DNA of 64,000 nt, from NCBI GenBank assembly GCA_947591605.1, contig CANQDF010000007.1, forward strand, positions 1 to 64,000. Reading direction: 5' to 3'. Below are positions 1-64,000 of this stretch, piece by piece (the stretch's first letter is position 1; every line of letters begins with the position of its first letter). The position numbers and the translations under genes were made by a program. This DNA comes from an uncultured Clostridia bacterium. GTDB lineage: Bacteria; Bacillota; Clostridia; Lachnospirales; CAG-274. A model generated the notes under the pieces. It saw only the letters and a program-made list of their open reading frames with translations, did no database searches and was not told where the DNA came from.

Positions 1-223
1 AGTTTGAACACTTACATTTTACCATAAGTTTCACTTTGAGTCATTTTTTATTGTGTCATTTTATTTTACAACTTCCCGCTAATCAAGACATCACTGTTGT
101 ATTCGTAAGATGCCGTCGATTATGAGTACATAGCATAAACGGAGTATAGATATCCTTGGCTTTATGCTGTTAAACCTACATAAAACAGTTAGGAAACCGA
201 TAACGAAAATTTAAAGTGTATAA
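1..223. other. Gene-free window edge
   Basis: No open reading frame with a ribosome binding site is visible. The stretch is AT-rich and lies downstream of the minus-strand stalk-domain gene. An 8-bp inverted repeat (AGCATAAA near 131 and TTTATGCT near 160) and a smaller CCTA/TAGG pair could form hairpins, but neither has a clear T-tract, so no terminator is called. The neighbour to the left is outside the window. Confidence 0.4.
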
Positions 224-1612
224 TTAATTATATATTGTAACCGTTTTTGTTGCCGCATCATACTCTATTGAGCTGTCGGGTATACCGAGGGCATTTGCCG
301 TTGCTCTGAGGGGCAAAAACAGTCTGCCGTCCTTTATCTGAGCGGGCGTATCGGTCTTTATGCTGCCGTCCGTACCGCCTTTGTAAAGCTTGATGGTGTT
401 CGTATCCGCCGTTATGGATACATATGTATCGCTCTGAGGAGTGATGCGCACGGTTTTTGTGCGTGCATCATAGCTTATGTTTTTATCCTCTATGCCCAAA
501 GCGTTTGCTACGGCACGCAGAGGCAGCATTGTACTGCCGTTTGATATATATGCGGGTACATCTATCGGATAAGAGATCCCGTTCACGCTGTAGCTGTCGG
601 CGCCGATCTGTATCTTTACCGTATCGGGCAGTTTTGTTGTGGTATCGGCTGCGGCTTCCGTAGTACGGACGGGTGCAGCTTCCGTAGTCTGAACGGCTGT
701 AGCGGCGGTCGTTGTTTCCGTGGTCTGCTCCGATGTGATATCCTCTGCCTGAGCATCATATGAGGCGACCGCAATGGTGCTGTCAAGAGGCACTATACTT
801 GCCGTAAAGGTAGCCGTCATAAGAAGTGCCGAAAATTTTGACCCCGAGTTTCTGGTCACGGCACAGTCCTCGAGGATTATCTCGCCGTTTTCTTCGGGCG
901 TATCGGCGGTTATCGTAATATATGCCTTGGAAGGGTTTTTGCCGTCTACGGAAAAGCTGACGATGTTTTCAAACTTGCCTGTACCCGTGATCTTTGTTTC
1001 CCCAGTAAACTTAAAGCCCGTATCAAGACTCAGAGTGATCTTCTGGTTTTGCTTATAGGTTTGTGTTGAGCTGTCGGTTATCGTAATTTTTTTAAGTACG
1101 CCGGATTTGTTTATCTTGGCTTTGTTGCCGTGCAGGGTAAGCCTGCCGTCTATGCTTTTTGCAATAAGTATGTTGGCGTTTGATACGGTGGTTTCGTTGC
1201 CGTTTACAATAACCCTTATTTCTCCGGAGTTTGTTATGGTGCAGTATATGGGCAGCAGTATGTTTCGGCCGCCGCCGAAGTTGATCTCATCGGGGCCGGT
1301 GCCCACATCCGCCATAATTTCAAGGGTATTTTTGTTGACCTTTCTGTAGGTGACGCCCTGCTGGATCGTTCCGCTGTTTCCGTAATCCCACTCGGCACCG
1401 GAGAGCTCAACAAAAAAGCTGAGATCCTCGGTGTGATCTCTTGACCAGCCTATAGCGATAACAGGGGCATTGCTGCTGTCAAACGAGCTGTTTATTTTTA
1501 CATTTTTAACATCGGATTTGTAGCGCCAGATGCTGCATGATGCGTTTGCACTTACCGAAAAAGCAAATATGCCAAGCAGCAATACCGTGCAGAAAAATAA
1601 TTTTTTATTCAT
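224..1612 (-). CDS. Secreted stalk-domain (copper amine oxidase N-terminal-like) protein
   Basis: This is a 462-residue exported protein, probably acting at the cell surface; its ligand is unknown. Residues 1-24 form a signal peptide (Lys-rich start, hydrophobic core, ASA-type end). Residues 25-285 are beta-rich and unassigned. Residues 290-330 are a Thr/Ala/Glu linker with repeated TTEA units. The C-terminus (about 331-462) carries two copies of the motif LPLRA-ANALGI followed by YDA-TKTV, typical of the 'stalk' or copper amine oxidase N-terminal-like domain common in clostridial surface proteins. The start follows a strong AAGGAGGT site. It has its own promoter and is transcribed away from mazG. 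Enzyme activity should not be inferred from the domain name. Confidence 0.75.
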   Translation of the reverse strand: MNKKLFFCTVLLLGIFAFSVSANASCSIWRYKSDVKNVKINSSFDSSNAPVIAIGWSRDHTEDLSFFVELSGAEWDYGNSGTIQQGVTYRKVNKNTLEIMADVGTGPDEINFGGGRNILLPIYCTITNSGEIRVIVNGNETTVSNANILIAKSIDGRLTLHGNKAKINKSGVLKKITITDSSTQTYKQNQKITLSLDTGFKFTGETKITGTGKFENIVSFSVDGKNPSKAYITITADTPEENGEIILEDCAVTRNSGSKFSALLMTATFTASIVPLDSTIAVASYDAQAEDITSEQTTETTTAATAVQTTEAAPVRTTEAAADTTTKLPDTVKIQIGADSYSVNGISYPIDVPAYISNGSTMLPLRAVANALGIEDKNISYDARTKTVRITPQSDTYVSITADTNTIKLYKGGTDGSIKTDTPAQIKDGRLFLPLRATANALGIPDSSIEYDAATKTVTIYN

Positions 1613-1640
1613 ATAGTTACCTCCTTATAATTATAAGCTA

Positions 1641-1669
1641 ATGTTATCATTATATCGACCGTATGTCAA
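1641..1669 (-). promoter_or_regulatory. Promoter of the stalk-domain gene
   Basis: On the minus strand TTGACA (1669-1664) is followed after 17 bases by TAACAT (1646-1641), about 30 bases before the start codon. This is a good vegetative sigma-A spacing with a moderate -10. Confidence 0.55.
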
Positions 1670-1671
1670 AG

Positions 1672-1891
1672 AAAAAATTTATTAAAATTGTAGATTGACG
1701 AATAACTCATTAAGTTTAGCAAATCAAGGCGTCGCAGACCGAAATACGCAGGCGGAATTTATTTCCGCCGAGGAAAACAGCGAGTTTCAAGGGACTTTTG
1801 GTCCCGCCGGAATGAGCTGTTTATACTTCTGCTTATCCTCGAAAAAGTCCCGAAGGAACTTTTTCGAAAATAAAAAATTTATTAAAATTGT
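1672..1891. repeat. 20-bp perfect direct repeat enclosing a 180-bp hairpin-rich segment
   Basis: The 20-mer AAAAAATTTATTAAAATTGT occurs at 1672-1691 and again at 1872-1891, exactly 200 bases apart. The 180 bases between hold three hairpins: GGCGGAA/TTCCGCC near 1751-1769, GGGAC/GTCCC near 1790-1804 and CGAAAAAGT/ACTTTTTCG near 1840-1866. An imperfect inverted pair (AATAACTCATT near 1700 and AATGAGCTGTT near 1811) could enclose much of it. There is no convincing gene. It could be a small inserted non-autonomous element, an intergenic repeat, or a local duplication. The second copy abuts the -35 of the mazG promoter. Confidence 0.6.
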
Positions 1892-1919
1892 TTGAGTTTT
1901 GGTATTTTTGTGGTATTAT
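1892..1919 (+). promoter_or_regulatory. Promoter of the mazG cluster
   Basis: TTGAGT (1892-1897) and TATTAT (1914-1919) are separated by 16 bases. Transcription would start near 1926, giving a very short leader into the AAGGAGGT site before mazG. Confidence 0.5.
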
Positions 1920-1939
1920 ACAGATAAGGAGGTACAATT

Positions 1940-2662
1940 ATGAATGACGGAAAATATACCTTTGAGGATTTTGTAAGGATAATGGAGAGGCTGACAGCTC
2001 CTGACGGCTGCCCATGGGACAGGATACAGACCCACGAGAGCCTTAAAAGATACATGATAGAGGAGTGCTATGAGGCTATAGAGGCAATAAATAAAAATGA
2101 CAGTGCAAACCTTTGCGAGGAGCTGGGGGATATAATGCTTCAGGTGGTGTTTCACAGTCTGCTTGCAAAAAAGGAGGGCAGCTTTGATCTGGATGATGTG
2201 ATAAACGGTGTCAGCATTAAAATGATAAACCGTCACAGGCATATATTCGGTGATGCAAATGCTGATACACCGGATGAGGTGCTGCGCAGCTGGGAAGATA
2301 TAAAAAAAGAGGAAAAGGGTTATAAAAGCGTTACGGAACAGCTAAGGAGCGTGCCGTCATCTCTGCCTGCTCTTATGCGGTGTGAAAAGGTGCTTGCCAA
2401 AGCCGAAAAGCTAAATGAAGGCAATAAAACATATGATAGATTTTGTGATGAAGCAGTAGAAATTTTGCATACACTCAGTAACGATGAAAACCTGTCCGAG
2501 GAGGACAAAATGGGTAAAATTGGCAAAATTTTGCTTTTGATTACAAATATTTCAAGAAAAAATAAAATAAATCCTGAATTTGCCTTGACAAATGCCGTAG
2601 AAACGTATATAAATAAATTTGAGTGCATTGAAAATACCTTTGGGCTCGGGGTAGAAAAATGA
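1940..2662 (+). CDS. mazG: Nucleoside triphosphate pyrophosphohydrolase MazG
   Basis: MazG hydrolyses (d)NTPs to NMP and pyrophosphate and is thought to clear aberrant nucleotides from the cytoplasm. The 240-residue protein starts with the family pattern DGCPWDRIQTHESLKRYM and carries the metal-binding helices EECYEAIEAI (about residues 37-46) and ELGDIMLQVVFHSLLA (about 57-72), repeated more weakly in the C-terminal half. The start is set by AAGGAGGT seven bases upstream. It heads the mazG-HU-rqcP-yabP-yabQ-divIC cluster, which matches the yabN-to-divIC order of Bacillus. Its length is normal for a two-domain MazG. Confidence 0.93.
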   Translation: MNDGKYTFEDFVRIMERLTAPDGCPWDRIQTHESLKRYMIEECYEAIEAINKNDSANLCEELGDIMLQVVFHSLLAKKEGSFDLDDVINGVSIKMINRHRHIFGDANADTPDEVLRSWEDIKKEEKGYKSVTEQLRSVPSSLPALMRCEKVLAKAEKLNEGNKTYDRFCDEAVEILHTLSNDENLSEEDKMGKIGKILLLITNISRKNKINPEFALTNAVETYINKFECIENTFGLGVEK

Positions 2663-2721
2663 GGATACGCATACACAGAGCAAAGGTATTTTAAGGCTTA
2701 TATAAAAAGGAGGATATTTAA

Positions 2722-2997
2722 ATGAACAAGACGGAATTAGTAGCAAAAATGGCAGAAACTTCGGGTCTTAGCAAAAAGGATGCCGAAAAGGCTCTCAAGG
2801 CTTTTGAGGAGGCTGTTACAGCTGAACTCGTTGCAGGCGGTGATGTAAGGCTTGTAGGCTTTGGTACCTTTGATGTTAAGGAGAGGGCAGCTCACGAGGG
2901 CGTTAATCCACAGACAAAGGCAAAGATCACAATACCTGCTTCAAAGGCTCCAAGGTTTAAGGTTGGCAAGGCTCTTAAGGATGCCGTAAACAAGTAA
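2722..2997 (+). CDS. hup: HU family DNA-binding protein
   Basis: HU is a small dimeric nucleoid protein that bends and compacts DNA. The 91-residue sequence is canonical: MNKTELVAKMAE at the start, the helical dimer core, then GFGTFDVKERAAHEGVNP with the beta-arm residues RAAHEGVNPQTK and the terminal PASKAPRFKVGK motif. A strong AAAGGAGG site lies 9 bases before the ATG. It is 59 bases downstream of mazG and probably shares its transcript. The unusually Gly/Ala-rich, highly biased codon use suggests strong expression. Confidence 0.96.
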   Translation: MNKTELVAKMAETSGLSKKDAEKALKAFEEAVTAELVAGGDVRLVGFGTFDVKERAAHEGVNPQTKAKITIPASKAPRFKVGKALKDAVNK

Positions 2998-3010
2998 TTT
3001 TTTAACCTAT

Positions 3011-3048
3011 AAGTAAGCCCCCGCCTCCTTAGGCGGTGAGGTCTTACC
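3011..3048 (+). other. Hairpin motif AAGTAAGCCC-CCGCCT-AGGCGG
   Basis: Downstream of HU the sequence AAGTAAGCCCC is followed by the hairpin CCGCCT-CCTT-AGGCGG (3021-3036), and GTAAG (3013-3017) can pair with CTTAC (3043-3047) to extend it. The same opening and stem recur at 43914-43941 in the leader of the hemerythrin-like gene. The function is unknown; it may be part of a structured RNA. Confidence 0.4.
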
Positions 3049-3078
3049 GGTGGGATATAACCCGCCTGACACATATCT

Positions 3079-3110
3079 GCCCGGTCATTTACTTGATCGG
3101 GCTTTTATTT
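3079..3110 (+). terminator. Terminator after HU
   Basis: GCCCGGTCA (3079-3087) pairs with TTGATCGGGC (3093-3102), allowing a G-T wobble, and is followed by TTTTATTT. It lies 38 bases before the rqcP start, so downstream genes may depend on read-through or on their own promoters. Confidence 0.65.
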
Positions 3111-3147
3111 GCAATTGCTTTTGAACAATATTTATAAGGAGGCATTT

Positions 3148-3387
3148 ATGAGGCTTGACAAATATCTTAAAGTCAGCAGGATAATAAAAAGACGCACCGT
3201 TGCAAACGAGGCATGCGATGCGGGCAGAGTGAGTGTAAACGGTAAAACGGCAAGGGCATCTCTGGATGTAAAGCCCGGAGATATAATTGAAATAGCCTTT
3301 GGCAGCAATACAACAAGGGTGGAGGTGCTGTCGGTAAAGGAAACCGTAAAAAAGGACGATGCACAGCTTATGTACAAAAGCGTTTAA
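3148..3387 (+). CDS. rqcP: RqcP (YabO) S4-domain ribosome quality-control factor
   Basis: RqcP binds the stalled 50S subunit and helps RqcH add C-terminal alanine tails to nascent chains. The 79-residue protein is almost entirely an S4 RNA-binding fold: MRLDKYLKVSRIIKRRTVANEAC, then AGRVSVNGKTARAS and KPGDIIEI. The start at 3148 is chosen because TAAGGAGG precedes it; an in-frame ATG at 3109 lies inside the terminator tail and lacks a site. Its partner RqcH is encoded on the minus strand at 34605-36368, so the pathway looks complete. Confidence 0.9.
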   Translation: MRLDKYLKVSRIIKRRTVANEACDAGRVSVNGKTARASLDVKPGDIIEIAFGSNTTRVEVLSVKETVKKDDAQLMYKSV

Positions 3388-3428
3388 ATGTGCTGCTTTT
3401 GCCCTAGGGCTGCGTTTTTATGCCGCAA

Positions 3429-3457
3429 GCATATTATAAGCCGTGTAAGCATAAACT
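3429..3457 (+). promoter_or_regulatory. Candidate SigE (mother-cell sporulation) promoter of yabP-yabQ
   Basis: GCATATT (3429-3435) and CATAAACT (3450-3457), 14 bases apart, match the SigE consensus KMATATT-14-CATACANT at nearly every defined position. It lies 33 bases before yabP, a gene known to be SigE-dependent in Bacillus subtilis. An 8-bp inverted repeat (TATAAGCC near 3435, GGCTTATA near 3468) overlaps the region. Confidence 0.6.
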
Positions 3458-3489
3458 GTTTAATAAAGGCTTATACAGGGGTCAAAACA

Positions 3490-3771
3490 ATGGAGCAGAG
3501 GACAGAGAGCAAGCATACGTTTATGCTTGAAAAACGAGGCAAAATGAAGTTAACGGGCGTTACGGAGGTCATAAGCTTTGACGAGCTGTCGGTAATAGCC
3601 GATACGGACTGCGGTGTTATAATAATCAAGGGTGAAAATCTGCATATAGACAGCCTTGACCTGGAAAAGGGCGATATGTCGCTGGACGGAAGCATTGACA
3701 GCGTTTCCTATGAGGAAAGCGACAGCTTTTTCGGCGCCAAGGGTTCGTTTTTGAGCAGGCTGTTCAGGTAG
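3490..3771 (+). CDS. yabP: Sporulation protein YabP
   Basis: YabP is a conserved spore-formation protein of the YabP/YqfC family; YabP and YabQ affect spore cortex or coat assembly in Bacillus. The 93-residue product has the family features: HTFMLEKRGKMKLTGVTEVISFDE, then VIIIKGENLHIDSLDLEKGD, and a basic end LSRLFR. The start at 3490 is preferred over an upstream in-frame ATG at 3388 because the extra 34 residues are Cys-rich, unlike the family, and would span the candidate SigE promoter. The ribosome site (AGGGGT) is modest. yabQ follows after 8 bases. Confidence 0.85.
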   Translation: MEQRTESKHTFMLEKRGKMKLTGVTEVISFDELSVIADTDCGVIIIKGENLHIDSLDLEKGDMSLDGSIDSVSYEESDSFFGAKGSFLSRLFR

Positions 3772-3779
3772 GTGATAAT

Positions 3780-4343
3780 GTGATATTATCCATGTCGGAA
3801 CAAGCGGTCAATTTTCTTATACTGGTGGCTGCCGGCGCTGCGGCAGGCATTATGTATGACCTTGTGCGCATTTTAAGGAGGCTTGTAAGGCACGGTACGC
3901 TGCTGCTCAATGCCGAGGATATTGTATTCTGGTTTTTGTTTACGCTTGGTATTATGCTTATAATACTATGGGAGAGCAACGGGGTGTTAAGATTTTTTTC
4001 GGTTGCGGCTCCTATAATAGGCATGATCTTATACTTTGGCATGCTCAGCCCCTTATTTATGCCGCCTGCGACCGCCGCAGCAGGCTTTATTGTTAAAACG
4101 GCAATGGTAATTGTGCATATATTTTGCGTTCCATTGGCATTTATTGTCAATTTGTTTCTTTTGCCGATAAAAAAAGTAAAAAAAGTATTATATAAATTTA
4201 ACAAAATTGTAAAAAGGCTATTGAAAAAACTTTGGAAATATGAGAAAATAGCTAGTGGGTCGGTGTTTAAACAAAATATAAGACTCGGGAAGGCTTATAG
4301 GTGCAATAGGGTTGAAGGGCGTAAGAAAAAAACCAAAAAATAA
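3780..4343 (+). CDS. yabQ: Spore cortex biosynthesis protein YabQ
   Basis: YabQ is a membrane protein needed for the spore cortex in Bacillus. The 187-residue product has about four to five hydrophobic segments (residues 8-27, 46-66, 70-90, 100-135) and a strongly basic tail rich in Lys and Arg. The GTG at 3780 follows CAGGTAGG; an ATG four codons later is the alternative start. The last 32 bases overlap divIC, whose TTG start lies inside the basic tail. The assignment rests on topology and on position between yabP and divIC. Confidence 0.8.
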   Translation: MILSMSEQAVNFLILVAAGAAAGIMYDLVRILRRLVRHGTLLLNAEDIVFWFLFTLGIMLIILWESNGVLRFFSVAAPIIGMILYFGMLSPLFMPPATAAAGFIVKTAMVIVHIFCVPLAFIVNLFLLPIKKVKKVLYKFNKIVKRLLKKLWKYEKIASGSVFKQNIRLGKAYRCNRVEGRKKKTKK

Positions 4344-4611
4344 AAACAACTTAATATTTGCTTTTCTTCTTATTGTCATCATAGTCACATTATCGGTGCC
4401 TATGTATAAGGGCATTGAAAAGAAGTTCAGGCTTGAAGAGGAAATATCATCTCTTGCGGAGCAGTCGGCGCAGGCTGCGCACTATAATAACGAGCTTAAG
4501 GATCGCATCAGATACAGCGACGAGGATGAATATGTTGAAAAGATAGCCAGAGAAAAGCTTAACATGGTCATGCCGGACGAGATACTGTTTATTGATTCGT
4601 CAAATCAATAA
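4312..4611 (+). CDS. divIC: Septum formation initiator DivIC/FtsB-like protein
   Basis: DivIC is a bitopic division protein that joins FtsL and DivIB at the septum. The 99-residue product has a basic cytoplasmic N-terminus (KGVRKKPKNKNN), one membrane helix (about residues 14-31), a heptad-like coiled coil (KKFRLEEEISSLAEQSAQ, about 36-65) and the family end YVEKIAREKLNMVMPDEILF. It starts with TTG at 4312, overlapping yabQ, so it is probably translationally coupled. Its place at the end of the yabP-yabQ pair is conserved in Firmicutes. Confidence 0.88.
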   Translation: MKGVRKKPKNKNNLIFAFLLIVIIVTLSVPMYKGIEKKFRLEEEISSLAEQSAQAAHYNNELKDRIRYSDEDEYVEKIAREKLNMVMPDEILFIDSSNQ

Positions 4612-4621
4612 ATATTTTTGC

Positions 4622-4650
4622 TTGACAAAGCGTTTTGGGTGTGCTATCAT
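4622..4650 (+). promoter_or_regulatory. Promoter of tRNA-Val
   Basis: TTGACA (4622-4627) and TATCAT (4645-4650) are 17 bases apart, placing the start a few bases before the tRNA. Confidence 0.7.
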
Positions 4651-4665
4651 AATAAAGTGTTTTAC

Positions 4666-4738
4666 GGGAGCATAGCTCAGCTGGGAGAGCATCTGCCTTA
4701 CAAGCAGAGGGTCATAGGTTCGAGCCCTATTGTTCCCA
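4666..4738 (+). tRNA. tRNA-Val (anticodon TAC)
   Basis: A 73-base cloverleaf is visible: acceptor GGGAGCA pairs with TGTTCCC (one G-T), D stem GCTC/GAGC with loop AGCTGGGA, anticodon stem TCTGC/GCAGA around loop CTTACAA (anticodon TAC, valine), and T stem ATAGG/CCTAT around TTCGAGC. CCA is not encoded. It stands alone, with its own promoter and terminator. Confidence 0.95.
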
Positions 4739-4742
4739 TCAT

Positions 4743-4771
4743 GTACTCTGCAATATGCAGAGTACTTTTTT
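4743..4771 (+). terminator. Terminator of tRNA-Val
   Basis: A perfect 10-bp stem, GTACTCTGCA and TGCAGAGTAC, with a three-base loop is followed by six Ts. Confidence 0.9.
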
Positions 4772-4812
4772 GTGCAATTTTTTTTGATGACTTTTGGTAA
4801 TTTTGCATAAAA

Positions 4813-4836
4813 ATGGTGTTTCTTACGAAACACCAT
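4813..4836. terminator. Hairpin between tRNA-Val and the P-loop gene
   Basis: ATGGTGTTTC and GAAACACCAT form a perfect 10-bp stem around TTAC. On the minus strand it is followed by a T-run, so it may terminate the minus-strand P-loop gene behind the first hairpin at 4866-4884. Confidence 0.6.
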
Positions 4837-4865
4837 CAAAATTGTAAAGTTGTGAGAGAAAATGT

Positions 4866-4884
4866 GGGAAATGTGTGCATTCCC
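4866..4884 (-). terminator. Terminator with CACA loop (family copy 1)
   Basis: On the minus strand GGGAATG-CACA-CATTTCCC (one bulged base) is followed by ACATTTTC, 62 bases after the P-loop gene stop. The core AATGCACACATTT is identical in two other minus-strand terminators at 40681-40710 and 51888-51912. Confidence 0.5.
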
Positions 4885-4945
4885 TGCAAACGTATCGTAT
4901 TTCCGACACGCCGTAGCTTTATGTAAAGCCGAAATTTGTTTATAC

Positions 4946-5362
4946 TCAGCCTATAAGCACATCGTTGATTTCTGCCGGCAGTGAAGCGGGGCTGGTATTT
5001 GCGGAGATAATAAACTCAACGTTATATTTTTCGCTCATTTCCTTAAGCTTTGCAACAAGCTTGATAAGGTCGTCATTGTCAAGCTTGCCGACTATTTTAT
5101 ATAAACCGTCTATAAATACCTTTTCAATATCGTTATCCTGAGAAAAAATACCGTAAATAAAGCCTACAAGCTCCCTGTAATTTGCGATAGGAAACTCCTT
5201 GACCTCTACAAAGCGTATGTCATAGTGCAAATCATAAATGTGCCTGTTGTCGTCATCAATGTAAACAACATGACCGTTTGACTCCTTAATGGCGGAATTT
5301 GCCATCTCAATGAGGCGCTTTGTCTTGCCTTCACCCTTTTCACCTGCGAGAATCTGAACCAT
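4946..5362 (-). CDS. Small P-loop NTPase of unknown role
   Basis: The 138-residue protein starts with a Walker A motif (LAGEKGEGKTKRLIEMA, residues 5-21) and a likely Walker B segment (IEKVFIDGLYKI, about residues 79-90). It looks like a minimal RecA- or thymidine-kinase-like ATPase fold of a type that is common as a stand-alone protein in Clostridia. No partner domain is present. The start follows an AAAGGAGGAG site. It is a single gene facing the tRNA-Val terminator. I do not recognise a specific function. Confidence 0.65.
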   Translation of the reverse strand: MVQILAGEKGEGKTKRLIEMANSAIKESNGHVVYIDDDNRHIYDLHYDIRFVEVKEFPIANYRELVGFIYGIFSQDNDIEKVFIDGLYKIVGKLDNDDLIKLVAKLKEMSEKYNVEFIISANTSPASLPAEINDVLIG

Positions 5363-5538
5363 AATGATCTCCTCCTTTATAAATTAATCATAATGCTCAA
5401 GTGACATTACATATTTTCTGCTCATATGTATATCTTTATTATAAATATTCTATAAAAATAAATAAATCCCTTTTTTATTTTTATAATTTTTCAATAAATT
5501 TAAAAAAAATTCGGTGTGCAAATTAACACTTGAAAAAT

Positions 5539-5566
5539 TTGACGATTTAGGTTAAAGTTATATTAT
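5539..5566 (+). promoter_or_regulatory. Promoter of the topoisomerase operon
   Basis: TTGACG (5539-5544) and TATTAT (5561-5566) are 16 bases apart. The transcript would have a leader of about 140 bases containing the hairpin at 5617-5663. Confidence 0.55.
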
Positions 5567-5616
5567 GGTAGTTTATGTGCAAAACAAGGTTTTGTAATGA
5601 TTTATATATAAAGACG

Positions 5617-5663
5617 GACAAAAATTTACCGTTCAGGCAAAACCTGCGGCACGGATTTTTGTC
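5617..5663 (+). promoter_or_regulatory. Nested hairpin in the topoisomerase leader
   Basis: GACAAAAAT (5617-5625) pairs perfectly with ATTTTTGTC (5655-5663). Inside, CCG/CGG and CAGG-CAAAA-CCTG form further stems. There is no T-tract directly behind it. It may be an attenuator or RNA stability element; function unknown. Confidence 0.45.
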
Positions 5664-5710
5664 TTATCAATAAACGTAAATAAGTATCAATTACGGCAGA
5701 GGTGTTTATT

Positions 5711-7687
5711 TTGGCAGAAAAGTCGGCAAGGGAATACGGCAACGACAGCATTACGTCATTAAAGGGTGCGGACAGAGTGCGTCTTAGGCCTTCGGTCATT
5801 TTTGGCTCGGACGGACTTGAGGGCTGTCAGCATTCGGCATTTGAGATACTCTCCAATTCAATTGACGAGGCAAGGGAGGGCTTTGGAGATAAAATAGAGA
5901 TAACCCTCTACAAGGATCATTCGATAATGGTTTCCGACCATGGAAGGGGTATCCCCGTTGATTACAACACGGTTGAAGAAAAATACAACTGGGAGCTTTT
6001 GTTCTGTGAGCTTTATGCGGGAGGAAAATACGACAATAACAACGGTGATACCTACAGCTTCAGCCTGGGTCTTAACGGGCTTGGGCTTTGCTCCACCCAG
6101 TACAGCTCGGAGTTTATGAATGTTGTTATTTTCCGTGACGGTTTCAGATACGAGCTTAACTTTGAAAAGGGAGAAAATGTCGGCGGACTTAAAAAGGAGC
6201 CTACATCCAAAAAGGCAACGGGCAGCAGTATATACTGGCGTCCCGACAGGGATGTTTTTACGGATATAAATATACCGCTTTCCTATTTTCAGGATACGCT
6301 GCGCCGCCAGTGCATAGTAAATGCAGGGCTTACCTTTGTGCTTACCGACGAGGCAAGCGGCGAGGTGTTTACTTACTGCTATCCAAACGGCATAAAGGAT
6401 TATCTTTCGGAAATAACAAACGATAAAAACATTACCGAAATACAATACTTTTCTACCGAGGCAAGCGGACGCGACAGGGAGGATATGCCCGATTACAAGC
6501 TTAAGTACGAGCTTTCGTTCTGCTTCAACAATGAGATAAACATAATCGAGTATTACCATAACTCCAGCTTTCTGGAGCACGGCGGTTCGCCCGACAAGGC
6601 TGCCCGCTCTGCGTTTGTGTATGCAATTGACAAATACATTAAGGACAACAGCCTCTATAAAAAGGACGAAAAAAAGATAATTTTTACCGATATTGAGGAC
6701 AGCCTTGTGCTTGTAATAAATTCGTTTTCCACCGTTACAAGCTATGCAAACCAGACCAAAAAAGCCATAAACAACAAGTTTATACAGGAGGCAATGACGG
6801 ACTACCTCAAAAAGCAGCTTGAGGTGTATTTTATTGAAAATAAGGCGGATGCGGATAAAATTGCCGCTCAGATACTTGTAAACAAACGCAGCCGTGAAAC
6901 GGCGGAAAATACCCGTATCAATATCAAGAAAAAGCTTACGGGCAGCATTGATATGAATAACAGGGTGGAAAAATTTGTAAACTGCCGTACCAAGGACACC
7001 GCAAGGCGTGAGCTGTATATAGTTGAGGGCGATTCCGCCCTCGGCTCGTGTATGCTGGGCAGGGATGCGGAGTTTCAGGGCATTATGCCCATAAGAGGCA
7101 AGATACTCAACTGCCTTAAATCTGGCTATGAAACAATATTCAAAAGCGAGATAATAACAGACCTTTTAAAGGTGATAGGCTGCGGAGTCGAGATAAAGTC
7201 AAAGCACAACAGCGGTCTTAACGCATTTGACCTGGAGCTTTTAAGGTGGAATAAGATAATAATATGCACCGATGCCGATGTGGACGGTTTTCAGATAAGG
7301 ACGCTTTTGCTCACCATGATATACAGGCTTGTGCCCACTCTTATAGAAAAGGGCTATGTATATATTGCGGAATCCCCGCTTTACGAGATAACCTCGGGCA
7401 AAAACACTTATTTTGCCTATACCGAAAAGGAAAAGCAGGATATAACCGAAAAGCTCGGCGGCAAGTACCATATCCAAAGGTCAAAGGGCCTTGGCGAAAA
7501 TGAGCCCGATATGATGTGGCAGACCACAATGAACCCCGAAACAAGGCGCCTTATAAAGGTCATGCCGCAGGAGGCGGAGGCCACGGCGGATATGTTTGAG
7601 ATACTGCTTGGGGACAATCTTCAGGGACGCAAGGACTATATAAGGGAAAACGGTCATATGTATATTGACCTTACAGAGCTAAGCTAA
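5711..7687 (+). CDS. Type IIA topoisomerase subunit B, divergent ParE/GyrB-like
   Basis: This subunit binds and hydrolyses ATP and helps the A subunit pass one DNA duplex through another. Numbered from the TTG start, the 658-residue protein has the GHKL ATPase motifs ILSNSIDEAREG (about residue 46), SDHGRGIP (about 75) and GLNGLGL (about 120), a QTK loop (about 348), and a Toprim domain with VEGDSALGSCMLGRD (about 438) and CTDADVDGFQIR (about 519). Canonical GyrB/ParE has GLHGVG and EGDSAGGSA, so this is a distant clade. TTG at 5711 is preferred because GAGGTG lies 6 bases before it; the GTG at 5702 is part of that site. subunit A follows 16 bases later. Confidence 0.85.
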   Translation: MAEKSAREYGNDSITSLKGADRVRLRPSVIFGSDGLEGCQHSAFEILSNSIDEAREGFGDKIEITLYKDHSIMVSDHGRGIPVDYNTVEEKYNWELLFCELYAGGKYDNNNGDTYSFSLGLNGLGLCSTQYSSEFMNVVIFRDGFRYELNFEKGENVGGLKKEPTSKKATGSSIYWRPDRDVFTDINIPLSYFQDTLRRQCIVNAGLTFVLTDEASGEVFTYCYPNGIKDYLSEITNDKNITEIQYFSTEASGRDREDMPDYKLKYELSFCFNNEINIIEYYHNSSFLEHGGSPDKAARSAFVYAIDKYIKDNSLYKKDEKKIIFTDIEDSLVLVINSFSTVTSYANQTKKAINNKFIQEAMTDYLKKQLEVYFIENKADADKIAAQILVNKRSRETAENTRINIKKKLTGSIDMNNRVEKFVNCRTKDTARRELYIVEGDSALGSCMLGRDAEFQGIMPIRGKILNCLKSGYETIFKSEIITDLLKVIGCGVEIKSKHNSGLNAFDLELLRWNKIIICTDADVDGFQIRTLLLTMIYRLVPTLIEKGYVYIAESPLYEITSGKNTYFAYTEKEKQDITEKLGGKYHIQRSKGLGENEPDMMWQTTMNPETRRLIKVMPQEAEATADMFEILLGDNLQGRKDYIRENGHMYIDLTELS

Positions 7688-7703
7688 GGAGGGCGGCATA
7701 CTT

Positions 7704-9950
7704 ATGCCAAAAAAAAGCAAAAAAGACGGAGGACATCACGCATCGGGTACGGAAAGCAAATATCGGGAGCAGGGCATAGTGGATACCCTGCGCACCAATT
7801 ACATGCCTTATGCAATGAGCGTTATACTTTCAAGGGCGATACCGGCAATAGACGGTTTTAAGCCCGCTCACAGAAAGCTGCTTTATACCATGTATACCAT
7901 GGGGCTGCTTAAGGGGGCGAGGACAAAATCCACCAACGTTGTCGGCCAGACTATGAAGCTTAATCCGCACGGAGATGCTTCCATCTATGAAACCATGGTG
8001 CGCCTTACAAAGGGACATGATGCGCTTTTGCTGCCGTATATTGATTCAAAGGGCAACTTCGGCAAGCATTATTCAAGGGATATGGCTTATGCGGCATCCA
8101 GATATACCGAGGTAAAGCTTGACGGCATATGCAGCGAGCTTTTTAAAAACATAGACAAGGACACGGTAGATTTTGTGGATAATTATGACGGCTCGCTTAA
8201 GGAGCCCGTGCTTTTTCCCACAAGCTTTCCCAATATACTGGTTGCACCCAATCAGGGTATAGCCGTAAGTATGTCCAGCAACATATGCAGCTTCAATCTA
8301 AAGGAGGTGTGCAGGGCGGCTGCGGCATATATCAAAAACCCGGGCTGTGATATAAAAAAATATCTGCTTGCACCGGATTTTTCTACGGGTGCGCAGCTTA
8401 TATACGACCCCGAGGAAATTGAGCAGATATACAATACGGGCACGGGCGGCTTCCGTATGAAGGCAAAGTACCGCTTTGACAAAAAAAATTCGGTCATAGA
8501 GATATACGAGATACCCTACAGCACCACGATTGAGGCTGTTATAGAGCGAATAATAAAAAATGTTAAGGAAAACAAGCTTAAGGAAATAAACGACGTCAGA
8601 AACGAAACCGATCTTAACGGCCTTAAAATAGCAATAGATATAAAGAGGACAGCCGACCAGGACAAGCTTATGCAGAAGCTCTACAGGCTTACTCCTCTCT
8701 CGGACAGATTCTCGTGCAATTTCAACATACTTGTGGACGGTGCGCCCCGTACAATGGGCATAAAGGGCATACTGGAGGAATGGCTTAAATTCCGTATTGA
8801 ATGTGTAAAACGCCAGACTGCATACGATTTTGACAAAAAGTATGAAAAGCACCATCTGCTTGCAGGCTTAAAGCAGATAATGCTCGATATAGACAAGGCT
8901 ATAAAGATAATAAGGGATACCGAGGCGGAATCGCAGGTAATACCAAACCTTATGAAGGGCTTTGATATAGATGAAGCACAAGCCGAATATATTGCGGAGA
9001 TAAGGCTCAGAAACCTTAATAAGGAATATCTGCTCAACCGTGTTTCCGAGATGGAACAGCTTGAGAGCGATATGTCGAGGCTGTCCGATATACTTAAGGA
9101 TCCTGCGCTTGTAAAGGAAGTTATAATAGGCGAGTTAAACGAGGTGGCAAAAAAATACGGCACGCCTCGCCGCACCGAAATAATACCTATAGAGGCGGAA
9201 AAGGAAAGCCGTATAGATACGGAGGAGTTTATTGAAGACTACGGCATAAGGCTCTTCCTTACAAAGCATAATTACTTTAAAAAAATAACGCTTGTATCCC
9301 TGCGTTCCTCCGGAGAGCAGAAGCTCAAGGAGGAGGATGAGATAATGCAGGAGCTTGAAACCTCAAACAAGGCGGACGTGCTTATGTTTTCAAGCAAGCA
9401 GAATGTTTATAAGGTCAAGGCGTATGACCTGCCGGAAACCAAGGCAAGCAATATGGGCGAATACCTTAACAACCTGCTGGATATGGACAGCGACGAGTAT
9501 ATAGTTTATATGGCTGCCACCTACGATTACAGCGGTTATATGCTGTTTGCCTTTGAAAACGGAAAGGTGGCAAAGGTGGATATGTCCTGCTATGCCACAA
9601 AGGTAAACCGTAAAAAGCTTATAAATGCCTACTCGGATAAATCAAAGCTGGTAGGCGCATATTTTACCGCCGAGGATACGGATATTGTCCTTATAAGGGA
9701 TGCGGATAAGGCGCTGCTTTTCAACACGGAGCTTATCCTGCCCAAAACAACCAAAAATACGGTCGGTGTTCAAGTGTTCACGCTTAAAAAGAAAAACAGC
9801 CTGCTGACACGCATGATACCGAGGGAGGCTTTTGTATCCGATGAGGCGGAAAAACGTTACCGCACAACTCAGGTTCCGTCAGGAGGTCATTTTTTGAGCG
9901 ATCCCGATAAGGCGGCAAACGGCTTGCCTTCGCAGATAAACCTGTTCTGA
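7704..9950 (+). CDS. Type IIA topoisomerase subunit A, divergent ParC/GyrA-like
   Basis: This is the DNA-cleaving partner of the preceding gene. The 748-residue protein has the breakage-reunion core IPAIDGFKPAHRKLLYTMY (about residues 46-64) and the catalytic tyrosine in AASRYTE (Tyr134). A leucine-rich coiled-coil gate lies around 380-480 and a short beta-propeller-like C-terminus around 540-720. No GyrA box (QxxGGxG) is seen, which argues against negative supercoiling. At the position equivalent to E. coli GyrA Ser83 the residue is Ala92, and Glu96 replaces Asp87. It starts with ATG after AAGGAGGG. It is probably not the main gyrase. Confidence 0.85.
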   Translation: MPKKSKKDGGHHASGTESKYREQGIVDTLRTNYMPYAMSVILSRAIPAIDGFKPAHRKLLYTMYTMGLLKGARTKSTNVVGQTMKLNPHGDASIYETMVRLTKGHDALLLPYIDSKGNFGKHYSRDMAYAASRYTEVKLDGICSELFKNIDKDTVDFVDNYDGSLKEPVLFPTSFPNILVAPNQGIAVSMSSNICSFNLKEVCRAAAAYIKNPGCDIKKYLLAPDFSTGAQLIYDPEEIEQIYNTGTGGFRMKAKYRFDKKNSVIEIYEIPYSTTIEAVIERIIKNVKENKLKEINDVRNETDLNGLKIAIDIKRTADQDKLMQKLYRLTPLSDRFSCNFNILVDGAPRTMGIKGILEEWLKFRIECVKRQTAYDFDKKYEKHHLLAGLKQIMLDIDKAIKIIRDTEAESQVIPNLMKGFDIDEAQAEYIAEIRLRNLNKEYLLNRVSEMEQLESDMSRLSDILKDPALVKEVIIGELNEVAKKYGTPRRTEIIPIEAEKESRIDTEEFIEDYGIRLFLTKHNYFKKITLVSLRSSGEQKLKEEDEIMQELETSNKADVLMFSSKQNVYKVKAYDLPETKASNMGEYLNNLLDMDSDEYIVYMAATYDYSGYMLFAFENGKVAKVDMSCYATKVNRKKLINAYSDKSKLVGAYFTAEDTDIVLIRDADKALLFNTELILPKTTKNTVGVQVFTLKKKNSLLTRMIPREAFVSDEAEKRYRTTQVPSGGHFLSDPDKAANGLPSQINLF

Positions 9951-9992
9951 CCGTAAATACGCAAACGAAATTAAATTTATTACGGAGTTATA

Positions 9993-11246
9993 ATGAGATC
10001 TACTAAATATATATTTATGCTGTTTTTGTCAATGTATATAAGTGCCTGTATAAGCCCTGCCGTGCCTTTGCCTGTAGGCGAGGGGGAAAACAAGCTTAAA
10101 TACATTGCTTTGAGCGCCGTTATCTATTTGGTGCTTATGCTTTGCGACAGACTTTTGCTTGCTGTTGCGCACATAAACGGCAATAGTGTGTGGATGGATA
10201 TTTATGAACGCCCCCTCAGGGAGGAAAAACGCATTTACGGGCTTGATGTTGTACGTTTTTTTGCCGTTATATCCGTGCCGTCCATCCATTTTATGGGGCT
10301 TACGGGCTTCTATACAACGCCGCTTGAGGGGCTGCCTATGTTCGGAGCGGTGTGTGCAAGGTGGCTTTTTATATGCTGTGTGCCTCTTTTTTTGACCTTG
10401 ACGGGCTATTTCAAGCACAAAAACGGCATAAATGCCGCACACTATAAAAGCATATTTGCAGTTCTTGCAACACACATTGCAATTACCTGTTTAAGGCTGT
10501 ATGTTGACAGCAGGTATCACGGCATTGAGCTGACAAGGGAATATGTGACAGACAGGCTCGTGTATTTTGAATACGGCTGGTATGTAAAGCTTTACATAGG
10601 CATAATGCTGCTTGCGCCTTTTTTTAACCTTATTTGGTCGGCCATAAAGGAAAGATCTCATAAGGAGCTGCTTATACTTACCCTTATACTGCTGTGTTCA
10701 ATGGGGCCTCTTACCTTTGATATAATACCGTCAAGCTGGGTAATACTGTATGTGTTTATGTATTATTTTATAGGTGCATACCTGTGCGAATACGAGATAT
10801 ACATAAACAAATGGCTTAATTTGGCTCTGCTTTTTGCGGCGGTGGCAATAACCTCCTGCGGCAGCTTTTTGCATACGGGCACCGACGGCTGCTTTAACTG
10901 GGATTTTGCCGCATACGGCTCAAATTCGGGCTATTCCTCTCTGCCATGCGTTATTATAACGTTTTTGCTTGTTACGCTCCTTATAGATGCCGATACGGGC
11001 TTTAAGCCTATACGTACCGCCTTTTACAGCTTTTCCGTGGTATCGCTTGAAATGTATATGCTCAGCCAGATGTTTGACGGCATAATATACCCAAAGCTTA
11101 ATTTTGACTCGTTTATGGATATATTCCCCCGTATGCCGGCAGTGGTCGGTCTGATCGTGCTGCTTTCATACATAGTTTCACATATAAAAAGGCTTTTGTT
11201 TTTTATAATAAGTGCGCCTTTGTACATATTCAACAAAAAACAATAG
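9993..11246 (+). CDS. Membrane acyltransferase (acyltransferase 3 family)
   Basis: The family transfers acyl groups, often acetyl or succinyl, to surface glycans or lipids at the membrane. The 417-residue protein has about ten hydrophobic segments. The family signature is RIYGLDVVRFFAVISVPSIH (about residues 81-100), with the catalytic-type Asp-Arg pair and a His in SIHFMG, followed by WLFICCVPLFLTLTGYF. An extra N-terminal membrane pair (residues 5-60) precedes it. It starts after ACGGAGTT, 42 bases from the topoisomerase stop. The acceptor cannot be told from sequence. Confidence 0.8.
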   Translation: MRSTKYIFMLFLSMYISACISPAVPLPVGEGENKLKYIALSAVIYLVLMLCDRLLLAVAHINGNSVWMDIYERPLREEKRIYGLDVVRFFAVISVPSIHFMGLTGFYTTPLEGLPMFGAVCARWLFICCVPLFLTLTGYFKHKNGINAAHYKSIFAVLATHIAITCLRLYVDSRYHGIELTREYVTDRLVYFEYGWYVKLYIGIMLLAPFFNLIWSAIKERSHKELLILTLILLCSMGPLTFDIIPSSWVILYVFMYYFIGAYLCEYEIYINKWLNLALLFAAVAITSCGSFLHTGTDGCFNWDFAAYGSNSGYSSLPCVIITFLLVTLLIDADTGFKPIRTAFYSFSVVSLEMYMLSQMFDGIIYPKLNFDSFMDIFPRMPAVVGLIVLLSYIVSHIKRLLFFIISAPLYIFNKKQ

Positions 11247-11294
11247 CTTTTGTCTGTATTTTTAACCAAAATTATGTTATTTGCAAAATAACTG

Positions 11295-11323
11295 TTGACT
11301 TGATGCCGTTAATTGTGTATAAT
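11295..11323 (+). promoter_or_regulatory. Strong promoter of the non-coding region
   Basis: TTGACT (11295-11300) and TATAAT (11318-11323) are 17 bases apart, a near-consensus sigma-A promoter. The nearest real gene downstream has its own promoter at 12100-12127, so this one must serve the non-coding stretch between. Confidence 0.75.
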
Positions 11324-11330
11324 GTAATTA

Positions 11331-12062
11331 CAAAAAAGAAATACACATAAGCAATTTTAAACAATGTGTTTCTTTTTAAGAGAAGGTCTTAAATATATAA
11401 TTTATTATGAAGGGAGTGGGTTCCGCCAAGAACTTTAGTTTTTTAGCTTAACGGTACAGGCTTTACATCTTTTTTACAAGTTTTCATTTCATATGTAACC
11501 GATGTGTAGAACAGATTCTTATCTTTCGTAAATTTTATTAATTGGATCGTTAAATTTTTTTTAAAATTTTCATATAGATAAGCTATAAAAGCATAACCGT
11601 AGAGCATTGATACCGTATAAGCACAGGGTAAACCGAAGATTTGGTTTTTAACAGCGAGGTACAGACCGATGAACAGATGAGTTTTTTTACAGAACAAAAT
11701 CCAAACGGGAGGTACGGTCCGATGAAAGTATCAGTTTAGGACTTAGGTCAAGGACAAAATCTTACTTAGTGAGGTAAAAGCCAATGGATGGATCTAATTA
11801 TATCGGCGGTTGGTTATAAGTTATACAGCATTTTAGCCTAACGGTGGTTATACCGTAAAATTTAATTTGATACTTGCTTTTGTATGATGATTGATCGGGT
11901 ACCGATAAAGGACAAAGCTTAACAAATTTATTGTTGGAGGTACGGTCCGATGAACAGTGCAAATATTTAAACCGAAAAAGAAACGGAGATTTAAAAGTGA
12001 ATACAGAAATTGAAGTAATAATGTGACCTGTCATTAAATCGTATGATGAAATGACAGGTCAT
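11331..12062 (+). ncRNA. Candidate large structured non-coding RNA (about 730 nt)
   Basis: This 732-base stretch has a strong promoter, no plausible gene on either strand, and ends in a perfect 10-bp hairpin (GACCTGTCAT/ATGACAGGTC, 12024-12060) before an AT-rich tail. Local hairpins include AAACC/GGTTT (11630-11647), ACGGT/ACCGT (11841-11856), ATCGG/CCGAT (11894-11906) and a 5-prime hairpin at 11331-11375. The motif GGAGGTACGGTCCGATGAA occurs identically at 11708-11726 and 11936-11954, with variants at 11655 and 11769, and GACAAA-CTTA elements recur between them. Size and repeated motifs recall ornate large RNAs such as ROOL, GOLLD or OLE, but I cannot match it to a known family by eye. Confidence 0.55.
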
Positions 12063-12074
12063 TAATTTTGTCAA
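12024..12074 (+). terminator. Closing hairpin of the non-coding RNA
   Basis: GACCTGTCAT and ATGACAGGTC form a perfect 10-bp stem around a 17-base loop, followed by ATTAATTTTGTC. The T-tract is interrupted, so termination may be partial. Confidence 0.6.
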
Positions 12075-12099
12075 AATTTGCTAAAAATACAAAAAACTA

Positions 12100-12127
12100 T
12101 TGACAGTACCTCAATTTAAGGTATAAT
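12100..12127 (+). promoter_or_regulatory. Promoter of the cysE operon
   Basis: TTGACA (12100-12105) and TATAAT (12122-12127) with a 16-base spacer lead directly into the T-box leader. Confidence 0.75.
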
Positions 12128-12133
12128 TTATAT

Positions 12134-12378
12134 ATATGCAAAAGACTGTGACGGAAAGAGTAGCCTATGCTGTTGGCTCAGAGAGGGGCATGTTTGCTGT
12201 GATTGCTCTGCTTTAAGGTAGGTGAAGTGCATTCCCGAGTCTGCAGGGTGAGCTTTCGGTAGGTAAGCCCTGCACGTTTTATCGGCGTTAACGATGCAAG
12301 AGGGAGCTTTTTTAAGCTCCAATTAGAGTGGAACCACGGCAGCCTCGTCTCTAGATGTGAGATGGGCTTTATTTTTTT
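12134..12378 (+). promoter_or_regulatory. T-box riboswitch, cysteine specificity
   Basis: The leader contains the T-box sequence AGAGTGGAACCACGG (12325-12339), which pairs with the acceptor end of uncharged tRNA. Stem I holds GTGAAGTGCATTCC, with TGC (12238-12240) as the likely Cys specifier codon. A GGAGCTT/AAGCTCC hairpin (stem III) precedes the T-box. The alternative terminator is AGCCTCGTCTC against GAGATGGGCT followed by a T-run (12341-12378). Uncharged tRNA-Cys should turn on cysE and cysS, which agrees with the genes that follow. Confidence 0.92.
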
Positions 12379-12452
12379 GGCTCATACTTTTATTGACCGC
12401 CGAAAGAAAATTTTGTATAATGATAATATGTTTATTTAACGGAGAAGTAGCT

Positions 12453-13112
12453 ATGAAACTGTTAAGTGATTTTAATACAATAAAACGCAAGGATCCCGCA
12501 ATAAAGAGCGGTGTAGAGGTGCTGCTGTATCCAAGCTTTTGGGCAATGCTTATGTACAGGCCCGCACATGTTTTTTACAGGCACAGGCTGTTTTTCCTTG
12601 CAAGGCTTATATCCCAGCTTGCAAGGCTGCTTACCGGTATAGAGATACACCCGGGTGCGGTTATAGGCGAGGGCATGTTTATCGACCACGGCATGGGCGT
12701 TGTTATAGGAGAAACCTGTGAGATAGGCAGCAATGTTACCATATACCAGGGCGTAACGCTGGGAGGCACGGGCAAGGATGTGGGCAAAAGACATCCTACG
12801 GTAGGCGATAATGTAATGATAGGCTCTGGCGCAAAGGTCCTTGGGCCGATTGTCATAGGCAGCAACTCAAAGGTGGGCGCAGGCTCTGTTGTTATACACG
12901 ATGTGCCGGAAAATTCCACCGTAGTGGGCATACCCGCAAGGGTGGTAAGGCGCAGCGTTGTGCAGGATACTCCTTCGGATGAGCTTGACCAGATAAGGCT
13001 GCCCGATCCGGTCGAAATAGAAATTTCCAGCCTGCGTGCAAGGCTTGAACTGCTTGAAATTAAAATGAAAAACAATAATGCTTCGGAGGAGAGAAAAAAT
13101 GAAAATATATAA
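12453..13112 (+). CDS. cysE: Serine O-acetyltransferase
   Basis: CysE acetylates L-serine with acetyl-CoA, the first step of cysteine synthesis. The 219-residue protein has an N-terminal helical region, then a left-handed beta-helix of hexapeptide repeats (about residues 65-165) with the catalytic [15 protein letters not shown] and [34 protein letters not shown] at 12453 follows CGGAGAAG; an earlier in-frame ATG at 12357 lies inside the terminator hairpin and is rejected. Its end overlaps cysS by 14 bases. Expression is controlled by the Cys T-box. Confidence 0.93.
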
Positions 13113-14496
13113 TACACTTACCGGCGTTAAGGAAGACTTTGTGCCAATGGAGGCGGGCAAGGTAAAAATGTATGTATGCGGCCCTACCGTGTATGATTAT
13201 ATCCATATAGGCAATGCAAGGCCTTATGTTATTTTTGATACCGTAAGGAGATATATGGAATATAGGGGTCTTGAGGTAAACTATGTACAAAACTTTACCG
13301 ATGTTGACGACAAAATAATAAATAAGGCGATCAAAGAGGGCGTCGATTCCTCGGTAATATCGGAGAGATATATTGCCGAGGCGCTCAAGGATGCCGAAGG
13401 CTTAAACGTAGAGCCTGCCACCGTAAACCCCAAGGTCACCGAGGAGATGCCCGAAATAATAGAGATGATACAAACGCTCATAGACAAGGGGTATGCTTAT
13501 GAGGTGGACGGCAGTGTGTTTTACGATACAAAGGCATTTGACGGCTACGGCAAGCTTTCCGGTAAAAATATTGACGAGCTCGAGGCAGGCGCACGCATAG
13601 AGGTGGATACCAGCAAAAGGAGCCCTATGGATTTTGTCCTTTGGAAGCCTAAAAAACCGGGTGAGCCTGCATGGAGCTCACCATGGGGAGAGGGACGTCC
13701 GGGCTGGCATATCGAATGCTCTGTTATGGCAAAAAAATACCTCGGCAATACAATAGACATACATGCGGGCGGCGAGGATCTTATCTTCCCCCATCATGAA
13801 AACGAGATAGCCCAAAGCGAGGCTGCAAACGGTGTACAGTTTGCAAGGTATTGGATGCACAACGGCTTTATAAACGTGAATAACGAAAAAATGAGTAAAT
13901 CAAAGGGCAATTTTTTTACTCTTAGGGATATAGTTGCCGAGGTACCGTATGATGTTGTAAGGTTTTTTATATTAAGCGGTCACTACAGGAGCCCCATCAA
14001 TTTTTCAAGAGAGCTTATGCAGGCGGCAGGCAACGGCCTTGACAGGATAAAGAGCTGTGCAAAAAGGCTTGATTTTCTGCTTGAAAATTCGGACGGCGCC
14101 TTGACGGAGCAGGAGAGCGTCACTGCCGATGAAAGTAAAAAATTCAGACAGCGGTTTGAGGCGGCAATGGACGATGACTTCAATACGGCAAATGCCGTCA
14201 CGGCTATTTTCGATTTGGTAAAGTTTGCAAACTCAAAGGTTGACGAAGGCTCGTCAAGGGGGCTTGTAAGCACTGTAAAGGACGAGCTGGAGTCGCTTTG
14301 CGGCATACTCGGCATCAGGCTTGATAAAAAAAAGGCGGATATTGATGTTGAAAAAATAGAATCTCTTATTGAGGAGCGTACCGCAGCCAAAAAGAATAAG
14401 GATTATGCAAGAGCGGATGAGATAAGGCAGCAGCTTTCGGATATGGGCATACTTATTGAGGATACAAGAGCGGGTGTGCGCTGGTCGGTGATGTGA
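13099..14496 (+). CDS. cysS: Cysteinyl-tRNA synthetase
   Basis: CysS charges tRNA-Cys. The 465-residue class I synthetase has the zinc ligand Cys27 in [10 protein letters not shown], the HIGN form of the HIGH motif (residues 36-39), the WHIECSVMA zinc segment, [19 protein letters not shown], and KMSKSKGN. The C-terminal DALR-type helical region ends at RWSV. The start at 13099 follows CGGAGGAG and overlaps cysE; upstream in-frame codons lack spacing. The cysE-cysS-mrnC-rlmB-yacP-sigH order matches Bacillus. Confidence 0.96.
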
Positions 14497-14497
14497 T

Positions 14498-14893
14498 ATG
14501 TTTGATTTAGCAGGTATTGACAAAGCATGTGACCCCACGCTGCTCTCTCCCCTTGTGCTTGCCTATATAGGGGATGCGGTTTATGAGCTTATTGCAAGGC
14601 AGTATACCGTAAACGGGAAAAATGCTCCCGTAAATGTCATAAACTCCCGCACCAGGCACCTTGTAAACGCAGCGGCACAGTCCTGCTCCTATGAAAAAAT
14701 AAAGGATATGCTTACCGACGAGGAGGCGTCCGTCTACAGGAGAGGCAGAAATGCCAAAAGCCATACTGCGGCAAAAAACCAGACTGTTACGGATTACAGA
14801 CGTGCCACGGGCATAGAGGCGCTGTTTGGCTATCTTTATCTCAAAGGCAGCAGCGACAGGATATGTGAGCTTTTTGAAAAAATTACACAATGA
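14498..14893 (+). CDS. mrnC: Mini-ribonuclease III
   Basis: MrnC is a dimeric RNase III domain without a double-strand binding domain that matures 23S rRNA ends. The 131-residue protein has the signature LAYIGDAVYELIAR (about residues 22-35), where the acidic residues bind metal, NGKNAPVNVINSRTRHLVNAAAQ, and the second acidic helix GIEALFGYLYL near residue 108. It starts one base after the cysS stop, so translation is coupled. Confidence 0.93.
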   Translation: MFDLAGIDKACDPTLLSPLVLAYIGDAVYELIARQYTVNGKNAPVNVINSRTRHLVNAAAQSCSYEKIKDMLTDEEASVYRRGRNAKSHTAAKNQTVTDYRRATGIEALFGYLYLKGSSDRICELFEKITQ

Positions 14894-14903
14894 GGTATTA
14901 AAC

Positions 14904-15740
14904 ATGAAAAGAAACGATAAAACAAACAAAGGCAGGGAGCTATCTCGGCAAAAAAACCAAAAGTCTGCCGACAGGTCTGCGGCAAAGGGCTTTGAGGCGT
15001 ATGAGGAGAGCCTGCAGCTTGAGGGCAGAAATGCCGTTATGGAGGCGCTTAACCACGATAAGCCTATAGACAAGATATTTATGAAAAAGGGCGAGATAGA
15101 AGGCACGCTTAAGGTAATTGCCGCCAAGGCAAGGGAAAAGGGCATTGTCGTACAGGAGATAGACAAGGTAAAAATGGACTATATGTCATTAAGCAATAAC
15201 TGTCAGGGCGTTATTGCACGCTGTCCCGCCTATGATTACTGTGAGGTAAGCGATATAATAGAAAACGCACGCAGCAAGGGCGAGGATCCTTTTATAGTTA
15301 TACTTGACGAGATAACGGATTCACATAACCTGGGTGCGGTCATAAGGACGGCGGAGGCATGCGGCGTACACGGTGTTATTATACCCAAAAGGCGCTCTGT
15401 GGGTGTAAATGCCATAGTAAGCAAAACCTCGGCGGGTGCTGCCGAGTATGTGCCGGTGGCCAAGGTCACAAATATTGCAAGAGCTATAGAGGAGCTGCAG
15501 GCAGCCAATATATGGGTAGCCTGTGCCGATATGGAGGGTGAACCCTATTTCAAGGCTCCGCTTACAGGCCCTCTGGCTGTGGTGATAGGCAATGAGGGTA
15601 AGGGCGTAAGCCGCCTTGTAAAGGAAAAATGCGATTTTTCCGTAGGCATACCTATGTACGGACGCATATCCTCCCTCAACGCTTCCGTATCGGCGGGGCT
15701 GATAATGTATGAGGTTATAAGGCGCAGAAGATTTGTTTAA
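14904..15740 (+). CDS. rlmB: 23S rRNA 2'-O-methyltransferase RlmB (TrmH family, SPOUT)
   Basis: RlmB-type enzymes methylate a guanosine ribose in 23S rRNA. The 278-residue protein has a charged, lysine-rich N-terminus (residues 1-35), the substrate-binding domain LEGRNAVMEALNHDKPIDKIF, and a SPOUT knot with DSHNLGAVIRTAEACGVHG, VIGNEGKGVSRLV and ISSLNASVSAGLIMYE. The start at 14904 follows GAGGTATTAAAC; an earlier in-frame ATG at 14826 would overlap mrnC by 68 bases and lacks a site. It is the homologue of YacO. Confidence 0.93.
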   Translation: MKRNDKTNKGRELSRQKNQKSADRSAAKGFEAYEESLQLEGRNAVMEALNHDKPIDKIFMKKGEIEGTLKVIAAKAREKGIVVQEIDKVKMDYMSLSNNCQGVIARCPAYDYCEVSDIIENARSKGEDPFIVILDEITDSHNLGAVIRTAEACGVHGVIIPKRRSVGVNAIVSKTSAGAAEYVPVAKVTNIARAIEELQAANIWVACADMEGEPYFKAPLTGPLAVVIGNEGKGVSRLVKEKCDFSVGIPMYGRISSLNASVSAGLIMYEVIRRRRFV

Positions 15741-15746
15741 GTCAGG

Positions 15747-16271
15747 GTGAGTAATTTGGTTGAGGAATATCTGCTGGTTGACGGCTACAACATAATATTT
15801 GCATGGAATGAGCTTAAGGAGGCAGCAGATACGGGCCTTGACATCGCCAGGGATAAGCTTATCGATATTTTAAAAAACTATCAGGGTGCAAAGGGGTGCA
15901 ATATAATACTGGTTTTTGACGCCTATCTTGTAAAGGGCGGCAAAGGCAGCATTGAAAAAAACGACAATATTTATGTTGTGTATACAAAGGAGGCGGAAAC
16001 CGCAGATAATTATATCGAAAAAACTGCGGCGGTGCTTTCCAAGGATTACAAAGTAAGGGTAGCCACCTCGGATTATCTTGAACAGGTAATTATAATAGGC
16101 AAGGGTGCCGTGAGAATATCCGCAAACGACCTTAAAAACGAGGTGGAGGCAGTAAACAGCGACATCCGTAAAAGGATAGAGGCTGCAAAGCCCGTAAAAA
16201 ACAATATGCTTTTTGACAATTTAGACGCCGATGCAGCTGCATGGCTGGAGGCACTCAGGAGGAAAAAATAA
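15747..16271 (+). CDS. yacP: NYN-domain endoribonuclease YacP/Rae1
   Basis: YacP (Rae1) is a ribosome-associated PIN/NYN ribonuclease that cleaves some mRNAs in Bacillus. The 174-residue protein has the NYN start YLLVDGYNIIFAWNEL with its acidic residue, the second acidic motif ILVFDAYLVKGGKGS, and ADNYIEKTA with conserved Asp-Tyr near residue 91. Both GTG (15747) and TTG (15756) are possible starts; the AGGGTGAG before TTG is a better site, giving 171 residues. sigH follows directly. Confidence 0.88.
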   Translation: MSNLVEEYLLVDGYNIIFAWNELKEAADTGLDIARDKLIDILKNYQGAKGCNIILVFDAYLVKGGKGSIEKNDNIYVVYTKEAETADNYIEKTAAVLSKDYKVRVATSDYLEQVIIIGKGAVRISANDLKNEVEAVNSDIRKRIEAAKPVKNNMLFDNLDADAAAWLEALRRKK

Positions 16272-16898
16272 TTGACGGATTATTTTGACAGATTTCAAGG
16301 CTTGACGGACGAACAGGTCATAGAGCTTATACACAGCGGCGATCTCCTTGCGCAGGAATACCTTATTGAAAAATATAAAGGCCTTGTGCGCATAAAAACA
16401 AGGAGTTATTTTATGCTTGGCGCCGAAAGGGAGGATATTATCCAGGAGGGCATGATAGGTCTTTATAAGGCCATAAGAGATTTTAAGGCGGAAAAGCAGG
16501 CAAATTTTTTTTCCTTTGCCGAGCTGTGCATTGCAAGACAGATAATTACTGCTATAAAAACCGCAGGCAGACAAAAGCATATGCCGCTTAACTCGTATGT
16601 GTCGCTCAACCGATCCGTGTATGACGAAAATGACGAATGTACCTATATTGAACTGCTCAGCTATGACCTCAGCTCAAACCCCGAGGCAATGGTAATAGAC
16701 ACAGAGGAGAAAAACAGCATAGAAAAAAGGATAGCCGTTGTTTTAAGCCCTCTTGAAAGACGTGTGTTTTCGCTCTACCTAAGGGGAAAGAGCTATACCG
16801 AAATTGCGGAAAAGATAAATAAGGACGAAAAAAGCATCGACAATGCCCTGCAAAGGGTCAAAAAAAAGGTAGAAAAAATATTAAACGAAAAAAACTGA
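16272..16898 (+). CDS. sigH: RNA polymerase sigma factor SigH (Spo0H)
   Basis: SigH drives early sporulation and stationary-phase genes. The 208-residue factor has region 2 with LIEKYKGLVRIKTRSYF, AEREDIIQEGMIGLYKAIRDF (core binding and -10 recognition) and FFSFAELCIARQIITAIKTA, then region 4 with LSPLERRVFSLYLRGKSYTEIAEKINKD and its helix-turn-helix. TTG at 16272 follows CTCAGGAGG and overlaps the yacP stop region. Its position after yacP is the conserved Bacillus/Clostridium location. Confidence 0.94.
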   Translation: MTDYFDRFQGLTDEQVIELIHSGDLLAQEYLIEKYKGLVRIKTRSYFMLGAEREDIIQEGMIGLYKAIRDFKAEKQANFFSFAELCIARQIITAIKTAGRQKHMPLNSYVSLNRSVYDENDECTYIELLSYDLSSNPEAMVIDTEEKNSIEKRIAVVLSPLERRVFSLYLRGKSYTEIAEKINKDEKSIDNALQRVKKKVEKILNEKN

Positions 16899-16939
16899 AA
16901 ACAGCGTAATGTATACGCAGGCAGCGGGAGCTTTAAAGT

Positions 16940-17590
16940 ATGAAAAAAATGAAAATTGCAGGCATAGTGCTTATCATATTCGGGTTGTGTCTTATTGCTT
17001 CGGCTCTTACCATGCACTTTATTGCGGAGGACAGGAGCAAGCGCATGGTGCAGGCATATATGGACTATGCAAGCGCCCTTACGACCGTTCAAACCGAGCA
17101 GGAACCGCTTACCGAGGGTACGACCGAGGAGCAGCCTATGCCGACGCCGGCAACAGAGCCTCTGCCCGAGATAGTTACTGTGCCTGAGGGCGTTATGGGT
17201 GTAATGGTTATTGAAAAGATAGATCTTATAGCCCCTATTGCCGAGGGTACCAATATGAGGAGCATACAATATGCGTTGGGTCATTTCAAGGGTACCGCCC
17301 TGCCCGGGGAAACAGGCAATTTTGCCGTTGCCGGGCACAGGAGCTATACCTTTGGCGAATATTTCAGCAGGCTTGACGAGGTGACGCCGGGCGATATAAT
17401 AAAGGTTTTGTACGGCGGCAAAAATTATGAATACGAGGTTGACGAAACCTATGTTGTAGAGCCTCAGCATACGGAGGTTCTTGACCCTACGCCCAATGCC
17501 TCTATTACGCTTGTTACCTGTACGCCAAAGTGGACGGCGACGCACAGGCTTATTGTCAGGGGACACCTTACGGAGGCGGAAAATGAGTGA
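16940..17590 (+). CDS. Sortase (probable class D)
   Basis: Sortases cut a sorting signal and attach proteins to the cell wall or to pili. The 216-residue protein has one N-terminal membrane helix (about residues 6-26), a Thr/Glu/Pro-rich stalk (48-80) and the sortase domain with catalytic His133 in AVAGHRSY, Cys194 in LVTCTP and Arg203 or Arg207 in THRLIVRG. The class D call rests on topology and motif spacing. No substrate with an LPxTG-like signal is seen in this window. It overlaps hemW by 8 bases. Confidence 0.9.
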   Translation: MKKMKIAGIVLIIFGLCLIASALTMHFIAEDRSKRMVQAYMDYASALTTVQTEQEPLTEGTTEEQPMPTPATEPLPEIVTVPEGVMGVMVIEKIDLIAPIAEGTNMRSIQYALGHFKGTALPGETGNFAVAGHRSYTFGEYFSRLDEVTPGDIIKVLYGGKNYEYEVDETYVVEPQHTEVLDPTPNASITLVTCTPKWTATHRLIVRGHLTEAENE

Positions 17591-18698
17591 TATATCGCTT
17601 TATATACATATACCGTTTTGTGCGTCAAAATGCCTTTACTGCGATTTTTTAAGCTTTTCGGGCAGGGAAGGATATATAAGCAGCTATATGGCCTCGCTGA
17701 TAAGGGAGATAGAGTCGTTTAAGACCGACAGTGAGGTAAATAGTATATTTATAGGCGGAGGGACTCCGTCGCTGTTGGACGGTAAATATATCGAGGATAT
17801 AATGAAGTGCATATACAGCAGCTTCAGCCTTAAGAGCAATGCGGAAATAACCGTTGAGGCAAACCCCGGTACCGTGGATATTGAAAAGCTGAGCCTGTAC
17901 AAGGCAGCGGGCATAAACCGCATAAGCTTTGGCGCCCAGACGACAAACAGCTCCCTGCTCGGGGCTATAGGCCGTATACACGGCAGGCAGGATATATTTG
18001 ACAGCATATCCGCAGCCAAAAAAGCAGGGTTTGAAAATATCAACTGTGACCTTATGTTCTCTTTGCCGCATCAGAGCACGGAGGACTTTTTAATATCGCT
18101 AGAGGAAATAACTGCGCTTGAAATACCGCATATATCGGCATACAGCCTTATTGTGGAGGAGGGTACTCCGCTTTACGATATGTACGCAAGCGGCAGGCTT
18201 ACCCTGCCCGATGAGGACGAGGACAGGAGAATGTATCACAGTGCCGTTAAATTGCTTGCAGACAGAGGCTACAGACATTATGAAATATCAAACTTTGCAA
18301 AAGACGGCTATGAGTGCAGACATAACCTTGTATACTGGCGCAGGGGTGAATATAAAGGCTTTGGCTTGGGTGCGGCAAGCCTTTTAAACGGTTCAAGGCT
18401 TAAAAACACAGAGGATATGGAGGCATATACGGCAGGCAAAACCGTGGTCGAGGAGGAAAAGCTTACGCTTAAGGACATCCGTGAGGAGTTTATGTTTCTC
18501 GGGCTGAGGTGTACGGACGGAATATCCGAGAAAGATTTTTTTTCGCAATTCAAGGTACCCATAGACGATGTATACGGCAAAAATATAGCTGCGCTTGTAA
18601 GGGACGGGCTTATCTTGCGCAACAACGGCAGAATTTACCTCACGCCAAAAGGGCTTGACCTTGCAAATATGGTTTTTTTGGAGTTTATAGACGGGTAA
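17583..18698 (+). CDS. hemW: HemW-like radical SAM heme chaperone
   Basis: HemW-type proteins resemble coproporphyrinogen oxidase HemN but bind heme and insert it into client proteins. The 371-residue protein begins YIHIPFCASKCLYCDF, with the cluster cysteines at 13, 17 and 20; HemN proper has an additional downstream motif not seen here. Further features are IFIGGGTPS, VEANPGT, NRISFGAQT and YEISNFAKDGYECRHNLVYW. The ATG at 17583 is inside the sortase gene; its family-typical start MSDISLYIHIP supports this. Confidence 0.88.
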   Translation: MSDISLYIHIPFCASKCLYCDFLSFSGREGYISSYMASLIREIESFKTDSEVNSIFIGGGTPSLLDGKYIEDIMKCIYSSFSLKSNAEITVEANPGTVDIEKLSLYKAAGINRISFGAQTTNSSLLGAIGRIHGRQDIFDSISAAKKAGFENINCDLMFSLPHQSTEDFLISLEEITALEIPHISAYSLIVEEGTPLYDMYASGRLTLPDEDEDRRMYHSAVKLLADRGYRHYEISNFAKDGYECRHNLVYWRRGEYKGFGLGAASLLNGSRLKNTEDMEAYTAGKTVVEEEKLTLKDIREEFMFLGLRCTDGISEKDFFSQFKVPIDDVYGKNIAALVRDGLILRNNGRIYLTPKGLDLANMVFLEFIDG

Positions 18699-18755
18699 AG
18701 CTTTTGCTTTTCAAGGCAGCCCGACCGTATCATTGTACAAAGTAAAAATTTAATG

Positions 18756-18784
18756 ATGACTTTTATGCCCAAACGTGGTATAAT
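18756..18784 (+). promoter_or_regulatory. Promoter of rubrerythrin
   Basis: ATGACT (18756-18761) and TATAAT (18779-18784) are 17 bases apart, 36 bases before the start codon. Confidence 0.55.
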
Positions 18785-18820
18785 TATCATATATGAAAAT
18801 TAAAAAAGGAGGCTTTATTT

Positions 18821-19357
18821 ATGAAGGAACTTAAGGGAACAAAAACGGAGGCTAACTTGATGGCTGCCTTTGCGGGAGAGTCGCAGGCAACAAACAAGTA
18901 CACATATTTTGCATCAAAGGCTAAAAAAGACGGATATGTACAGATTTCAAAAATTTTTGAGGAAACCGCAGCCAATGAGAGAGAGCATGCAAAGATCTGG
19001 TTCAAGCTGCTTAACGGCATAGGCACTACCGCAGAAAATTTGCAGGCAGCCGCAGCGGGAGAAAATTATGAGTATACTGATATGTATGTTACCTTTGCCA
19101 AGGAGGCAAGAGAAGAGGGCTTTGATGATATTGCCGCACTTTTTGACGGAGTTGCCGCAATTGAAAAGACTCATGAGGAAAGATATAAAAAGCTCCTTGA
19201 AAATATAAACGGAGGTCTTGTATTCTCCCGTGACGGAGATATGGTTTGGGAATGCTCAAACTGCGGTCATATCCACATCGGCAAGCAGGCTCCCGAGGTA
19301 TGTCCCGTATGCAATCACCCACAGGCTTATTTTAAGCTCAGGGCAGAAAATTATTGA
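18821..19357 (+). CDS. rbr: Rubrerythrin
   Basis: Rubrerythrin reduces hydrogen peroxide in anaerobes using a di-iron site fed by a rubredoxin-type iron. The 178-residue protein has the ferritin-like four-helix domain with [33 protein letters not shown] and a third helix around residue 95 with [14 protein letters not shown] and EKTHEERY, then the rubredoxin-like tail with [12 protein letters not shown] and [11 protein letters not shown]. The site AAAGGAGG sets the start. A single-gene unit with promoter and terminator, consistent with an oxygen-sensitive host. Confidence 0.96.
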
Positions 19358-19374
19358 TAATAACGGTAAAAAAC

Positions 19375-19415
19375 AGCTCGGCATCGGGTAATTAAAGCCT
19401 GATGCCGAGCTTTTT
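19375..19415. terminator. Bidirectional terminator between rubrerythrin and DAHP synthase
   Basis: AGCTCGGCATC (19375-19385) and GATGCCGAGCT (19401-19411) form an 11-bp stem with T-runs on both strands, serving two converging genes. Confidence 0.9.
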
Positions 19416-19462
19416 AAAATGCTTTTAAAGCGGTAATTGCCTTAAAATCCGTATCGGTACGA

Positions 19463-20497
19463 TCACAGCTTATCCGCCATATAAAGCAGCAGATCTTTGG
19501 TGTCCTCAAAGCCGAGGCAGGCGTCCGTGATGGATTTGCCGTAAATATGGTTTTTGCCGCCTACCTTCTGGTTGCCCTCCTCAATATAGCTTTCGATCAT
19601 AACGCCCTTTACAACGCTGTTGATGTGAGCGTTGCAGCTGCGGGAATTGAGTATTTCCTTTACTATACGGGGCTGCTCGTAAAACTTCTTTTGTGAGTTT
19701 GAGTGGTTTGCGTCAACAATAATTGCAGGGTTGAGGTATCCGCCCTCCTTATACATGGTGTCGGCAAGGGTAAGATCCTCGTAATGGTAGTTTGGTATGC
19801 TGTTGCCGTGCTTGTTGACAGAGCCTCGCATAATAGCATGCGCAAGCGGATTGCCGCTTGTCCTTATCTCGTAACCGTTGTAGAGAAAATCGTGCGGACA
19901 CTGTGCCGCATGTATCGAATTAAACATTACGGTTAGATCCCCGCTGGTTGGGTTTTTCATACCCACAGGCACATCAATTGCGCTTGAAATAAGCCTGTGC
20001 TGCTGGTTTTCAACGCTCCTTGCGCCTATCGCAATATACGAGAGCAGGTCGGTAACAAAGGGCAGGTTTGAGGGATAGAGCATTTCATCCGCAAGCGGAA
20101 AGCCTGTTTCTTCAATTACCCTTAAATACATACGGCGTATGGAGTACAGCCCCTCAAGCATATTAGGTTCGCTTTCGGGGTCGGGCTGATGGAGCATGCC
20201 TTTATAGCCGTCGCCCGTGGTACGGGGCTTGTTTGTATATACTCTGGGCACAAGAAAAAGCTTTTCGCTTACCTCCTTGTTTACTTCGGCAAGTCTGCGC
20301 ATATAATCACATACGGCTTCCTCGTCATCTGCGGAGCAGGGTCCGACTATAACTATAAATTTATCGGATTTGCCCGTAAATATTTTTTTAAGCTCCTCGT
20401 CGTTTTTAGCCTTTACTGCGGCAATGCTTTCCGAACACGGAGTTGCCTGCCTTATCTCTTCGGGTGTGGGTATTTTGCGTATATTTGTAAAGCTCAT
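19463..20497 (-). CDS. aroF: 3-deoxy-7-phosphoheptulonate (DAHP) synthase, class I
   Basis: The enzyme joins phosphoenolpyruvate and erythrose 4-phosphate, the first step of aromatic amino acid synthesis. The 344-residue protein matches the AroF/G/H type: VIVGPCSADDEEAV (about residue 50), VPRVYTNKPRTTGDGYKG, LADEMLYP, AIGARSVENQQHR, GMKNPTSGD, and IIVDANHSNSQKK with metal-binding His. Feedback specificity (Phe, Tyr or Trp) cannot be told. The start follows GGGAGATA. It has its own divergent promoter. Confidence 0.93.
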   Translation of the reverse strand: MSFTNIRKIPTPEEIRQATPCSESIAAVKAKNDEELKKIFTGKSDKFIVIVGPCSADDEEAVCDYMRRLAEVNKEVSEKLFLVPRVYTNKPRTTGDGYKGMLHQPDPESEPNMLEGLYSIRRMYLRVIEETGFPLADEMLYPSNLPFVTDLLSYIAIGARSVENQQHRLISSAIDVPVGMKNPTSGDLTVMFNSIHAAQCPHDFLYNGYEIRTSGNPLAHAIMRGSVNKHGNSIPNYHYEDLTLADTMYKEGGYLNPAIIVDANHSNSQKKFYEQPRIVKEILNSRSCNAHINSVVKGVMIESYIEEGNQKVGGKNHIYGKSITDACLGFEDTKDLLLYMADKL

Positions 20498-20522
20498 TTA
20501 TAATATCTCCCTTCATATATTT

Positions 20523-20552
20523 ATCCTCTAAAAAGTCCTTTCGGAGCTTTTC
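20523..20552 (-). other. Leader hairpin of the DAHP synthase gene
   Basis: On the minus strand AAAAGCTCC-GAAA-GGACTTTTT forms a hairpin with one mismatch shortly before the ribosome site. It resembles the hairpin at 1840-1866 read on the minus strand (shared AG-TCC, GGACTTTTT and GAGG). Confidence 0.35.
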
Positions 20553-20571
20553 TGCAGTCGCAACTATTATA

Positions 20572-20600
20572 ATAATAGTGGTATTCAGCGGTTAAGTCAA
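20572..20600 (-). promoter_or_regulatory. Promoter of the DAHP synthase gene
   Basis: On the minus strand TTGACT (20600-20595) and TATTAT (20577-20572) are 17 bases apart. Confidence 0.6.
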
Positions 20601-20626
20601 GTATAATTTTAAAGCCTGCGCATTTA

Positions 20627-20655
20627 TTGACAAAACGTGTATATTATAGTAATAT
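20627..20655 (+). promoter_or_regulatory. Promoter of the TSCPD protein gene
   Basis: TTGACA (20627-20632) and TAATAT (20650-20655) are 17 bases apart, 34 bases before the start codon. Confidence 0.55.
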
Positions 20656-20689
20656 ACTTACATAAGTACTATACAAGGGAGGCAGTATT

Positions 20690-20947
20690 ATGTATTTTGA
20701 ATATGACAATAAGGGTGTCTGCTCAAAAAAGACAATAGTTGAGCTGGACGAAAATAATATAATAGAAAGCATTAACGTAATAGGAGGCTGCGACGGAAAC
20801 CTTAAGGGAATTACGGCTCTGCTCAAGGGTGTTAAGGCAGAGGAGGCGATTAAAAGGCTTGAAGGTCTTTCCTGCGGGTTTAAAAGCACCTCGTGTCCCG
20901 ATCAGATAGCCTGTGCGCTTAAGGCGGCTATTGCAGCAAAAGGATAA
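20690..20947 (+). CDS. TSCPD domain small protein (TIGR03905-like)
   Basis: This 85-residue protein is a stand-alone TSCPD domain, named after the motif STSCPDQIA at about residues 67-75. The same domain occurs at the C-terminus of adenosylcobalamin-dependent ribonucleotide reductases, but the function of the free form is unknown. GGCDGNLKGI and three more cysteines suggest metal binding. The start follows GGGAGGCAG. It is a single-gene unit. Confidence 0.8.
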   Translation: MYFEYDNKGVCSKKTIVELDENNIIESINVIGGCDGNLKGITALLKGVKAEEAIKRLEGLSCGFKSTSCPDQIACALKAAIAAKG

Positions 20948-20987
20948 TGCCGTTTGTCCGATATAAATTGCAGATGAATAATTAAAG

Positions 20988-21025
20988 TTCCGTATGACGC
21001 AGGCTTGTCCATACGGAATTTTTTT
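20988..21025 (+). terminator. Terminator of the TSCPD gene
   Basis: TTCCGTATG (20988-20996) and CATACGGAA (21010-21018) form a 9-bp stem followed by seven Ts. Confidence 0.85.
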
Positions 21026-21134
21026 GCGATCTTAAAAATAAGTTTTTTTGAGGTTTCTTTTATATTTTAAAAATGCTATATGCAATATAACTGAAAACGA
21101 ATAGCAAAAACTATAAAAATTTACTAAATAAATA

Positions 21135-21174
21135 TTGACAGTAAAACTGTTTTAATGTAAAATAGTTTTACTGT
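21135..21174 (+). promoter_or_regulatory. Promoter and palindromic operator of the MarR-efflux operon
   Basis: TTGACA (21135-21140) and TAAAAT (21158-21163) are 17 bases apart. A perfect 11-bp inverted repeat, ACAGTAAAACT (21138-21148) and AGTTTTACTGT (21164-21174), covers the promoter from the -35 to just past the -10. This is the expected place for a repressor, most likely the tandem-MarR protein encoded immediately downstream. GTAAAAC also recurs at 21173-21179. Confidence 0.75.
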
Positions 21175-21200
21175 AAAACTTTATGTTTGGAGGCGTTTTT

Positions 21201-22151
21201 GTGACAAAAGAGGATGACCTTAGGCGCTTAGCCGCCAAATGGGACAATATCCTGCATGTAGCATGGCAGCTGAGATCACGCAGTGCGGACAGCCCGCATC
21301 CGGACGATGTTGTGGAAAAGTTCAGCAGCAGGCAGATAGATATACTTATTATACTTTTTTGCATGGATATAAACACTGTTTCCGAAATGGCTGAGTTCCT
21401 TAAAATAAGCAAAAGCACGCTTTCCATCATAATGAACAAGCTGGTTGCAAGAGGGCTTGTCACAAGGGAATATCCCGATGGAGGCGACAGAAGAAGGGTA
21501 TATTTTAAAATATCCGAAAAGGGCAAAGAAATTGCAAAACGTATGAACCGACATTATATTGACGGCTTGTCCAAAGGCTATATGAGCTTTAACGAGGAGG
21601 AAAGAAAGCTTTTCAGAGAAGGTATCGCATGCTTCAGAAAGGCGTGCAATGCCAAAAAGACCCTGTTTGCCATTATGTCCAACAAGATGGACTATGCCGA
21701 TTATGCGGACGGCGAGGTAGTGCAGATAGCACAGGATATAGCTTACTTTTTTATCAATATACGGCTCAACAATCCGGATATAGGCAATGCTTCTCTGCCG
21801 GATAATATAACGCCCAACAGGTTTTACCTTCTTGCGTGCATTTCCGAGGGTATGGATTCTGTAAGCAAACTGCAAAAACATATAGGCTCAAGCGTCAGCA
21901 CCTTGTCCATAGGCGTGTCAAAGCTCGTGGAGCAGGGTTATCTGGTTAAGGAATATCCCGACCTGGGTGACAGGCGCAGCGTATATATAAGCATAACGGA
22001 AAAAGGCATAAAGGTGCTTGAAGATACCAGATTTATGCTGGAGGAAAAGCTACTGCATTATATTTCGTCCATGACCGATGAAAACATAAAAATTTTTGAG
22101 CATGGCTGCGATTGCCTTATAAAAGCGCTGCAGAGCATTAACAACGTTTAA
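21201..22151 (+). CDS. Tandem MarR-family repressor (two MarR domains in one chain)
   Basis: MarR regulators normally act as dimers; this 316-residue protein carries two winged-helix units in one chain. The first (about residues 35-140) has SEMAEFLKISKSTLSIIMNKL and LVTREYPDGGDRRRVYFKIS; the second (about 200-310) has SKLQKHIGSSVSTLSIGVSKL and LVKEYPDLGDRRSVYISIT. Both keep the wing motif DxRR, so it could bind DNA as a pseudo-dimer or as a dimer with four heads. GTG at 21201 is chosen because TTTGGAGG precedes it; an ATG at 21183 does not have a site. It lies before an RND efflux pair and probably represses it. Confidence 0.85.
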   Translation: MTKEDDLRRLAAKWDNILHVAWQLRSRSADSPHPDDVVEKFSSRQIDILIILFCMDINTVSEMAEFLKISKSTLSIIMNKLVARGLVTREYPDGGDRRRVYFKISEKGKEIAKRMNRHYIDGLSKGYMSFNEEERKLFREGIACFRKACNAKKTLFAIMSNKMDYADYADGEVVQIAQDIAYFFINIRLNNPDIGNASLPDNITPNRFYLLACISEGMDSVSKLQKHIGSSVSTLSIGVSKLVEQGYLVKEYPDLGDRRSVYISITEKGIKVLEDTRFMLEEKLLHYISSMTDENIKIFEHGCDCLIKALQSINNV

Positions 22152-22188
22152 TTTTTTTTACATATATGTTTAATGGAGGTTATTATTT

Positions 22189-23697
22189 ATGAAGAGGAAA
22201 CTTATATCTGTACTGATATTGTCAATGGTGCTTTCGGGCTCGCTTTCGGGCTGCTCGTCAAAGGGGGAAGGCGGAGAGGATAAGCCTGTTGCCGATGTTG
22301 AGGCAAACCTTAATGCGGTCGAGGTTATGGAGCTTAAACCCGGTTCTATTGAAAAGTATCTTACATATGCAGGCAAGATAGAGGCAAACAAGACTGTGGG
22401 CGTTACCCCCAAAATATCGGGCAGGGTAGAGTCCATAAAGGTTGAAGAAGGAGATTATGTAAAGGAGGGTCAGGTGCTCTTTACAATAGATAAGTCCGAC
22501 CTCCTTGATCAGATAGCAAGCCTGGAGAGCCAGCTTAAGATAAGCAACGCAAGCGTGTCCAGCGCACAGGAGGGACTTAAGCAGGCAGACGGAGGCGGAC
22601 AGGTACAGAGCGCAAGGCTTCAGCTCACAAGTGCCGTGGATAATGCCAAAAAGGCTGTCGATAACGCTCAGGAGGCTGTAAACAACGCCAATATCACAAT
22701 ACAGAATGCAAAATCGTCCTATGACGATATGTCAAAAAAGTACTCCGATTATAAGCAGATGTACGATGCGGGCGTTATATCAAAGAGTGATTTTGATGCC
22801 ATAGAGCTTGGATACACACAGGCAAAAAACGGCTACGATCAGGCCCAGATAGGCATTACCACCGCCCAAAATCAGCTTGAACAGGCAAATATAGGCTACA
22901 ATCAGGCCAAAGAGGCGCTCAGAATATATGACGAGCAGACAACTGCGGACAATACCGCAACGGCACAAAAGGGTGTGGATACCGCTGTTGCAAGCAGAGA
23001 TTCGGTAAACACTTCGCTTACACAGGCAAAGGATAAGCTTGCCGATACCACGGTGACGGCGCCATGCTCGGGTGTGGTAAGCTCTAAAAATATAGAGGTA
23101 ACAAATATGGTAAGTGCGGGTTCAAGCCCTATGACCATTACGGATATAGCTACGGTTACGGTTGATGTAAACGTAAGCGAAACGCTTATTAACCGCATAT
23201 CCGTAGGTGACCCCGTACAGGTGGCGGTAGAAACCGTTTCGGGTGAACCGAGGGAAGGAAAGATAAAGACCATTACGGGCGTTGCGGACTCTACCGGCAC
23301 ATATCCCGTAAAGGTGGAGATACAGAATGCGGACGGCGCTCTTAAACCCGGTATGTTTGCCTCCGTGCGCTTTGTTGAGGAAAAGAACGATAATGCCTTT
23401 GTTGTTGCACGCAACACCGTGCTTGAAAACGAAACGGAGCAGTATGTTTATCTGCTCAACAAGGATAATACGGTAAAAAAGGTTGTTGTGGAAACGGGTA
23501 TCGACAACGGTGAGTATATCGAGATAGTTTCCGGCGTCAATAGCGGTGATGTAGTTGTTGTTTCGGGTCATGACTATCTTTCCGACGGAGAAGAGGTAAA
23601 TGTTGTCGATCCCGAGGCTCAGGCAAAGGAAGAGGCAGAAGCGGCGGAGGAAGCGTCTAAGGCGGCTGAAGCATCCACAGAGGGTAAGGAGGAATAA
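22189..23697 (+). CDS. RND efflux adaptor lipoprotein (HlyD/AcrA family)
   Basis: The 502-residue membrane fusion protein links the RND pump to the outside. It starts with a lipoprotein signal (KRKLISVLILSMVLSGS, lipobox LSGC at residues about 19-22). Then come a biotinyl-lipoyl half (GRVESIKVEEGDYVKEGQVLF), a long coiled-coil hairpin (about residues 100-255, with repeated Gln/Ala/Asn heptads), the second lipoyl half (ADTTVTAPCSGVVSS), and a beta-barrel. A Glu/Ala-rich tail ends the protein. It starts after TGGAGGTT, 37 bases after the MarR gene, and the pump gene follows after three bases. Confidence 0.92.
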   Translation: MKRKLISVLILSMVLSGSLSGCSSKGEGGEDKPVADVEANLNAVEVMELKPGSIEKYLTYAGKIEANKTVGVTPKISGRVESIKVEEGDYVKEGQVLFTIDKSDLLDQIASLESQLKISNASVSSAQEGLKQADGGGQVQSARLQLTSAVDNAKKAVDNAQEAVNNANITIQNAKSSYDDMSKKYSDYKQMYDAGVISKSDFDAIELGYTQAKNGYDQAQIGITTAQNQLEQANIGYNQAKEALRIYDEQTTADNTATAQKGVDTAVASRDSVNTSLTQAKDKLADTTVTAPCSGVVSSKNIEVTNMVSAGSSPMTITDIATVTVDVNVSETLINRISVGDPVQVAVETVSGEPREGKIKTITGVADSTGTYPVKVEIQNADGALKPGMFASVRFVEEKNDNAFVVARNTVLENETEQYVYLLNKDNTVKKVVVETGIDNGEYIEIVSGVNSGDVVVVSGHDYLSDGEEVNVVDPEAQAKEEAEAAEEASKAAEASTEGKEE

Positions 23698-23700
23698 TAA

Positions 23701-26700
23701 ATGGGTATTTCTAAGATATGTGTTAAAAGACCCGTTGCAACCTTTATGGCCATCCTTATCTGTATGAGCTTTGGTCTGTTGGGTATGGCGACCCTTAAAA
23801 TGGATCTTATGCCCAATATGAACATACCTGTTGCACTTGTACTTACTACCTATGACGGAGCGGGCCCCGAGGAGATCGAAAGGCTTATAACCAAGCCTAT
23901 AGAGCAGGCGGTATCATCGGTAAGCGGTCTTGATGAGCTGCAGTCGAGCTCGTCAAACGGTGTATCCACGGTAGTTGTTCAGTTTACCACCGATAAAAAC
24001 ATAGACAGCGCAGCCCAGGATATAAGGGAAAAGGTCGATCTTGTCAAGGGTACCTTGCCTGATGACGCAAGCGAGCCTATGATAGCCCAGATAGATATTA
24101 ACTCCATGGCGTCTATGTACATAAGTGCCGCCGTTGCGGGCAAGGACTCCAGCGAGATCAGAGAGCTTATCGAGGACGAGATAGTACCAAGGCTTGAAAG
24201 AGTAAACGGTGTAGGTTCCGTAAACGTATCGGGCGGTAACGAAAGGGAGATAAAGGTAGTCCTCAATCAGGAAAAGATAAGGGGCTACGGTCTTTCCGAG
24301 AGCGGTATTTCGGGCATAATTGCCTCGGAAAACTTAAATACTCCTCTCGGCAATATAAGGCAGGGAAACAAGGATCTTACCCTGCGTGTAAAGGGAGAGT
24401 ACAGCAGCATAGAGGAGATAGCATCTCTGCCTCTTACAACCGCATCGGGTGCAGTAATAAGGCTCAGCGATGTTGCCGAGGTGTTTGAGGATTATACGGA
24501 TACTGCCAGTAAAGCATATACAAACGGCGCAAGCAGTGTAAACCTTTCGGTTGCAAAGCAGTCCACCGCAAATACGGTAAGCGTTTCGGACGGCGTTCTT
24601 AAGGAAATGGAAAGCATAGAGGAGGATTATCCCGAGATAGATTTCAGGGTAATAGCAGACCCTGCCGACTATATCAGGGATGCCCTCAGCAACGTTGTAA
24701 CCTCTCTGGTACAGGGTGCTTTGCTTGCTGTCGTGATACTTTATATCTTTTTGAGAAACTTCAAGTCGACAATGATAGCAGCTGTGGCAATGCCTGCTTC
24801 GGTCGTATTCACATTTGCCGCAATGAAGCTCTGCGGCGTAAACTTCAACATGATGAGTCTTGGCGGACTTACGCTGGGCGTAGGTATGCTTGTTGATAAC
24901 TCTATAGTTGTGCTGGAGAGTATCTTCCAAAAGCTTGAAAAAGGCATTGACAGATTTGAGGCGGCTACCGAGGGCGCACGAGAGGTTACAAACTCGGTTA
25001 TAGCATCAACGCTGACAAACGTTGTCGTTTTCCTGCCGATAACCTTTGTGGGCGGCACCGTTGCGGAAATGTTCAACGATTTCTGCCTTACCATCATCTT
25101 TTCGGTTGTTTCGTCGGTACTTGTCGCACTTACCTTTGTGCCTATGGCAAGCTACCTTATACTGACGCCCGACGATATAAAGAGGAAAAAGTCAAAAACG
25201 CTTTGGGGCAAGTTTTTTGATATAATATCGGGTTTTATAGATGCTGTAAAAAGCCTTTATGAAAAGCTGCTCGACAAGGCGCTGCATCATCGTACCATAA
25301 CAATTGCCATAGCGGTATTCCTGTTTGTGCTTTTCTTCAGCTGTGTTACTCAGCTTGAGTTTGTTTTCATGCCGGAGGCAGACCAGGGCGAGATAGATGT
25401 CAGCATATCAATGCCAAAGGGTACACGCATTGAGGAAACCGAAAAAATGGCTCTGCGTGTTGTAAACAGGATACAGAGGATAGAGCATCCCGAGTATATC
25501 GAGGATATTTCTGTTACAATGGGCGGCAGCGGTATGGCGTCCGCTCTGCTCGGCAGCAGCAGCGACAGCGCATCAATAACCGTGTCCATGGTTTCAAAAA
25601 CCGAGAGAGATAAAAGCTCAAACGAGATAGCAACAGAGATGCGCAAGCTTGTAAGGGATATTGCAGGTGCGGATATCAGCGTTACTTCGTCCTCATCCTC
25701 AATGGGTTCTTATTCGTCCTCGGGCGTGGAGATAAACGTATACGGCGATGACAACGAGGTGCTTAAGCAGGTCGCAAACGACTTCCTTGATACAATGCAC
25801 GATATACCGGGTCTTACAGACGCTTCCACATCGTTTGAGGAGGCAGCTCCCCAGACCACTATCGTAATCGACAGGGATAAGGCTGCCCTTTACGGCGTAT
25901 CCGCAGCAAGTGTTGCGTCAATGCTCCGTACAGACATAACGGGCTCTACGCCTACCACATACAAGCTGAACGATGATGAGTTTGATATAAAGATAATGCA
26001 GGACGAAAACAAGATAAACTATCTTGCGGATGTCGAAAGTATACTTATACCTACGGCAAGAGGCTCGTCCATACCTCTTTCGGATATAGCTACCGTAAAA
26101 ACAGAGGAGGTGCCTACCTCCATTACAAGAGATAACCAGACAAGGTATGTTACAGTTACCGCAAACCTCGATACCATATCCTCAACAGAGGCAAATATGG
26201 AGATAACACGTCTTATGGCAAATTATAAAATGCCCGAGGGCGTTTCGTGGGAGTTCGGCGGTTCTACGGAGCAGATGAACGAGGCATTCGGCAATATGCT
26301 GCTTGCCCTTGTTGCAGGTGCGGTTATGCTCTTTATGGTAATGGCTGCCGAGTTTGAGTCATTGAGCTATCCTCTTATAGTGCTTTGCTCGCTGCCCGTA
26401 GGTATGACGGGTGCGCTTGCAGGCTGCTTTGTGCTCAATGAGCCTATATCCATAACAAGCCTTATAGGCCTTATAGTGCTTATAGGTGTAGGTGTAAACA
26501 ACGCTATCGTGCTGGTGGACTATGCAAACCTGCTTGTAAGGGAGCAGGGTATGAATCCTACAGAAGCAATGCGTATATCGGGTCCGTCACGTTTCAGACC
26601 CGTGCTTATGTCAACGCTTACCACAATTATAGCCATGCTGCCTATGATGCTTTCAAACAAGGATGGTTCGGAGATGATGCGAGGCCTTGCCATAGTTGAG

Positions 26701-26859
26701 GTATTCGGCCTTGGTATTGCAACTGTTGTAACACTGTTTATAATACCTGCAATCTACTCAAAATATACCGATCACTATATGAGGAAAAAGGCAAAAAGGG
26801 CTGCAAGGGCTGAGGCAAAGCGTGCTGCCCGTGCCGCAAAAGAGGCTGCCGAGGCATAA
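23701..26859 (+). CDS. RND-family efflux transporter (AcrB/HAE1-like)
   Basis: The 1052-residue pump has the AcrB layout: N-terminal membrane helix with RPVATFMAILICMSFG, a large porter loop, helices 2-6 (about 330-500), a second porter loop, and helices 8-12 (about 860-1020). In helix 4 the motif is GMLVDNSIVVLES, where AcrB has Asp-Asp, so the second proton-relay residue is Asn; in helix 10 GVNNAIVLVDYAN has Asn where AcrB has Lys940. The same pattern is common in Gram-positive homologues, as far as I recall. The C-terminal 25 residues are Lys/Arg/Ala-rich. Substrates are unknown; control is presumably by the tandem-MarR protein. Confidence 0.93.
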   Translation: MGISKICVKRPVATFMAILICMSFGLLGMATLKMDLMPNMNIPVALVLTTYDGAGPEEIERLITKPIEQAVSSVSGLDELQSSSSNGVSTVVVQFTTDKNIDSAAQDIREKVDLVKGTLPDDASEPMIAQIDINSMASMYISAAVAGKDSSEIRELIEDEIVPRLERVNGVGSVNVSGGNEREIKVVLNQEKIRGYGLSESGISGIIASENLNTPLGNIRQGNKDLTLRVKGEYSSIEEIASLPLTTASGAVIRLSDVAEVFEDYTDTASKAYTNGASSVNLSVAKQSTANTVSVSDGVLKEMESIEEDYPEIDFRVIADPADYIRDALSNVVTSLVQGALLAVVILYIFLRNFKSTMIAAVAMPASVVFTFAAMKLCGVNFNMMSLGGLTLGVGMLVDNSIVVLESIFQKLEKGIDRFEAATEGAREVTNSVIASTLTNVVVFLPITFVGGTVAEMFNDFCLTIIFSVVSSVLVALTFVPMASYLILTPDDIKRKKSKTLWGKFFDIISGFIDAVKSLYEKLLDKALHHRTITIAIAVFLFVLFFSCVTQLEFVFMPEADQGEIDVSISMPKGTRIEETEKMALRVVNRIQRIEHPEYIEDISVTMGGSGMASALLGSSSDSASITVSMVSKTERDKSSNEIATEMRKLVRDIAGADISVTSSSSSMGSYSSSGVEINVYGDDNEVLKQVANDFLDTMHDIPGLTDASTSFEEAAPQTTIVIDRDKAALYGVSAASVASMLRTDITGSTPTTYKLNDDEFDIKIMQDENKINYLADVESILIPTARGSSIPLSDIATVKTEEVPTSITRDNQTRYVTVTANLDTISSTEANMEITRLMANYKMPEGVSWEFGGSTEQMNEAFGNMLLALVAGAVMLFMVMAAEFESLSYPLIVLCSLPVGMTGALAGCFVLNEPISITSLIGLIVLIGVGVNNAIVLVDYANLLVREQGMNPTEAMRISGPSRFRPVLMSTLTTIIAMLPMMLSNKDGSEMMRGLAIVEVFGLGIATVVTLFIIPAIYSKYTDHYMRKKAKRAARAEAKRAARAAKEAAEA

Positions 26860-26875
26860 ACAACATTTACACAGG

Positions 26876-26917
26876 CTGCCGAAAAACAGATGTATGTTTG
26901 TTTTTCGGCAGTTTTTT
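26876..26917 (+). terminator. Terminator of the efflux operon
   Basis: CTGCCGAAAAAC (26876-26887) and GTTTTTCGGCAG (26900-26911) form a perfect 12-bp stem followed by six Ts. Confidence 0.92.
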
Positions 26918-27010
26918 GCTGTATTATACAAGGTTATATGTTAATTTGCCTGCGATATGTGTTGTATATGCCGCCGTGAGGTTGTACAATGGTACAAAGA
27001 GGTGTTTTTT

Positions 27011-27133
27011 ATGAGGTATAGGCTTGCGGTAATGCTGGGCATACTGCTGCTCATATTTATGTTTCCGCCAAAGGTATATGCAGATAAGGGGGGAGCTTGT
27101 ATGCTTCTTCCTTTTTTGTGTGGATTAAGGTAA
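27011..27133 (+). CDS. Small secreted peptide of unknown role (40 aa)
   Basis: A 40-codon frame starts with ATG after AAAGAGGTG. It encodes a signal peptide (MRYRLAVMLGILLLIFMF, then PPKVYA as a likely cleavage site) and a remainder of about 16 residues, DKGGACMLLPFLCGLR, with two cysteines. It lies alone between the efflux terminator and trkA. It could be a small secreted peptide, a signal molecule, or the remnant of a longer exported gene. No known bacteriocin or pheromone family is recognised. Confidence 0.45.
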   Translation: MRYRLAVMLGILLLIFMFPPKVYADKGGACMLLPFLCGLR

Positions 27134-27254
27134 ATATTTCAATAATATATTGCAGTTTGGCTAAAATTGAAGTATACTGTTATTAATATGACGGAATGCC
27201 TGCTTTTTTCGGCTTAAGCGTCCGTACAAATTATGATAACGAGTGTGGTGCTTT

Positions 27255-28619
27255 ATGGATATTGTTATAGTAGGATGCGGCAACGTGGGTTATACCCTCT
27301 CCGAGCAGCTCAGCAATGAGGGGCATGAGATAACCCTTATAGATACCGATGCCGAAAGGCTTAAATTTGTTGTAGATACGCTTGATATACAGGGTCTTGC
27401 GGGCAACGGAGTAAGCTATAAGCTGCTTTGCGAGGCAGGCGTAAGGGATGCGGATCTGTTTATTGCAGTTACCAATGAGGACGAGGTCAATATGCTGGGC
27501 TGCCTTATGGCTGCAAAAATAGGCAGATGCAAAACCATAGCTCGTGTAAGAAATCCACAGTATTATGAGGATATACAGTACATCAAGGAGGAACTTGGGC
27601 TGTCCATGTACGTCAACCCGGAGAGAGAGGCTGCCCGTGAAATTTCAAGGCTTATACAGCTGCCATCGGCTATGGACGTGGATACCTTTGACAAGAGCCG
27701 TATAAATATGATAAAAATAAGAATATCCGAGGGCTCGGTGCTGGACGGTGTTGAGGTAAAGGATGTAAAGGGCAAGGTAGGCGCAAATATGCTTGTATGC
27801 GTTGTGCAGAGGGACGGCAAGGTGTTTATACCAAACGGCTTTTTTGTGCTTGCGGCAGGAGATATAATATCCTTTGTTACACCTATCAGAGATGCTTACA
27901 GTGTGTTTGAAAAGGCAGGCGTAAAGGCTCATAAAATAAAAAATGTAATGATAGCCGGTGGAGGCAGGATCACCTACTATCTGACAGAGCTGCTCATAAA
28001 AGCAAGGATAAAGGTAAAAATAATAGAAAAAAACAGGGAAAGATGTGAAGAGCTCAGCGAGCTTTTGCCCGAGGCAATGATAATATGCGGCAATGCTGCA
28101 AACCAGGAGCTGCTGCTTGAAGAGGGTATAAACAATACGGATGCCTTTGTGAGCATTACGGACACCGATGAGGAAAATATAATGCTTTCCCTTTATGCAG
28201 GCAAGGCGTCGGAAGCAAAGGTGATAACAAAAATAAAAAAGATAACCTTTGAGGAGATAGTAAAGGAGCTCAACGTAGGCAGCATTGTGGACCCCAAAAG
28301 CTTGGTTGCCGAGAGCATAGTAAGCTATGTAAGGGCTTTGCAGAATTCCTACGGCAGCAATGTGGAAACGCTCTATCAGCTTATAGACAAAAGGGTAGAG
28401 GCATTGGAGTTTACGGTAAACAAAACGGTGGATAAGCTTGTCGGCAAAAAGCTTATGGATATACGCCTTAAAGAGGATCTGCTCGTGTGCTCTATAAAGC
28501 GAGGCAGCAAAACCTTTATACCCGAGGGCAGAGATACCATAGAGCTGGGTGACAGGGTAATTGTTGTTACTACAAATTTCGGTCTTAAGGATATAAAGGA
28601 TATACTTTATAAGGGTTGA
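27255..28619 (+). CDS. trkA: Trk potassium uptake regulator TrkA
   Basis: TrkA is the cytoplasmic nucleotide-sensing subunit of the Trk/Ktr potassium channel. The 454-residue protein has two copies of the RCK layout: a first Rossmann fold starting MDIVIVGCGNVGYTLSEQL, a first RCK_C region with KVFIPNGFFVLAAGDIISFVTP, a second fold with VMIAGGGRITYYLTELL, and a second RCK_C ending FIPEGRDTIELGDRVIVVTT. The ATG at 27255 matches the family start; a GTG at 27243 is less likely. trkH follows after seven bases. Confidence 0.93.
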   Translation: MDIVIVGCGNVGYTLSEQLSNEGHEITLIDTDAERLKFVVDTLDIQGLAGNGVSYKLLCEAGVRDADLFIAVTNEDEVNMLGCLMAAKIGRCKTIARVRNPQYYEDIQYIKEELGLSMYVNPEREAAREISRLIQLPSAMDVDTFDKSRINMIKIRISEGSVLDGVEVKDVKGKVGANMLVCVVQRDGKVFIPNGFFVLAAGDIISFVTPIRDAYSVFEKAGVKAHKIKNVMIAGGGRITYYLTELLIKARIKVKIIEKNRERCEELSELLPEAMIICGNAANQELLLEEGINNTDAFVSITDTDEENIMLSLYAGKASEAKVITKIKKITFEEIVKELNVGSIVDPKSLVAESIVSYVRALQNSYGSNVETLYQLIDKRVEALEFTVNKTVDKLVGKKLMDIRLKEDLLVCSIKRGSKTFIPEGRDTIELGDRVIVVTTNFGLKDIKDILYKG

Positions 28620-28626
28620 TTTATAT

Positions 28627-30063
28627 ATGAATTACAGCATTATTATGTATATTGTAGGCTGGGTGCTTAAGGTGGAAGCTGCTTTTATGGTTCTGCCGAC
28701 AGCGGTTGCCCTTATCTACGGAGAGGATAATTGGAAGGTTTTTTTGGGCTGCGGTATTGTATTGTATATAACAGGCAAGCTCATGACGCTTAAAAAGCCT
28801 GACGACAACAGATTTTATGCCCGTGAGGGCTTTGTGGCGGTTGCAATGGGCTGGGTAATGCTGAGCATCGGCGGTGCCGTACCTTTTTTTTTAAGCGGCG
28901 AGATACCCTCTGTTGTAGACGCTCTCTTTGAAATAGTATCGGGCTTTACCACAACAGGAGCCAGCATACTTACCGATGTTGAGGCTATGTCCAGGTCAAT
29001 GCTGTTCTGGCGCAGCTTTTCGCACTGGATAGGCGGTATGGGCGTGCTTGTGTTTATACTTGCGGTGCTGCCTATGGTAGGCGGTCAGAATATATACCTT
29101 ATCAAGGCGGAAACGACCGGCCCCGAAGCGGGCAAGCTTGTACCCAGGCTGCGCAATACGGCAGTATACCTTTATATAATTTACATAGTTATGTCGGCAT
29201 TGCAGTTTATTCTTCTTGTATTGGGGGATATGCCTGTTTTTGACGCATTATGCTATGTTTTCGGTACAGCGGGTACGGGAGGCTTTGGCATAAAGGGTGA
29301 CAGTATGGCGGGCTACAGCACCTATATACAGATGGTAACGGCTGTATTTATGCTGCTTTTTGGCGTAAACTTCAATTTTTATTTTTTTATTGTATCAAAA
29401 AAGATACGTTCTGCATTCGGTATGGAGGAAGTGCGCTGGTATTTTATAATATTTTTTGCTTCCGTTGCGTTAATAGTGTTAAGCCTGTGGATAAACACGG
29501 GCAGCGGGTGCATAAAGGATGCCGTATTTCAGGTATCGTCAATTATGACAAGTACGGGTTATGCCACTGTGGATTTTGATAAATGGCCGACCCTTGCAAA
29601 ATATATACTGTGCATAGTTATGTTTACGGGCGCCTGTGCGGGCAGTACGGGCGGCGGCATAAAGGTGGCAAGGTTTGTTATTTATTTTAAGCAGATAGGC
29701 AAGCAGCTTTCGTTTCTTGTGCATCCCAGGAGCGTAAAGATACTGCGCATGGACGGGAAAAAGATAGAGCATAACACAATAAGGATAGTAAATACCTACC
29801 TGCTTATATATATAGCTGTGTTTTTTGTATCCATGCTTTTGCTTTCCCTGGATAATTACGATCTTACAACTACATTTACCGCAGTTTCGGCAACCTTTAA
29901 CAATATAGGTCCGGGGCTTGGCATGGTAGGCCCTGCGGGTAATTTTTCGGGTTTTTCGGTGCTGTCAAAAATAGTAATGATATTTGACATGCTGGCGGGC
30001 AGGCTTGAAATTTTTCCTATGATAGTGCTGTTGATGCCTGCCACATGGCGCAGAAACGGTTGA
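28627..30063 (+). CDS. trkH: Trk-type potassium transporter membrane subunit
   Basis: The 478-residue protein is the pore subunit, with four pore-like repeats. Selectivity-filter segments with conserved Gly can be seen at FTTTGASIL (about residue 112), FGTAGTGGFG (about 215), SSIMTSTGYATVDF (about 305-320) and ATFNNIGPGLG (about 420). SHWIGGMGVLVFILAVLPM and GACAGSTGGGIKVARF are family landmarks. It starts with ATG seven bases after trkA and forms an operon with it. Confidence 0.93.
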   Translation: MNYSIIMYIVGWVLKVEAAFMVLPTAVALIYGEDNWKVFLGCGIVLYITGKLMTLKKPDDNRFYAREGFVAVAMGWVMLSIGGAVPFFLSGEIPSVVDALFEIVSGFTTTGASILTDVEAMSRSMLFWRSFSHWIGGMGVLVFILAVLPMVGGQNIYLIKAETTGPEAGKLVPRLRNTAVYLYIIYIVMSALQFILLVLGDMPVFDALCYVFGTAGTGGFGIKGDSMAGYSTYIQMVTAVFMLLFGVNFNFYFFIVSKKIRSAFGMEEVRWYFIIFFASVALIVLSLWINTGSGCIKDAVFQVSSIMTSTGYATVDFDKWPTLAKYILCIVMFTGACAGSTGGGIKVARFVIYFKQIGKQLSFLVHPRSVKILRMDGKKIEHNTIRIVNTYLLIYIAVFFVSMLLLSLDNYDLTTTFTAVSATFNNIGPGLGMVGPAGNFSGFSVLSKIVMIFDMLAGRLEIFPMIVLLMPATWRRNG

Positions 30064-30102
30064 CATCTTGCCGTTTTTAAAATACTTTTACAGCAAAAAC
30101 TA

Positions 30103-30131
30103 TTGAAACGGCAAAAGAATTTTGGTATAAT
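30103..30131 (+). promoter_or_regulatory. Promoter of phosphofructokinase
   Basis: TTGAAA (30103-30108) and TATAAT (30126-30131) are 17 bases apart. The leader holds a GAAGACC/GGTCTTC hairpin (30147-30166) just before the ribosome site. A 9-bp inverted repeat (TTGCCGTTT near 30068, AAACGGCAA near 30105) overlaps the -35. Confidence 0.65.
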
Positions 30132-30189
30132 GTAGTAAAAATAAAGGAAGACCTTTTCGGGTCTTCAAAAGAAGGGAGTTTTATTTATT

Positions 30190-31416
30190 ATGGCAATCGG
30201 AAATGTAATTGTGGGACAATCCGGAGGACCAACATCGGTCATCAATTCTTCACTTGCGGGCGTGTTCAAAACAGCAAGGGATATGGGCGCCAAAAAGATT
30301 TACGGTATGCGCAACGGTATTGAGGGATTACTTGAAAAGCGCTATATTGATATGAGCGAGTATATTAAGAGTGATTTTGAGGTTGAAATACTTAAAAGAA
30401 CTCCGTCGGCTTTTCTCGGTTCATGCCGTTTTAAGCTGCCAACCTATGAAAAAAGCCCCGAAACCTATGATAAAATAATTGCGGTATTAAGAGAGCTTGA
30501 TATACAGCACTTCTTCTATATCGGCGGCAACGATTCAATGGATACCATCAAGCAGCTCAGTGAGTATGCAAAGGAAAAAAATATCACCGATATTACCTTT
30601 ATGGGTGTTCCAAAGACTATTGATAACGACCTTGCGGTAACAGACCATACACCGGGCTACGGCAGTGCGGCAAAGTATATAGGCACAACTCTTAAGGAGC
30701 TTGTTCGTGATGCGCTTGTTCAGCCTATCAATATAGTTACAATAGTTGAGATAATGGGCCGTAATGCAGGCTGGCTTACAGCCGCTGCAGCTCTTGCAAA
30801 GGGTGACGACTGTGAGGGCGTTGATCTTATCTACCTTCCCGAAACAGTTTTTGACATCAACAAATTTGTTACCAAGGTAAAGGATATACAGCAGGCTAAA
30901 AAGCAGGTTGTCGTAGCTGTTTCCGAGGGCGTTAAGACAGCCGACGGCAGCTATGTGTGCGAGGCTGCCGCAACAAATGTAATGGTAGACAGCTTCGGAC
31001 ACAAAACTCTGGGCGGTACCGCAAGTGCTCTTGCAAGCCTTATAGGCTCCGAGCTTGGCTGCAAGACAAGACCGATAGAGTTCAGTACCATACAGAGATG
31101 CGCAAGCCATATCGGCTCCCTTACGGACGTTACAGAGGCATTCCTTATAGGTGCTGTTGCGGTTAAGGCTGCCGCAAACGGTGAAACAGGCAAGGTCGGC
31201 GTATTTGAGAGAGTATCGCAGAATCCTTACCTTGTAGGTACAAGCATTTACGATGTAAACGCTATTGCCAATGTTGAAAAGACCGTTCCAAAGGAATGGA
31301 TCATCAATGACGGAACATACCTTTCACAGGATGCCATTGATTATATGAAGCCTCTTATCCAGGGTGAAATATATCCTGTTATGGTAGACGGACTGCCTAA
31401 GCACATCAAGCTGTAA
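30190..31416 (+). CDS. pfp: 6-phosphofructokinase, probably pyrophosphate-dependent
   Basis: The enzyme phosphorylates fructose 6-phosphate in glycolysis. In this 408-residue protein the phosphate-donor motif reads GGNDSM where ATP enzymes have GGDGS, and the catalytic loop reads MGVPKTIDNDL where ATP enzymes have PGTIDND. Both point to pyrophosphate as donor. It starts with IVGQSGGPTSVINSSL; EIMGRNAGWLTAAAAL follows. A strong GAAGGGAG site and Gly-rich codon bias suggest high expression. It is a single-gene unit. Confidence 0.9.
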   Translation: MAIGNVIVGQSGGPTSVINSSLAGVFKTARDMGAKKIYGMRNGIEGLLEKRYIDMSEYIKSDFEVEILKRTPSAFLGSCRFKLPTYEKSPETYDKIIAVLRELDIQHFFYIGGNDSMDTIKQLSEYAKEKNITDITFMGVPKTIDNDLAVTDHTPGYGSAAKYIGTTLKELVRDALVQPINIVTIVEIMGRNAGWLTAAAALAKGDDCEGVDLIYLPETVFDINKFVTKVKDIQQAKKQVVVAVSEGVKTADGSYVCEAAATNVMVDSFGHKTLGGTASALASLIGSELGCKTRPIEFSTIQRCASHIGSLTDVTEAFLIGAVAVKAAANGETGKVGVFERVSQNPYLVGTSIYDVNAIANVEKTVPKEWIINDGTYLSQDAIDYMKPLIQGEIYPVMVDGLPKHIKL

Positions 31417-31454
31417 AAAATAAATTTCAGTACGATTTATCTAAAGCTATAAAA

Positions 31455-31495
31455 AGCTGCTGCCGAGAGATCTATTCTCCGGCAGCAGCTTTTTT
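31455..31495. terminator. Bidirectional terminator after phosphofructokinase
   Basis: AGCTGCTGCCG (31455-31465) and CGGCAGCAGCT (31480-31490) form an 11-bp stem, with T-runs on both strands. It also serves the converging minus-strand regulator gene. Confidence 0.92.
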
Positions 31496-31504
31496 GGTAC
31501 GGTA

Positions 31505-32950
31505 TCAAAGCTTGTCAATATAATTGATCGCTTCTTTTATAAACGATATTGTTTCCTCCTTGCTGTATACAAGGTTGGTTTCGGAAAAATCGTGCAGAAA
31601 ATCATAAAAGCATTTACATAATGTGCTCTCCGAAACGGTGAGATACCTTAAAGGCAGCTTTTTATCATTCAATATTGAAAATAAAATATGGTTTTCGCTT
31701 TGCATAAGTATTGTAATACAATCGTCAAGCTCAATGTTCAACGGGTTTATTGCTCTTATTATATGATGCTTTGAATTGGCGGATTCAATAAGGGAGTTTA
31801 ACATAAACCTGCGCTCATCCTTTGTAAGAGCCCTTGAATACTTGCTTGGGAACTCCGTAATTATACCCGACTGTGCAAACTCCATAAGGCTGTTTTTGTT
31901 AAAAAGCTGTATGCTGCTTTTAATGCTTTTGTGCTGCGAAAGCCTAAGATATATGGTCGGCATAAGGCTATCGCTGTCCGGTATTTCCCCCATTACTACG
32001 GACTTTGCTATTTCGGGTGTAAAGTACAGGGTAAAGCCGGGTGAATATTTTATAAAACGATACTCGGTCGCATCGCTTTGTTTGTCTATAAGAGATTCCA
32101 CCATATTTTGCAGACCGCAATACGACTCGAGAAATTTTTTGTATTTTGTCAGCTTGCCCTCAAAGTGGGTTATGTGGCTTTTTGCAATATCGGCATCCGT
32201 TATAAGCATAACCTCGTCAAAGGCATGGTTTACAAGCAGAACAGCCGCCGAGGTTATTATAAAATAAGGGTACGGCGTCATATAGCTGTCGTCAATTATC
32301 GAGTCTACATAGGTGTAGTAAAATCTGTAATTATCGGGCAGCGACAGAGAGAGCGGCAGCAAATTTTTAAGCACATGCAGGTTGTAGTTTAATTTTTCGT
32401 CCGAGGCAGGGTTAAGCAGGTCTGCCATAAACGTAATTTTTATATCCGTGTCATAAAGCCTGACGGTATTGTCTATGTATGTTTCCATACAGCTGCTTGC
32501 TCCGGGCAGATAAATATATGCCGCAGGGTCTTGCCTTGCCATTTCCTCAATAAGCATCGTACTTACTACGGTAGATATGGCGCTCCCTCGGTAAATAACG
32601 GGCTTGTCTATCCGTTTGTATCCTGTTGCCTGCGGTATAAGCTTACGCTCTGCCGAGTTGAAAAAATCACCCGACAGCTCCTTAAATATCTGATAAATGC
32701 AGTTGTGCATCTCATAACGCGTGTTACCCATTGACAACTTTTGAAAACGCATTGTAAGTGCGCTTTTTTCACTTAAGGATATAGGCAGGTTTTCAACAAT
32801 GGCAAAAAAGTGCTTGGGCTTCATGGTACGCTCAAAATGCAGTATTTTGTGCAGCATACTTTGGTTAATGCCCGAATTGTTTGCCAAAGAATATACGGAG
32901 ATATTATTTTCCTTCAGAATATTTGTTATGCTGTTTACTATATCCTCCAT
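31505..32950 (-). CDS. Large XRE-like helix-turn-helix protein of unknown role
   Basis: The 481-residue protein has an N-terminal helix-turn-helix (about residues 1-60: VYSLANNSGINQSMLHKIL) of the XRE type. The rest (60-481) is not recognised; it has no known sensor motif and no membrane segment, and its Tyr/Leu-rich pattern recalls the large uncharacterised regulators of Clostridia. ATG at 32950 follows GAGGTG; the upstream GTG at 32959 is part of that site. It is a single gene between terminators. Confidence 0.65.
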   Translation of the reverse strand: MEDIVNSITNILKENNISVYSLANNSGINQSMLHKILHFERTMKPKHFFAIVENLPISLSEKSALTMRFQKLSMGNTRYEMHNCIYQIFKELSGDFFNSAERKLIPQATGYKRIDKPVIYRGSAISTVVSTMLIEEMARQDPAAYIYLPGASSCMETYIDNTVRLYDTDIKITFMADLLNPASDEKLNYNLHVLKNLLPLSLSLPDNYRFYYTYVDSIIDDSYMTPYPYFIITSAAVLLVNHAFDEVMLITDADIAKSHITHFEGKLTKYKKFLESYCGLQNMVESLIDKQSDATEYRFIKYSPGFTLYFTPEIAKSVVMGEIPDSDSLMPTIYLRLSQHKSIKSSIQLFNKNSLMEFAQSGIITEFPSKYSRALTKDERRFMLNSLIESANSKHHIIRAINPLNIELDDCITILMQSENHILFSILNDKKLPLRYLTVSESTLCKCFYDFLHDFSETNLVYSKEETISFIKEAINYIDKL

Positions 32951-33129
32951 AATTTTCACCTCACAGACAAATGAAATTAATTTAAGTATATATTATAAAA
33001 TACTTTATTTCAATAATTGTTGTAAAAATTAATAATTTACAAACATTAAATTTTTTTGTATATTGCTTGTAAATATGTAAAAATATATAGCATTTATATG
33101 CTAAATCTATATAATTTATATATATGATC

Positions 33130-33165
33130 AAAAAAGGGGCTGTTTTAATGTAACATCCCCCTTTT
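33130..33165 (-). terminator. Terminator of mgtE
   Basis: On the minus strand AAAAGGGG and CCCCTTTTTT pair around a loop containing GTT/AAC, giving a G-rich hairpin with a T-run, 17 bases after the mgtE stop. Confidence 0.65.
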
Positions 33166-33181
33166 GTCGTAATGCTTTAAA

Positions 33182-34534
33182 TCATATGTGCAATATTAAA
33201 ATAGATACCTTAAAAAATATAAGTACGGAGCATGTATCCACTATTGTGGTAATAAGCGGTGCAGCCATAATGGCGGGATCCAGATTGAGCTTTTTTGCAG
33301 CCATTGGCAGTATACAGCCCAATATTTTGGATAAGGTTATTGTAAGCTGCAATGTTATGCCGACCGCAAGCGCAAGCGAAAGTGAGGAAAATTCGCTTGA
33401 ACCCCTGTACATAAAGGCAATGCGTATGCTGTTTACGATCACCAGCAGAATGCCTACGGCGATGCTTATGCCAAACTCCTTAAACATTACCCTGAAAAAG
33501 TCCTTAAATTTTATTTCGTCAAGCGCAAGACCTCTTATTATCATAGTAGAACTCTGTGAGCCGCAGTTTCCGCCCGTATCCATAAGCATGGGTATAAACG
33601 ATACAAGTATAGGTATTGCGGAAAATGCCTCCTCGTAATGCGATATAATAAGCCCCGTTATTGTAGCGGAGAGCATAAGGAACAAAAGCCATACTATACG
33701 GTTTTTTGCATGTGTGAGCACACTTGTATGCAGATAATCGTCCTCCGATGGGGTGATGGCTGCCATAATTGCAAAGTCCTCCTCGGTTTCGTCCTCAATG
33801 ACATCCATTGCGTCATCAAAGGTGACTATACCCACAAGCCTGTTGTCGCCGTCTGTCACAGGCATGGCAATAAAATCGTAGTGAGTGAGCTGCTTTGCTG
33901 TTTCCTCTCTGTCATCGGTTGTTTTTACCGATATGGGGTTATCCTCCATTATATCTCCGATTTTTGTAGAGTAGTCGGACAGCAGCAGCTCCTTTACGGA
34001 TACGGTGCCCAAAAGCTCCTTTTTATCACTTGTAACATAGCAGGTATATATGGTTTCCTTATCCACACCCGTGCGTCTTATGCGGTCAAATGCCTCTTCA
34101 ACGGTCATATTTGCACGCAGCGTTACAAATTCCGTAGTCATTATGCTGCCTGCGCTGTCCTTGGGGTAGTTGAGTATCTCGTTTATTATGAGCCTTGATT
34201 CCGGGTCGGTATGCTTAAGTATACGTTTTACAACGCTTGCGGGCATTTCCTCTATAAGGTCTACCGTATCGTCAATAAAAAGGTCCTTTATTACATCCTC
34301 AAGCTCCTTGTCGCTGAAAGCGGTGATAAGCGCTTCACGGTTGTCGCCCTCGAGATGGGCAAAAACATCTGTTGCCTGATCCTTTGGCAAAAGCCTGTAG
34401 GCGACCACAGCCTCCTCCTTTGTCAGGTCATCAAGCAGCAGTGCCACATCGGCGGGGTTTTCCTCGGAAAGCTGTGCCTTAAGCGTTTTGTAATCCTTAT
34501 TTTCAAGCAGTTCTCTGATTTTTTCCAAAGTCAT
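33182..34534 (-). CDS. mgtE: Magnesium transporter MgtE
   Basis: MgtE is a Mg2+ channel gated by its cytoplasmic domain. The 450-residue protein has an N domain of helical repeats (residues 1-130), two CBS domains (130-250; GSIMTTEFVTL and DNPISVKTTDDREETAKQL) and a membrane domain (about 275-450) with the signature PMLMDTGGNCGSQSS and a helical end. It starts after GGAGGG. No Mg2+ riboswitch is visible in the 70 bases upstream. It follows rqcH on the same strand. Confidence 0.94.
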   Translation of the reverse strand: MTLEKIRELLENKDYKTLKAQLSEENPADVALLLDDLTKEEAVVAYRLLPKDQATDVFAHLEGDNREALITAFSDKELEDVIKDLFIDDTVDLIEEMPASVVKRILKHTDPESRLIINEILNYPKDSAGSIMTTEFVTLRANMTVEEAFDRIRRTGVDKETIYTCYVTSDKKELLGTVSVKELLLSDYSTKIGDIMEDNPISVKTTDDREETAKQLTHYDFIAMPVTDGDNRLVGIVTFDDAMDVIEDETEEDFAIMAAITPSEDDYLHTSVLTHAKNRIVWLLFLMLSATITGLIISHYEEAFSAIPILVSFIPMLMDTGGNCGSQSSTMIIRGLALDEIKFKDFFRVMFKEFGISIAVGILLVIVNSIRIAFMYRGSSEFSSLSLALAVGITLQLTITLSKILGCILPMAAKKLNLDPAIMAAPLITTIVDTCSVLIFFKVSILILHI

Positions 34535-34604
34535 ATTGCATCCCTCCGTTTGTTATGTAATAAACCCAAAAGGGTTTTTGTCATTAATTTTTTTTATATT
34601 GTTT

Positions 34605-36368
34605 TTACAGTTTTTTTATTTTACTCACAGAATCATCGGTAGGAGTAACATATGCCGTGCTGTTTGTTGTGTATATTACAAAACCGGGCTTTGCGCCGTT
34701 GGGCTTTTTGACGTTTTTCTTTAGGGTATAGTCAACGGGCACCGAGGCAGAGGCTCTGCCCTTGCTGTAATATGCGGCAAGCAAAGCTGCCTGCGTTAAA
34801 GTGCTTTCGGGCACGTTTTTCCCCTCGGTCACTATAATAACGTGGGAGCCGGGTATATGCTTTGTATGCAGCCATATATCGCCGCTGTGCGCAAAATGTA
34901 CGGTAAGCTCGTCGTTTTGTCTGTTGTTTTTGCCTACATAGATATGAAATCCGTCGTCGGAAACAAAGTGCAGCGGAGAGGAATGTGCGGAGGATTTAAT
35001 ACCCTTTTGTTTTTTGCCTGTTTGCTTTATATATCCCTCGTTTTTAAGCTCCTCGCGTATATCTCGTATATCCTGCTCGTCCGTACAGTTCATAAGGGAA
35101 ACAAGCAGGCCTTCAAGGTAATTAAGTTCGTTGTCGTTCTGCTCTATCTGCTCCGCAAGGGCTGCAAAGGTGCGTTTTTCCTTGTTATAGCGCTTAAAAT
35201 ATTTTTGTGCGTTTTCCGAAGGAGTCAGCGTTCCGTCCAGCGGTATCGTTATATCCTCCCGATCCTCGGACTGATAGTTGGCAAGCGTAACCGAGGTCAT
35301 ACCCTTTTTTATAAGGTATATATTGGCGGTGATAAGCTCTCCGTAAAGCCTGAGCGTATCTCTGTCCGCTATTTTCTTTAAGGTGCTCTGCTGCATATCC
35401 TTTTTTCTTGCACAGCGCTCCAGGTTGGAGCTGATTATATGCTTCAGGTCATGAGTTTTTTGCTGCATACGATAGGCAAGATCCTTTTGAGCGTAATAGA
35501 ACTCAATAAGCTCCGAGGTTGACGAAAACTGCTTTTTTTGCATGCCGTCAAAGCGCTCCATACTGTAGGGCGCAAAGTCAAGTATTTTGCCGTATTCGTC
35601 ATATGCAAGCTCGGGCAAAAAACATTCGCTGCGTATATCGCCGCACATATTTTTAAACGAATCAAACAGCCCCTTAAGCTGCTCCTCGGAAACAGACGAA
35701 ACCGTGTCCGCACTGTAAAGACCGGCACGGCTGCAAATTTCGTCGGCACTTTGAGGAGAAATGCCCGTATAGTTTGTATAAATAAGGCTCTGGAGCTTTT
35801 TGTCGGGACTGAGCCTTGCAAAGCCCGAAAAGTTATCCCACGAAAGCTGCATGGTATCCGTTTTGCCTTGGGTCGGAGGCAGCTCATAAGCCTTGCCCGG
35901 CAGCACCTCACGCACGGAGCTTTTGTCGTGTGTTATGTGCTTTGCACAGTCCAGTACGGTATTGCTGCTGTCCGTGAGTATAAGATTGCTGTGCCTGCCC
36001 ATAATTTCAAGCACGAGTTTTTTTACCGAATAATCGCCCATCTCGTTTAAGGATTCAACATATATGTTTACAATACGCTCAAAGGAGGGCTGAGTAATAT
36101 CTATTATTTTCCCGCTTTGGAGGTGTTTTCTCAATACCATGCAAAAAAGAGGCGGGTTTTGAGGGTTTGTATACTGATGTTCGGTAAAAAACAGCCTCGG
36201 GTGCGACGGGTTGGCAGATAATACAAGCTTGTAAGCGCTGCCGAGGCTCCTTATGTTAAGCAATATTTCGTCCGGCTCGGGCTGATAAATTTTGTCTATC
36301 CTGCCTCCCAGAGCCTTTTTGCGTATCTCCGAAACCAAAGCCGAGATGGTTATTCCGTCAAATGCCAT
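34605..36368 (-). CDS. rqcH: RqcH (NFACT family) ribosome quality-control protein
   Basis: RqcH binds stalled 50S subunits and recruits tRNA-Ala to add alanine tails, marking proteins for degradation. The 587-residue protein starts MAFDGITISALVSEIRKKALGGRIDKIYQ (NFACT-N), has a helical coiled-coil middle (about 300-440), and the NFACT-R domain (about 455-587) with HIYVGKNNRQNDELTVHFA and DIWLHTKHIPGSHVII. The conserved residues of the Asp-Arg motif (FERIVNIYVE) are kept. Its partner RqcP is at 3148-3387. Confidence 0.93.
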   Translation of the reverse strand: MAFDGITISALVSEIRKKALGGRIDKIYQPEPDEILLNIRSLGSAYKLVLSANPSHPRLFFTEHQYTNPQNPPLFCMVLRKHLQSGKIIDITQPSFERIVNIYVESLNEMGDYSVKKLVLEIMGRHSNLILTDSSNTVLDCAKHITHDKSSVREVLPGKAYELPPTQGKTDTMQLSWDNFSGFARLSPDKKLQSLIYTNYTGISPQSADEICSRAGLYSADTVSSVSEEQLKGLFDSFKNMCGDIRSECFLPELAYDEYGKILDFAPYSMERFDGMQKKQFSSTSELIEFYYAQKDLAYRMQQKTHDLKHIISSNLERCARKKDMQQSTLKKIADRDTLRLYGELITANIYLIKKGMTSVTLANYQSEDREDITIPLDGTLTPSENAQKYFKRYNKEKRTFAALAEQIEQNDNELNYLEGLLVSLMNCTDEQDIRDIREELKNEGYIKQTGKKQKGIKSSAHSSPLHFVSDDGFHIYVGKNNRQNDELTVHFAHSGDIWLHTKHIPGSHVIIVTEGKNVPESTLTQAALLAAYYSKGRASASVPVDYTLKKNVKKPNGAKPGFVIYTTNSTAYVTPTDDSVSKIKKL

Positions 36369-36426
36369 ATATTTATCCTCCGATACAATTAAATTATATA
36401 TATCAAAGCAGAGATGCAGTATATAT

Positions 36427-38262
36427 TCAGTGAAAAAAGTTATATACCGATTCGGCAGCTCTTATGTCCATTCCGTCTGCCTGCTTCAGCTGCTCTATAT
36501 CCGCACGTTTTATTGCCTCTATATCTCCGAAGTGCCGCATAAGAGCCTTTCGTCTTTTTTTGCCTATGCCTTTTATATCATCAAGTATGCTGTGTACCTG
36601 TGCTTTTTCCCTAAGCTTGCGGTGGTATTCAACAGCAAAGCGGTGAACCTCGTCCTGTATCCTTGTAATGAGCTTAAAACCCTCGGAATTATAAGGGAGA
36701 GGTATTTCCCTGCCGTTATACATAAGCCCTCTTGTCCTGTGCCTGTCGTCCTTTACCATGCCGCATACTGGTACATATATATCAAGCCTTTTAAGCGCTT
36801 CGCATACCGTGCTTATCTGACCCTTGCCGCCGTCAAGAAAGATCATATCGGGCAGCTTGCCGAAGCCCTCATCTCCGCCGCCGTTTATATAGCGCATAAA
36901 GCGCCTTGTAATTACCTCGTCCATGCTTGCATAATCGTTTGCACCCATAACGGACTTTATCCTGAATTTGCGGTAATCGCTGCGTTTTGGCCTGCCGTTT
37001 TCAAAAACGACCATAGAGCCTACCGACTGAAAGCCCTGTGTATTGGATATATCGTAGCTCTCGATGCGTTCAAGTTTGAAGTCAAGCCCCATGGCGTTTG
37101 CAAGCTCGTCTAGCGCACCCGTAGTGCGTGCTTTTTCACGCAGGATATGCTCACCGAATTTTTCAAGGGTTATTTTGGCGTTGTTTACAGCCATTTCCAC
37201 GAGCTTGTGCTTTTCGCCCTTTTGGGGTATAAGTATAAATACACGCTGACCCTTTTCCCGTGAGAGCCATTCGCTGATGACATCAAAATCGGGTACATCG
37301 CATTGAAGCAGTATCTCCTTGGGTATAAAGGGTGTACCGCTGTAAAACTGCTTGAGAAAATCGTTTATTATCTCCGCATCCTCCATGGTATCGGTGTTTT
37401 CGGGCATAAAATGCTCTCTGCCGCATATTTTGCCGCCTCTTATAAAAAATATCTGTACAACGCAGCCGTCCTTGCTCCTGTACATACCTATTACATCTCT
37501 GTCCTCCATACCGCCCGACATTGCCTCTATTATCTGCTTTTCGTTAAGCTTTTTGACGCCGTTTATGGTGTCACGCAGTTCTGCTGCCTTTTCAAACTCC
37601 ATGTTTTCCGATGCGGCATACATTTTTTCCGTAAGAGAGGCAACCACCTTGTCGGTATGGCCGTTTAAAAAGTCCAGCAGCTCGGATATCATGGCATTGT
37701 ATTCAATTTCGTTTACTTTGCCCGTGCAGGGCGCAAGGCACTGACCTATATGATAATTAAGGCAGGGTCTTTCTTTGTTGAAATCCTGCGGAAATTTTTT
37801 CATGCAGCGCCTTATGGGCCATATCCTGTTTATAAGCTCAATGTTTTCTCTTACATTGTAGGAGCTTGAAAACGGGCCAAAGTATCTGGCTTTGTCCTTT
37901 AAGTGCCTCCTTGTAATAAATACCCTTGGAAAATGCTCGTTTACGGTTACCTTTATATAGGGGTAGGTCTTGTCGTCCTTAAGCATGATGTTATACTTTG
38001 GAGAATACTGTTTGATAAGATTGTTTTCCAGTATAAGTGCCTCTACCTCGCTGCCCGTTACTATATATTCAAAGCTTGCAATATGGCTTACCATGCTTTT
38101 TACCTTTACCGAGTGAGAGGACGAGTTCTGAAAATACTGCCTTACCCTGTTTTTTAATATTTTTGCTTTGCCGACATATATTATCCTGTCATCGGCATCC
38201 TTCATTATATATACGCCCGGGCTTTCGGGCAGCTTTTTAAGCTCCGCCTGTATATCAAACAT
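36427..38262 (-). CDS. uvrC: Excinuclease ABC subunit C
   Basis: UvrC makes the two cuts around a lesion in nucleotide excision repair. The 611-residue protein has the GIY-YIG domain (LPESPGVYIMKDADDRIIYVGKA, residues 12-35), the Cys-containing RPCLNYHIGQCLAPC segment, a UVR motif (EFEKAAELRDTI), the second nuclease domain with ESYDISNTQGFQSVGSMVVF and IFLDGGKGQ, and a C-terminal helix-hairpin-helix (IKGIGKKRRKALMRHFG). The ATG at 38262 follows AAAGGAGAG; an in-frame ATG 33 bases upstream is poorer. Confidence 0.95.
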   Translation of the reverse strand: MFDIQAELKKLPESPGVYIMKDADDRIIYVGKAKILKNRVRQYFQNSSSHSVKVKSMVSHIASFEYIVTGSEVEALILENNLIKQYSPKYNIMLKDDKTYPYIKVTVNEHFPRVFITRRHLKDKARYFGPFSSSYNVRENIELINRIWPIRRCMKKFPQDFNKERPCLNYHIGQCLAPCTGKVNEIEYNAMISELLDFLNGHTDKVVASLTEKMYAASENMEFEKAAELRDTINGVKKLNEKQIIEAMSGGMEDRDVIGMYRSKDGCVVQIFFIRGGKICGREHFMPENTDTMEDAEIINDFLKQFYSGTPFIPKEILLQCDVPDFDVISEWLSREKGQRVFILIPQKGEKHKLVEMAVNNAKITLEKFGEHILREKARTTGALDELANAMGLDFKLERIESYDISNTQGFQSVGSMVVFENGRPKRSDYRKFRIKSVMGANDYASMDEVITRRFMRYINGGGDEGFGKLPDMIFLDGGKGQISTVCEALKRLDIYVPVCGMVKDDRHRTRGLMYNGREIPLPYNSEGFKLITRIQDEVHRFAVEYHRKLREKAQVHSILDDIKGIGKKRRKALMRHFGDIEAIKRADIEQLKQADGMDIRAAESVYNFFH

Positions 38263-38346
38263 AAAATCTCTCCTTTGTTGTATCCATTTTAACATATTTT
38301 ATCCGCAAAGCCAATATATTAAATAAATAAAGCTATGAGGTAGAAA

Positions 38347-39861
38347 ATGTTCAGGCATAAAATAATACGCTCTGCTGCTATACTTACACTGGCAAATATC
38401 ATAACAAGGCTGCTGGGATTTTTTTACAGGATATTTATGTCAAATGTCCTAGGTGCAGAGGGCATGGGGCTTTATCAGCTTATATCACCCGTTTATATGC
38501 TTGTGTGGGCGTTTTCCTCCGCAGGACTGAGTACCGCAATATCCAAGCTGACAGCCGAACAAAAGGCGACCGACAGCTACGGCAATATGCACAGGCTTGT
38601 GTTTGCGGCATCGGCGTTTTCCGTATTTCTTGCATCTGCGGCATCATTTTTTATATACGTCAACGCACCTTACATATGCTCATACCTTTTAAAGGATACA
38701 AGGACAGTGCTCTCGCTGCGCATACTTGCCGTATGCTTTCCTTTTATGGCGGCAGGCTCCTGTATAAGGGGATGGTTTTACGGTATGCAGGAGGCAGGCG
38801 TACCTGCGCAGTGTCAGGTGCTTGAGCAGTGTACCAGAATGGCGGTAGTGTATGTACTGTCGTTTTCCATGCTTGGCAAAGGTCTTGAAGCCGCCTGTGC
38901 GATGGCGGTGACCGGAATGGCGGCGGGGGAGATAATATCGTTTATATATGTTTTGCTGCGTGCCGCATTGAGAAAGCACCATTTAAAAAGCCGACCCACA
39001 ATATCATACAAAAAAACGGGCATTATGCTGTTTGCGCTTGCTCTGCCGCTTACGCTGAACAGAGTGACGGGCACCCTGCTTTCGGGTGCGGAAAATCTGC
39101 TTATACCTGCAAAGCTGCAGCTTTGCGGCATCACAAGGAGTGAGGCGGTGTCGGTATACGGCAGGCTGTGCGGTATGGCAATGCCGCTTATAATGTTTCC
39201 GTCGTCATTGCTCACGGCGCTGGCAACGGCACTTATGCCTGCCGTGTCGGAGGCAAGTGCCGCAGGGCATACACGTTCCTTAAGCTCTGCCGTGGAAAAA
39301 TCGCTTACCTTTACATCGGTGATAGGCATAGGCACAGCAGGCCTTTTTATATGCCTGCCTTACGAAATGGGAGAGGTCATATACAAATGCAGAGAGCTGG
39401 GCTATCTGCTCAGGCTGCTGGGGGCGGTGTGCCCGTTTATATATATGCAGGTAACGCTCTCAGGCATACTTAACGGACTGGGCAAGCAGCTTTACATATT
39501 TATTGCCAATCTGCTTTCGTCTATATTCAATATAGGCTTTATATGTATGTTTGTGCCGTCGCACGGCATTGAGGCATATATTTTCGGCTGGTTTGTAAGC
39601 ATACTGACGACCTCGGCAATAAGCCTTAATATTGCGGCAGGCTGTGTAAATATAAGGCTTTATTTTAACAATATGCTGCTTAAGCCTGCTGCCGCAATTG
39701 CAATTGCGTGTATGAGCCTTCGCTTTTTTGTTTCACAAAAGGACATATCCCTTTACAGTGTGCATGCGCTTACCGCATCGGTTTTTTTTATAGGCAGTAC
39801 TTATATGGTTTTGCTTCTGATGCTGGGCGTTTTCAGCTCGCAGCGCAGATATAAATATTGA
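38347..39861 (+). CDS. SpoVB/MurJ-like polysaccharide flippase
   Basis: The 504-residue protein has about 14 hydrophobic segments and belongs to the MOP/MATE-like flippases. SpoVB is needed for spore cortex and MurJ for cell-wall lipid II export. ANIITRLLGFFYRIFMSNVLGAEGMGLYQLI (about residues 17-47) is the SpoVB start, and TLNRVTGTLLSGAENLLIPAKL (about 238) the second landmark. ATG at 38347 follows TGAGGTAG. It is divergent from uvrC; the two share an 84-base promoter region. Confidence 0.82.
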   Translation: MFRHKIIRSAAILTLANIITRLLGFFYRIFMSNVLGAEGMGLYQLISPVYMLVWAFSSAGLSTAISKLTAEQKATDSYGNMHRLVFAASAFSVFLASAASFFIYVNAPYICSYLLKDTRTVLSLRILAVCFPFMAAGSCIRGWFYGMQEAGVPAQCQVLEQCTRMAVVYVLSFSMLGKGLEAACAMAVTGMAAGEIISFIYVLLRAALRKHHLKSRPTISYKKTGIMLFALALPLTLNRVTGTLLSGAENLLIPAKLQLCGITRSEAVSVYGRLCGMAMPLIMFPSSLLTALATALMPAVSEASAAGHTRSLSSAVEKSLTFTSVIGIGTAGLFICLPYEMGEVIYKCRELGYLLRLLGAVCPFIYMQVTLSGILNGLGKQLYIFIANLLSSIFNIGFICMFVPSHGIEAYIFGWFVSILTTSAISLNIAAGCVNIRLYFNNMLLKPAAAIAIACMSLRFFVSQKDISLYSVHALTASVFFIGSTYMVLLLMLGVFSSQRRYKY

Positions 39862-39886
39862 CCGTGAGAGATAATTGCGGTATAAT
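39858..39886 (+). promoter_or_regulatory. Promoter ahead of the C26 amidotransferase
   Basis: TTGACC (39858-39863) and TATAAT (39881-39886) are 17 bases apart. The -35 overlaps the stop codon of the flippase gene, and transcription would begin almost at the terminator hairpin at 39895. Confidence 0.65.
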
Positions 39887-39894
39887 ATAAAAAC

Positions 39895-39933
39895 AAGGAC
39901 ACGGAGGTTCTGTTATACCCGTGTCCTTTTTTT
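39895..39933 (+). terminator. Terminator hairpin just after a transcription start
   Basis: AAGGACACGG (39895-39904) and CCGTGTCCTT (39919-39928) form a 10-bp stem followed by a T-run. It would end the flippase transcript, but also the RNA from the promoter at 39858-39886 after about 40 bases. Confidence 0.8.
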
Positions 39934-39953
39934 ATGAAAGCGAGGTTTTTAAA

Positions 39954-40673
39954 ATGAAGCCTGTAATAGGAGTTATGCCTCTTTTAGACAGCAAGAGAGA
40001 AAGCTATTGGATGCTGCCGGGATATATGCACGGTGTTGAACGGGCAGGCGGCATACCTGTTATGCTGCCTCTTACGGAGAATGAAGAGGATATAGATTTT
40101 ATTGCGGAAAAATTTGACGGTTTTTTGCTTACGGGAGGTCAGGATGTATCCCCCGAGCTTTACGGTGAGGAAAGACTGGATCTCTGCGGCGAATGCAGCA
40201 GCCTGCGTGACGGTATGGAAAAGCGGCTTTTTACGGATGCGGTGGAGGAGGACAAGCCCGTATTGGGCATTTGCAGGGGAATACAGTTTATAAATGCCGT
40301 GCTTGGAGGTACGCTGTATCAGGATCTGCCTGTACAAAAGCCGTCGGATACGGAGCACTGTCAGAGGCCGCCCTATGACCGACCCGTACACAGGGTGGAT
40401 ATTAAATGCGGTACGCCACTTTATGAGCTTATAGGCAAACAGAGCCTTTATGTAAACAGCTATCATCATCAGGCGATAAAAGAGCTTGCACCGAGGCTGA
40501 GGGCTATGGCGTATTCCTCCGATGGATTGACGGAGGCGGTTTATATGCCGGATAAGAGCTTTGTATGGGCTGTGCAGTGGCATCCGGAATTTTCGTATAA
40601 AACGGACGAGGACAGCAGAAAGATTTTTTCTGCCCTTGTAAAGGCTGCATGCAGATACCGAAAAATTACCTAA
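39954..40673 (+). CDS. Class I glutamine amidotransferase, peptidase C26 (PuuD-like)
   Basis: Family members cleave gamma-glutamyl amides, for example gamma-glutamyl-GABA in putrescine breakdown. The 239-residue protein has the full triad: Cys in LGICRGIQFINAVLGGTL (about residue 108), and His-Glu in VQWHPEF (about residue 213). FLLTGGQDVSPELYGEE is the other landmark. The ATG at 39954 follows GCGAGG; an in-frame upstream ATG at 39921 overlaps the terminator stem. No other putrescine genes are near, so the substrate is open. Confidence 0.88.
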   Translation: MKPVIGVMPLLDSKRESYWMLPGYMHGVERAGGIPVMLPLTENEEDIDFIAEKFDGFLLTGGQDVSPELYGEERLDLCGECSSLRDGMEKRLFTDAVEEDKPVLGICRGIQFINAVLGGTLYQDLPVQKPSDTEHCQRPPYDRPVHRVDIKCGTPLYELIGKQSLYVNSYHHQAIKELAPRLRAMAYSSDGLTEAVYMPDKSFVWAVQWHPEFSYKTDEDSRKIFSALVKAACRYRKIT

Positions 40674-40680
40674 AAAGAAA

Positions 40681-40710
40681 AATGCAGGAAATGTGTGCAT
40701 TTCCTGCATT
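40681..40710 (-). terminator. Terminator with CACA loop (family copy 2)
   Basis: AATGCAGGAAATG and CATTTCCTGCATT form a perfect 13-bp stem; on the minus strand the loop is CACA and the hairpin is followed by TTTTCTTTTTA. It ends the ferredoxin gene, 40 bases after its stop. A second hairpin, GGGTGTT/AACACCC, lies at 40713-40733. Confidence 0.85.
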
Positions 40711-40749
40711 ATGGGTGTTATAAAACAACACCCCGTTGTTTAAACCATA

Positions 40750-40920
40750 TCAGTCCTGAGAAGGAGCTCCGACAGGGCATGTACCTGCACAAGTACCGCA
40801 GTCGATGCAGGAATCGGCATCGATAACATACTTGCCGTCGCCCTCGGAAATGCAGCCTACAGGACATTCGCCTGCACAAGCACCGCAGGAAATACAGTCG
40901 TCGCTAATTTTATATGCCAT
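40750..40920 (-). CDS. fdx: 2[4Fe-4S] ferredoxin
   Basis: A clostridial-type ferredoxin of 56 residues that carries electrons in the cytoplasm. Two cluster motifs are complete: CISCGACAGECPVGCI (about residues 9-24) and CIDCGTCAGTCPVGAP (about 38-53), each CxxCxxCxxxCP. The start at 40920 follows TTGGAGGTG and gives MAYKISDDC, the usual ferredoxin start; an ATG five codons upstream overlaps the ribosome site. It is monocistronic, with the copy-2 CACA-loop terminator. Confidence 0.96.
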   Translation of the reverse strand: MAYKISDDCISCGACAGECPVGCISEGDGKYVIDADSCIDCGTCAGTCPVGAPSQD

Positions 40921-41046
40921 AATAAGCACCTCCAATTTTTTTTGTTAGGAAAACATTGCATTAAAGGTATTCAATGCCTCCTTAGGCTTTGCCTATGCTT
41001 ATATTGTATAATAAAAATAACTATTTATCAAGTGTAAATTGTGTGA

Positions 41047-41052
41047 TATAAT
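41047..41052 (+). promoter_or_regulatory. Likely -10 of the tldD-tldE operon
   Basis: TATAAT at 41047-41052 lies 30 bases before tldD. The expected -35 position has only a weak match (TTTATC), so the -35 is uncertain. Confidence 0.4.
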
Positions 41053-41081
41053 AAATTTATTATAAAAAACGGAGGAAGAAT

Positions 41082-42467
41082 ATGTTAGATAAAACCAAAG
41101 CCTGCAATATATTGGATGCGGCATTATCCACAGGGGCGGATTTTGCCGAAATATTTTTGGAAAACTGTGTAAAAAATTCGGTTACCGTTATAAACGGCAG
41201 GGTGGACGGCGCTCTGTCGGGGCGTGACTGCGGACTGGGGCTGCGCCTTATATGCGGAGATAAGGCGGTATACGCATATACAAACGATATTGAATACAAT
41301 AACCTGATGTGTATGGCATCGGATGCCGCAAAGGCTGTCAAAAGCGAAGGACATTGTATTATAAGAGATTTTTGTGTGCAGGATTACCGTGGAGGCGTGA
41401 GCAAAGCCTCGGTAATGCCGGATACGGTAAAAAAGAAAACCGTTGCCGATATGCTTAAAAGCGCATGTGCCGCTGCGTCTGCCTACATGGATACCATAAC
41501 GCAGACCTGTATGGGATATATGGACGAAGTGCAGGATGTCTGCATAATAAACTCGGAGGGGTTGTGGGCAAAGGACAGACGCATTAGGACAAGAGCCTCG
41601 GTGAGCGCCGTTGCTTCCAACGAGAGCGAAAAGCAGACGGGGTATTTCGGACCCGGTGCTATGTGCGGTCATGAATTTTATGACAGGATCGATCTTGATG
41701 AAATTGCCCGTGAGGCTGCACGCTCGGCGGATACAATGCTGAGGGCTGTTCCCTGTCCTTCGGGCAGGATGGATGTTGTTATGGATAACGGCTTCGGCGG
41801 TGTTATTTTTCACGAGGCATGCGGTCACGGCTTGGAGATCACCGCAGTCAGCAAAAACGCATCGGTATTTGCGGGCAAGCTCGGCCAAAAGATAGCCTCC
41901 GAAAAGGTCACTGCAATAGATGACGGCACCATAGAGGGCAGCTGGGGCTCTGTAAACATTGATGACGAGGGTGTGCCTGCCCGTAAAAAGATACTTATAG
42001 AAAACGGCATACTCAAAAGCTATATGTCCGACAGATTTAACGGCGCAAGGGCAGGCTACGGTGTTACAGGTTCGTCCAGGCGGCAGTCCTACAAGTTTAT
42101 GCCTGTTGCAAGGATGACAAACACATATATTGCACCGGGCAGTGACAGGTGTGAGGATATAATAGCCGATACCAAGTACGGTCTTTATGCAAGGTATATG
42201 GGCGGAGGCTCGGTAAACCCTGCCTCGGGAGAATTTAATTTTGCGGTGAGCGAGGCATATATAATAAGGAACGGTAAAATTTGCGAACCCGTAAGGGGAG
42301 CCACCCTTATAGGCAAGGGCGCCGATGTTCTTATGAACATTGATATGGTAGGCGACAACCTTAAGCTTGCGGAGGGTATGTGCGGCGCAGAGAGCGGAAG
42401 TATACCCGTATGCGTAGGTCAGCCTATGCTGAGGGTCAGAAATATGACGGTAGGGGGAAGAGGCTGA
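41082..42467 (+). CDS. tldD: Metalloprotease TldD
   Basis: TldD and TldE together form a zinc protease that cleaves unfolded peptides and processes small ribosomal peptides such as microcin B17. The 461-residue protein keeps the zinc motif HEACGH (in GGVIFHEACGHGLE, about residue 248), so it is the catalytic half. It starts after GGAGGAAG. tldE begins one base after the stop. Confidence 0.94.
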   Translation: MLDKTKACNILDAALSTGADFAEIFLENCVKNSVTVINGRVDGALSGRDCGLGLRLICGDKAVYAYTNDIEYNNLMCMASDAAKAVKSEGHCIIRDFCVQDYRGGVSKASVMPDTVKKKTVADMLKSACAAASAYMDTITQTCMGYMDEVQDVCIINSEGLWAKDRRIRTRASVSAVASNESEKQTGYFGPGAMCGHEFYDRIDLDEIAREAARSADTMLRAVPCPSGRMDVVMDNGFGGVIFHEACGHGLEITAVSKNASVFAGKLGQKIASEKVTAIDDGTIEGSWGSVNIDDEGVPARKKILIENGILKSYMSDRFNGARAGYGVTGSSRRQSYKFMPVARMTNTYIAPGSDRCEDIIADTKYGLYARYMGGGSVNPASGEFNFAVSEAYIIRNGKICEPVRGATLIGKGADVLMNIDMVGDNLKLAEGMCGAESGSIPVCVGQPMLRVRNMTVGGRG

Positions 42468-42468
42468 T

Positions 42469-43812
42469 ATGGACATAAGGGAGTTTAAGGACAAACTGTT
42501 TGAGGCTGCAAGGCAGAGCGGTATTGCCGATATTGAGCTGTTTTATTCCTCGGGCAGCTCCGAGTCGGTATATGTATATAACGGCAATGTGGAAAAATTC
42601 AACAGCAGCAGCTGCGGAGGCATAGGCACAAGAGGGCTCTATAACGGAGTTATGGGCTATTACTACAGCGAGGTGACAGACGAGAAGGATATACCTTTAA
42701 TTATTGATGCTCTTATACAAAACGCAGGCATAACCGACAGCGGCGACGAGGAGTTTATTTTTGAGGGCAGCGATAAATACGAAGCTCTCAGCCTGTACAA
42801 TGACGAGCTTGATGCCTTTACCGTAGAGGACAAGATAGACGCTGCACTCAAAATGGAAAAAACCGCTCTTGAATACGACAGCAGGATAAAAAGTGTTACA
42901 GGCTCGCAGGTGGTATCGGGCAGGAGCGAAAAATACATCGCCAACTCAAAGGGACTTGAGCTTAGCGAAAAAAGCAATTATATCATGGCATATATAGAGC
43001 TTATTGCGGAGGAAAACGGCAGCACCAAGGAGATGGGCGAGATATGGGCAGGCACATCTGCGGCAAACCTTAAACCGGCAGACATAGCGGCAAAGGCGGC
43101 AGAAAGAGCACTTAGGGCGCTCGGAGGCAGCCCGGTTGGATCGGGCAGCAAAAATATAATTTTGGAAAACAGGGTGTTTGCCGATATACTGGAGTGTTTT
43201 TCGGGCAGCTTTTTTGCGGAAAATGTGCAAAAGGGCTTTTCAATGCTCAAGGGCAGGCTGGGAGAGATAATAGCCTCGGATAAGGTAAGCATAGCGGACG
43301 ATCCGCTGCTTGAGGACGGCTTTAACTCTACCGCATTTGATTCCGAGGGCGTTGCCTCATACAACAAGACGGTAGTTGATCACGGGGTGCTTAAGACCTA
43401 TCTGTATAACCTTAAATCGGCGCACAAGGACGGTGTGTCCTCTACGGGCAACGGCTTTAAGGGATCGTTCAAGGGCAGGGTGTCCACAGACACCACCAAT
43501 TTTTATCTTAAGGCAGGCAGCTTAAGCCCCGAGCAGCTGCTTGAAAGGCTTGGAGACGGACTGTTTATAACATCGGTCGCAGGGCTTCATTCGGGTGCAA
43601 ACGGCATAACGGGTGATTTTTCGCTTGCGGCAGACGGTTTTTTGGTGGAAAAAGGCAGGATAATACGTCCCGTTGAACAGATAACTATAGCCTCAAACTT
43701 TTTTGAGCTTTTAAAAAATGTAGAGGAAACAGCCGATGACCTTTATTTTTCGGTTTCGGGTGTAGGCTCGCCGTCGGTGCTTGTAAAAAACATAAGCGTT
43801 TCGGGTCTGTAG
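42469..43812 (+). CDS. tldE: TldE/PmbA subunit
   Basis: The non-catalytic partner of TldD. The 447-residue protein shows the family start IADIELFYSSGSSESVYVYNG and the ends GLHSGANGITGDFSLAADGFLVEKGR and GVGSPSVLVKNISVSG. It lacks a HExxxH motif, as expected for TldE. It starts one base after tldD. No precursor peptide gene is recognised next to it, so the substrate is unknown. Confidence 0.93.
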   Translation: MDIREFKDKLFEAARQSGIADIELFYSSGSSESVYVYNGNVEKFNSSSCGGIGTRGLYNGVMGYYYSEVTDEKDIPLIIDALIQNAGITDSGDEEFIFEGSDKYEALSLYNDELDAFTVEDKIDAALKMEKTALEYDSRIKSVTGSQVVSGRSEKYIANSKGLELSEKSNYIMAYIELIAEENGSTKEMGEIWAGTSAANLKPADIAAKAAERALRALGGSPVGSGSKNIILENRVFADILECFSGSFFAENVQKGFSMLKGRLGEIIASDKVSIADDPLLEDGFNSTAFDSEGVASYNKTVVDHGVLKTYLYNLKSAHKDGVSSTGNGFKGSFKGRVSTDTTNFYLKAGSLSPEQLLERLGDGLFITSVAGLHSGANGITGDFSLAADGFLVEKGRIIRPVEQITIASNFFELLKNVEETADDLYFSVSGVGSPSVLVKNISVSGL

Positions 43813-43852
43813 GCTCCGTTAAAAAAGATGCAGCACCGTTTAAATTAGTTTA

Positions 43853-43880
43853 TTGACAAACCCTGTTTTTATATTATAAT
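43853..43880 (+). promoter_or_regulatory. Promoter of the hemerythrin-like gene
   Basis: TTGACA (43853-43858) and TATAAT (43875-43880) are 16 bases apart. The transcript would have a leader of about 130 bases before the start codon. Confidence 0.75.
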
Positions 43881-43892
43881 TAATTGTAGGGC

Positions 43893-43956
43893 AGCACTTG
43901 TTTTTATTAACTAAAGTAAGCCCCGCCTGATACAAAGGCGGCGTAAGCGGAGTGCA
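43893..43956 (+). promoter_or_regulatory. Structured leader of the hemerythrin-like gene
   Basis: After the promoter, GCACT (near 43894) can pair with AGTGC (near 43951), enclosing AAGTAAGCCC and the hairpin CCGCCT-GATACAA-AGGCGG (43923-43941). The same opening and stem occur at 3011-3036. No known riboswitch consensus is recognised. About 60 AT-rich bases then lead to the ribosome site GAGGTG. Confidence 0.4.
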
Positions 43957-44017
43957 AATATCATTGAATTTATAAATACTTTAATGTATATTAATTTTTT
44001 TAGGCTGAGGTGATTAA

Positions 44018-44437
44018 ATGTTCTGGAAGGACGATATGGCTACCGGTGTGCCGGAGATAGACGAAAGGCTTAGGTATTTTATCGAAAGCATTAATGCCAC
44101 AATAAGACGGATGAATACATCAAGAAATCCTGCTTTTATGTCAAAATATATAGAGGATATTAAAAATATATGTGTTGATTATTTCTCTTATCAGGAAACA
44201 ATGATGACTATCAACAATTACAGGGCATATTATCAGCATAAGCACGATCACGAGATACTGTTTGAAAAGATAGGTAATGTTGCAAACGAGTTTATGGCAG
44301 GTTCATTCGGCTTTAATACAAGCCAGCTTGAAAATGTTTTTAACGAGTGGTTTATAAGGCATGTTTTTATGTATGACAAACCCTTTGGCGAATACTGTAA
44401 AAAAACAAGGTCGGGCTACGGTCAGCGGAGGGTATAA
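44018..44437 (+). CDS. Hemerythrin-like protein with incomplete iron ligands
   Basis: Bacteriohemerythrins bind oxygen or iron through a di-iron centre made by five His, one Glu and one Asp. This 139-residue protein has the family length and layout (MFWKDDMATGVPEIDERLR), but only some ligands. His74 and His78 of HxxxH are kept, and His115 and Asp120 of HxxxxD are kept. The first-helix His is Leu18 (IDERL for IDxQH), the second-helix His is Tyr55 and the Glu is Gln59 (YFSYQE for HFxxEE). It starts after GAGGTG and is monocistronic. Confidence 0.8.
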   Translation: MFWKDDMATGVPEIDERLRYFIESINATIRRMNTSRNPAFMSKYIEDIKNICVDYFSYQETMMTINNYRAYYQHKHDHEILFEKIGNVANEFMAGSFGFNTSQLENVFNEWFIRHVFMYDKPFGEYCKKTRSGYGQRRV

Positions 44438-44494
44438 TGCCAAAAATTGTGCCGCTTATTCGGTCTGACGTCAAAAAATGCGGGCAAATAATTG

Positions 44495-44523
44495 TTGACA
44501 TTGCCTGTTTTGCATATTATAAT
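44495..44523 (+). promoter_or_regulatory. Promoter of the SRP RNA
   Basis: TTGACA (44495-44500) and TATAAT (44518-44523) are 17 bases apart, a full consensus, ending 7 bases before the RNA. Confidence 0.88.
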
Positions 44524-44530
44524 TAATATT

Positions 44531-44806
44531 GTCCTGTGCTAGCCGGGGATGTAGTGGCTCCTTGTATCTGTAAATCCGCTCTAACAGAGGTGATGTCTTT
44601 TCTGAGGCAGGGTCGTGTCGGGTCTGCCCCGGGTAGGTGGCGTTGACGGTGGAGTCTTGCGCAATGAAAGCTTGTGAACCGTGTCAGGTCCGGAAGGAAG
44701 CAGCACTAAGCAATACCTTTTGTGTGCCGCAAGGTAGCTTGACCTGAGTTAACCGCCCGGGTAACGTCGGTATTATCGTGTCGAGGTAAAGATGCACAGG
44801 ATTTTT
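44531..44806 (+). ncRNA. ffs: Signal recognition particle RNA, large Alu-containing type
   Basis: The conserved SRP hairpin is present: GAACCGTGTCAGGTCCGGAA (about 44677-44696), then GGAAGCAGCACTAAG. The 5-prime GTCCTGTGC (44531-44539) pairs with GCACAGGAT (44794-44802), which closes the molecule and, with the following TTTTTGTTTTTTG, acts as terminator. The 5-prime part (CCGGGGATGTAGTGGCTCC) matches the Alu domain of the Bacillus-type RNA of about 270 bases. It guides FFH-bound ribosomes to the membrane. Confidence 0.95.
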
Positions 44807-44816
44807 GTTTTTTGTA

Positions 44817-44845
44817 TTGACATAGTAATTTTTGTATGTTAATAT
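44817..44845 (+). promoter_or_regulatory. Promoter of leuA
   Basis: TTGACA (44817-44822) and TAATAT (44840-44845) are 17 bases apart, just ahead of the T-box. Confidence 0.7.
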
Positions 44846-44851
44846 ATATGT

Positions 44852-45136
44852 AATTCGATATTAGGTAACACTGTGATGAGGAATAGTAGGTTATACGTTA
44901 GCTTGCAGAGAGCTGCCGCTTGGTGAAAGGCAGCAGTAACAAGTAACTGAACTCGCCTTGGAGTGGTCGGCTGAACTTTACCGCAGGTAAAACAGTAGGC
45001 TTGAACGGATGCCCACCGTTACAGGGGCAGAATATCAGCTTAGGCTCGTATTCGGTTGAGTGTATTCCTTTGGGATAAATTAGAGTGGTACCACGGATCT
45101 TACCTTTCGTCTCTTGTGTGACGAAAGGTTTTTTTA
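44852..45136 (+). promoter_or_regulatory. T-box riboswitch, leucine specificity
   Basis: The T-box motif AGAGTGGTACCACGG lies at 45082-45096. Stem I carries GAACTCGCC, with CTC (44952-44954) as likely Leu specifier. The terminator ACCTTTCGTC/GACGAAAGGT (45102-45111 and 45120-45129) is followed by a T-run to 45135. Uncharged tRNA-Leu should allow read-through into leuA. Confidence 0.92.
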
Positions 45137-45213
45137 TTGCCGCACCCATAGATAAACAGGGTACGGTATGCTGTTTTTGTAAAAATTAAATTGTTTGAAA
45201 GGAGCTAACAAAA

Positions 45214-46866
45214 ATGAATTTTAAAAGGTACAGACAGTTTGCACCCGTTATCCTCCCCGAGAGAAAATGGCCCTCAAGGGTAATTACAAAGGCGCCCGTA
45301 TGGTGCAGCGTTGATTTGCGTGACGGTAACCAGGCGCTTGAAAAGCCTATGAATCTTGACCAGAAGATACATTTTTTCAAGTATCTTGTTAAAATAGGCT
45401 TTAAGGAGATAGAGGTGGGCTTTCCCGCTGCAAGTGATACGGAATATCTCTTCTGCCGTACACTTATTGAGGAAAACCTTATCCCCGATGATGTTACCAT
45501 ACAGGTGCTTACCCAGAGCCGTGAGCATATAATACGCAAGACCTTTGAGGCATTGAAGGGCGTAAATAAGGCAATAGTGCACCTTTACAACTCAACCTCC
45601 ACACTCCAGAGGGATGTTGTGTTCAATAAGAGCAAGGCGGAGATAACGGAGCTTGCCGTATCGGGTGCAAAGCTTATTGACGAGCTTGCGGATGAATACG
45701 GCAGAGAGCATTTTTTGTTTGAATATTCGCCCGAGAGCTTTTCGGGTACGGAGCTTGACTATGCCGTTGAGATATGTGATGCGGTGCTTGATGTGTGGAA
45801 GCCTGCCCCAGACAACAAGGTCATAATAAACCTCCCCAATACCGTGGAGATGGCTACGCCAAACGTATATGCAGACCAGATCGAATATGTATCCGACAAT
45901 ATAAAATATAGGGAAAACGTGCTTATCAGCCTCCATTCGCACAACGACAGAGGCACGGCGGTTGCGGACAGCGAGCTTGGTATTATGGCAGGTGCCGACA
46001 GAGTGGAGGGTACGCTTTTCGGCAACGGTGAAAGAACGGGCAATGCCGATATAATGACTATAGCGCTTAATATGTTCTCGCAGGGTATTGACCCCGAGCT
46101 TGATTTTTCCGACATAAATTCCGCCATTGAAATTTATGAAAATTCAACCGGTATGAGTGTGCATCCACGGCATCCGTACGCAGGGGATCTGGTTTATACA
46201 GCATTTTCGGGTTCTCATCAGGATGCCATCAAAAAGGGTATGGCAAAGATGATAGAGCATCCCGACAGATGGGAGGTCCCATACCTTCCTATAGACCCTC
46301 TGGACGTTGGCAGAAACTACGACCCAATAATAAGGATAAACAGCCAGTCAGGCAAGGGCGGTGTTGCCTATATCCTTGAAACACATTACGGACTGCATGT
46401 ACCAAAGAGCATGCAGCAGCACTTTGGCGCAATAGTGACCAAGGAATCCGTAAATAAGGACAGCGAGCTTACGCCTGAGGAGGTATATGATCTGTTTATG
46501 AAAACCTATTATGTAAGGGAGCCGCTTAATGTTATATACTACAGCGAGCATGCCTCTACGGAAAGCGTTGACCTTGAAATAGATGTATGCCATAACAATG
46601 CCAACAAAACCTTTAAGGGACACGGCAACGGCATTATAGACGCCTTTGGCAAGGCGCTCGAGAGCAACCTTGATGTCAAGTTTGAAATTGTAAATTACAG
46701 TGAGCATTCAATGGATTACGGCAAAAAGTCAAGAGCCATAACCTATATACAGCTTTATGATGAGGATCACAATTCATACTACGGCATCGGCATAAGCAGC
46801 AATATAGCAAAATCATCGCTGAGAGCCATAGTGAGCGCTGTCAACCAGATGACGGACGGACAATAA
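45214..46866 (+). CDS. leuA: 2-isopropylmalate synthase
   Basis: LeuA condenses 2-oxoisovalerate and acetyl-CoA, the first step to leucine. The 550-residue protein belongs to the second, longer bacterial/fungal-like LeuA group: catalytic VDLRDGNQALEKP (about residue 32) with the HSHNDRGTAVADSELG metal-binding His pair (about 243-258), GNGERTGNADIM, and a C-terminal regulatory domain (about 420-550). AAGGAGCT precedes the start. It is under a Leu T-box, fitting its role. Confidence 0.94.
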   Translation: MNFKRYRQFAPVILPERKWPSRVITKAPVWCSVDLRDGNQALEKPMNLDQKIHFFKYLVKIGFKEIEVGFPAASDTEYLFCRTLIEENLIPDDVTIQVLTQSREHIIRKTFEALKGVNKAIVHLYNSTSTLQRDVVFNKSKAEITELAVSGAKLIDELADEYGREHFLFEYSPESFSGTELDYAVEICDAVLDVWKPAPDNKVIINLPNTVEMATPNVYADQIEYVSDNIKYRENVLISLHSHNDRGTAVADSELGIMAGADRVEGTLFGNGERTGNADIMTIALNMFSQGIDPELDFSDINSAIEIYENSTGMSVHPRHPYAGDLVYTAFSGSHQDAIKKGMAKMIEHPDRWEVPYLPIDPLDVGRNYDPIIRINSQSGKGGVAYILETHYGLHVPKSMQQHFGAIVTKESVNKDSELTPEEVYDLFMKTYYVREPLNVIYYSEHASTESVDLEIDVCHNNANKTFKGHGNGIIDAFGKALESNLDVKFEIVNYSEHSMDYGKKSRAITYIQLYDEDHNSYYGIGISSNIAKSSLRAIVSAVNQMTDGQ

Positions 46867-46907
46867 GGCTGCATTTTTGCCTGATATATTGAACATAAAA
46901 AAGGCAT

Positions 46908-46986
46908 ACAGATCGATTTAAAACGGCTGTCGGAATGCAATTTGCAAAAAACTTGCGATCCGACAGCCTAACAAATTGTGATCTGT
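46908..46986 (+). other. Nested inverted repeats upstream of the methyltransferase
   Basis: ACAGATC (46908-46914) pairs with GATCTGT (46980-46986), and inside it GGCTGTCGG (46925-46933) pairs with CCGACAGCC (46960-46968). An inner GCAA/TTGC extends the hairpin. There is no T-run on the plus strand, so it is not a plain terminator of leuA. Function unknown. Confidence 0.5.
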
Positions 46987-47000
46987 AACGGAGGAATACG

Positions 47001-47759
47001 ATGAATATAAAATGGAATGCCAATAAGTATACCGAGGATTTCTCCTTTGTTCATCAATACGGGAACAGCGTTGCGGAATTGATTGACGCCGCTAAAGGCA
47101 GCTCCGTATTGGACTTGGGCTGCGGTAATGGGGCATTGACAAAAGTGCTGCGGGATAAAGGCTATTTAGTTAAAGGTATGGATGAATCCAAAGAGTTTTT
47201 GGTCATTGCAAAAGAAAAATATCCCGACATTGATTTTATACAGGGAGATGCTGCCGACTTTACACTTTCCGAACCGGTCGATGTTGTGTTTTCCAATGCG
47301 GTGTTCCATTGGATAAACAAGGATAAACAACGGGATATGCTCAAATGCGTATATAAGGCTCTAAATAAGGACGGTCGGTTTGTTTTTGAGTTTGGCGGTC
47401 ACGGTAATAATAAAAAAATACACAGCGCATTGGCAAGGGTATTTTCGGAGCATGGTTATTGTTACAGGATGCCGTTTTACTTTCCCCGCATTGGAGAATA
47501 TGCGGCTATGATGGAAAATGCAGGGTTTGAAGTGCAGTACGCTGTCCTTTTTGACAGACCGACCGAGCTTAAAGGTGAGGACGGATTAAAGGACTGGATC
47601 AATATGTTTGTAAAAACGCCGTTTTCGATCGTTAAAACGGAGCAGGAAAAGGAAATGATTGCCGATAAAGCAGTAGAGATACTGCGTGATGATCTGTTTA
47701 TTAACGGAAAATGGTATGCCGATTATGTCAGAATAAGAATGAAGGCTGTCCGTGTGTAA
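47001..47759 (+). CDS. Class I SAM-dependent methyltransferase
   Basis: The 252-residue protein is a Rossmann-type methyltransferase with motif I in SVLDLGCGNGALTKVL (about residues 35-50), the acidic motif GMDESKEFLVIAKEKYPDIDFIQGDA and VVFSNAVFHWINKD. The resemblance is to trans-aconitate-type and methyltransferase 11/25 proteins. The substrate is unknown. ATG follows CGGAGGAAT. Its codons use more CGG, GCG and TTG than neighbours and it sits between hairpins, so transfer is possible. Confidence 0.8.
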   Translation: MNIKWNANKYTEDFSFVHQYGNSVAELIDAAKGSSVLDLGCGNGALTKVLRDKGYLVKGMDESKEFLVIAKEKYPDIDFIQGDAADFTLSEPVDVVFSNAVFHWINKDKQRDMLKCVYKALNKDGRFVFEFGGHGNNKKIHSALARVFSEHGYCYRMPFYFPRIGEYAAMMENAGFEVQYAVLFDRPTELKGEDGLKDWINMFVKTPFSIVKTEQEKEMIADKAVEILRDDLFINGKWYADYVRIRMKAVRV

Positions 47760-47823
47760 AATATACTGCTAACGGCACTTTAAATCAATTGTGCGGCTTT
47801 TTGAAAAAATCTATATAAAACAG

Positions 47824-47865
47824 AAAAAACCGAAGGGCGGACTCTGTGCCGACCTTCGGTTTTTT
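47824..47865. terminator. Bidirectional terminator after the methyltransferase
   Basis: AAAAAACCGAAGG (47824-47836) pairs with CCTTCGGTTTTTT (47853-47865), with T-runs on both strands, separating this gene from the minus-strand DUF1847 gene. Confidence 0.9.
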
Positions 47866-47920
47866 AGCTGTTATAAAGCAGCCCTGTTCTTTTTATGTAT
47901 ATAAATTATACGCTGCTTTT

Positions 47921-48574
47921 TCAGATCCTGCTGTATATACTGTTGTGTGTATACAGAGGTACCGCAGGGTTATGTCCCGTTACCCTGTCCTTTACTATAA
48001 GCACCGTTACAGGCGCCTCGGAATGCCTTATAAACAGCGAATCATGTCCTACGCATAACCCTATAAGTATATTGAGATCGGTTTTTTGTCCGTTAAGTAT
48101 CTTTGCCTGCATTATAGGGTTGCACATAGACTCGTACTTTTCGCCCTTTGTAAGAGTGTTTTCCTTTGGTATGCCTATTTCGCTTTTTTCAATTGCGCCT
48201 ATCTTGCAGCCTACCGCATAATACTCTATATTGTTCTTTTTAAGTATTGAGGCAAATATGCCTGCCTCGTTAAGCAGACCTACGCAGGTGGCTATACCGA
48301 CTTTTTTTGCGCCGTAGCGCTTGATAAACTCTACAGTTTCCTGCACACGGGTGTATTTGCCGTAAAACTGACCTTCTACCTCTGCACCCACAAGCGCAAG
48401 CCTGTGGTTTATCTCGTCGTTGAGATACATCTCCTTTGCCTCTGCAAGCAGCTCCTTGTCAACGGAGGATGTCAGACAAAACGCAGGATATTTGTCCTCC
48501 TCCTTGTTCATACATGCCTTTACACGGCAGTCGGCACATGTAAGACATTGAGTTGTTTTAATTTCCTCGCTCAT
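47921..48574 (-). CDS. DUF1847 family protein, Cys-rich N-terminus
   Basis: The 217-residue protein matches the DUF1847 pattern: an N-terminal cysteine cluster (CLTCADCRVKAC, later FC) likely to hold metal, then the conserved GIATCVGLLNEAGIFASIL and GHDSLFIRHSEAPVTVLIVKDRV with further Cys. Function is unknown. It follows the substrate-binding protein gene by 18 bases on the same strand, so it is likely part of the transporter operon. AAGGAGGT precedes the ATG. Confidence 0.8.
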   Translation of the reverse strand: MSEEIKTTQCLTCADCRVKACMNKEEDKYPAFCLTSSVDKELLAEAKEMYLNDEINHRLALVGAEVEGQFYGKYTRVQETVEFIKRYGAKKVGIATCVGLLNEAGIFASILKKNNIEYYAVGCKIGAIEKSEIGIPKENTLTKGEKYESMCNPIMQAKILNGQKTDLNILIGLCVGHDSLFIRHSEAPVTVLIVKDRVTGHNPAVPLYTHNSIYSRI

Positions 48575-48592
48575 TTTTATTACCTCCTTATA

Positions 48593-49765
48593 TCAATTGC
48601 AGCAGTCGGGTAAATTGTAAAGGCTCACATAAGCATTGGGTGCCATTGTATCGGCTTTTGCGCTCTGCTGTGTTTCCTGTTCAGTATCGTCTGTTCCCGA
48701 GCCTAAAATATCCTCGTTTGTAAGATCATCAAACCTTAATACGGAGTTTTCTATAAATTCATCTGCATTTGTGTCTGCACTTATAAGACCGATAGCCTGA
48801 AGATCGGGTACGGTTATCTTAAGTGCATTGTATCCTCCGTCAAGGTCGGGCTTGTAGTTATAGTTTTCAAGTACGCTTGCATTAAATTCGGGATCGCCCG
48901 ATACCCATTCGTTATCTACCTGTATTTGCGCAACCTCCTGCTTGTTGTTTTCAACATACTGAGATGCCTTCATGACTGCCGTTGTAAATTTTTTGGCTAT
49001 TTCGGGATGGTTTTTTGCAATATCGCCCGTTACAAAGCTTATGCAGCAGTATTCGTCCTTGTATTCGTCATCGGTTGCTGTGTCGATTATGGGTCTGAGG
49101 TTGTATTCCTTTTGTGCTATTGATGCCTGTGGGTCGCCGTTTGCTATGGCGTCTACGGCCCCGTTTTCGAGTGCCTGTGCAAGGTCGCTTGCACCGAATA
49201 CCACAAATTCGACATCGCAGTCGTCTGCTCCTGCCTTAAGTCCTGCATGATAGAGCGAACGCCTTGTTATAATGGTCGGTGCTGCCGCACCTAAACCGGT
49301 GGTGCCTACCCTTTTGCCTTTCAGATCCTCTACCGTCTTTATATCGGAGTCGGCAGGCACAAGCACCTTGGTGCAGCCTGTATGTATACCCGAGGTTATT
49401 TTTATGTCAAGCCCGTTGTCCATAGGCTGAAGATACTTGCCCAGCAGACCGAAGCCTGCATCCACCTGTCCGGAGCCTATTGCCTCGGGCATATGCGCCG
49501 CATCTACCTTTACCATCTCAAACTTTAATCCCTCTGCCTCAAAAAAGCCCTTGTCAACGCCCATTTGTATGGGAGCCTCGCAAAGAGAGTTGTTATATGC
49601 TATTTTAAGTACATAGTCGTCCTCGGTTTGAGAAGATGCCGCCGCCTCGGTGCCGCCGTCCGTACTCTGTCCGCTCTGCGTTTCGCTGCCAGAGGAGCAG
49701 CCTGCAAGCACTGATACCGAAACCGCAGCCGATAATAAAATGTTTAAAATTTTTTTTGCTTTCAT
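48593..49765 (-). CDS. ABC transporter substrate-binding lipoprotein (NMT1/SsuA-like)
   Basis: The 390-residue protein has a lipoprotein signal (residues 1-23, MKAKKILNILLSAAVSVSVLAG, lipobox LAGC), then the NMT1/SsuA-like periplasmic-binding fold with YNNSLCEAPIQMGVDKGFFEAEG, DAGFGLLGKYLQP and GKRVGTTGLGAA. Family ligands include sulfonates, nitrate and the HMP pyrimidine precursor of thiamine. The ATG at 49765 follows AAGGAGG; an upstream ATG 48 bases before it would shift the lipobox. The C-terminal 40 residues (SDGTDDTEQETQ-like) are acidic. Confidence 0.85.
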   Translation of the reverse strand: MKAKKILNILLSAAVSVSVLAGCSSGSETQSGQSTDGGTEAAASSQTEDDYVLKIAYNNSLCEAPIQMGVDKGFFEAEGLKFEMVKVDAAHMPEAIGSGQVDAGFGLLGKYLQPMDNGLDIKITSGIHTGCTKVLVPADSDIKTVEDLKGKRVGTTGLGAAAPTIITRRSLYHAGLKAGADDCDVEFVVFGASDLAQALENGAVDAIANGDPQASIAQKEYNLRPIIDTATDDEYKDEYCCISFVTGDIAKNHPEIAKKFTTAVMKASQYVENNKQEVAQIQVDNEWVSGDPEFNASVLENYNYKPDLDGGYNALKITVPDLQAIGLISADTNADEFIENSVLRFDDLTNEDILGSGTDDTEQETQQSAKADTMAPNAYVSLYNLPDCCN

Positions 49766-49858
49766 GATTAGCCTCCTTGATATTTGATAAGAATTTGTAT
49801 TTTTCATCCGCACCGGAAAGCATACGCCGTTTTGCAGCCGTATAGCCTGCCGGGTCGG

Positions 49859-50656
49859 TCAGATGATGTAGTCGGGTTCCTCTACCTTGCCTGCAAAATG
49901 CAGTATTTCAAGTATTTCGGAACGCAGTCTTAAAAACTCGGGGTTATTCCTTGCACGTTTGCCCGCAATATCGACACTGATTATTTTTTCTATCTTTGCG
50001 GGCCTTGGCGACATAACAACTATTTTGTCCGAAAGGTATATTGCTTCGTCGACATCATGAGTTACCATTATCATTGTCATATGCTTTTCTCTCCATATAC
50101 GCAGTATTTCGTCCTGCATATTCATACGGGTAAAGGCATCGAGCGCACCCAGCGGTTCGTCAAGCAGCAGCACCTTCGGATGTCCGACAAGGGCTCTGGC
50201 TATTGATGCACGCTGCGCCATTCCTCCCGAAAGCTGATGAGGATATGCGCCTGCAAAGTCCTTTAGGCCGACAAGCTCAAGATATTCATTTACCAGCTCC
50301 TTTTTTTCCTTGTATATACCTCTTGCTCTTAAGGAAAAGGCAATGTTGTCGTATATCGTGAGCCATGAGAACAGTGTGGGGTTCTGGAACACAAGCCCCC
50401 TTTCGTAGCCTGCTTTTGTTATGGGTACTCCGTCAAGGCTCAGCTCTCCGGAGGTGGGCTTTTCAAGCCCTGCTATAAGCCTTAACAGGGTGGATTTTCC
50501 GCAGCCCGACGGACCTATAAAGGATACGAAGGATCCCGAGTCTACCTCCAAATTTACACCGTTTAAAGCGGTGATCTCCTCTCCGTTTGGCTGGGTAAAG
50601 CGCTTTACGGCATTTTTAACGCTCAGGGCGCCGCCCGATTTTTCTGTGGTCACCAT
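49859..50656 (-). CDS. ABC transporter ATP-binding protein (NMT1/SsuB-like)
   Basis: The 265-residue ATPase energises the importer. It has Walker A GPSGCGKSTLLRL, signature LSGGMAQRASIARAL, Walker B VLLLDEPLGALD and switch His in MVTHDVDEAIYL. The start at 50656 follows AAGGTG and overlaps the permease stop by a few bases; an upstream ATG at 50677 has no site. It matches the SsuB/TauB/ThiZ group of ATPases. Confidence 0.92.
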   Translation of the reverse strand: MVTTEKSGGALSVKNAVKRFTQPNGEEITALNGVNLEVDSGSFVSFIGPSGCGKSTLLRLIAGLEKPTSGELSLDGVPITKAGYERGLVFQNPTLFSWLTIYDNIAFSLRARGIYKEKKELVNEYLELVGLKDFAGAYPHQLSGGMAQRASIARALVGHPKVLLLDEPLGALDAFTRMNMQDEILRIWREKHMTMIMVTHDVDEAIYLSDKIVVMSPRPAKIEKIISVDIAGKRARNNPEFLRLRSEILEILHFAGKVEEPDYII

Positions 50657-51591
50657 TTTATCACACCTTTCTGCCATACAAGAAGCTTATCCTTTACCCT
50701 GAACAACAGGGTGATAAGTATTGAAAACGTCAGTGCTATTACTATCAGTCCCGCATATACGTTTGCATAGCACATCATCTCCTTCTGCCAGTTCACATAC
50801 CAGCCTATGCCGTACCTGGCGCCTATCATCTCCGCTGTCATAAGGGTTATAAAGGCGGAGCATGTGCCGTTGAATATGCCTATGAATATGCTTGGCATGG
50901 CGGCGGGTACACCTACCTTGAATATTTTGCAGAATGTGCCTGCGCCCAGTGTTTCCGAAACCTCAAAGAACGAGTTTGCTATGTTCTGTATGCCGCTGCT
51001 TGTCATAAGCGTTGTGGGGAACCATACGGCAAGCGCAATGAGAAAGCTGCTGGCGGATACCGTGTCAGGGAATACCACAAGCACAAGCGGTATCCATGCG
51101 GTAGACGGTATCGGGCCCAGGAACCTTACAAGGGGATTGAGCCAGTAGGCGGCATGCTTGTTAAAGCCTATAGCTATACCTGCCGCAAGCCCTACAAGAG
51201 CGCCACCGAAAAAGCCTATAAGCAGCAGCCTTGCCGAATACAAAAGACATTTGCCTATCAGCTCGTAGTCCTCAAACAGCACGCCTATGACCTTTGACGG
51301 TGACGGAAAATATATCATCGGCAGCACATCAAATTTTGCCGTCAGCAGATCTATAACGGCTATAAGCAATATAACGCCCGTTCTGAACAAACCTTTGTAG
51401 GATGTGCTCTCTCTTATTTTGTCGTTAAATACCGACATGACAGCGGTGATAAGGGTAAATACCGCTATCGCAGCGCAAAAGTATGTATAGTAGTTTACTT
51501 TGGCGGAGTTTTTTCCGTCAGGCAGCAGTATATCCGCTGCAAGTGCTGCCGCAGATGCAATAAACGGCAGCCAGACCTTAAATTTTTTCAT
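50650..51591 (-). CDS. ABC transporter permease (NMT1/SsuC-like)
   Basis: The 313-residue permease has six to seven membrane helices. The family loop VRFLGPIPSTAWIPLVLVVFP and the EAA-like ASSFLIALAVWFPTTLMTSSGI are present. The ATG at 51591 follows AAAGAGGTG and gives MKKFKVWLPFIAS; an ATG at 51609 overlaps the ribosome site. It starts the minus-strand operon permease-ATPase-binding protein-DUF1847. Confidence 0.9.
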   Translation of the reverse strand: MKKFKVWLPFIASAAALAADILLPDGKNSAKVNYYTYFCAAIAVFTLITAVMSVFNDKIRESTSYKGLFRTGVILLIAVIDLLTAKFDVLPMIYFPSPSKVIGVLFEDYELIGKCLLYSARLLLIGFFGGALVGLAAGIAIGFNKHAAYWLNPLVRFLGPIPSTAWIPLVLVVFPDTVSASSFLIALAVWFPTTLMTSSGIQNIANSFFEVSETLGAGTFCKIFKVGVPAAMPSIFIGIFNGTCSAFITLMTAEMIGARYGIGWYVNWQKEMMCYANVYAGLIVIALTFSILITLLFRVKDKLLVWQKGVIKW

Positions 51592-51698
51592 AGAACACAC
51601 CTCTTTCATTTTTTACCGTACCGATGCAAAGTATATTTACATTTGTATTGAAAAACCAAATTCATATAAAGCCGATAGGTTTTTAGCTTATGTTTTGC

Positions 51699-51727
51699 AG
51701 TCTAACACATATTTCATATTATGTCAA
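51699..51727 (-). promoter_or_regulatory. Promoter of the ABC importer operon
   Basis: On the minus strand TTGACA (51727-51722) and TAGACT (51704-51699) are 17 bases apart. The leader of about 100 bases has a 7-bp hairpin (51651-51684) followed by TTTTT, possibly an attenuator. No TPP riboswitch is present. Confidence 0.55.
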
Positions 51728-51782
51728 TAGGAATTCAGGAAATTATTTATTTTTTTATTTTGTTTTTTTTGCACAAAAATAA

Positions 51783-51828
51783 AAAAAGGCTGTGAAATAA
51801 GCTTGACAAGCCTATCCACAGCCTTTTT
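51783..51828 (-). terminator. Second terminator of thiC
   Basis: AAAAAGGCTGTG (51783-51794) and CACAGCCTTTTT (51817-51828) form a 12-bp stem with a T-run on the minus strand. Confidence 0.75.
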
Positions 51829-51887
51829 AGCGTCAAAAACAATATTTATGTATTTAAGACGGTCAAAAAACTAAATTTACCTAAAAA

Positions 51888-51912
51888 TGCAAAAATGTGT
51901 GCATTTTATGCA
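51888..51912 (-). terminator. Terminator with CACA loop (family copy 3)
   Basis: On the minus strand TGCATAAAATG-CACA-CATTTTTGCA, with one bulge, is followed by TTTTTAGG, 41 bases after the thiC stop. The core matches copies 1 and 2. Confidence 0.7.
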
Positions 51913-51952
51913 AGCGTGTAGATTTTTTAAACACGCTGCATTATTTGTTAGT

Positions 51953-53263
51953 TTATTTTTCGGTACAAAACTCTACCTTTTTTCCTTCAAGTATCATATT
52001 TGTGGTACGCACTGCGCACATTTTTCCGCACATTGAGCAGGTGTGTCTGTCCGATGGAGGTGTGCTCTCAAAATATCTCCTTGCCTTTTCGGGGTCGTAG
52101 GCGACAGCAAATATATCCTCCCATTCCACCTTGTGGCGGGCTTCGGCCATGGCATTGTCCAGATCACGGGCATGAGGCACCTTTTTGGCTATATCTGCGG
52201 CGTGTGCTGCTATCTTGCTTGCAACGATACCCTCCTTTACATCGTTAAGGTCGGGCAGACGCAGATGCTCGGCAGGCGTTACATAGCAGAGGAAGTCTGC
52301 TCCGCTTGCCGCTGCGATAGCTCCGCCTATAGCAGAGGTGATGTGATCGTAGCCGGGGAATATGTCGCTTACAAGGGGACCGAGTACATAGAAAGGCGCA
52401 TTGTGGCAGAGCCTTTTCTGTATCTGCATATTAGCGGCTATCTCGTCCATAGCCATATGTCCGGGGCCCTCTACCATTACCTGTACGTCCTTTTCCCATG
52501 CACGCTTTGTAAGGTTTCCAAGCTCGATAAGCTCGCTTATCTGTCCCGCATCGGTGCTGTCGTCTATGCAGCCGGGGCGGAGGGCATCTCCAAGGCTTAT
52601 GGTAACATCGTATTCACGCAGTATTTCAAGCACATCGTCGTAGTATTCGTAAAAAGGATTTTCGTTCCCCGTCATTTCCATCCATGCAAAGAGGAGCGAA
52701 CCGCCTCTTGAAACTATATTCATCTTTCTTTTGTCACGCTTGAACGCCTCAACGGAGCGTCTGTTTATGCCCGCATGTATGGTCATAAAGTCAACGCCCT
52801 CTTTGGCGTGAGCCTCAACTACCTTCAAAAAGTCCTTTGCGGATATTTCAAGCAGATCCTTGTCAAGATAGCCTATAGCGTCATACATGGGCACTGTGCC
52901 TATCATAGCGGGTGATTTTTCAATGAGCTGCCTGCGGAAGGTGTTGGTCTTGCCGTAGTTGCTGAGATCCATTATAGCCTCTGCGCCCATATTTATCGCC
53001 ATATCTACCTTTTGCATCTCAACGCTGTAATCCTTACAGTCGCCCGAAATACCGAGGTTGACGTTTATCTTTGTCCTCAGTCCGCCGCCTATACCCTCTG
53101 CCGAGAGCGATTTGTGGTTGATGTTGGCAGGTATGGCTATCTCGCCCTTTGCCACCTTTGCGCATATCTCCTCGGGAGTTCTGTACTCCTTGCGGGCTAC
53201 CGTCTGCATTTCCTTGGTGATGATGCCCTGTTTGGCAGCATCCATTTGTGTTTTGTAAGCCAT
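51953..53263 (-). CDS. thiC: Phosphomethylpyrimidine synthase ThiC
   Basis: ThiC is a radical SAM enzyme that turns aminoimidazole ribotide into the HMP-phosphate half of thiamine. The 436-residue protein has [50 protein letters not shown] and, at the C-terminus, the cluster motif [11 protein letters not shown] (CxxCxxxxC). Its N-terminus is the shorter type of many Firmicutes. The ATG at 53263 follows GGGAGGTCA; an upstream ATG 51 bases before has no site. Expression should be under TPP control via thiD. Confidence 0.95.
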
Positions 53264-53282
53264 TATGTGACCTCCCTGTTTA

Positions 53283-54071
53283 TTATTGATTATTGTTTTT
53301 CCATAAATGATCAAGCGGCCCTCTGCCCTTGCCCAGATCGAGCTGCGCCGCTATTGCGCCCGTGATATACTCCTTTGCGGCTTTTACCGCCTCCGCTACG
53401 GGCATACCCTCGGCAAGCCTGCATGCAATTGCCGAGCTTAGAGTACATCCCGTGCCGTGGGTATTGGGGTTGTCGATTCTCTTGCCCTCTATCCATAACG
53501 GCACATTGTCCGTGTAAAGGAGGTCGTCTGCCTCTCCGAGAGAGTGTCCCCCCTTGATCAGTACCGCACAGTCAATATCCCCTGCAATTATTTCCGCCGC
53601 TTTTTGGGCGTCGTTTTTGCTTTTTATCTCAATACCGCTTAAGACCTCTGCCTCCGTTAGGTTGGGGGTTATTATGTCTGCAAGCGGCATAAGCTCCTTT
53701 ATAAGCAAATCTGCGGCATCCTCGGTCATAAGGCGGCTGCCGCTGGTGGATACCATAACGGGATCGAGAACAATATTTTTTGCGCCGTATTTTTTGAGCG
53801 AGGAGGCAATTGCATGTATAAGAGGCTTGTCGGATACCATGCCTATTTTGACCGCATCGGGAAAAATATCGGTAAATATGCAGTCAAGCTGCTTTGTAAG
53901 GAAATCGGCGTCAACCTCGCTTATGCCGTATACCCCCGTGGTATTCTGAGCGGTGAGGGCGGTAACGGCGCTCATGGCATAGTGTCCGTGTGCCGCTATG
54001 GTTTTTATATCGGCTTGTATGCCCGCCCCTCCGGAGCAGTCACTGCCTGCAACGGTAAGTACTGTTTTCAT
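53283..54071 (-). CDS. thiD: HMP/HMP-phosphate kinase ThiD
   Basis: ThiD phosphorylates hydroxymethylpyrimidine and its phosphate. The 262-residue ribokinase-like protein starts [21 protein letters not shown] and ends with the phosphate loop [11 protein letters not shown] (about residue 203). It follows the TPP riboswitch, with AACGGAGG before the ATG, and thiC follows 19 bases after its stop, giving a thiD-thiC operon. Confidence 0.95.
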
Positions 54072-54084
54072 ATTATTCCTCCGT

Positions 54085-54115
54085 TAGCAAAATAAGCCGG
54101 GCACAAACCCGACTT
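54085..54115 (-). terminator. Expression-platform hairpin of the TPP riboswitch
   Basis: On the minus strand AAGTCGGG and CCCGGCTT pair around TTTGTG, followed by ATTTTG. It could act as a terminator or sequester the thiD site. Confidence 0.65.
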
Positions 54116-54120
54116 TACTT

Positions 54121-54220
54121 TAAGCGTGCTTGCTCCCTACAACGGTGTTGACCGACAGGTTCAAAGGGTCAGGCAAAAGCCTTCTCAACTTGGAAAATAA
54201 ATTTCTTCCGTACCCCTGCA
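54121..54220 (-). promoter_or_regulatory. TPP (THI-box) riboswitch
   Basis: The minus strand shows the conserved CTGACCCTTTGAACCTGTC, then GGTCAACACCG and GTAGGGAGCAAGC, and near the 5-prime end GGGGTACGGAAGAAAT. These match the THI-box aptamer. It lies directly upstream of thiD-thiC, fitting thiamine pyrophosphate control. Confidence 0.92.
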
Positions 54221-54241
54221 AAATTATATTAAGCTTTATTA

Positions 54242-54270
54242 AAGTATACAGCATACTTGTAATTTTGTCA
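54242..54270 (-). promoter_or_regulatory. Promoter of the thi operon
   Basis: On the minus strand TTGACA (54270-54265) and TATACT (54247-54242) are 17 bases apart, about 20 bases before the aptamer. Confidence 0.7.
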
Positions 54271-54357
54271 AACAAAATATAGCTTCGCATCCCCGTTAAA
54301 ATTGCGAAAAAATATTTAAAAGAATAAAAAAAACTGTACTAATTAAAATTAATATGC

Positions 54358-54363
54358 TATAAT
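54358..54363 (+). promoter_or_regulatory. Likely -10 of the pectate-lyase-like gene
   Basis: TATAAT at 54358-54363 lies 57 bases before the start. A weak TGTACT (54335-54340) is 17 bases ahead. AAAGGAATG is the ribosome site. Confidence 0.45.
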
Positions 54364-54419
54364 TGTAATCAAGGTATTGTATTACAATCTAAACCAACAA
54401 TTACGAAAGGAATGAGTAT

Positions 54420-57400
54420 ATGAAAAAGAAAGCAATTGCGGCGGCAATGGCGGCTATAATGCTTGCGGTTTCGATGTCGGTGCCTTCCTTTGCCCGTTAC
54501 GATGAAGAGGGCAGTACATACGATCATTACAGACGCACCGATACTCTTGAGGCAGAGGTGGATACAAGCAACGACAAAATAGTGCTTACATGGCCTGCCG
54601 TTGATACCGAGGGTAACCTTATAAAGGCAAACCCGATGACGGCAGACTATCAGCAGCAATCCAACGGCAACCCAACAAGGGGCTGGACAAACCCCACAAG
54701 CGGTATGATAATAGCTTATGACGGCTGGCTGCCCGACGGCACGCACAACAGCATATCAAATGACAATAAAACAAATCATGATGTTATCATGGGTGTTGTG
54801 GATAAGGAAACCGAGTATCCGATTTATATTTTTGACCCCAAGGTTTCGGAAAAGACCGATGCCAATATTATAAAAAAGGCTTATGTGGATACCACCGTGG
54901 TTACGCACAGCCTTGCTACGGCTTATAAAATAGAATACTCCTCCGATAACGGCAGCACATGGGCTCTCGACCATGTAACAACCAGCTTTAATCACGGCAA
55001 AAAGCTTTGCCGTGCCGTTACCGGTGAAGACGGAACCGTTACATACAAGGAGGACAACAAAAACACCTTCTTCCTTGAGGATCAGCTTACAGAAGCACTT
55101 ACAGCCAATCTTCAGCCCGAAACGGAGTATATGCTGCGTGTTACGGCAACGGATGCAAGCAATACGAGTGCAAGCTATAAGGTTTTTGACCCCATAAAGA
55201 TAACTACTCCCGCAAAGAAGGAGCTTACACCCGCATTTGCTTCCGCAGAGGGCAGCGGTATATATTCTCAGGGCGGCAGAGGCGGCGACGTCTATGTTGT
55301 AACAAACCTCACGGACAGCGTTAATGATCCTCAGCCCGGTTCTCTGCGCTACGGCTTGGAAAGGAAGGATCTTACGGGCGACAAAAAGCTCGCTCCCCGT
55401 ACTATTGTATTTGCGGTAGGCGGTACAATCAAGATAGACGAGAGCGCAACAAAGTCCGCAAGGAGAATGAATGTAGGCAGCAATACCACAATACTCGGTC
55501 AGACGGCACCGGGCGAGGGCATTACGGTTGCAGGCTCATCCATGAAGTTTGACGGCAGCAATATAGTTGTAAGGTATATGCGCTTCCGTCTTGGCGGCGG
55601 CTACGACAACGATGCGGCTTCCGCAACGGGTGAGAATATCGTTATCGACCATTGCACGTTCAGCTGGGGCGTTGACGAGGTATTCTCCGCAAAGGAGATA
55701 ATAAACTCAAGCATTCAGTACAATATCATGTCATCGGGTCTTGCAATGCCCGATAAAAACGGCGCTCAGAGCAGCGATGTTGAGGTTGCTGCAGGCGAGT
55801 CCGAGGCAAAACACGGTATGGGCTCGATACTTAACGGCTACGATGTAAGCTATACACATAACCTTTGGGCGCACAACGGTACAAGAAACCCACGCTTTGA
55901 GGGCGGCTTTGAATACAATGGCGTAAGGTATGAAAACAAAATAAATTATGCAAACAATGTTGTGTATGACTGGGGTCATAACTCCACCTACGGCGGTGAA
56001 AGAGGCAAAGGCGAGATGAATTTTGTCAATAACTACTACAAGCCGGGCCCCGAAACACTTGAAAAAGTAAAGTACTTCTTTGATTGTGACTCCAGCGGTG
56101 CCAACAAAGGATCGTATTATTTTACAGGCAACGTATTTGACGGTAACGAAGCCATGACGGCAAGCAACGAGCAGGGCTTTGTAGGCGACTATACAAAGCT
56201 TGACAAGCCTGTTGAGCTTACACTGCCTTATGAGGCGTCTTCTGCCGAGGAAGCATATTATGATGTGCTTAACAACGCAGGTGCAAGCTTGCATCGTGAC
56301 GCACACGATGCAAGGCTCATATATGAGGCAGAAAACGGCGTGGGTGCCTTTGTAAACAGTGAAGCCGAGGCAGGCGGCTGGAGCGAGGAAACCTATAAGC
56401 AAACAATAACCGATACGGACGGTGACGGTCTGCCCGATGAAACGGAAACGCTTTGGGGGCTCGATCCTGCCGATAAAACCGATTCGACAGGTATAATTGA
56501 CGGATCATCCAAGATATACGGTAACTATGATGCCAAGCTTGCAGGTGCATTCAACGGATACTCATATATTGAAGCATATGCGGGATTACTGGTAAACGAT
56601 TGGCCTGTTTCCGAGGACACAAGGGATTCTATGAAGGTGTATAGCAATGCACCTAATGTACAGATAACAGGCATAACGGACAAGGACGGCAGGGATATAA
56701 TAAACAAAACAGGCAATACCACGCTTATTGCGGGCGAAACCTATACGGTCGTTCCTTCAAAGGCTGTTTCGGGTACAAAGGTATACGTAAACGACAAGTC
56801 CGTGGGAGATGACAAGCTCAGCTTCACAGCGGGTGATACCGGTGTATACAACCTTGCATTGCTCAGCGAGGAAAACGGCTTCAGAAGCTTTTCCGCAGCA
56901 GTGCCCGTTACGGTTGTAAAGGGCACAGGCAACATTGAGGGCTTTACCTCTGTAGATATAGGCAGCCCCGGCTCGGCAGGTGCGGACAATTACGATGTTC
57001 AGACGGGTACGCTTTACTCTCAGGGCGCAGGCCGCATAGGCATAACAAATACATCGGGATCTCAAAATCCGGATTCATTCCATTACAATTATACCGAGGT
57101 AAAGGGCGATTTTGAGTTTACGGCAAGGATAGACAACCTTTCAAAGGTAGACTATATGCAAAAATCGGGCCTTATGGCAAGGGCAAGCCTTGACCCAAGC
57201 TCGGAGTTTTATATGGCAGGCTTTACCTATCTTAAGGGCGAAGATTATATGGACAGAGGTCAAACCGATATTACGGGAGGAGTCGTAAAAGCCAAAAATA
57301 TTAAAGCCTTCTCAAGAAAGCCAAACAAAACCGGAGTGGGAGAGGGCGGTTTCATAAGTATTGCTGCGGTAAAGCAGGGTATGGAGCCAAACCACGGCTA

Positions 57401-57830
57401 CGGACGCATTACAAGAGAGGGAAGCAAGGTAACGATTTCGGCTTCCGCCGACGGTGAAAATTGGTACGTATTATCCGAAGAGGAAAATACCGCTCTGCCG
57501 GAAACCTGCTATGTAGGCTTTGCAACCTCGGCAGCACAGGATACAAGCACTCTTGTACGCTACAATGCAACCGCATTCAGCAATATATCGCTTACAGGCT
57601 TTACCTTTAACAATGATGTTCTGCTTGGCGATGTAAACTGCGACGGAATAATTACAGCAGCGGATTGTACTCTTGCTCTTGAATACGGGCTTGGAGATAT
57701 GTCGGTCATAACGGAGCAGGGTATCAGAAATATGGCTGTAACAAACGACGGCGATGCCGAGAATATTGCATCCGAGATACTCCGCAAGGTGCTTGACAAC
57801 ACACATCGGTTTCCTGTAGAAATACAATGA
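54420..57830 (+). CDS. Secreted pectate-lyase-like protein with dockerin-like C-terminus
   Basis: The 1136-residue exported protein has a signal peptide (1-25), a fibronectin-like N-terminal part (about 40-265) and a right-handed beta-helix (about 275-640) with the lyase start GGRGGDVYVVTNLTDS-GSLRYGL. The catalytic-type GTRNPRFEGGFEYNG (Arg489 or Arg492) is present. A calcium-binding EF-type loop TDTDGDGLPDETE lies near 664-676, then Ig-like (740-830) and concanavalin-like (about 860-1060) parts. The end (1065-1136) is dockerin-like: LLGDVNCDGIITAADCTLAL is a full first repeat, while the second (NDGDAENIASEILRKV) is degenerate. It likely cuts pectate; a cohesin partner is not in the window. 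Confidence 0.85.
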   Translation: MKKKAIAAAMAAIMLAVSMSVPSFARYDEEGSTYDHYRRTDTLEAEVDTSNDKIVLTWPAVDTEGNLIKANPMTADYQQQSNGNPTRGWTNPTSGMIIAYDGWLPDGTHNSISNDNKTNHDVIMGVVDKETEYPIYIFDPKVSEKTDANIIKKAYVDTTVVTHSLATAYKIEYSSDNGSTWALDHVTTSFNHGKKLCRAVTGEDGTVTYKEDNKNTFFLEDQLTEALTANLQPETEYMLRVTATDASNTSASYKVFDPIKITTPAKKELTPAFASAEGSGIYSQGGRGGDVYVVTNLTDSVNDPQPGSLRYGLERKDLTGDKKLAPRTIVFAVGGTIKIDESATKSARRMNVGSNTTILGQTAPGEGITVAGSSMKFDGSNIVVRYMRFRLGGGYDNDAASATGENIVIDHCTFSWGVDEVFSAKEIINSSIQYNIMSSGLAMPDKNGAQSSDVEVAAGESEAKHGMGSILNGYDVSYTHNLWAHNGTRNPRFEGGFEYNGVRYENKINYANNVVYDWGHNSTYGGERGKGEMNFVNNYYKPGPETLEKVKYFFDCDSSGANKGSYYFTGNVFDGNEAMTASNEQGFVGDYTKLDKPVELTLPYEASSAEEAYYDVLNNAGASLHRDAHDARLIYEAENGVGAFVNSEAEAGGWSEETYKQTITDTDGDGLPDETETLWGLDPADKTDSTGIIDGSSKIYGNYDAKLAGAFNGYSYIEAYAGLLVNDWPVSEDTRDSMKVYSNAPNVQITGITDKDGRDIINKTGNTTLIAGETYTVVPSKAVSGTKVYVNDKSVGDDKLSFTAGDTGVYNLALLSEENGFRSFSAAVPVTVVKGTGNIEGFTSVDIGSPGSAGADNYDVQTGTLYSQGAGRIGITNTSGSQNPDSFHYNYTEVKGDFEFTARIDNLSKVDYMQKSGLMARASLDPSSEFYMAGFTYLKGEDYMDRGQTDITGGVVKAKNIKAFSRKPNKTGVGEGGFISIAAVKQGMEPNHGYGRITREGSKVTISASADGENWYVLSEEENTALPETCYVGFATSAAQDTSTLVRYNATAFSNISLTGFTFNNDVLLGDVNCDGIITAADCTLALEYGLGDMSVITEQGIRNMAVTNDGDAENIASEILRKVLDNTHRFPVEIQ

Positions 57831-57900
57831 AACATTAAAAGCAAACGGAACCGATCGAACCGTGATCCTGCTTTTTTAAGTAAAATTAAATAAATAAAAT

Positions 57901-57937
57901 AAAAGGGCAAAGCTTATGTAAAGTTTTGCCCTTTTTT
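57901..57937. terminator. Bidirectional terminator after the pectate-lyase-like gene
   Basis: AAAAGGGCAAA (57901-57911) and TTTTGCCCTTTTTT (57924-57937) pair, with T-runs on both strands. It also serves the converging nnr gene. Confidence 0.85.
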
Positions 57938-57972
57938 AACCGTTAAATTTGCCTATAAGCGGCTTTTATATA

Positions 57973-59475
57973 TCAAATCCCGAACACATAAGGTATGCTG
58001 TCTGCAATATCGCTTGCAAGTACACCGTAAGCCGAAAGCCGTTTTTCCGCAATTTCTCCCGCCTTGCCGTTTATATAGCAGCCAAGCGAGGCAGCATTGT
58101 AATTATCCATGCCCTGTGCCAAGAGCGAGGCTATTATGCCTGCAAGGCAGTCGCCGCTGCCGCCCTTGCTCATGGCAGGCGTACCGACCGTGTTTATGGT
58201 TATATCTCCGTCTGGAGAGGCAATAACCGTTCGGAAGTCCTTTAATACCGTAATAACATTGTGCTGCCTTGCAAAATCGGCGGCAGTTTCTACGGGGTGT
58301 TTTTTTATCTCGTCAATGCTTATGCCGGTAAGGCGTGACATTTCGCCTATATGAGGTGTTATAACGCTGCCGGGAGGAAGCGCTATGGTATTGTCGGAGG
58401 CAATTATATTGAGCGCATCCGCATCAAGCACAAGAGGTGACGAGATGCTTTTTAATATATTGCTTAAAAAATCGTGTGTGATGCCGTTGCAGCCGAGTCC
58501 GCAGCCTATCAGTACGGAGCTTGCTCTGCTTGTATCTGTCAATGCGGCGTCACTGTCAATATATCCGTCCGTATCGGGTACTGTGCTTACAACGGCTTCG
58601 TACAGACTGTTTTGTATGACGGAGGCACAATGCTTTTCGGCAAAAGCATATACCAGTCCAGCTCCCGCCCTGTAGGCGCTTTTCAGCGAGAGCACGGCAG
58701 CCCCCGTCATGCCTCTGCTGCCCACAAAGGCAAATACCTTGCCGTATGTGCCCTTGTTTGAATTTGTTATGCGCCTTGGCATAAGAGCTTTTGCCTCTTC
58801 CTCGGAAAGGGTGCGTAGCTTGGACTTTATTCCGCTTTGCGGCAGTGATATATTGCCCGTTATTATCTCTCCCGTATGTTCGCAGGCAGGGTAAAGGATA
58901 AGCCCGAGCTTTGGCATATGAAAGGTAACCGTTTTGTAGGCGTATACGGCACATCCAAAGTCATCCCCGCTGTCGGTGGATATGCCTGTGGGGCAGTCTG
59001 CACTGTAAACAGGCTTTCCCGAGGCATTTATAAGCTGTACAAGGCTTAAAAGCGGCTCACGCAATGCGCTTTCAAGCCCTGTGCCTACCAGAGCGTCTGC
59101 TATTGCATCGCAGCGTTCAATGTATTTTACAAGCTCGTTTATATCGTCAATATCCCTGTCTAAGTATATTATGGGTATGTCAAGGGCATTTGCCGCCTTA
59201 AGGTTTACTTTGCAGTCATCTGTAGCTTTTGACGGAGAACCTGCAAATATTATTGTTGTTTCAACGCCGTGTGCATAAAGCTGCCTTGCGCAGGCAAGCC
59301 CGTCGCCTCCGTTGTTGCCCTTTCCGCAGAAGACAAGTACGCTTTTGCGCTTATCGTCCGTTATGGCTTTTGTAAGCGACAAGGCTGCGTTTTCCATGAG
59401 CAGAAGCGAGGGTACTCCCGCCGTTATCGCCTTTTGTTCAACAGCCTTCATCTGTGAGTTTGTTACAAGATACAT
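57973..59475 (-). CDS. nnr: Bifunctional NAD(P)H-hydrate repair enzyme (epimerase and dehydratase)
   Basis: The protein repairs hydrated NADH and NADPH. The 500-residue chain fuses an N-terminal YjeF/NnrE epimerase (LLMENAALSLTKAI, FCGKGNNGGDGLACARQL, PTGISTDSGD; about 1-210) with a C-terminal ribokinase-like NnrD dehydratase (about 220-500; ITPHIGEMSRLTG, GTPAMSKGGSGDCLAGIIASLLAQG). It starts immediately after the acpS stop on the minus strand, so the two are one operon. Confidence 0.93.
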   Translation of the reverse strand: MYLVTNSQMKAVEQKAITAGVPSLLLMENAALSLTKAITDDKRKSVLVFCGKGNNGGDGLACARQLYAHGVETTIIFAGSPSKATDDCKVNLKAANALDIPIIYLDRDIDDINELVKYIERCDAIADALVGTGLESALREPLLSLVQLINASGKPVYSADCPTGISTDSGDDFGCAVYAYKTVTFHMPKLGLILYPACEHTGEIITGNISLPQSGIKSKLRTLSEEEAKALMPRRITNSNKGTYGKVFAFVGSRGMTGAAVLSLKSAYRAGAGLVYAFAEKHCASVIQNSLYEAVVSTVPDTDGYIDSDAALTDTSRASSVLIGCGLGCNGITHDFLSNILKSISSPLVLDADALNIIASDNTIALPPGSVITPHIGEMSRLTGISIDEIKKHPVETAADFARQHNVITVLKDFRTVIASPDGDITINTVGTPAMSKGGSGDCLAGIIASLLAQGMDNYNAASLGCYINGKAGEIAEKRLSAYGVLASDIADSIPYVFGI

Positions 59476-59835
59476 TTAATCCTCTCCTTCAATTACGGCA
59501 AAAGCACAGGCATTCTGCCTGCTGTGCGATATAGATACATGTATGACGGTACAGCCTTGCTGTTTAAAAAGCTCCGCAGCTTTGCCGTATAAATTTACCT
59601 CCGGTTTGCCCGCATCGGAGCGAAGTATTTCTATATCCGAGGGCGAAAACCCCCTAAAGCCTGTACCCAGCGCCTTTGCAACAGCCTCTTTTGCGGCAAA
59701 GTTGCCTGCAAGCGAATTTGCTTTGCCGCTTATAAGGCATATTTCCGCATCGGTGTATATTTTTCTTAAAAAAGCCTCGCTGAGGTTTTCAAAGCGATCA
59801 ATCTCTGTTATATCCGTGCCTGTTCCGTAAATCAT
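59476..59835 (-). CDS. acpS: Holo-[acyl-carrier-protein] synthase
   Basis: AcpS transfers phosphopantetheine from CoA to acyl carrier protein. The 119-residue protein starts MIYGTGTDITEIDRF with the metal-binding Asp8, and carries AGNFAAKEAVAKALGTGFRGF (about residues 43-63, with the Glu ligand) and SISHSRQNACAFAV. The ATG at 59835 follows GGAGGTATG; the longer in-frame upstream stretch has no family similarity and crosses the birA promoter region. nnr follows directly. Confidence 0.95.
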   Translation of the reverse strand: MIYGTGTDITEIDRFENLSEAFLRKIYTDAEICLISGKANSLAGNFAAKEAVAKALGTGFRGFSPSDIEILRSDAGKPEVNLYGKAAELFKQQGCTVIHVSISHSRQNACAFAVIEGED

Positions 59836-59951
59836 AACATACCTCCGTTTTATATCAGTATAAATAAAATAATATATAATTGCAAGAAACAATTGCAATA
59901 AAAGTAATTTTGTTGTAAAATATAATAGATAATGTTTGGGAGTATGGTTGT

Positions 59952-60905
59952 ATGCAGGATAAAATTTTGGAGCTTCTGAGGCAGAGCGGCGGTTTTGTTT
60001 CGGGTGAGTACATAGGCTCAAAGTTTAATATATCAAGGGCTGCGGTAGGCAAGTACATAGCCCGTCTGAGGCAGCTTGGGTATCGTATAGATGCGGTTTC
60101 GTCAAAAGGATATATGTTCATAGACGACAACAATGTGTTAAGCCTTGACGATATAGGCATTAAAAACTGTGTGTATCTCCCGGAGGTGGATTCCACCAAC
60201 CTGGAGGCAAAGCGTATAGCCGCCGAGGATTTTGAGGACAAGCTGCTTATAGTATGCGGCAGACAGACAGGCGGCAGAGGCAGGCTGGGCAGGACGTGGA
60301 CAGACAATGGCGAGGATGTTTGTATGAGCTGTCTTTTTAAGCCCGATATACCTCCCGTAGATGTGCCTGCGCTTACGCTTGCGGCAGGGCTGGCGGTTGC
60401 GGATGCCCTTGAGGAGCTTACGGGGCTTAGCCTTGGCATAAAATGGCCCAACGATGTTATTTTAAACGGCAAAAAGCTTGTCGGCATCCTTACCGAGATG
60501 AGTGCGGAGATGGATCATATCAACTATGCGGTTACCGGCATAGGCATAAATGTAAACAGGCAGAGCTTTGACGGCGAGCTTAAGGATAAGGCGACATCGC
60601 TTGCAATAGAGCTTGGGCATACACTTAAGCGGAGCGAGGTAATAAGGCGCTGCGTACCGAGGCTGTACGAATACTATGACATATTCTGTGCCGAGGGCTT
60701 TGCGGCTCTTGCCGACAAATATACAAAAAAATGTATAAACATAGGCAAAACCGTAAAAGCAGTTTACAGAAACAGGACTCTTACGGCGTATGCAAAGGGC
60801 GTTGATACGGACGGCAGCCTTATAGCCGATGATACGGACGGCAATGAGATAAAGATAAGCTCGGGTGAGGTATCACTCAGGCTTGAAAATGATAAATATA
60901 TCTGA
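59952..60905 (+). CDS. birA: Biotin ligase and repressor BirA
   Basis: BirA attaches biotin to carrier proteins and, as a dimer, represses biotin genes. The 317-residue protein has an N-terminal helix-turn-helix (about residues 1-60, SGEYIGSKFNISRAAVGKYIARLRQLGY), the ligase domain with GGRGRLGRTWTDNGEDV (biotinyl-AMP loop, about 108-124), IKWPNDVILNGKKLVGIL (about 160-178) and a C-terminal SH3-like part (about 265-317). ATG follows TTGGGAG. Divergent from acpS; no biotin operator is recognised. Confidence 0.94.
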   Translation: MQDKILELLRQSGGFVSGEYIGSKFNISRAAVGKYIARLRQLGYRIDAVSSKGYMFIDDNNVLSLDDIGIKNCVYLPEVDSTNLEAKRIAAEDFEDKLLIVCGRQTGGRGRLGRTWTDNGEDVCMSCLFKPDIPPVDVPALTLAAGLAVADALEELTGLSLGIKWPNDVILNGKKLVGILTEMSAEMDHINYAVTGIGINVNRQSFDGELKDKATSLAIELGHTLKRSEVIRRCVPRLYEYYDIFCAEGFAALADKYTKKCINIGKTVKAVYRNRTLTAYAKGVDTDGSLIADDTDGNEIKISSGEVSLRLENDKYI

Positions 60906-60920
60906 TAAGGAGTTTTTGCA

Positions 60921-61259
60921 ATGGAAAAAACTATTTTATGTGCGGCATCATTCTACAATCACAAATGCTATTTCAACAGTGATGATTTTTCCGTTTTGCC
61001 GCCCGATGTAAAAAATGAGGTAAAGGCTGTTGCGTCTGCCACTGCCGAAAAGGTAAGGGCAATAGTATCCATAGGCTTTTACGAGGACGGCAGCGTATTT
61101 GTCAACATACAGGCGGATGAAAAGGATATGGATTTTGACGAGATTGCAGCCAAATATGAAACGGAAAAGGTGACCAAGAGCAGGAAAAAGCTTTTAAATG
61201 CGCTGACGCTGTGGTACAAGGTAACAAAGCTTGGCGCAAGCGGTATTGCAATAAAATGA
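60921..61259 (+). CDS. Small conserved protein, DUF6145-like
   Basis: The 112-residue protein has no recognised enzyme motif. It is an acidic, soluble alpha/beta protein with LCAASFYNHKCYFNSDDFSVLPPDVKNEV near the start and a basic helix SRKKLLNALTLWYKV near the end. I believe it belongs to the DUF6145 group, but this is from memory and should be checked. It starts after AAGGAG, 15 bases after birA, and its stop overlaps the dusB start (ATGA), so it is part of the birA-dusB transcript. Confidence 0.65.
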   Translation: MEKTILCAASFYNHKCYFNSDDFSVLPPDVKNEVKAVASATAEKVRAIVSIGFYEDGSVFVNIQADEKDMDFDEIAAKYETEKVTKSRKKLLNALTLWYKVTKLGASGIAIK

Positions 61260-62233
61260 AAATAGGCAGCTTACAGCTTGAAAACAATGTATTTCTTGCA
61301 CCGATGGCAGGCGTTACCGACAAGGTTTTCAGAGTTTTGTGCAAGGAGATGGGCTGTGCCCTTGTGTACTCGGAGATGGTAAGCGCAAAGGGAATAATGC
61401 ACAACAACCGCAATACGGGCAAGCTGCTTGAAATTGACAGAGCGGAGATGCCTGCGGCGGTTCAGCTTTTTGGCTCGGATCCGCTGATCCTTGGCAAAAT
61501 TGCCCAACAGCTTGATAAAAATGAGGATATTGCCCTAATAGATATTAATATGGGCTGTCCGGCGCCGAAGATATACAAAAACGGAGAGGGCTCCGCACTT
61601 TTGCACAATATCGGTCTTGTAGGCGAGATAGTGCATGCGGTGAGCCAAAGCACCTCAAAGCCCGTTACAGTAAAAATGCGCAAAGGCTTTGACGGGGAAG
61701 AGCCTGCCTGTATAAAAGCCGCCGCCGCAGCCGAAAAAAACGGCGCCGCCGCAGTTGCCGTACACGGCAGAACAAGGGAACAGTACTACAGCGGCAAGGC
61801 GGATATAGACATCATAAAAGAGGTCAAAAAAAATGTCGGTATACCCGTTATAGGAAACGGCGATATAAATTCACCGGAAAGCGCAAAGCATATGCTTGAA
61901 TATACCAACTGCGACGCAATAATGATAGGCAGGGCTGCACAGGGTAACCCGTGGATATTCAAAAGGGTGCTTGCCTACCTTTCCTCGGGAGAGCTTTTGC
62001 CGGAGCCGAGTGCCACGGAGAAGCTTGCAGCTGCAAGGCGTCACCTGGATATGCTTGTAGAGTTCAAGGGTGAGCATATAGGCGTGTGTGAAATGCGCAA
62101 GCACCTTGGATGGTATATCAGGGGTATACCGCACAGTGCGCAGATGCGTGTGCTTATAAACACGGCAGATACAAGGCAAAAAATGTATGAGGTAATTAAG
62201 CTTATTGAATATAAAGCAAAAAATATTTATTAA
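61256..62233 (+). CDS. dusB: tRNA-dihydrouridine synthase DusB
   Basis: Dus enzymes reduce uridine in tRNA D loops with FMN. The 325-residue protein starts KIGSLQLENNVFLAPMAGVTDKVFRVLCKEMG, followed by DINMGCPAPKIYKNGEGSALL with the catalytic Cys (about residue 101), VHGRTREQYYSGKAD, NGDINSPESA and MIGRAAQGNPWIF. The ATG at 61256 overlaps the preceding stop; an upstream frame start at 61211 is rejected. purM follows 15 bases later. Confidence 0.94.
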   Translation: MKIGSLQLENNVFLAPMAGVTDKVFRVLCKEMGCALVYSEMVSAKGIMHNNRNTGKLLEIDRAEMPAAVQLFGSDPLILGKIAQQLDKNEDIALIDINMGCPAPKIYKNGEGSALLHNIGLVGEIVHAVSQSTSKPVTVKMRKGFDGEEPACIKAAAAAEKNGAAAVAVHGRTREQYYSGKADIDIIKEVKKNVGIPVIGNGDINSPESAKHMLEYTNCDAIMIGRAAQGNPWIFKRVLAYLSSGELLPEPSATEKLAAARRHLDMLVEFKGEHIGVCEMRKHLGWYIRGIPHSAQMRVLINTADTRQKMYEVIKLIEYKAKNIY

Positions 62234-62248
62234 AACAGGAGGAGCATT

Positions 62249-63277
62249 ATGGATTATAAATCAGCAGGTGTAGATGTAGAAGCGGGATACAGGGCCGTCG
62301 AGCTTATGAAGAGCCATGTAAAGTCCACCTTCAGAGATGAGGTGCTTACCGATATAGGCGGTTTTGGCGGTCTTTTCAGCATTATGAAGGCAAAGGATAT
62401 GGAGGAGCCTTGTCTTGTAAGCGGTACTGACGGCGTAGGTACAAAGCTTAAAATAGCTTTTGTTATGGACAAGCATGATACCATCGGCATAGACGCAGTT
62501 GCAATGTGCGTAAACGATGTTGTGTGCAGCGGTGCGGAGCCGTTGTTCTTCCTTGACTACATAGCTTGCGGCAAGAATACACCCGAAAAAATTGCCGAGA
62601 TAGTAAGCGGTGTTGCAGAGGGCTGCAGGCAGGCAGGCTGCTCGCTTATAGGCGGTGAAACTGCGGAGATGCCCGGCTTTTATCCTGCGGATGAGTATGA
62701 TCTTGCGGGCTTTACCGTAGGCATTATGGACAGGGCAAAGGTTATAGACGGCAGCAGGATCAAGCCTGGAGATGCCCTCATAGGCATAGCATCAAGCGGT
62801 ATCCATTCAAACGGTTATTCGCTTGTAAGAAAAATTTTTAAGCCAACCATATCGGGGCTTAACGAGTACATAGAAAGGCTCGGTTCAACGCTCGGCGAGG
62901 CGCTGCTTGTACCTACAAAAATATATGTAAAGCCTGTGCTTGACCTTATAAGCAAGGTTGAGGTAAAGGGCTTGAGCCATATCACAGGCGGCGGCTTTAT
63001 AGAAAATATACCAAGGATGATGCCCGAGGGTACAAAGGCTGTCATTGAAGAAGGCTCATGGCCTGTACTGCCTGTATTTGCAATTTTGCAGCAGCTCGGA
63101 AATGTTGAGCGCATGAGCATGTACAATACCTTTAATATGGGCATAGGTATGGTTGCTGCCGTAGACGGTGCGGATGCCGACAGGGCAATAGCCGTTCTTG
63201 AAGAAAACGGTGAGAGCGCATACAAAATAGGATCTGTTGCCGAGGGCAGCGGCATTGAAATAAAGCTTCAGGGGTGA
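62249..63277 (+). CDS. purM: Phosphoribosylformylglycinamidine cyclo-ligase
   Basis: PurM closes the imidazole ring in purine synthesis. The 342-residue protein starts [25 protein letters not shown] and carries [59 protein letters not shown] and [16 protein letters not shown]. The strong ACAGGAGGAG site sets the start. purN and purD follow; purC, purF and others would be outside the window. Confidence 0.96.
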
Positions 63278-63281
63278 TTTT

Positions 63282-64000
<719 letters not shown>

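Follow-up and report, generated by a model that had tools for sequence, protein, structure and literature searches.

A near-consensus promoter, followed by some 730 bases without a plausible gene, lies just ahead of a T-box leader in the genome of an uncultured Clostridia bacterium. What does this stretch encode? A preliminary description of the 64,000-nt segment that contains it (here, the window, to which unprefixed coordinates refer) had read it as a large structured RNA of the OLE, ROOL, or GOLLD kind or of a new class. We find a stand-alone RNA gene whose repeated parts are better read as very short translation units, and we consider below what such an array may be for.

A stand-alone RNA unit ahead of a T-box leader

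The unit occupies positions 11295 to 12066 of the forward strand and consists of a promoter, a module region, and a terminator-like hairpin, giving an RNA of ~735 nt. The component features reported in the preliminary description were largely borne out. The promoter, TTGACT-17-TATAAT (11295 to 11323), agrees with the consensus at 11 of 12 bases; the ORF listing holds no ORF of more than 84 codons inside the RNA region on either strand; and the unit closes with a near-perfect hairpin (12024 to 12061) within a terminator-like element (12024 to 12070), with a weak U tract in the window (AUUAAUUUUG), against a strong one (CUUUUUUU) in the homologue described below. The T-box (RF00230; 12139 to 12355; 106 bits in an Rfam search) is indeed separate from the unit and has a promoter of its own with 12 of 12 consensus bases (12100 to 12127). 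The −10 and start region of the RNA promoter is common to strong pilin-gene promoters of the same bacterial family, suggesting that the promoter type of the window RNA is among the strongest in the family; the RNA is probably strongly transcribed. Matches recovered by BLAST in the family at query bases 12 to 51 were set aside, as they are not homologues but the promoters of tandem pilin genes. Such pilin-like genes are present as tandem, near-identical copies in L135, L122, L138 (G034:C32:30175-33619), L123, and L125, and their promoter and 5′ leader (TATGTATAATGTAATTACAACAAAAC) closely resemble the promoter of the window RNA. Elsewhere in the window, positions 44534 to 45117 hold a large bacterial SRP RNA with a second T-box leader close behind.

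The search for homologues in related genomes that had been proposed for this locus recovered one within the genus, where two species besides that of the window (G001 and G002) were sampled. G002 carries an RNA of ~984 nt with 72% identity over 475 nt starting at the promoter; G001 yielded no match. The G002 homologue keeps the 5′ hairpin, the core, the modules, the last ORF, and the terminator, with the pairing of the latter retained despite base changes (GACCTGTCATT to GACCTGCTGTT). It lies at another locus, flanked by a Fur-family-like gene on one side and a xylulokinase-like gene on the other (both identified by eye from their translations); the T-box cysE locus of G002 matches the window only from 12091 onward, i.e., past the RNA, and is preceded by a gatB-like gene. 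The gene thus stands at different places in two congeners and has moved. In G002, the start of the contig next to the homologue (L003, positions 1 to 800; G002:C30) contains many short inverted repeats close to the Fur-family-like gene. An own promoter and a terminator hairpin are present in the homologues, and, going by homology, the window RNA is a real stand-alone gene.

The 5′ part of the RNA begins with an A-U hairpin (AAAAAGAAATACA / TGTGTTTCTTTTT; 11333 to 11377), which is retained in G002 with one G-U to A-U change. It is followed by a first module-like element without an AUG (AAGGGAGTGGGTTCCGCCAAGAAC; 11410 to 11440), for which by-eye comparison identified counterparts in G002 (AAAGGAGTGAGTCCGCCAAAC) and G330 (AAAGGAGTGAGACCACCGAAAAC), and by a conserved core (TTCATTTCAT..GTAAC.GATGTGTAGAACAGATTCTTATCTTTCGT .. 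TTTTCATATAGATAAG; 11480 to 11622), in which GATGTGTAGAACAGATTCTTATCTTTCGT is identical in G002. This core is genus specific: a 23-mer core pattern matches only G000 and G002, and covariance-model searches of genomes of the family, order, and class did not find it outside these two. Weak matches of the R1 model in G012, G021, and G449 lie inside or antisense to coding genes and were rejected. Searched as DNA, the window RNA had no match in phage and plasmid records.

A large folded RNA like ROOL, GOLLD, or OLE would account for the strong promoter, the length (~735 nt, and 984 nt in G002), the conserved 5′ core, and the few retained stems, but several observations render it very improbable. The window RNA matched no Rfam family (ROOL, GOLLD, OLE, and raiA included) at the gathering score or even at an E value of 10, so that the proposed kinship finds no support, and the relatives that were checked likewise gave no Rfam match. 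Its folding energy does not stand out (z = −1.73 with the terminator; approximately −0.8 to −0.9 once the terminator is left off; −2.65 for the G002 RNA without its terminator), although this score has little power here, given that the SRP RNA of the window reaches only −0.07. Changes on both sides of a pair were seen in 2 of 57 predicted pairs in the two-sequence alignment of the window and G002 RNAs. Ten genomes from a distantly related genus, in which the RNA follows a glyA-like gene (the glyA-linked genus), gave one such pair among 20, which does not exceed the yield of shuffles; the sequences are few and related, making this a weak test of secondary structure. Most linkers between modules fold weakly, and the modules themselves read as translation starts. 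ROOL, GOLLD, OLE, and raiA/ModT are large or abundant RNAs of Clostridia and phages with their own promoters (PMC12286853, PMC11706538), whereas the window-type RNA has no model match or comparable covariation and its repeats are apparent translation-initiation modules. The designation as a large structured RNA is therefore unsupported. What stands of the preliminary description is an independent, conserved RNA gene of ~700 nt that belongs to no Rfam family and hence is probably a new class; its repeated modules prove to be, on the evidence that follows, start-stop sites.

Repeated modules and their reading frames

The motif GAGGTACRGNCCGATGAA occurs three times, at 11656, 11709, and 11937, with one variant at 11771. 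The repetition itself had been recorded earlier, but its character as a Shine-Dalgarno sequence (SD) followed by an AUG and a short ORF had been overlooked. Module 1 (11656 to 11680) comprises the SD GAGG, the spacer UACAGACCG, and the frame ATG AAC AGA TGA (MNR*; ORF, 11669 to 11680). Module 2 (11709 to 11739) has the SD GAGG, the spacer UACGGUCCG, and a frame from ATG to TAG (MKVSV*; 11722 to 11739), and the same SD and spacer recur in module 4 (11937 to 11970), with a frame from ATG to TAA (MNSANI*; 11950 to 11970). Between these two, module 3 (11771 to 11819) has the variant spacer UAAAAGCCA and a frame from ATG to TAA (MDGSNYIGGWL*; 11784 to 11819). The series ends with a last ORF preceded by an SD-like GGAG (11984 to 12026 in all), which starts with GTG at 11997 and encodes VNTEIEVIM* (11997 to 12026). 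Modules 1 to 4 have 2, 4, 10, and 5 codons after the ATG, respectively, more than in most relatives; hence, the window alone is no proof of a start-stop reading, and it is the relatives that supply it.

Aligned on their core, the modules give a consensus of an A-rich segment and GAGGUAYRSWCCR, followed by AUG, AAG, or ACC. In the AUG modules, the SD core ends 9 nt ahead of the start codon, and these 9 nt form the conserved spacer UAYRSWCCR. An in-frame stop lies within five sense codons in all 67 distinct AUG modules, which come from ten lineage groups, and within two sense codons in 49 of them; stops within two sense codons are found in 21 and 1 cases in the two other frames. At other SD-AUG sites of the same loci, used as a control, a stop occurs within two codons in 10% and within five in 16%, so that the combination of SD, start, and early in-frame stop that marks a minigene is present beyond chance (67/67 versus 16%). 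The stop was absent from all search patterns, and the statistic is therefore not circular. Phage modules, which are mutually related, make up 34 of the 67, and the effect is seen in each of the ten groups. Five loci (L281, L294, L295, L297, and L299) were left out of these statistics and rejected, as they look like ordinary gene starts matching the motif.

The stops themselves (52 TAA, 8 TGA, and 7 TAG) are interchangeable between orthologous modules: TAA is exchanged with TGA, and TAG with TAA, between L042 and L067; TGA is exchanged with TAG between L024 and L048; and TAA is exchanged with TGA between the phage loci L290 and L291. The peptides of the short modules are mostly not conserved (MK, MA, MY, MKT, MEV, MNR, and MFR). 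Early stops, stop exchanges, and variable peptides together indicate that selection acts on starting and stopping and not on the product, and we regard the reading of the modules as minimal start-stop ORFs as well supported by these comparisons. Conserved protein reading frames in relatives had been named beforehand as grounds for abandoning a noncoding RNA at this locus; such frames were found, in the unexpected form of frames 1 to ~23 codons long. Module starts are mostly 46 to 70 nt apart, leaving room for one ribosome per module.

In the bacterial set, 34 of 73 distinct modules have AAG or ACC in place of AUG, with SD and spacer kept. These modules are conserved across the ten aligned genomes of the glyA-linked genus, and a stop follows in the same phase in 16 of 20 AAG and 11 of 14 ACC modules, the phase being held less strictly by AAG modules outside that genus. 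The AAG/ACC modules could be SD-only ribosome sites. Elements of the STAB-SD type, in which an SD binds ribosomes without a start codon, are comparable in this respect but occur as a single element in the 5′ part of an mRNA and form no array. By prediction, the SDs of the modules have below-average accessibility and are partly paired locally, and such pairing could gate initiation.

The spacer is the main feature without an explanation: all 49 modules from outside the glyA-linked genus have GGUA and CC (which is partly built into the search pattern), and this near-invariance exceeds the needs of ribosome binding. It would be expected of a sponge, with a protein or small RNA recognizing single-stranded GAGGUAYRSWCCR, as would the conservation of non-AUG modules over ten species. 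The sponge RNAs CsrB and RsmZ are, like the window-type RNA, stand-alone and carry many copies of a short motif overlapping an SD-like sequence. The window-type motif, however, mostly does without their GGA-loop signature (many modules have AGAGAGGU, AAAGGCGGU, or AAAGGCAGGU, with no GGA to be repeated in hairpin loops) and carries in-frame start-stop ORFs. A sponge predicts neither in-frame stops after AUG nor stop-for-stop exchange, and the further genomic copies of GAGGTAYRSWCC that were inspected look like chance matches and not gene starts, leaving no regulon apparent; we consider this explanation unlikely. Two further readings of the motif were tried and dropped. As a three-base-pair hairpin, GGU-NNNN-RCC, it would mostly place U against U in the third pair, and this is no longer the main explanation. 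As a continuous coding frame, AGG-TAY-RSN-CCN (Arg-Tyr-x-Pro), considered for its wobble-like pattern, it has no consistent upstream start, and several genomes interrupt it in their last module (GGAGGACGGTCC).

Distribution in Clostridia and viruses

Module arrays were recovered from some ten lineages of Clostridia and roughly 25 viral contigs. A scan for single copies of the motif in one genome per species returned mostly chance matches but also ten loci with clusters, in which the copies are spaced by ~50 to 70 nt, all in Clostridia and several from animal or termite guts. Among 383 genomes of the order, a two-module pattern matched 16 and its reversed control 3. A single genus in a different family, the glyA-linked genus, accounts for 13 of these 16, and there the RNA stands behind the glyA-like gene in the loci that were read. 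Further arrays are present in G330 and G373 and, from a class-wide search, in G558 of another family. Patterns for a single strict module recovered the viral contigs, several of which are 130 to 144 kb long. Most of the 74 viral matches of an earlier search were GC-rich chance matches, and only L206 and L215 were kept. The viral version is compact, with two modules between promoter and terminator, and in five checked contigs a PHP-domain gene lies downstream. Promoter, modules, and terminator are common to the bacterial and phage versions, and the neighboring genes vary by lineage (the T-box cysE region, a convergent xylulokinase-like gene, or the phage PHP-domain gene). One viral contig (L293; IMGVR_UViG_3300028048_000121) has two separate two-module RNAs ~1.4 kb apart, and in another (L298, near 10889; IMGVR_UViG_3300032038_000154) a lone module, GAAAGGAGGTATGGTCCAATGGTTTAA, encoding MV*, sits between two apparent tRNA genes, outside any array.

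The last module, whose ORF is often longer than those before it, opens with ATG, GTG, or TTG and varies in length, with 23 codons as the maximum. Its stop reaches the terminator stem in many bacterial loci, among them L024, L042, the window, G002, and those of the glyA-linked genus; the stem of the window opens with the TGA (12024 to 12026). Leader-peptide attenuators similarly have a short ORF that ends at a terminator hairpin, and a ribosome on the last ORF might block the hairpin and let transcription reach the next gene. This is quite improbable, as the window-type RNA has no constant downstream gene and many upstream start-stop modules, its neighbors differ by lineage, and the cysE T-box has a full promoter of its own.

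The counterpart of the window's last peptide in G002 is VSTDIEISFQ*, while between lineages the last peptides differ widely. Within the glyA-linked genus, the differences among ten genomes are whole codons and synonymous and stop-for-stop changes, and the phage last ORFs repeat M-D-x-V/I-x. The last ORF of g16 (e.g., L251, 7928 to 7970) encodes short acidic peptides like LDEIFSLEDEYSV*, shows coding-type variation, and ends at the terminator stem; judged by this pattern, its product is possibly a real micropeptide. Such coding-type conservation would suit protection in cis, with ribosomes on strong SDs shielding the RNA from nucleases and the 5′ domain or the last micropeptide as the actual product. 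Mini-ORFs and SD-bound ribosomes have been reported to protect mRNAs (PMC8708949), and an SD without AUG would suffice for this, consistent with the AAG/ACC modules. Even so, the phage RNA has hardly anything besides two modules and a terminator, the last peptides diverge across lineages, and the largest arrays, with seven or more modules, seem to exceed what protection requires, all of which makes protection in cis somewhat unlikely.

A putative ribosome decoy

While the module reading is well supported, the purpose of the array (ribosome decoy, self-protection, sponge, or attenuator) is something that we infer. The RNA appears to be a row of ribosome landing pads, and its most likely role, to which we give slightly less than an even chance, is that of a decoy acting in trans on ribosomes or initiation. 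Ribosomes would load on the modules, form a few peptide bonds at most, and terminate, the useful product being ribosome engagement rather than protein. The decoy would thereby tie up initiating ribosomes and recycling factors, with phages carrying a two-module copy, and a ribosome on the last ORF would touch the terminator, the stem of which often adjoins the stop. That phages keep little beyond promoter, modules, and terminator favors the trans decoy. Against it stand the roughly half of the bacterial modules without AUG, the lower predicted accessibility of the SDs, the near-invariant spacer, and the longer than typical ORFs of the window. The promoter, modules, in-frame stops, terminator, and recurrence in many lineages can be read directly in the sequence; transcription, ribosome binding, action in trans, and a physiological role are what we infer from it.

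Bacterial minigenes, of which lambda bar RNA is an example, are the closest parallel: they likewise have a strong SD, an AUG, one to a few codons, and a stop, and translating them matters more than the peptide. They differ in being single elements, mostly within or ahead of other genes, whereas the window-type modules stand in tandem, with seven or more in the largest arrays; they have an RNA to themselves and a conserved spacer between SD and AUG, and they recur in many Clostridia and in phages. Mini-ORFs described so far include the two-codon mg2 of axe-txe and those of ler and esp, and peptidyl-tRNA release, ribosome reinitiation, and RNA shielding have been reported for a strong SD with a very short ORF (PMC8708949). 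A literature search for the motif string and for tandem mini-ORF RNAs, with subscription papers mostly outside its reach, returned nothing relevant beyond single minigenes; as far as the literature searched and Rfam show, a dedicated start-stop array appears to be undescribed. The frames are too short for gene finders and the fold too plain for covariance models, and both would miss such genes.

We tentatively propose, with somewhat more doubt than for the decoy role itself, an undescribed RNA class common to Clostridia and phages in which a start-stop array would capture initiating ribosomes and tune translation; the copy in phages would mimic or compete with the host RNA. If this is true, translation itself, and not its product, would be used as a signal or trap, which would be a new mode. 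Minigene biology (peptidyl-tRNA release, reinitiation, and SD-only binding) would then be testable in natural RNAs. The retention of the array across many Clostridia, and of two modules in phages, would point to a new phage-host interface in gut and rumen bacteria.
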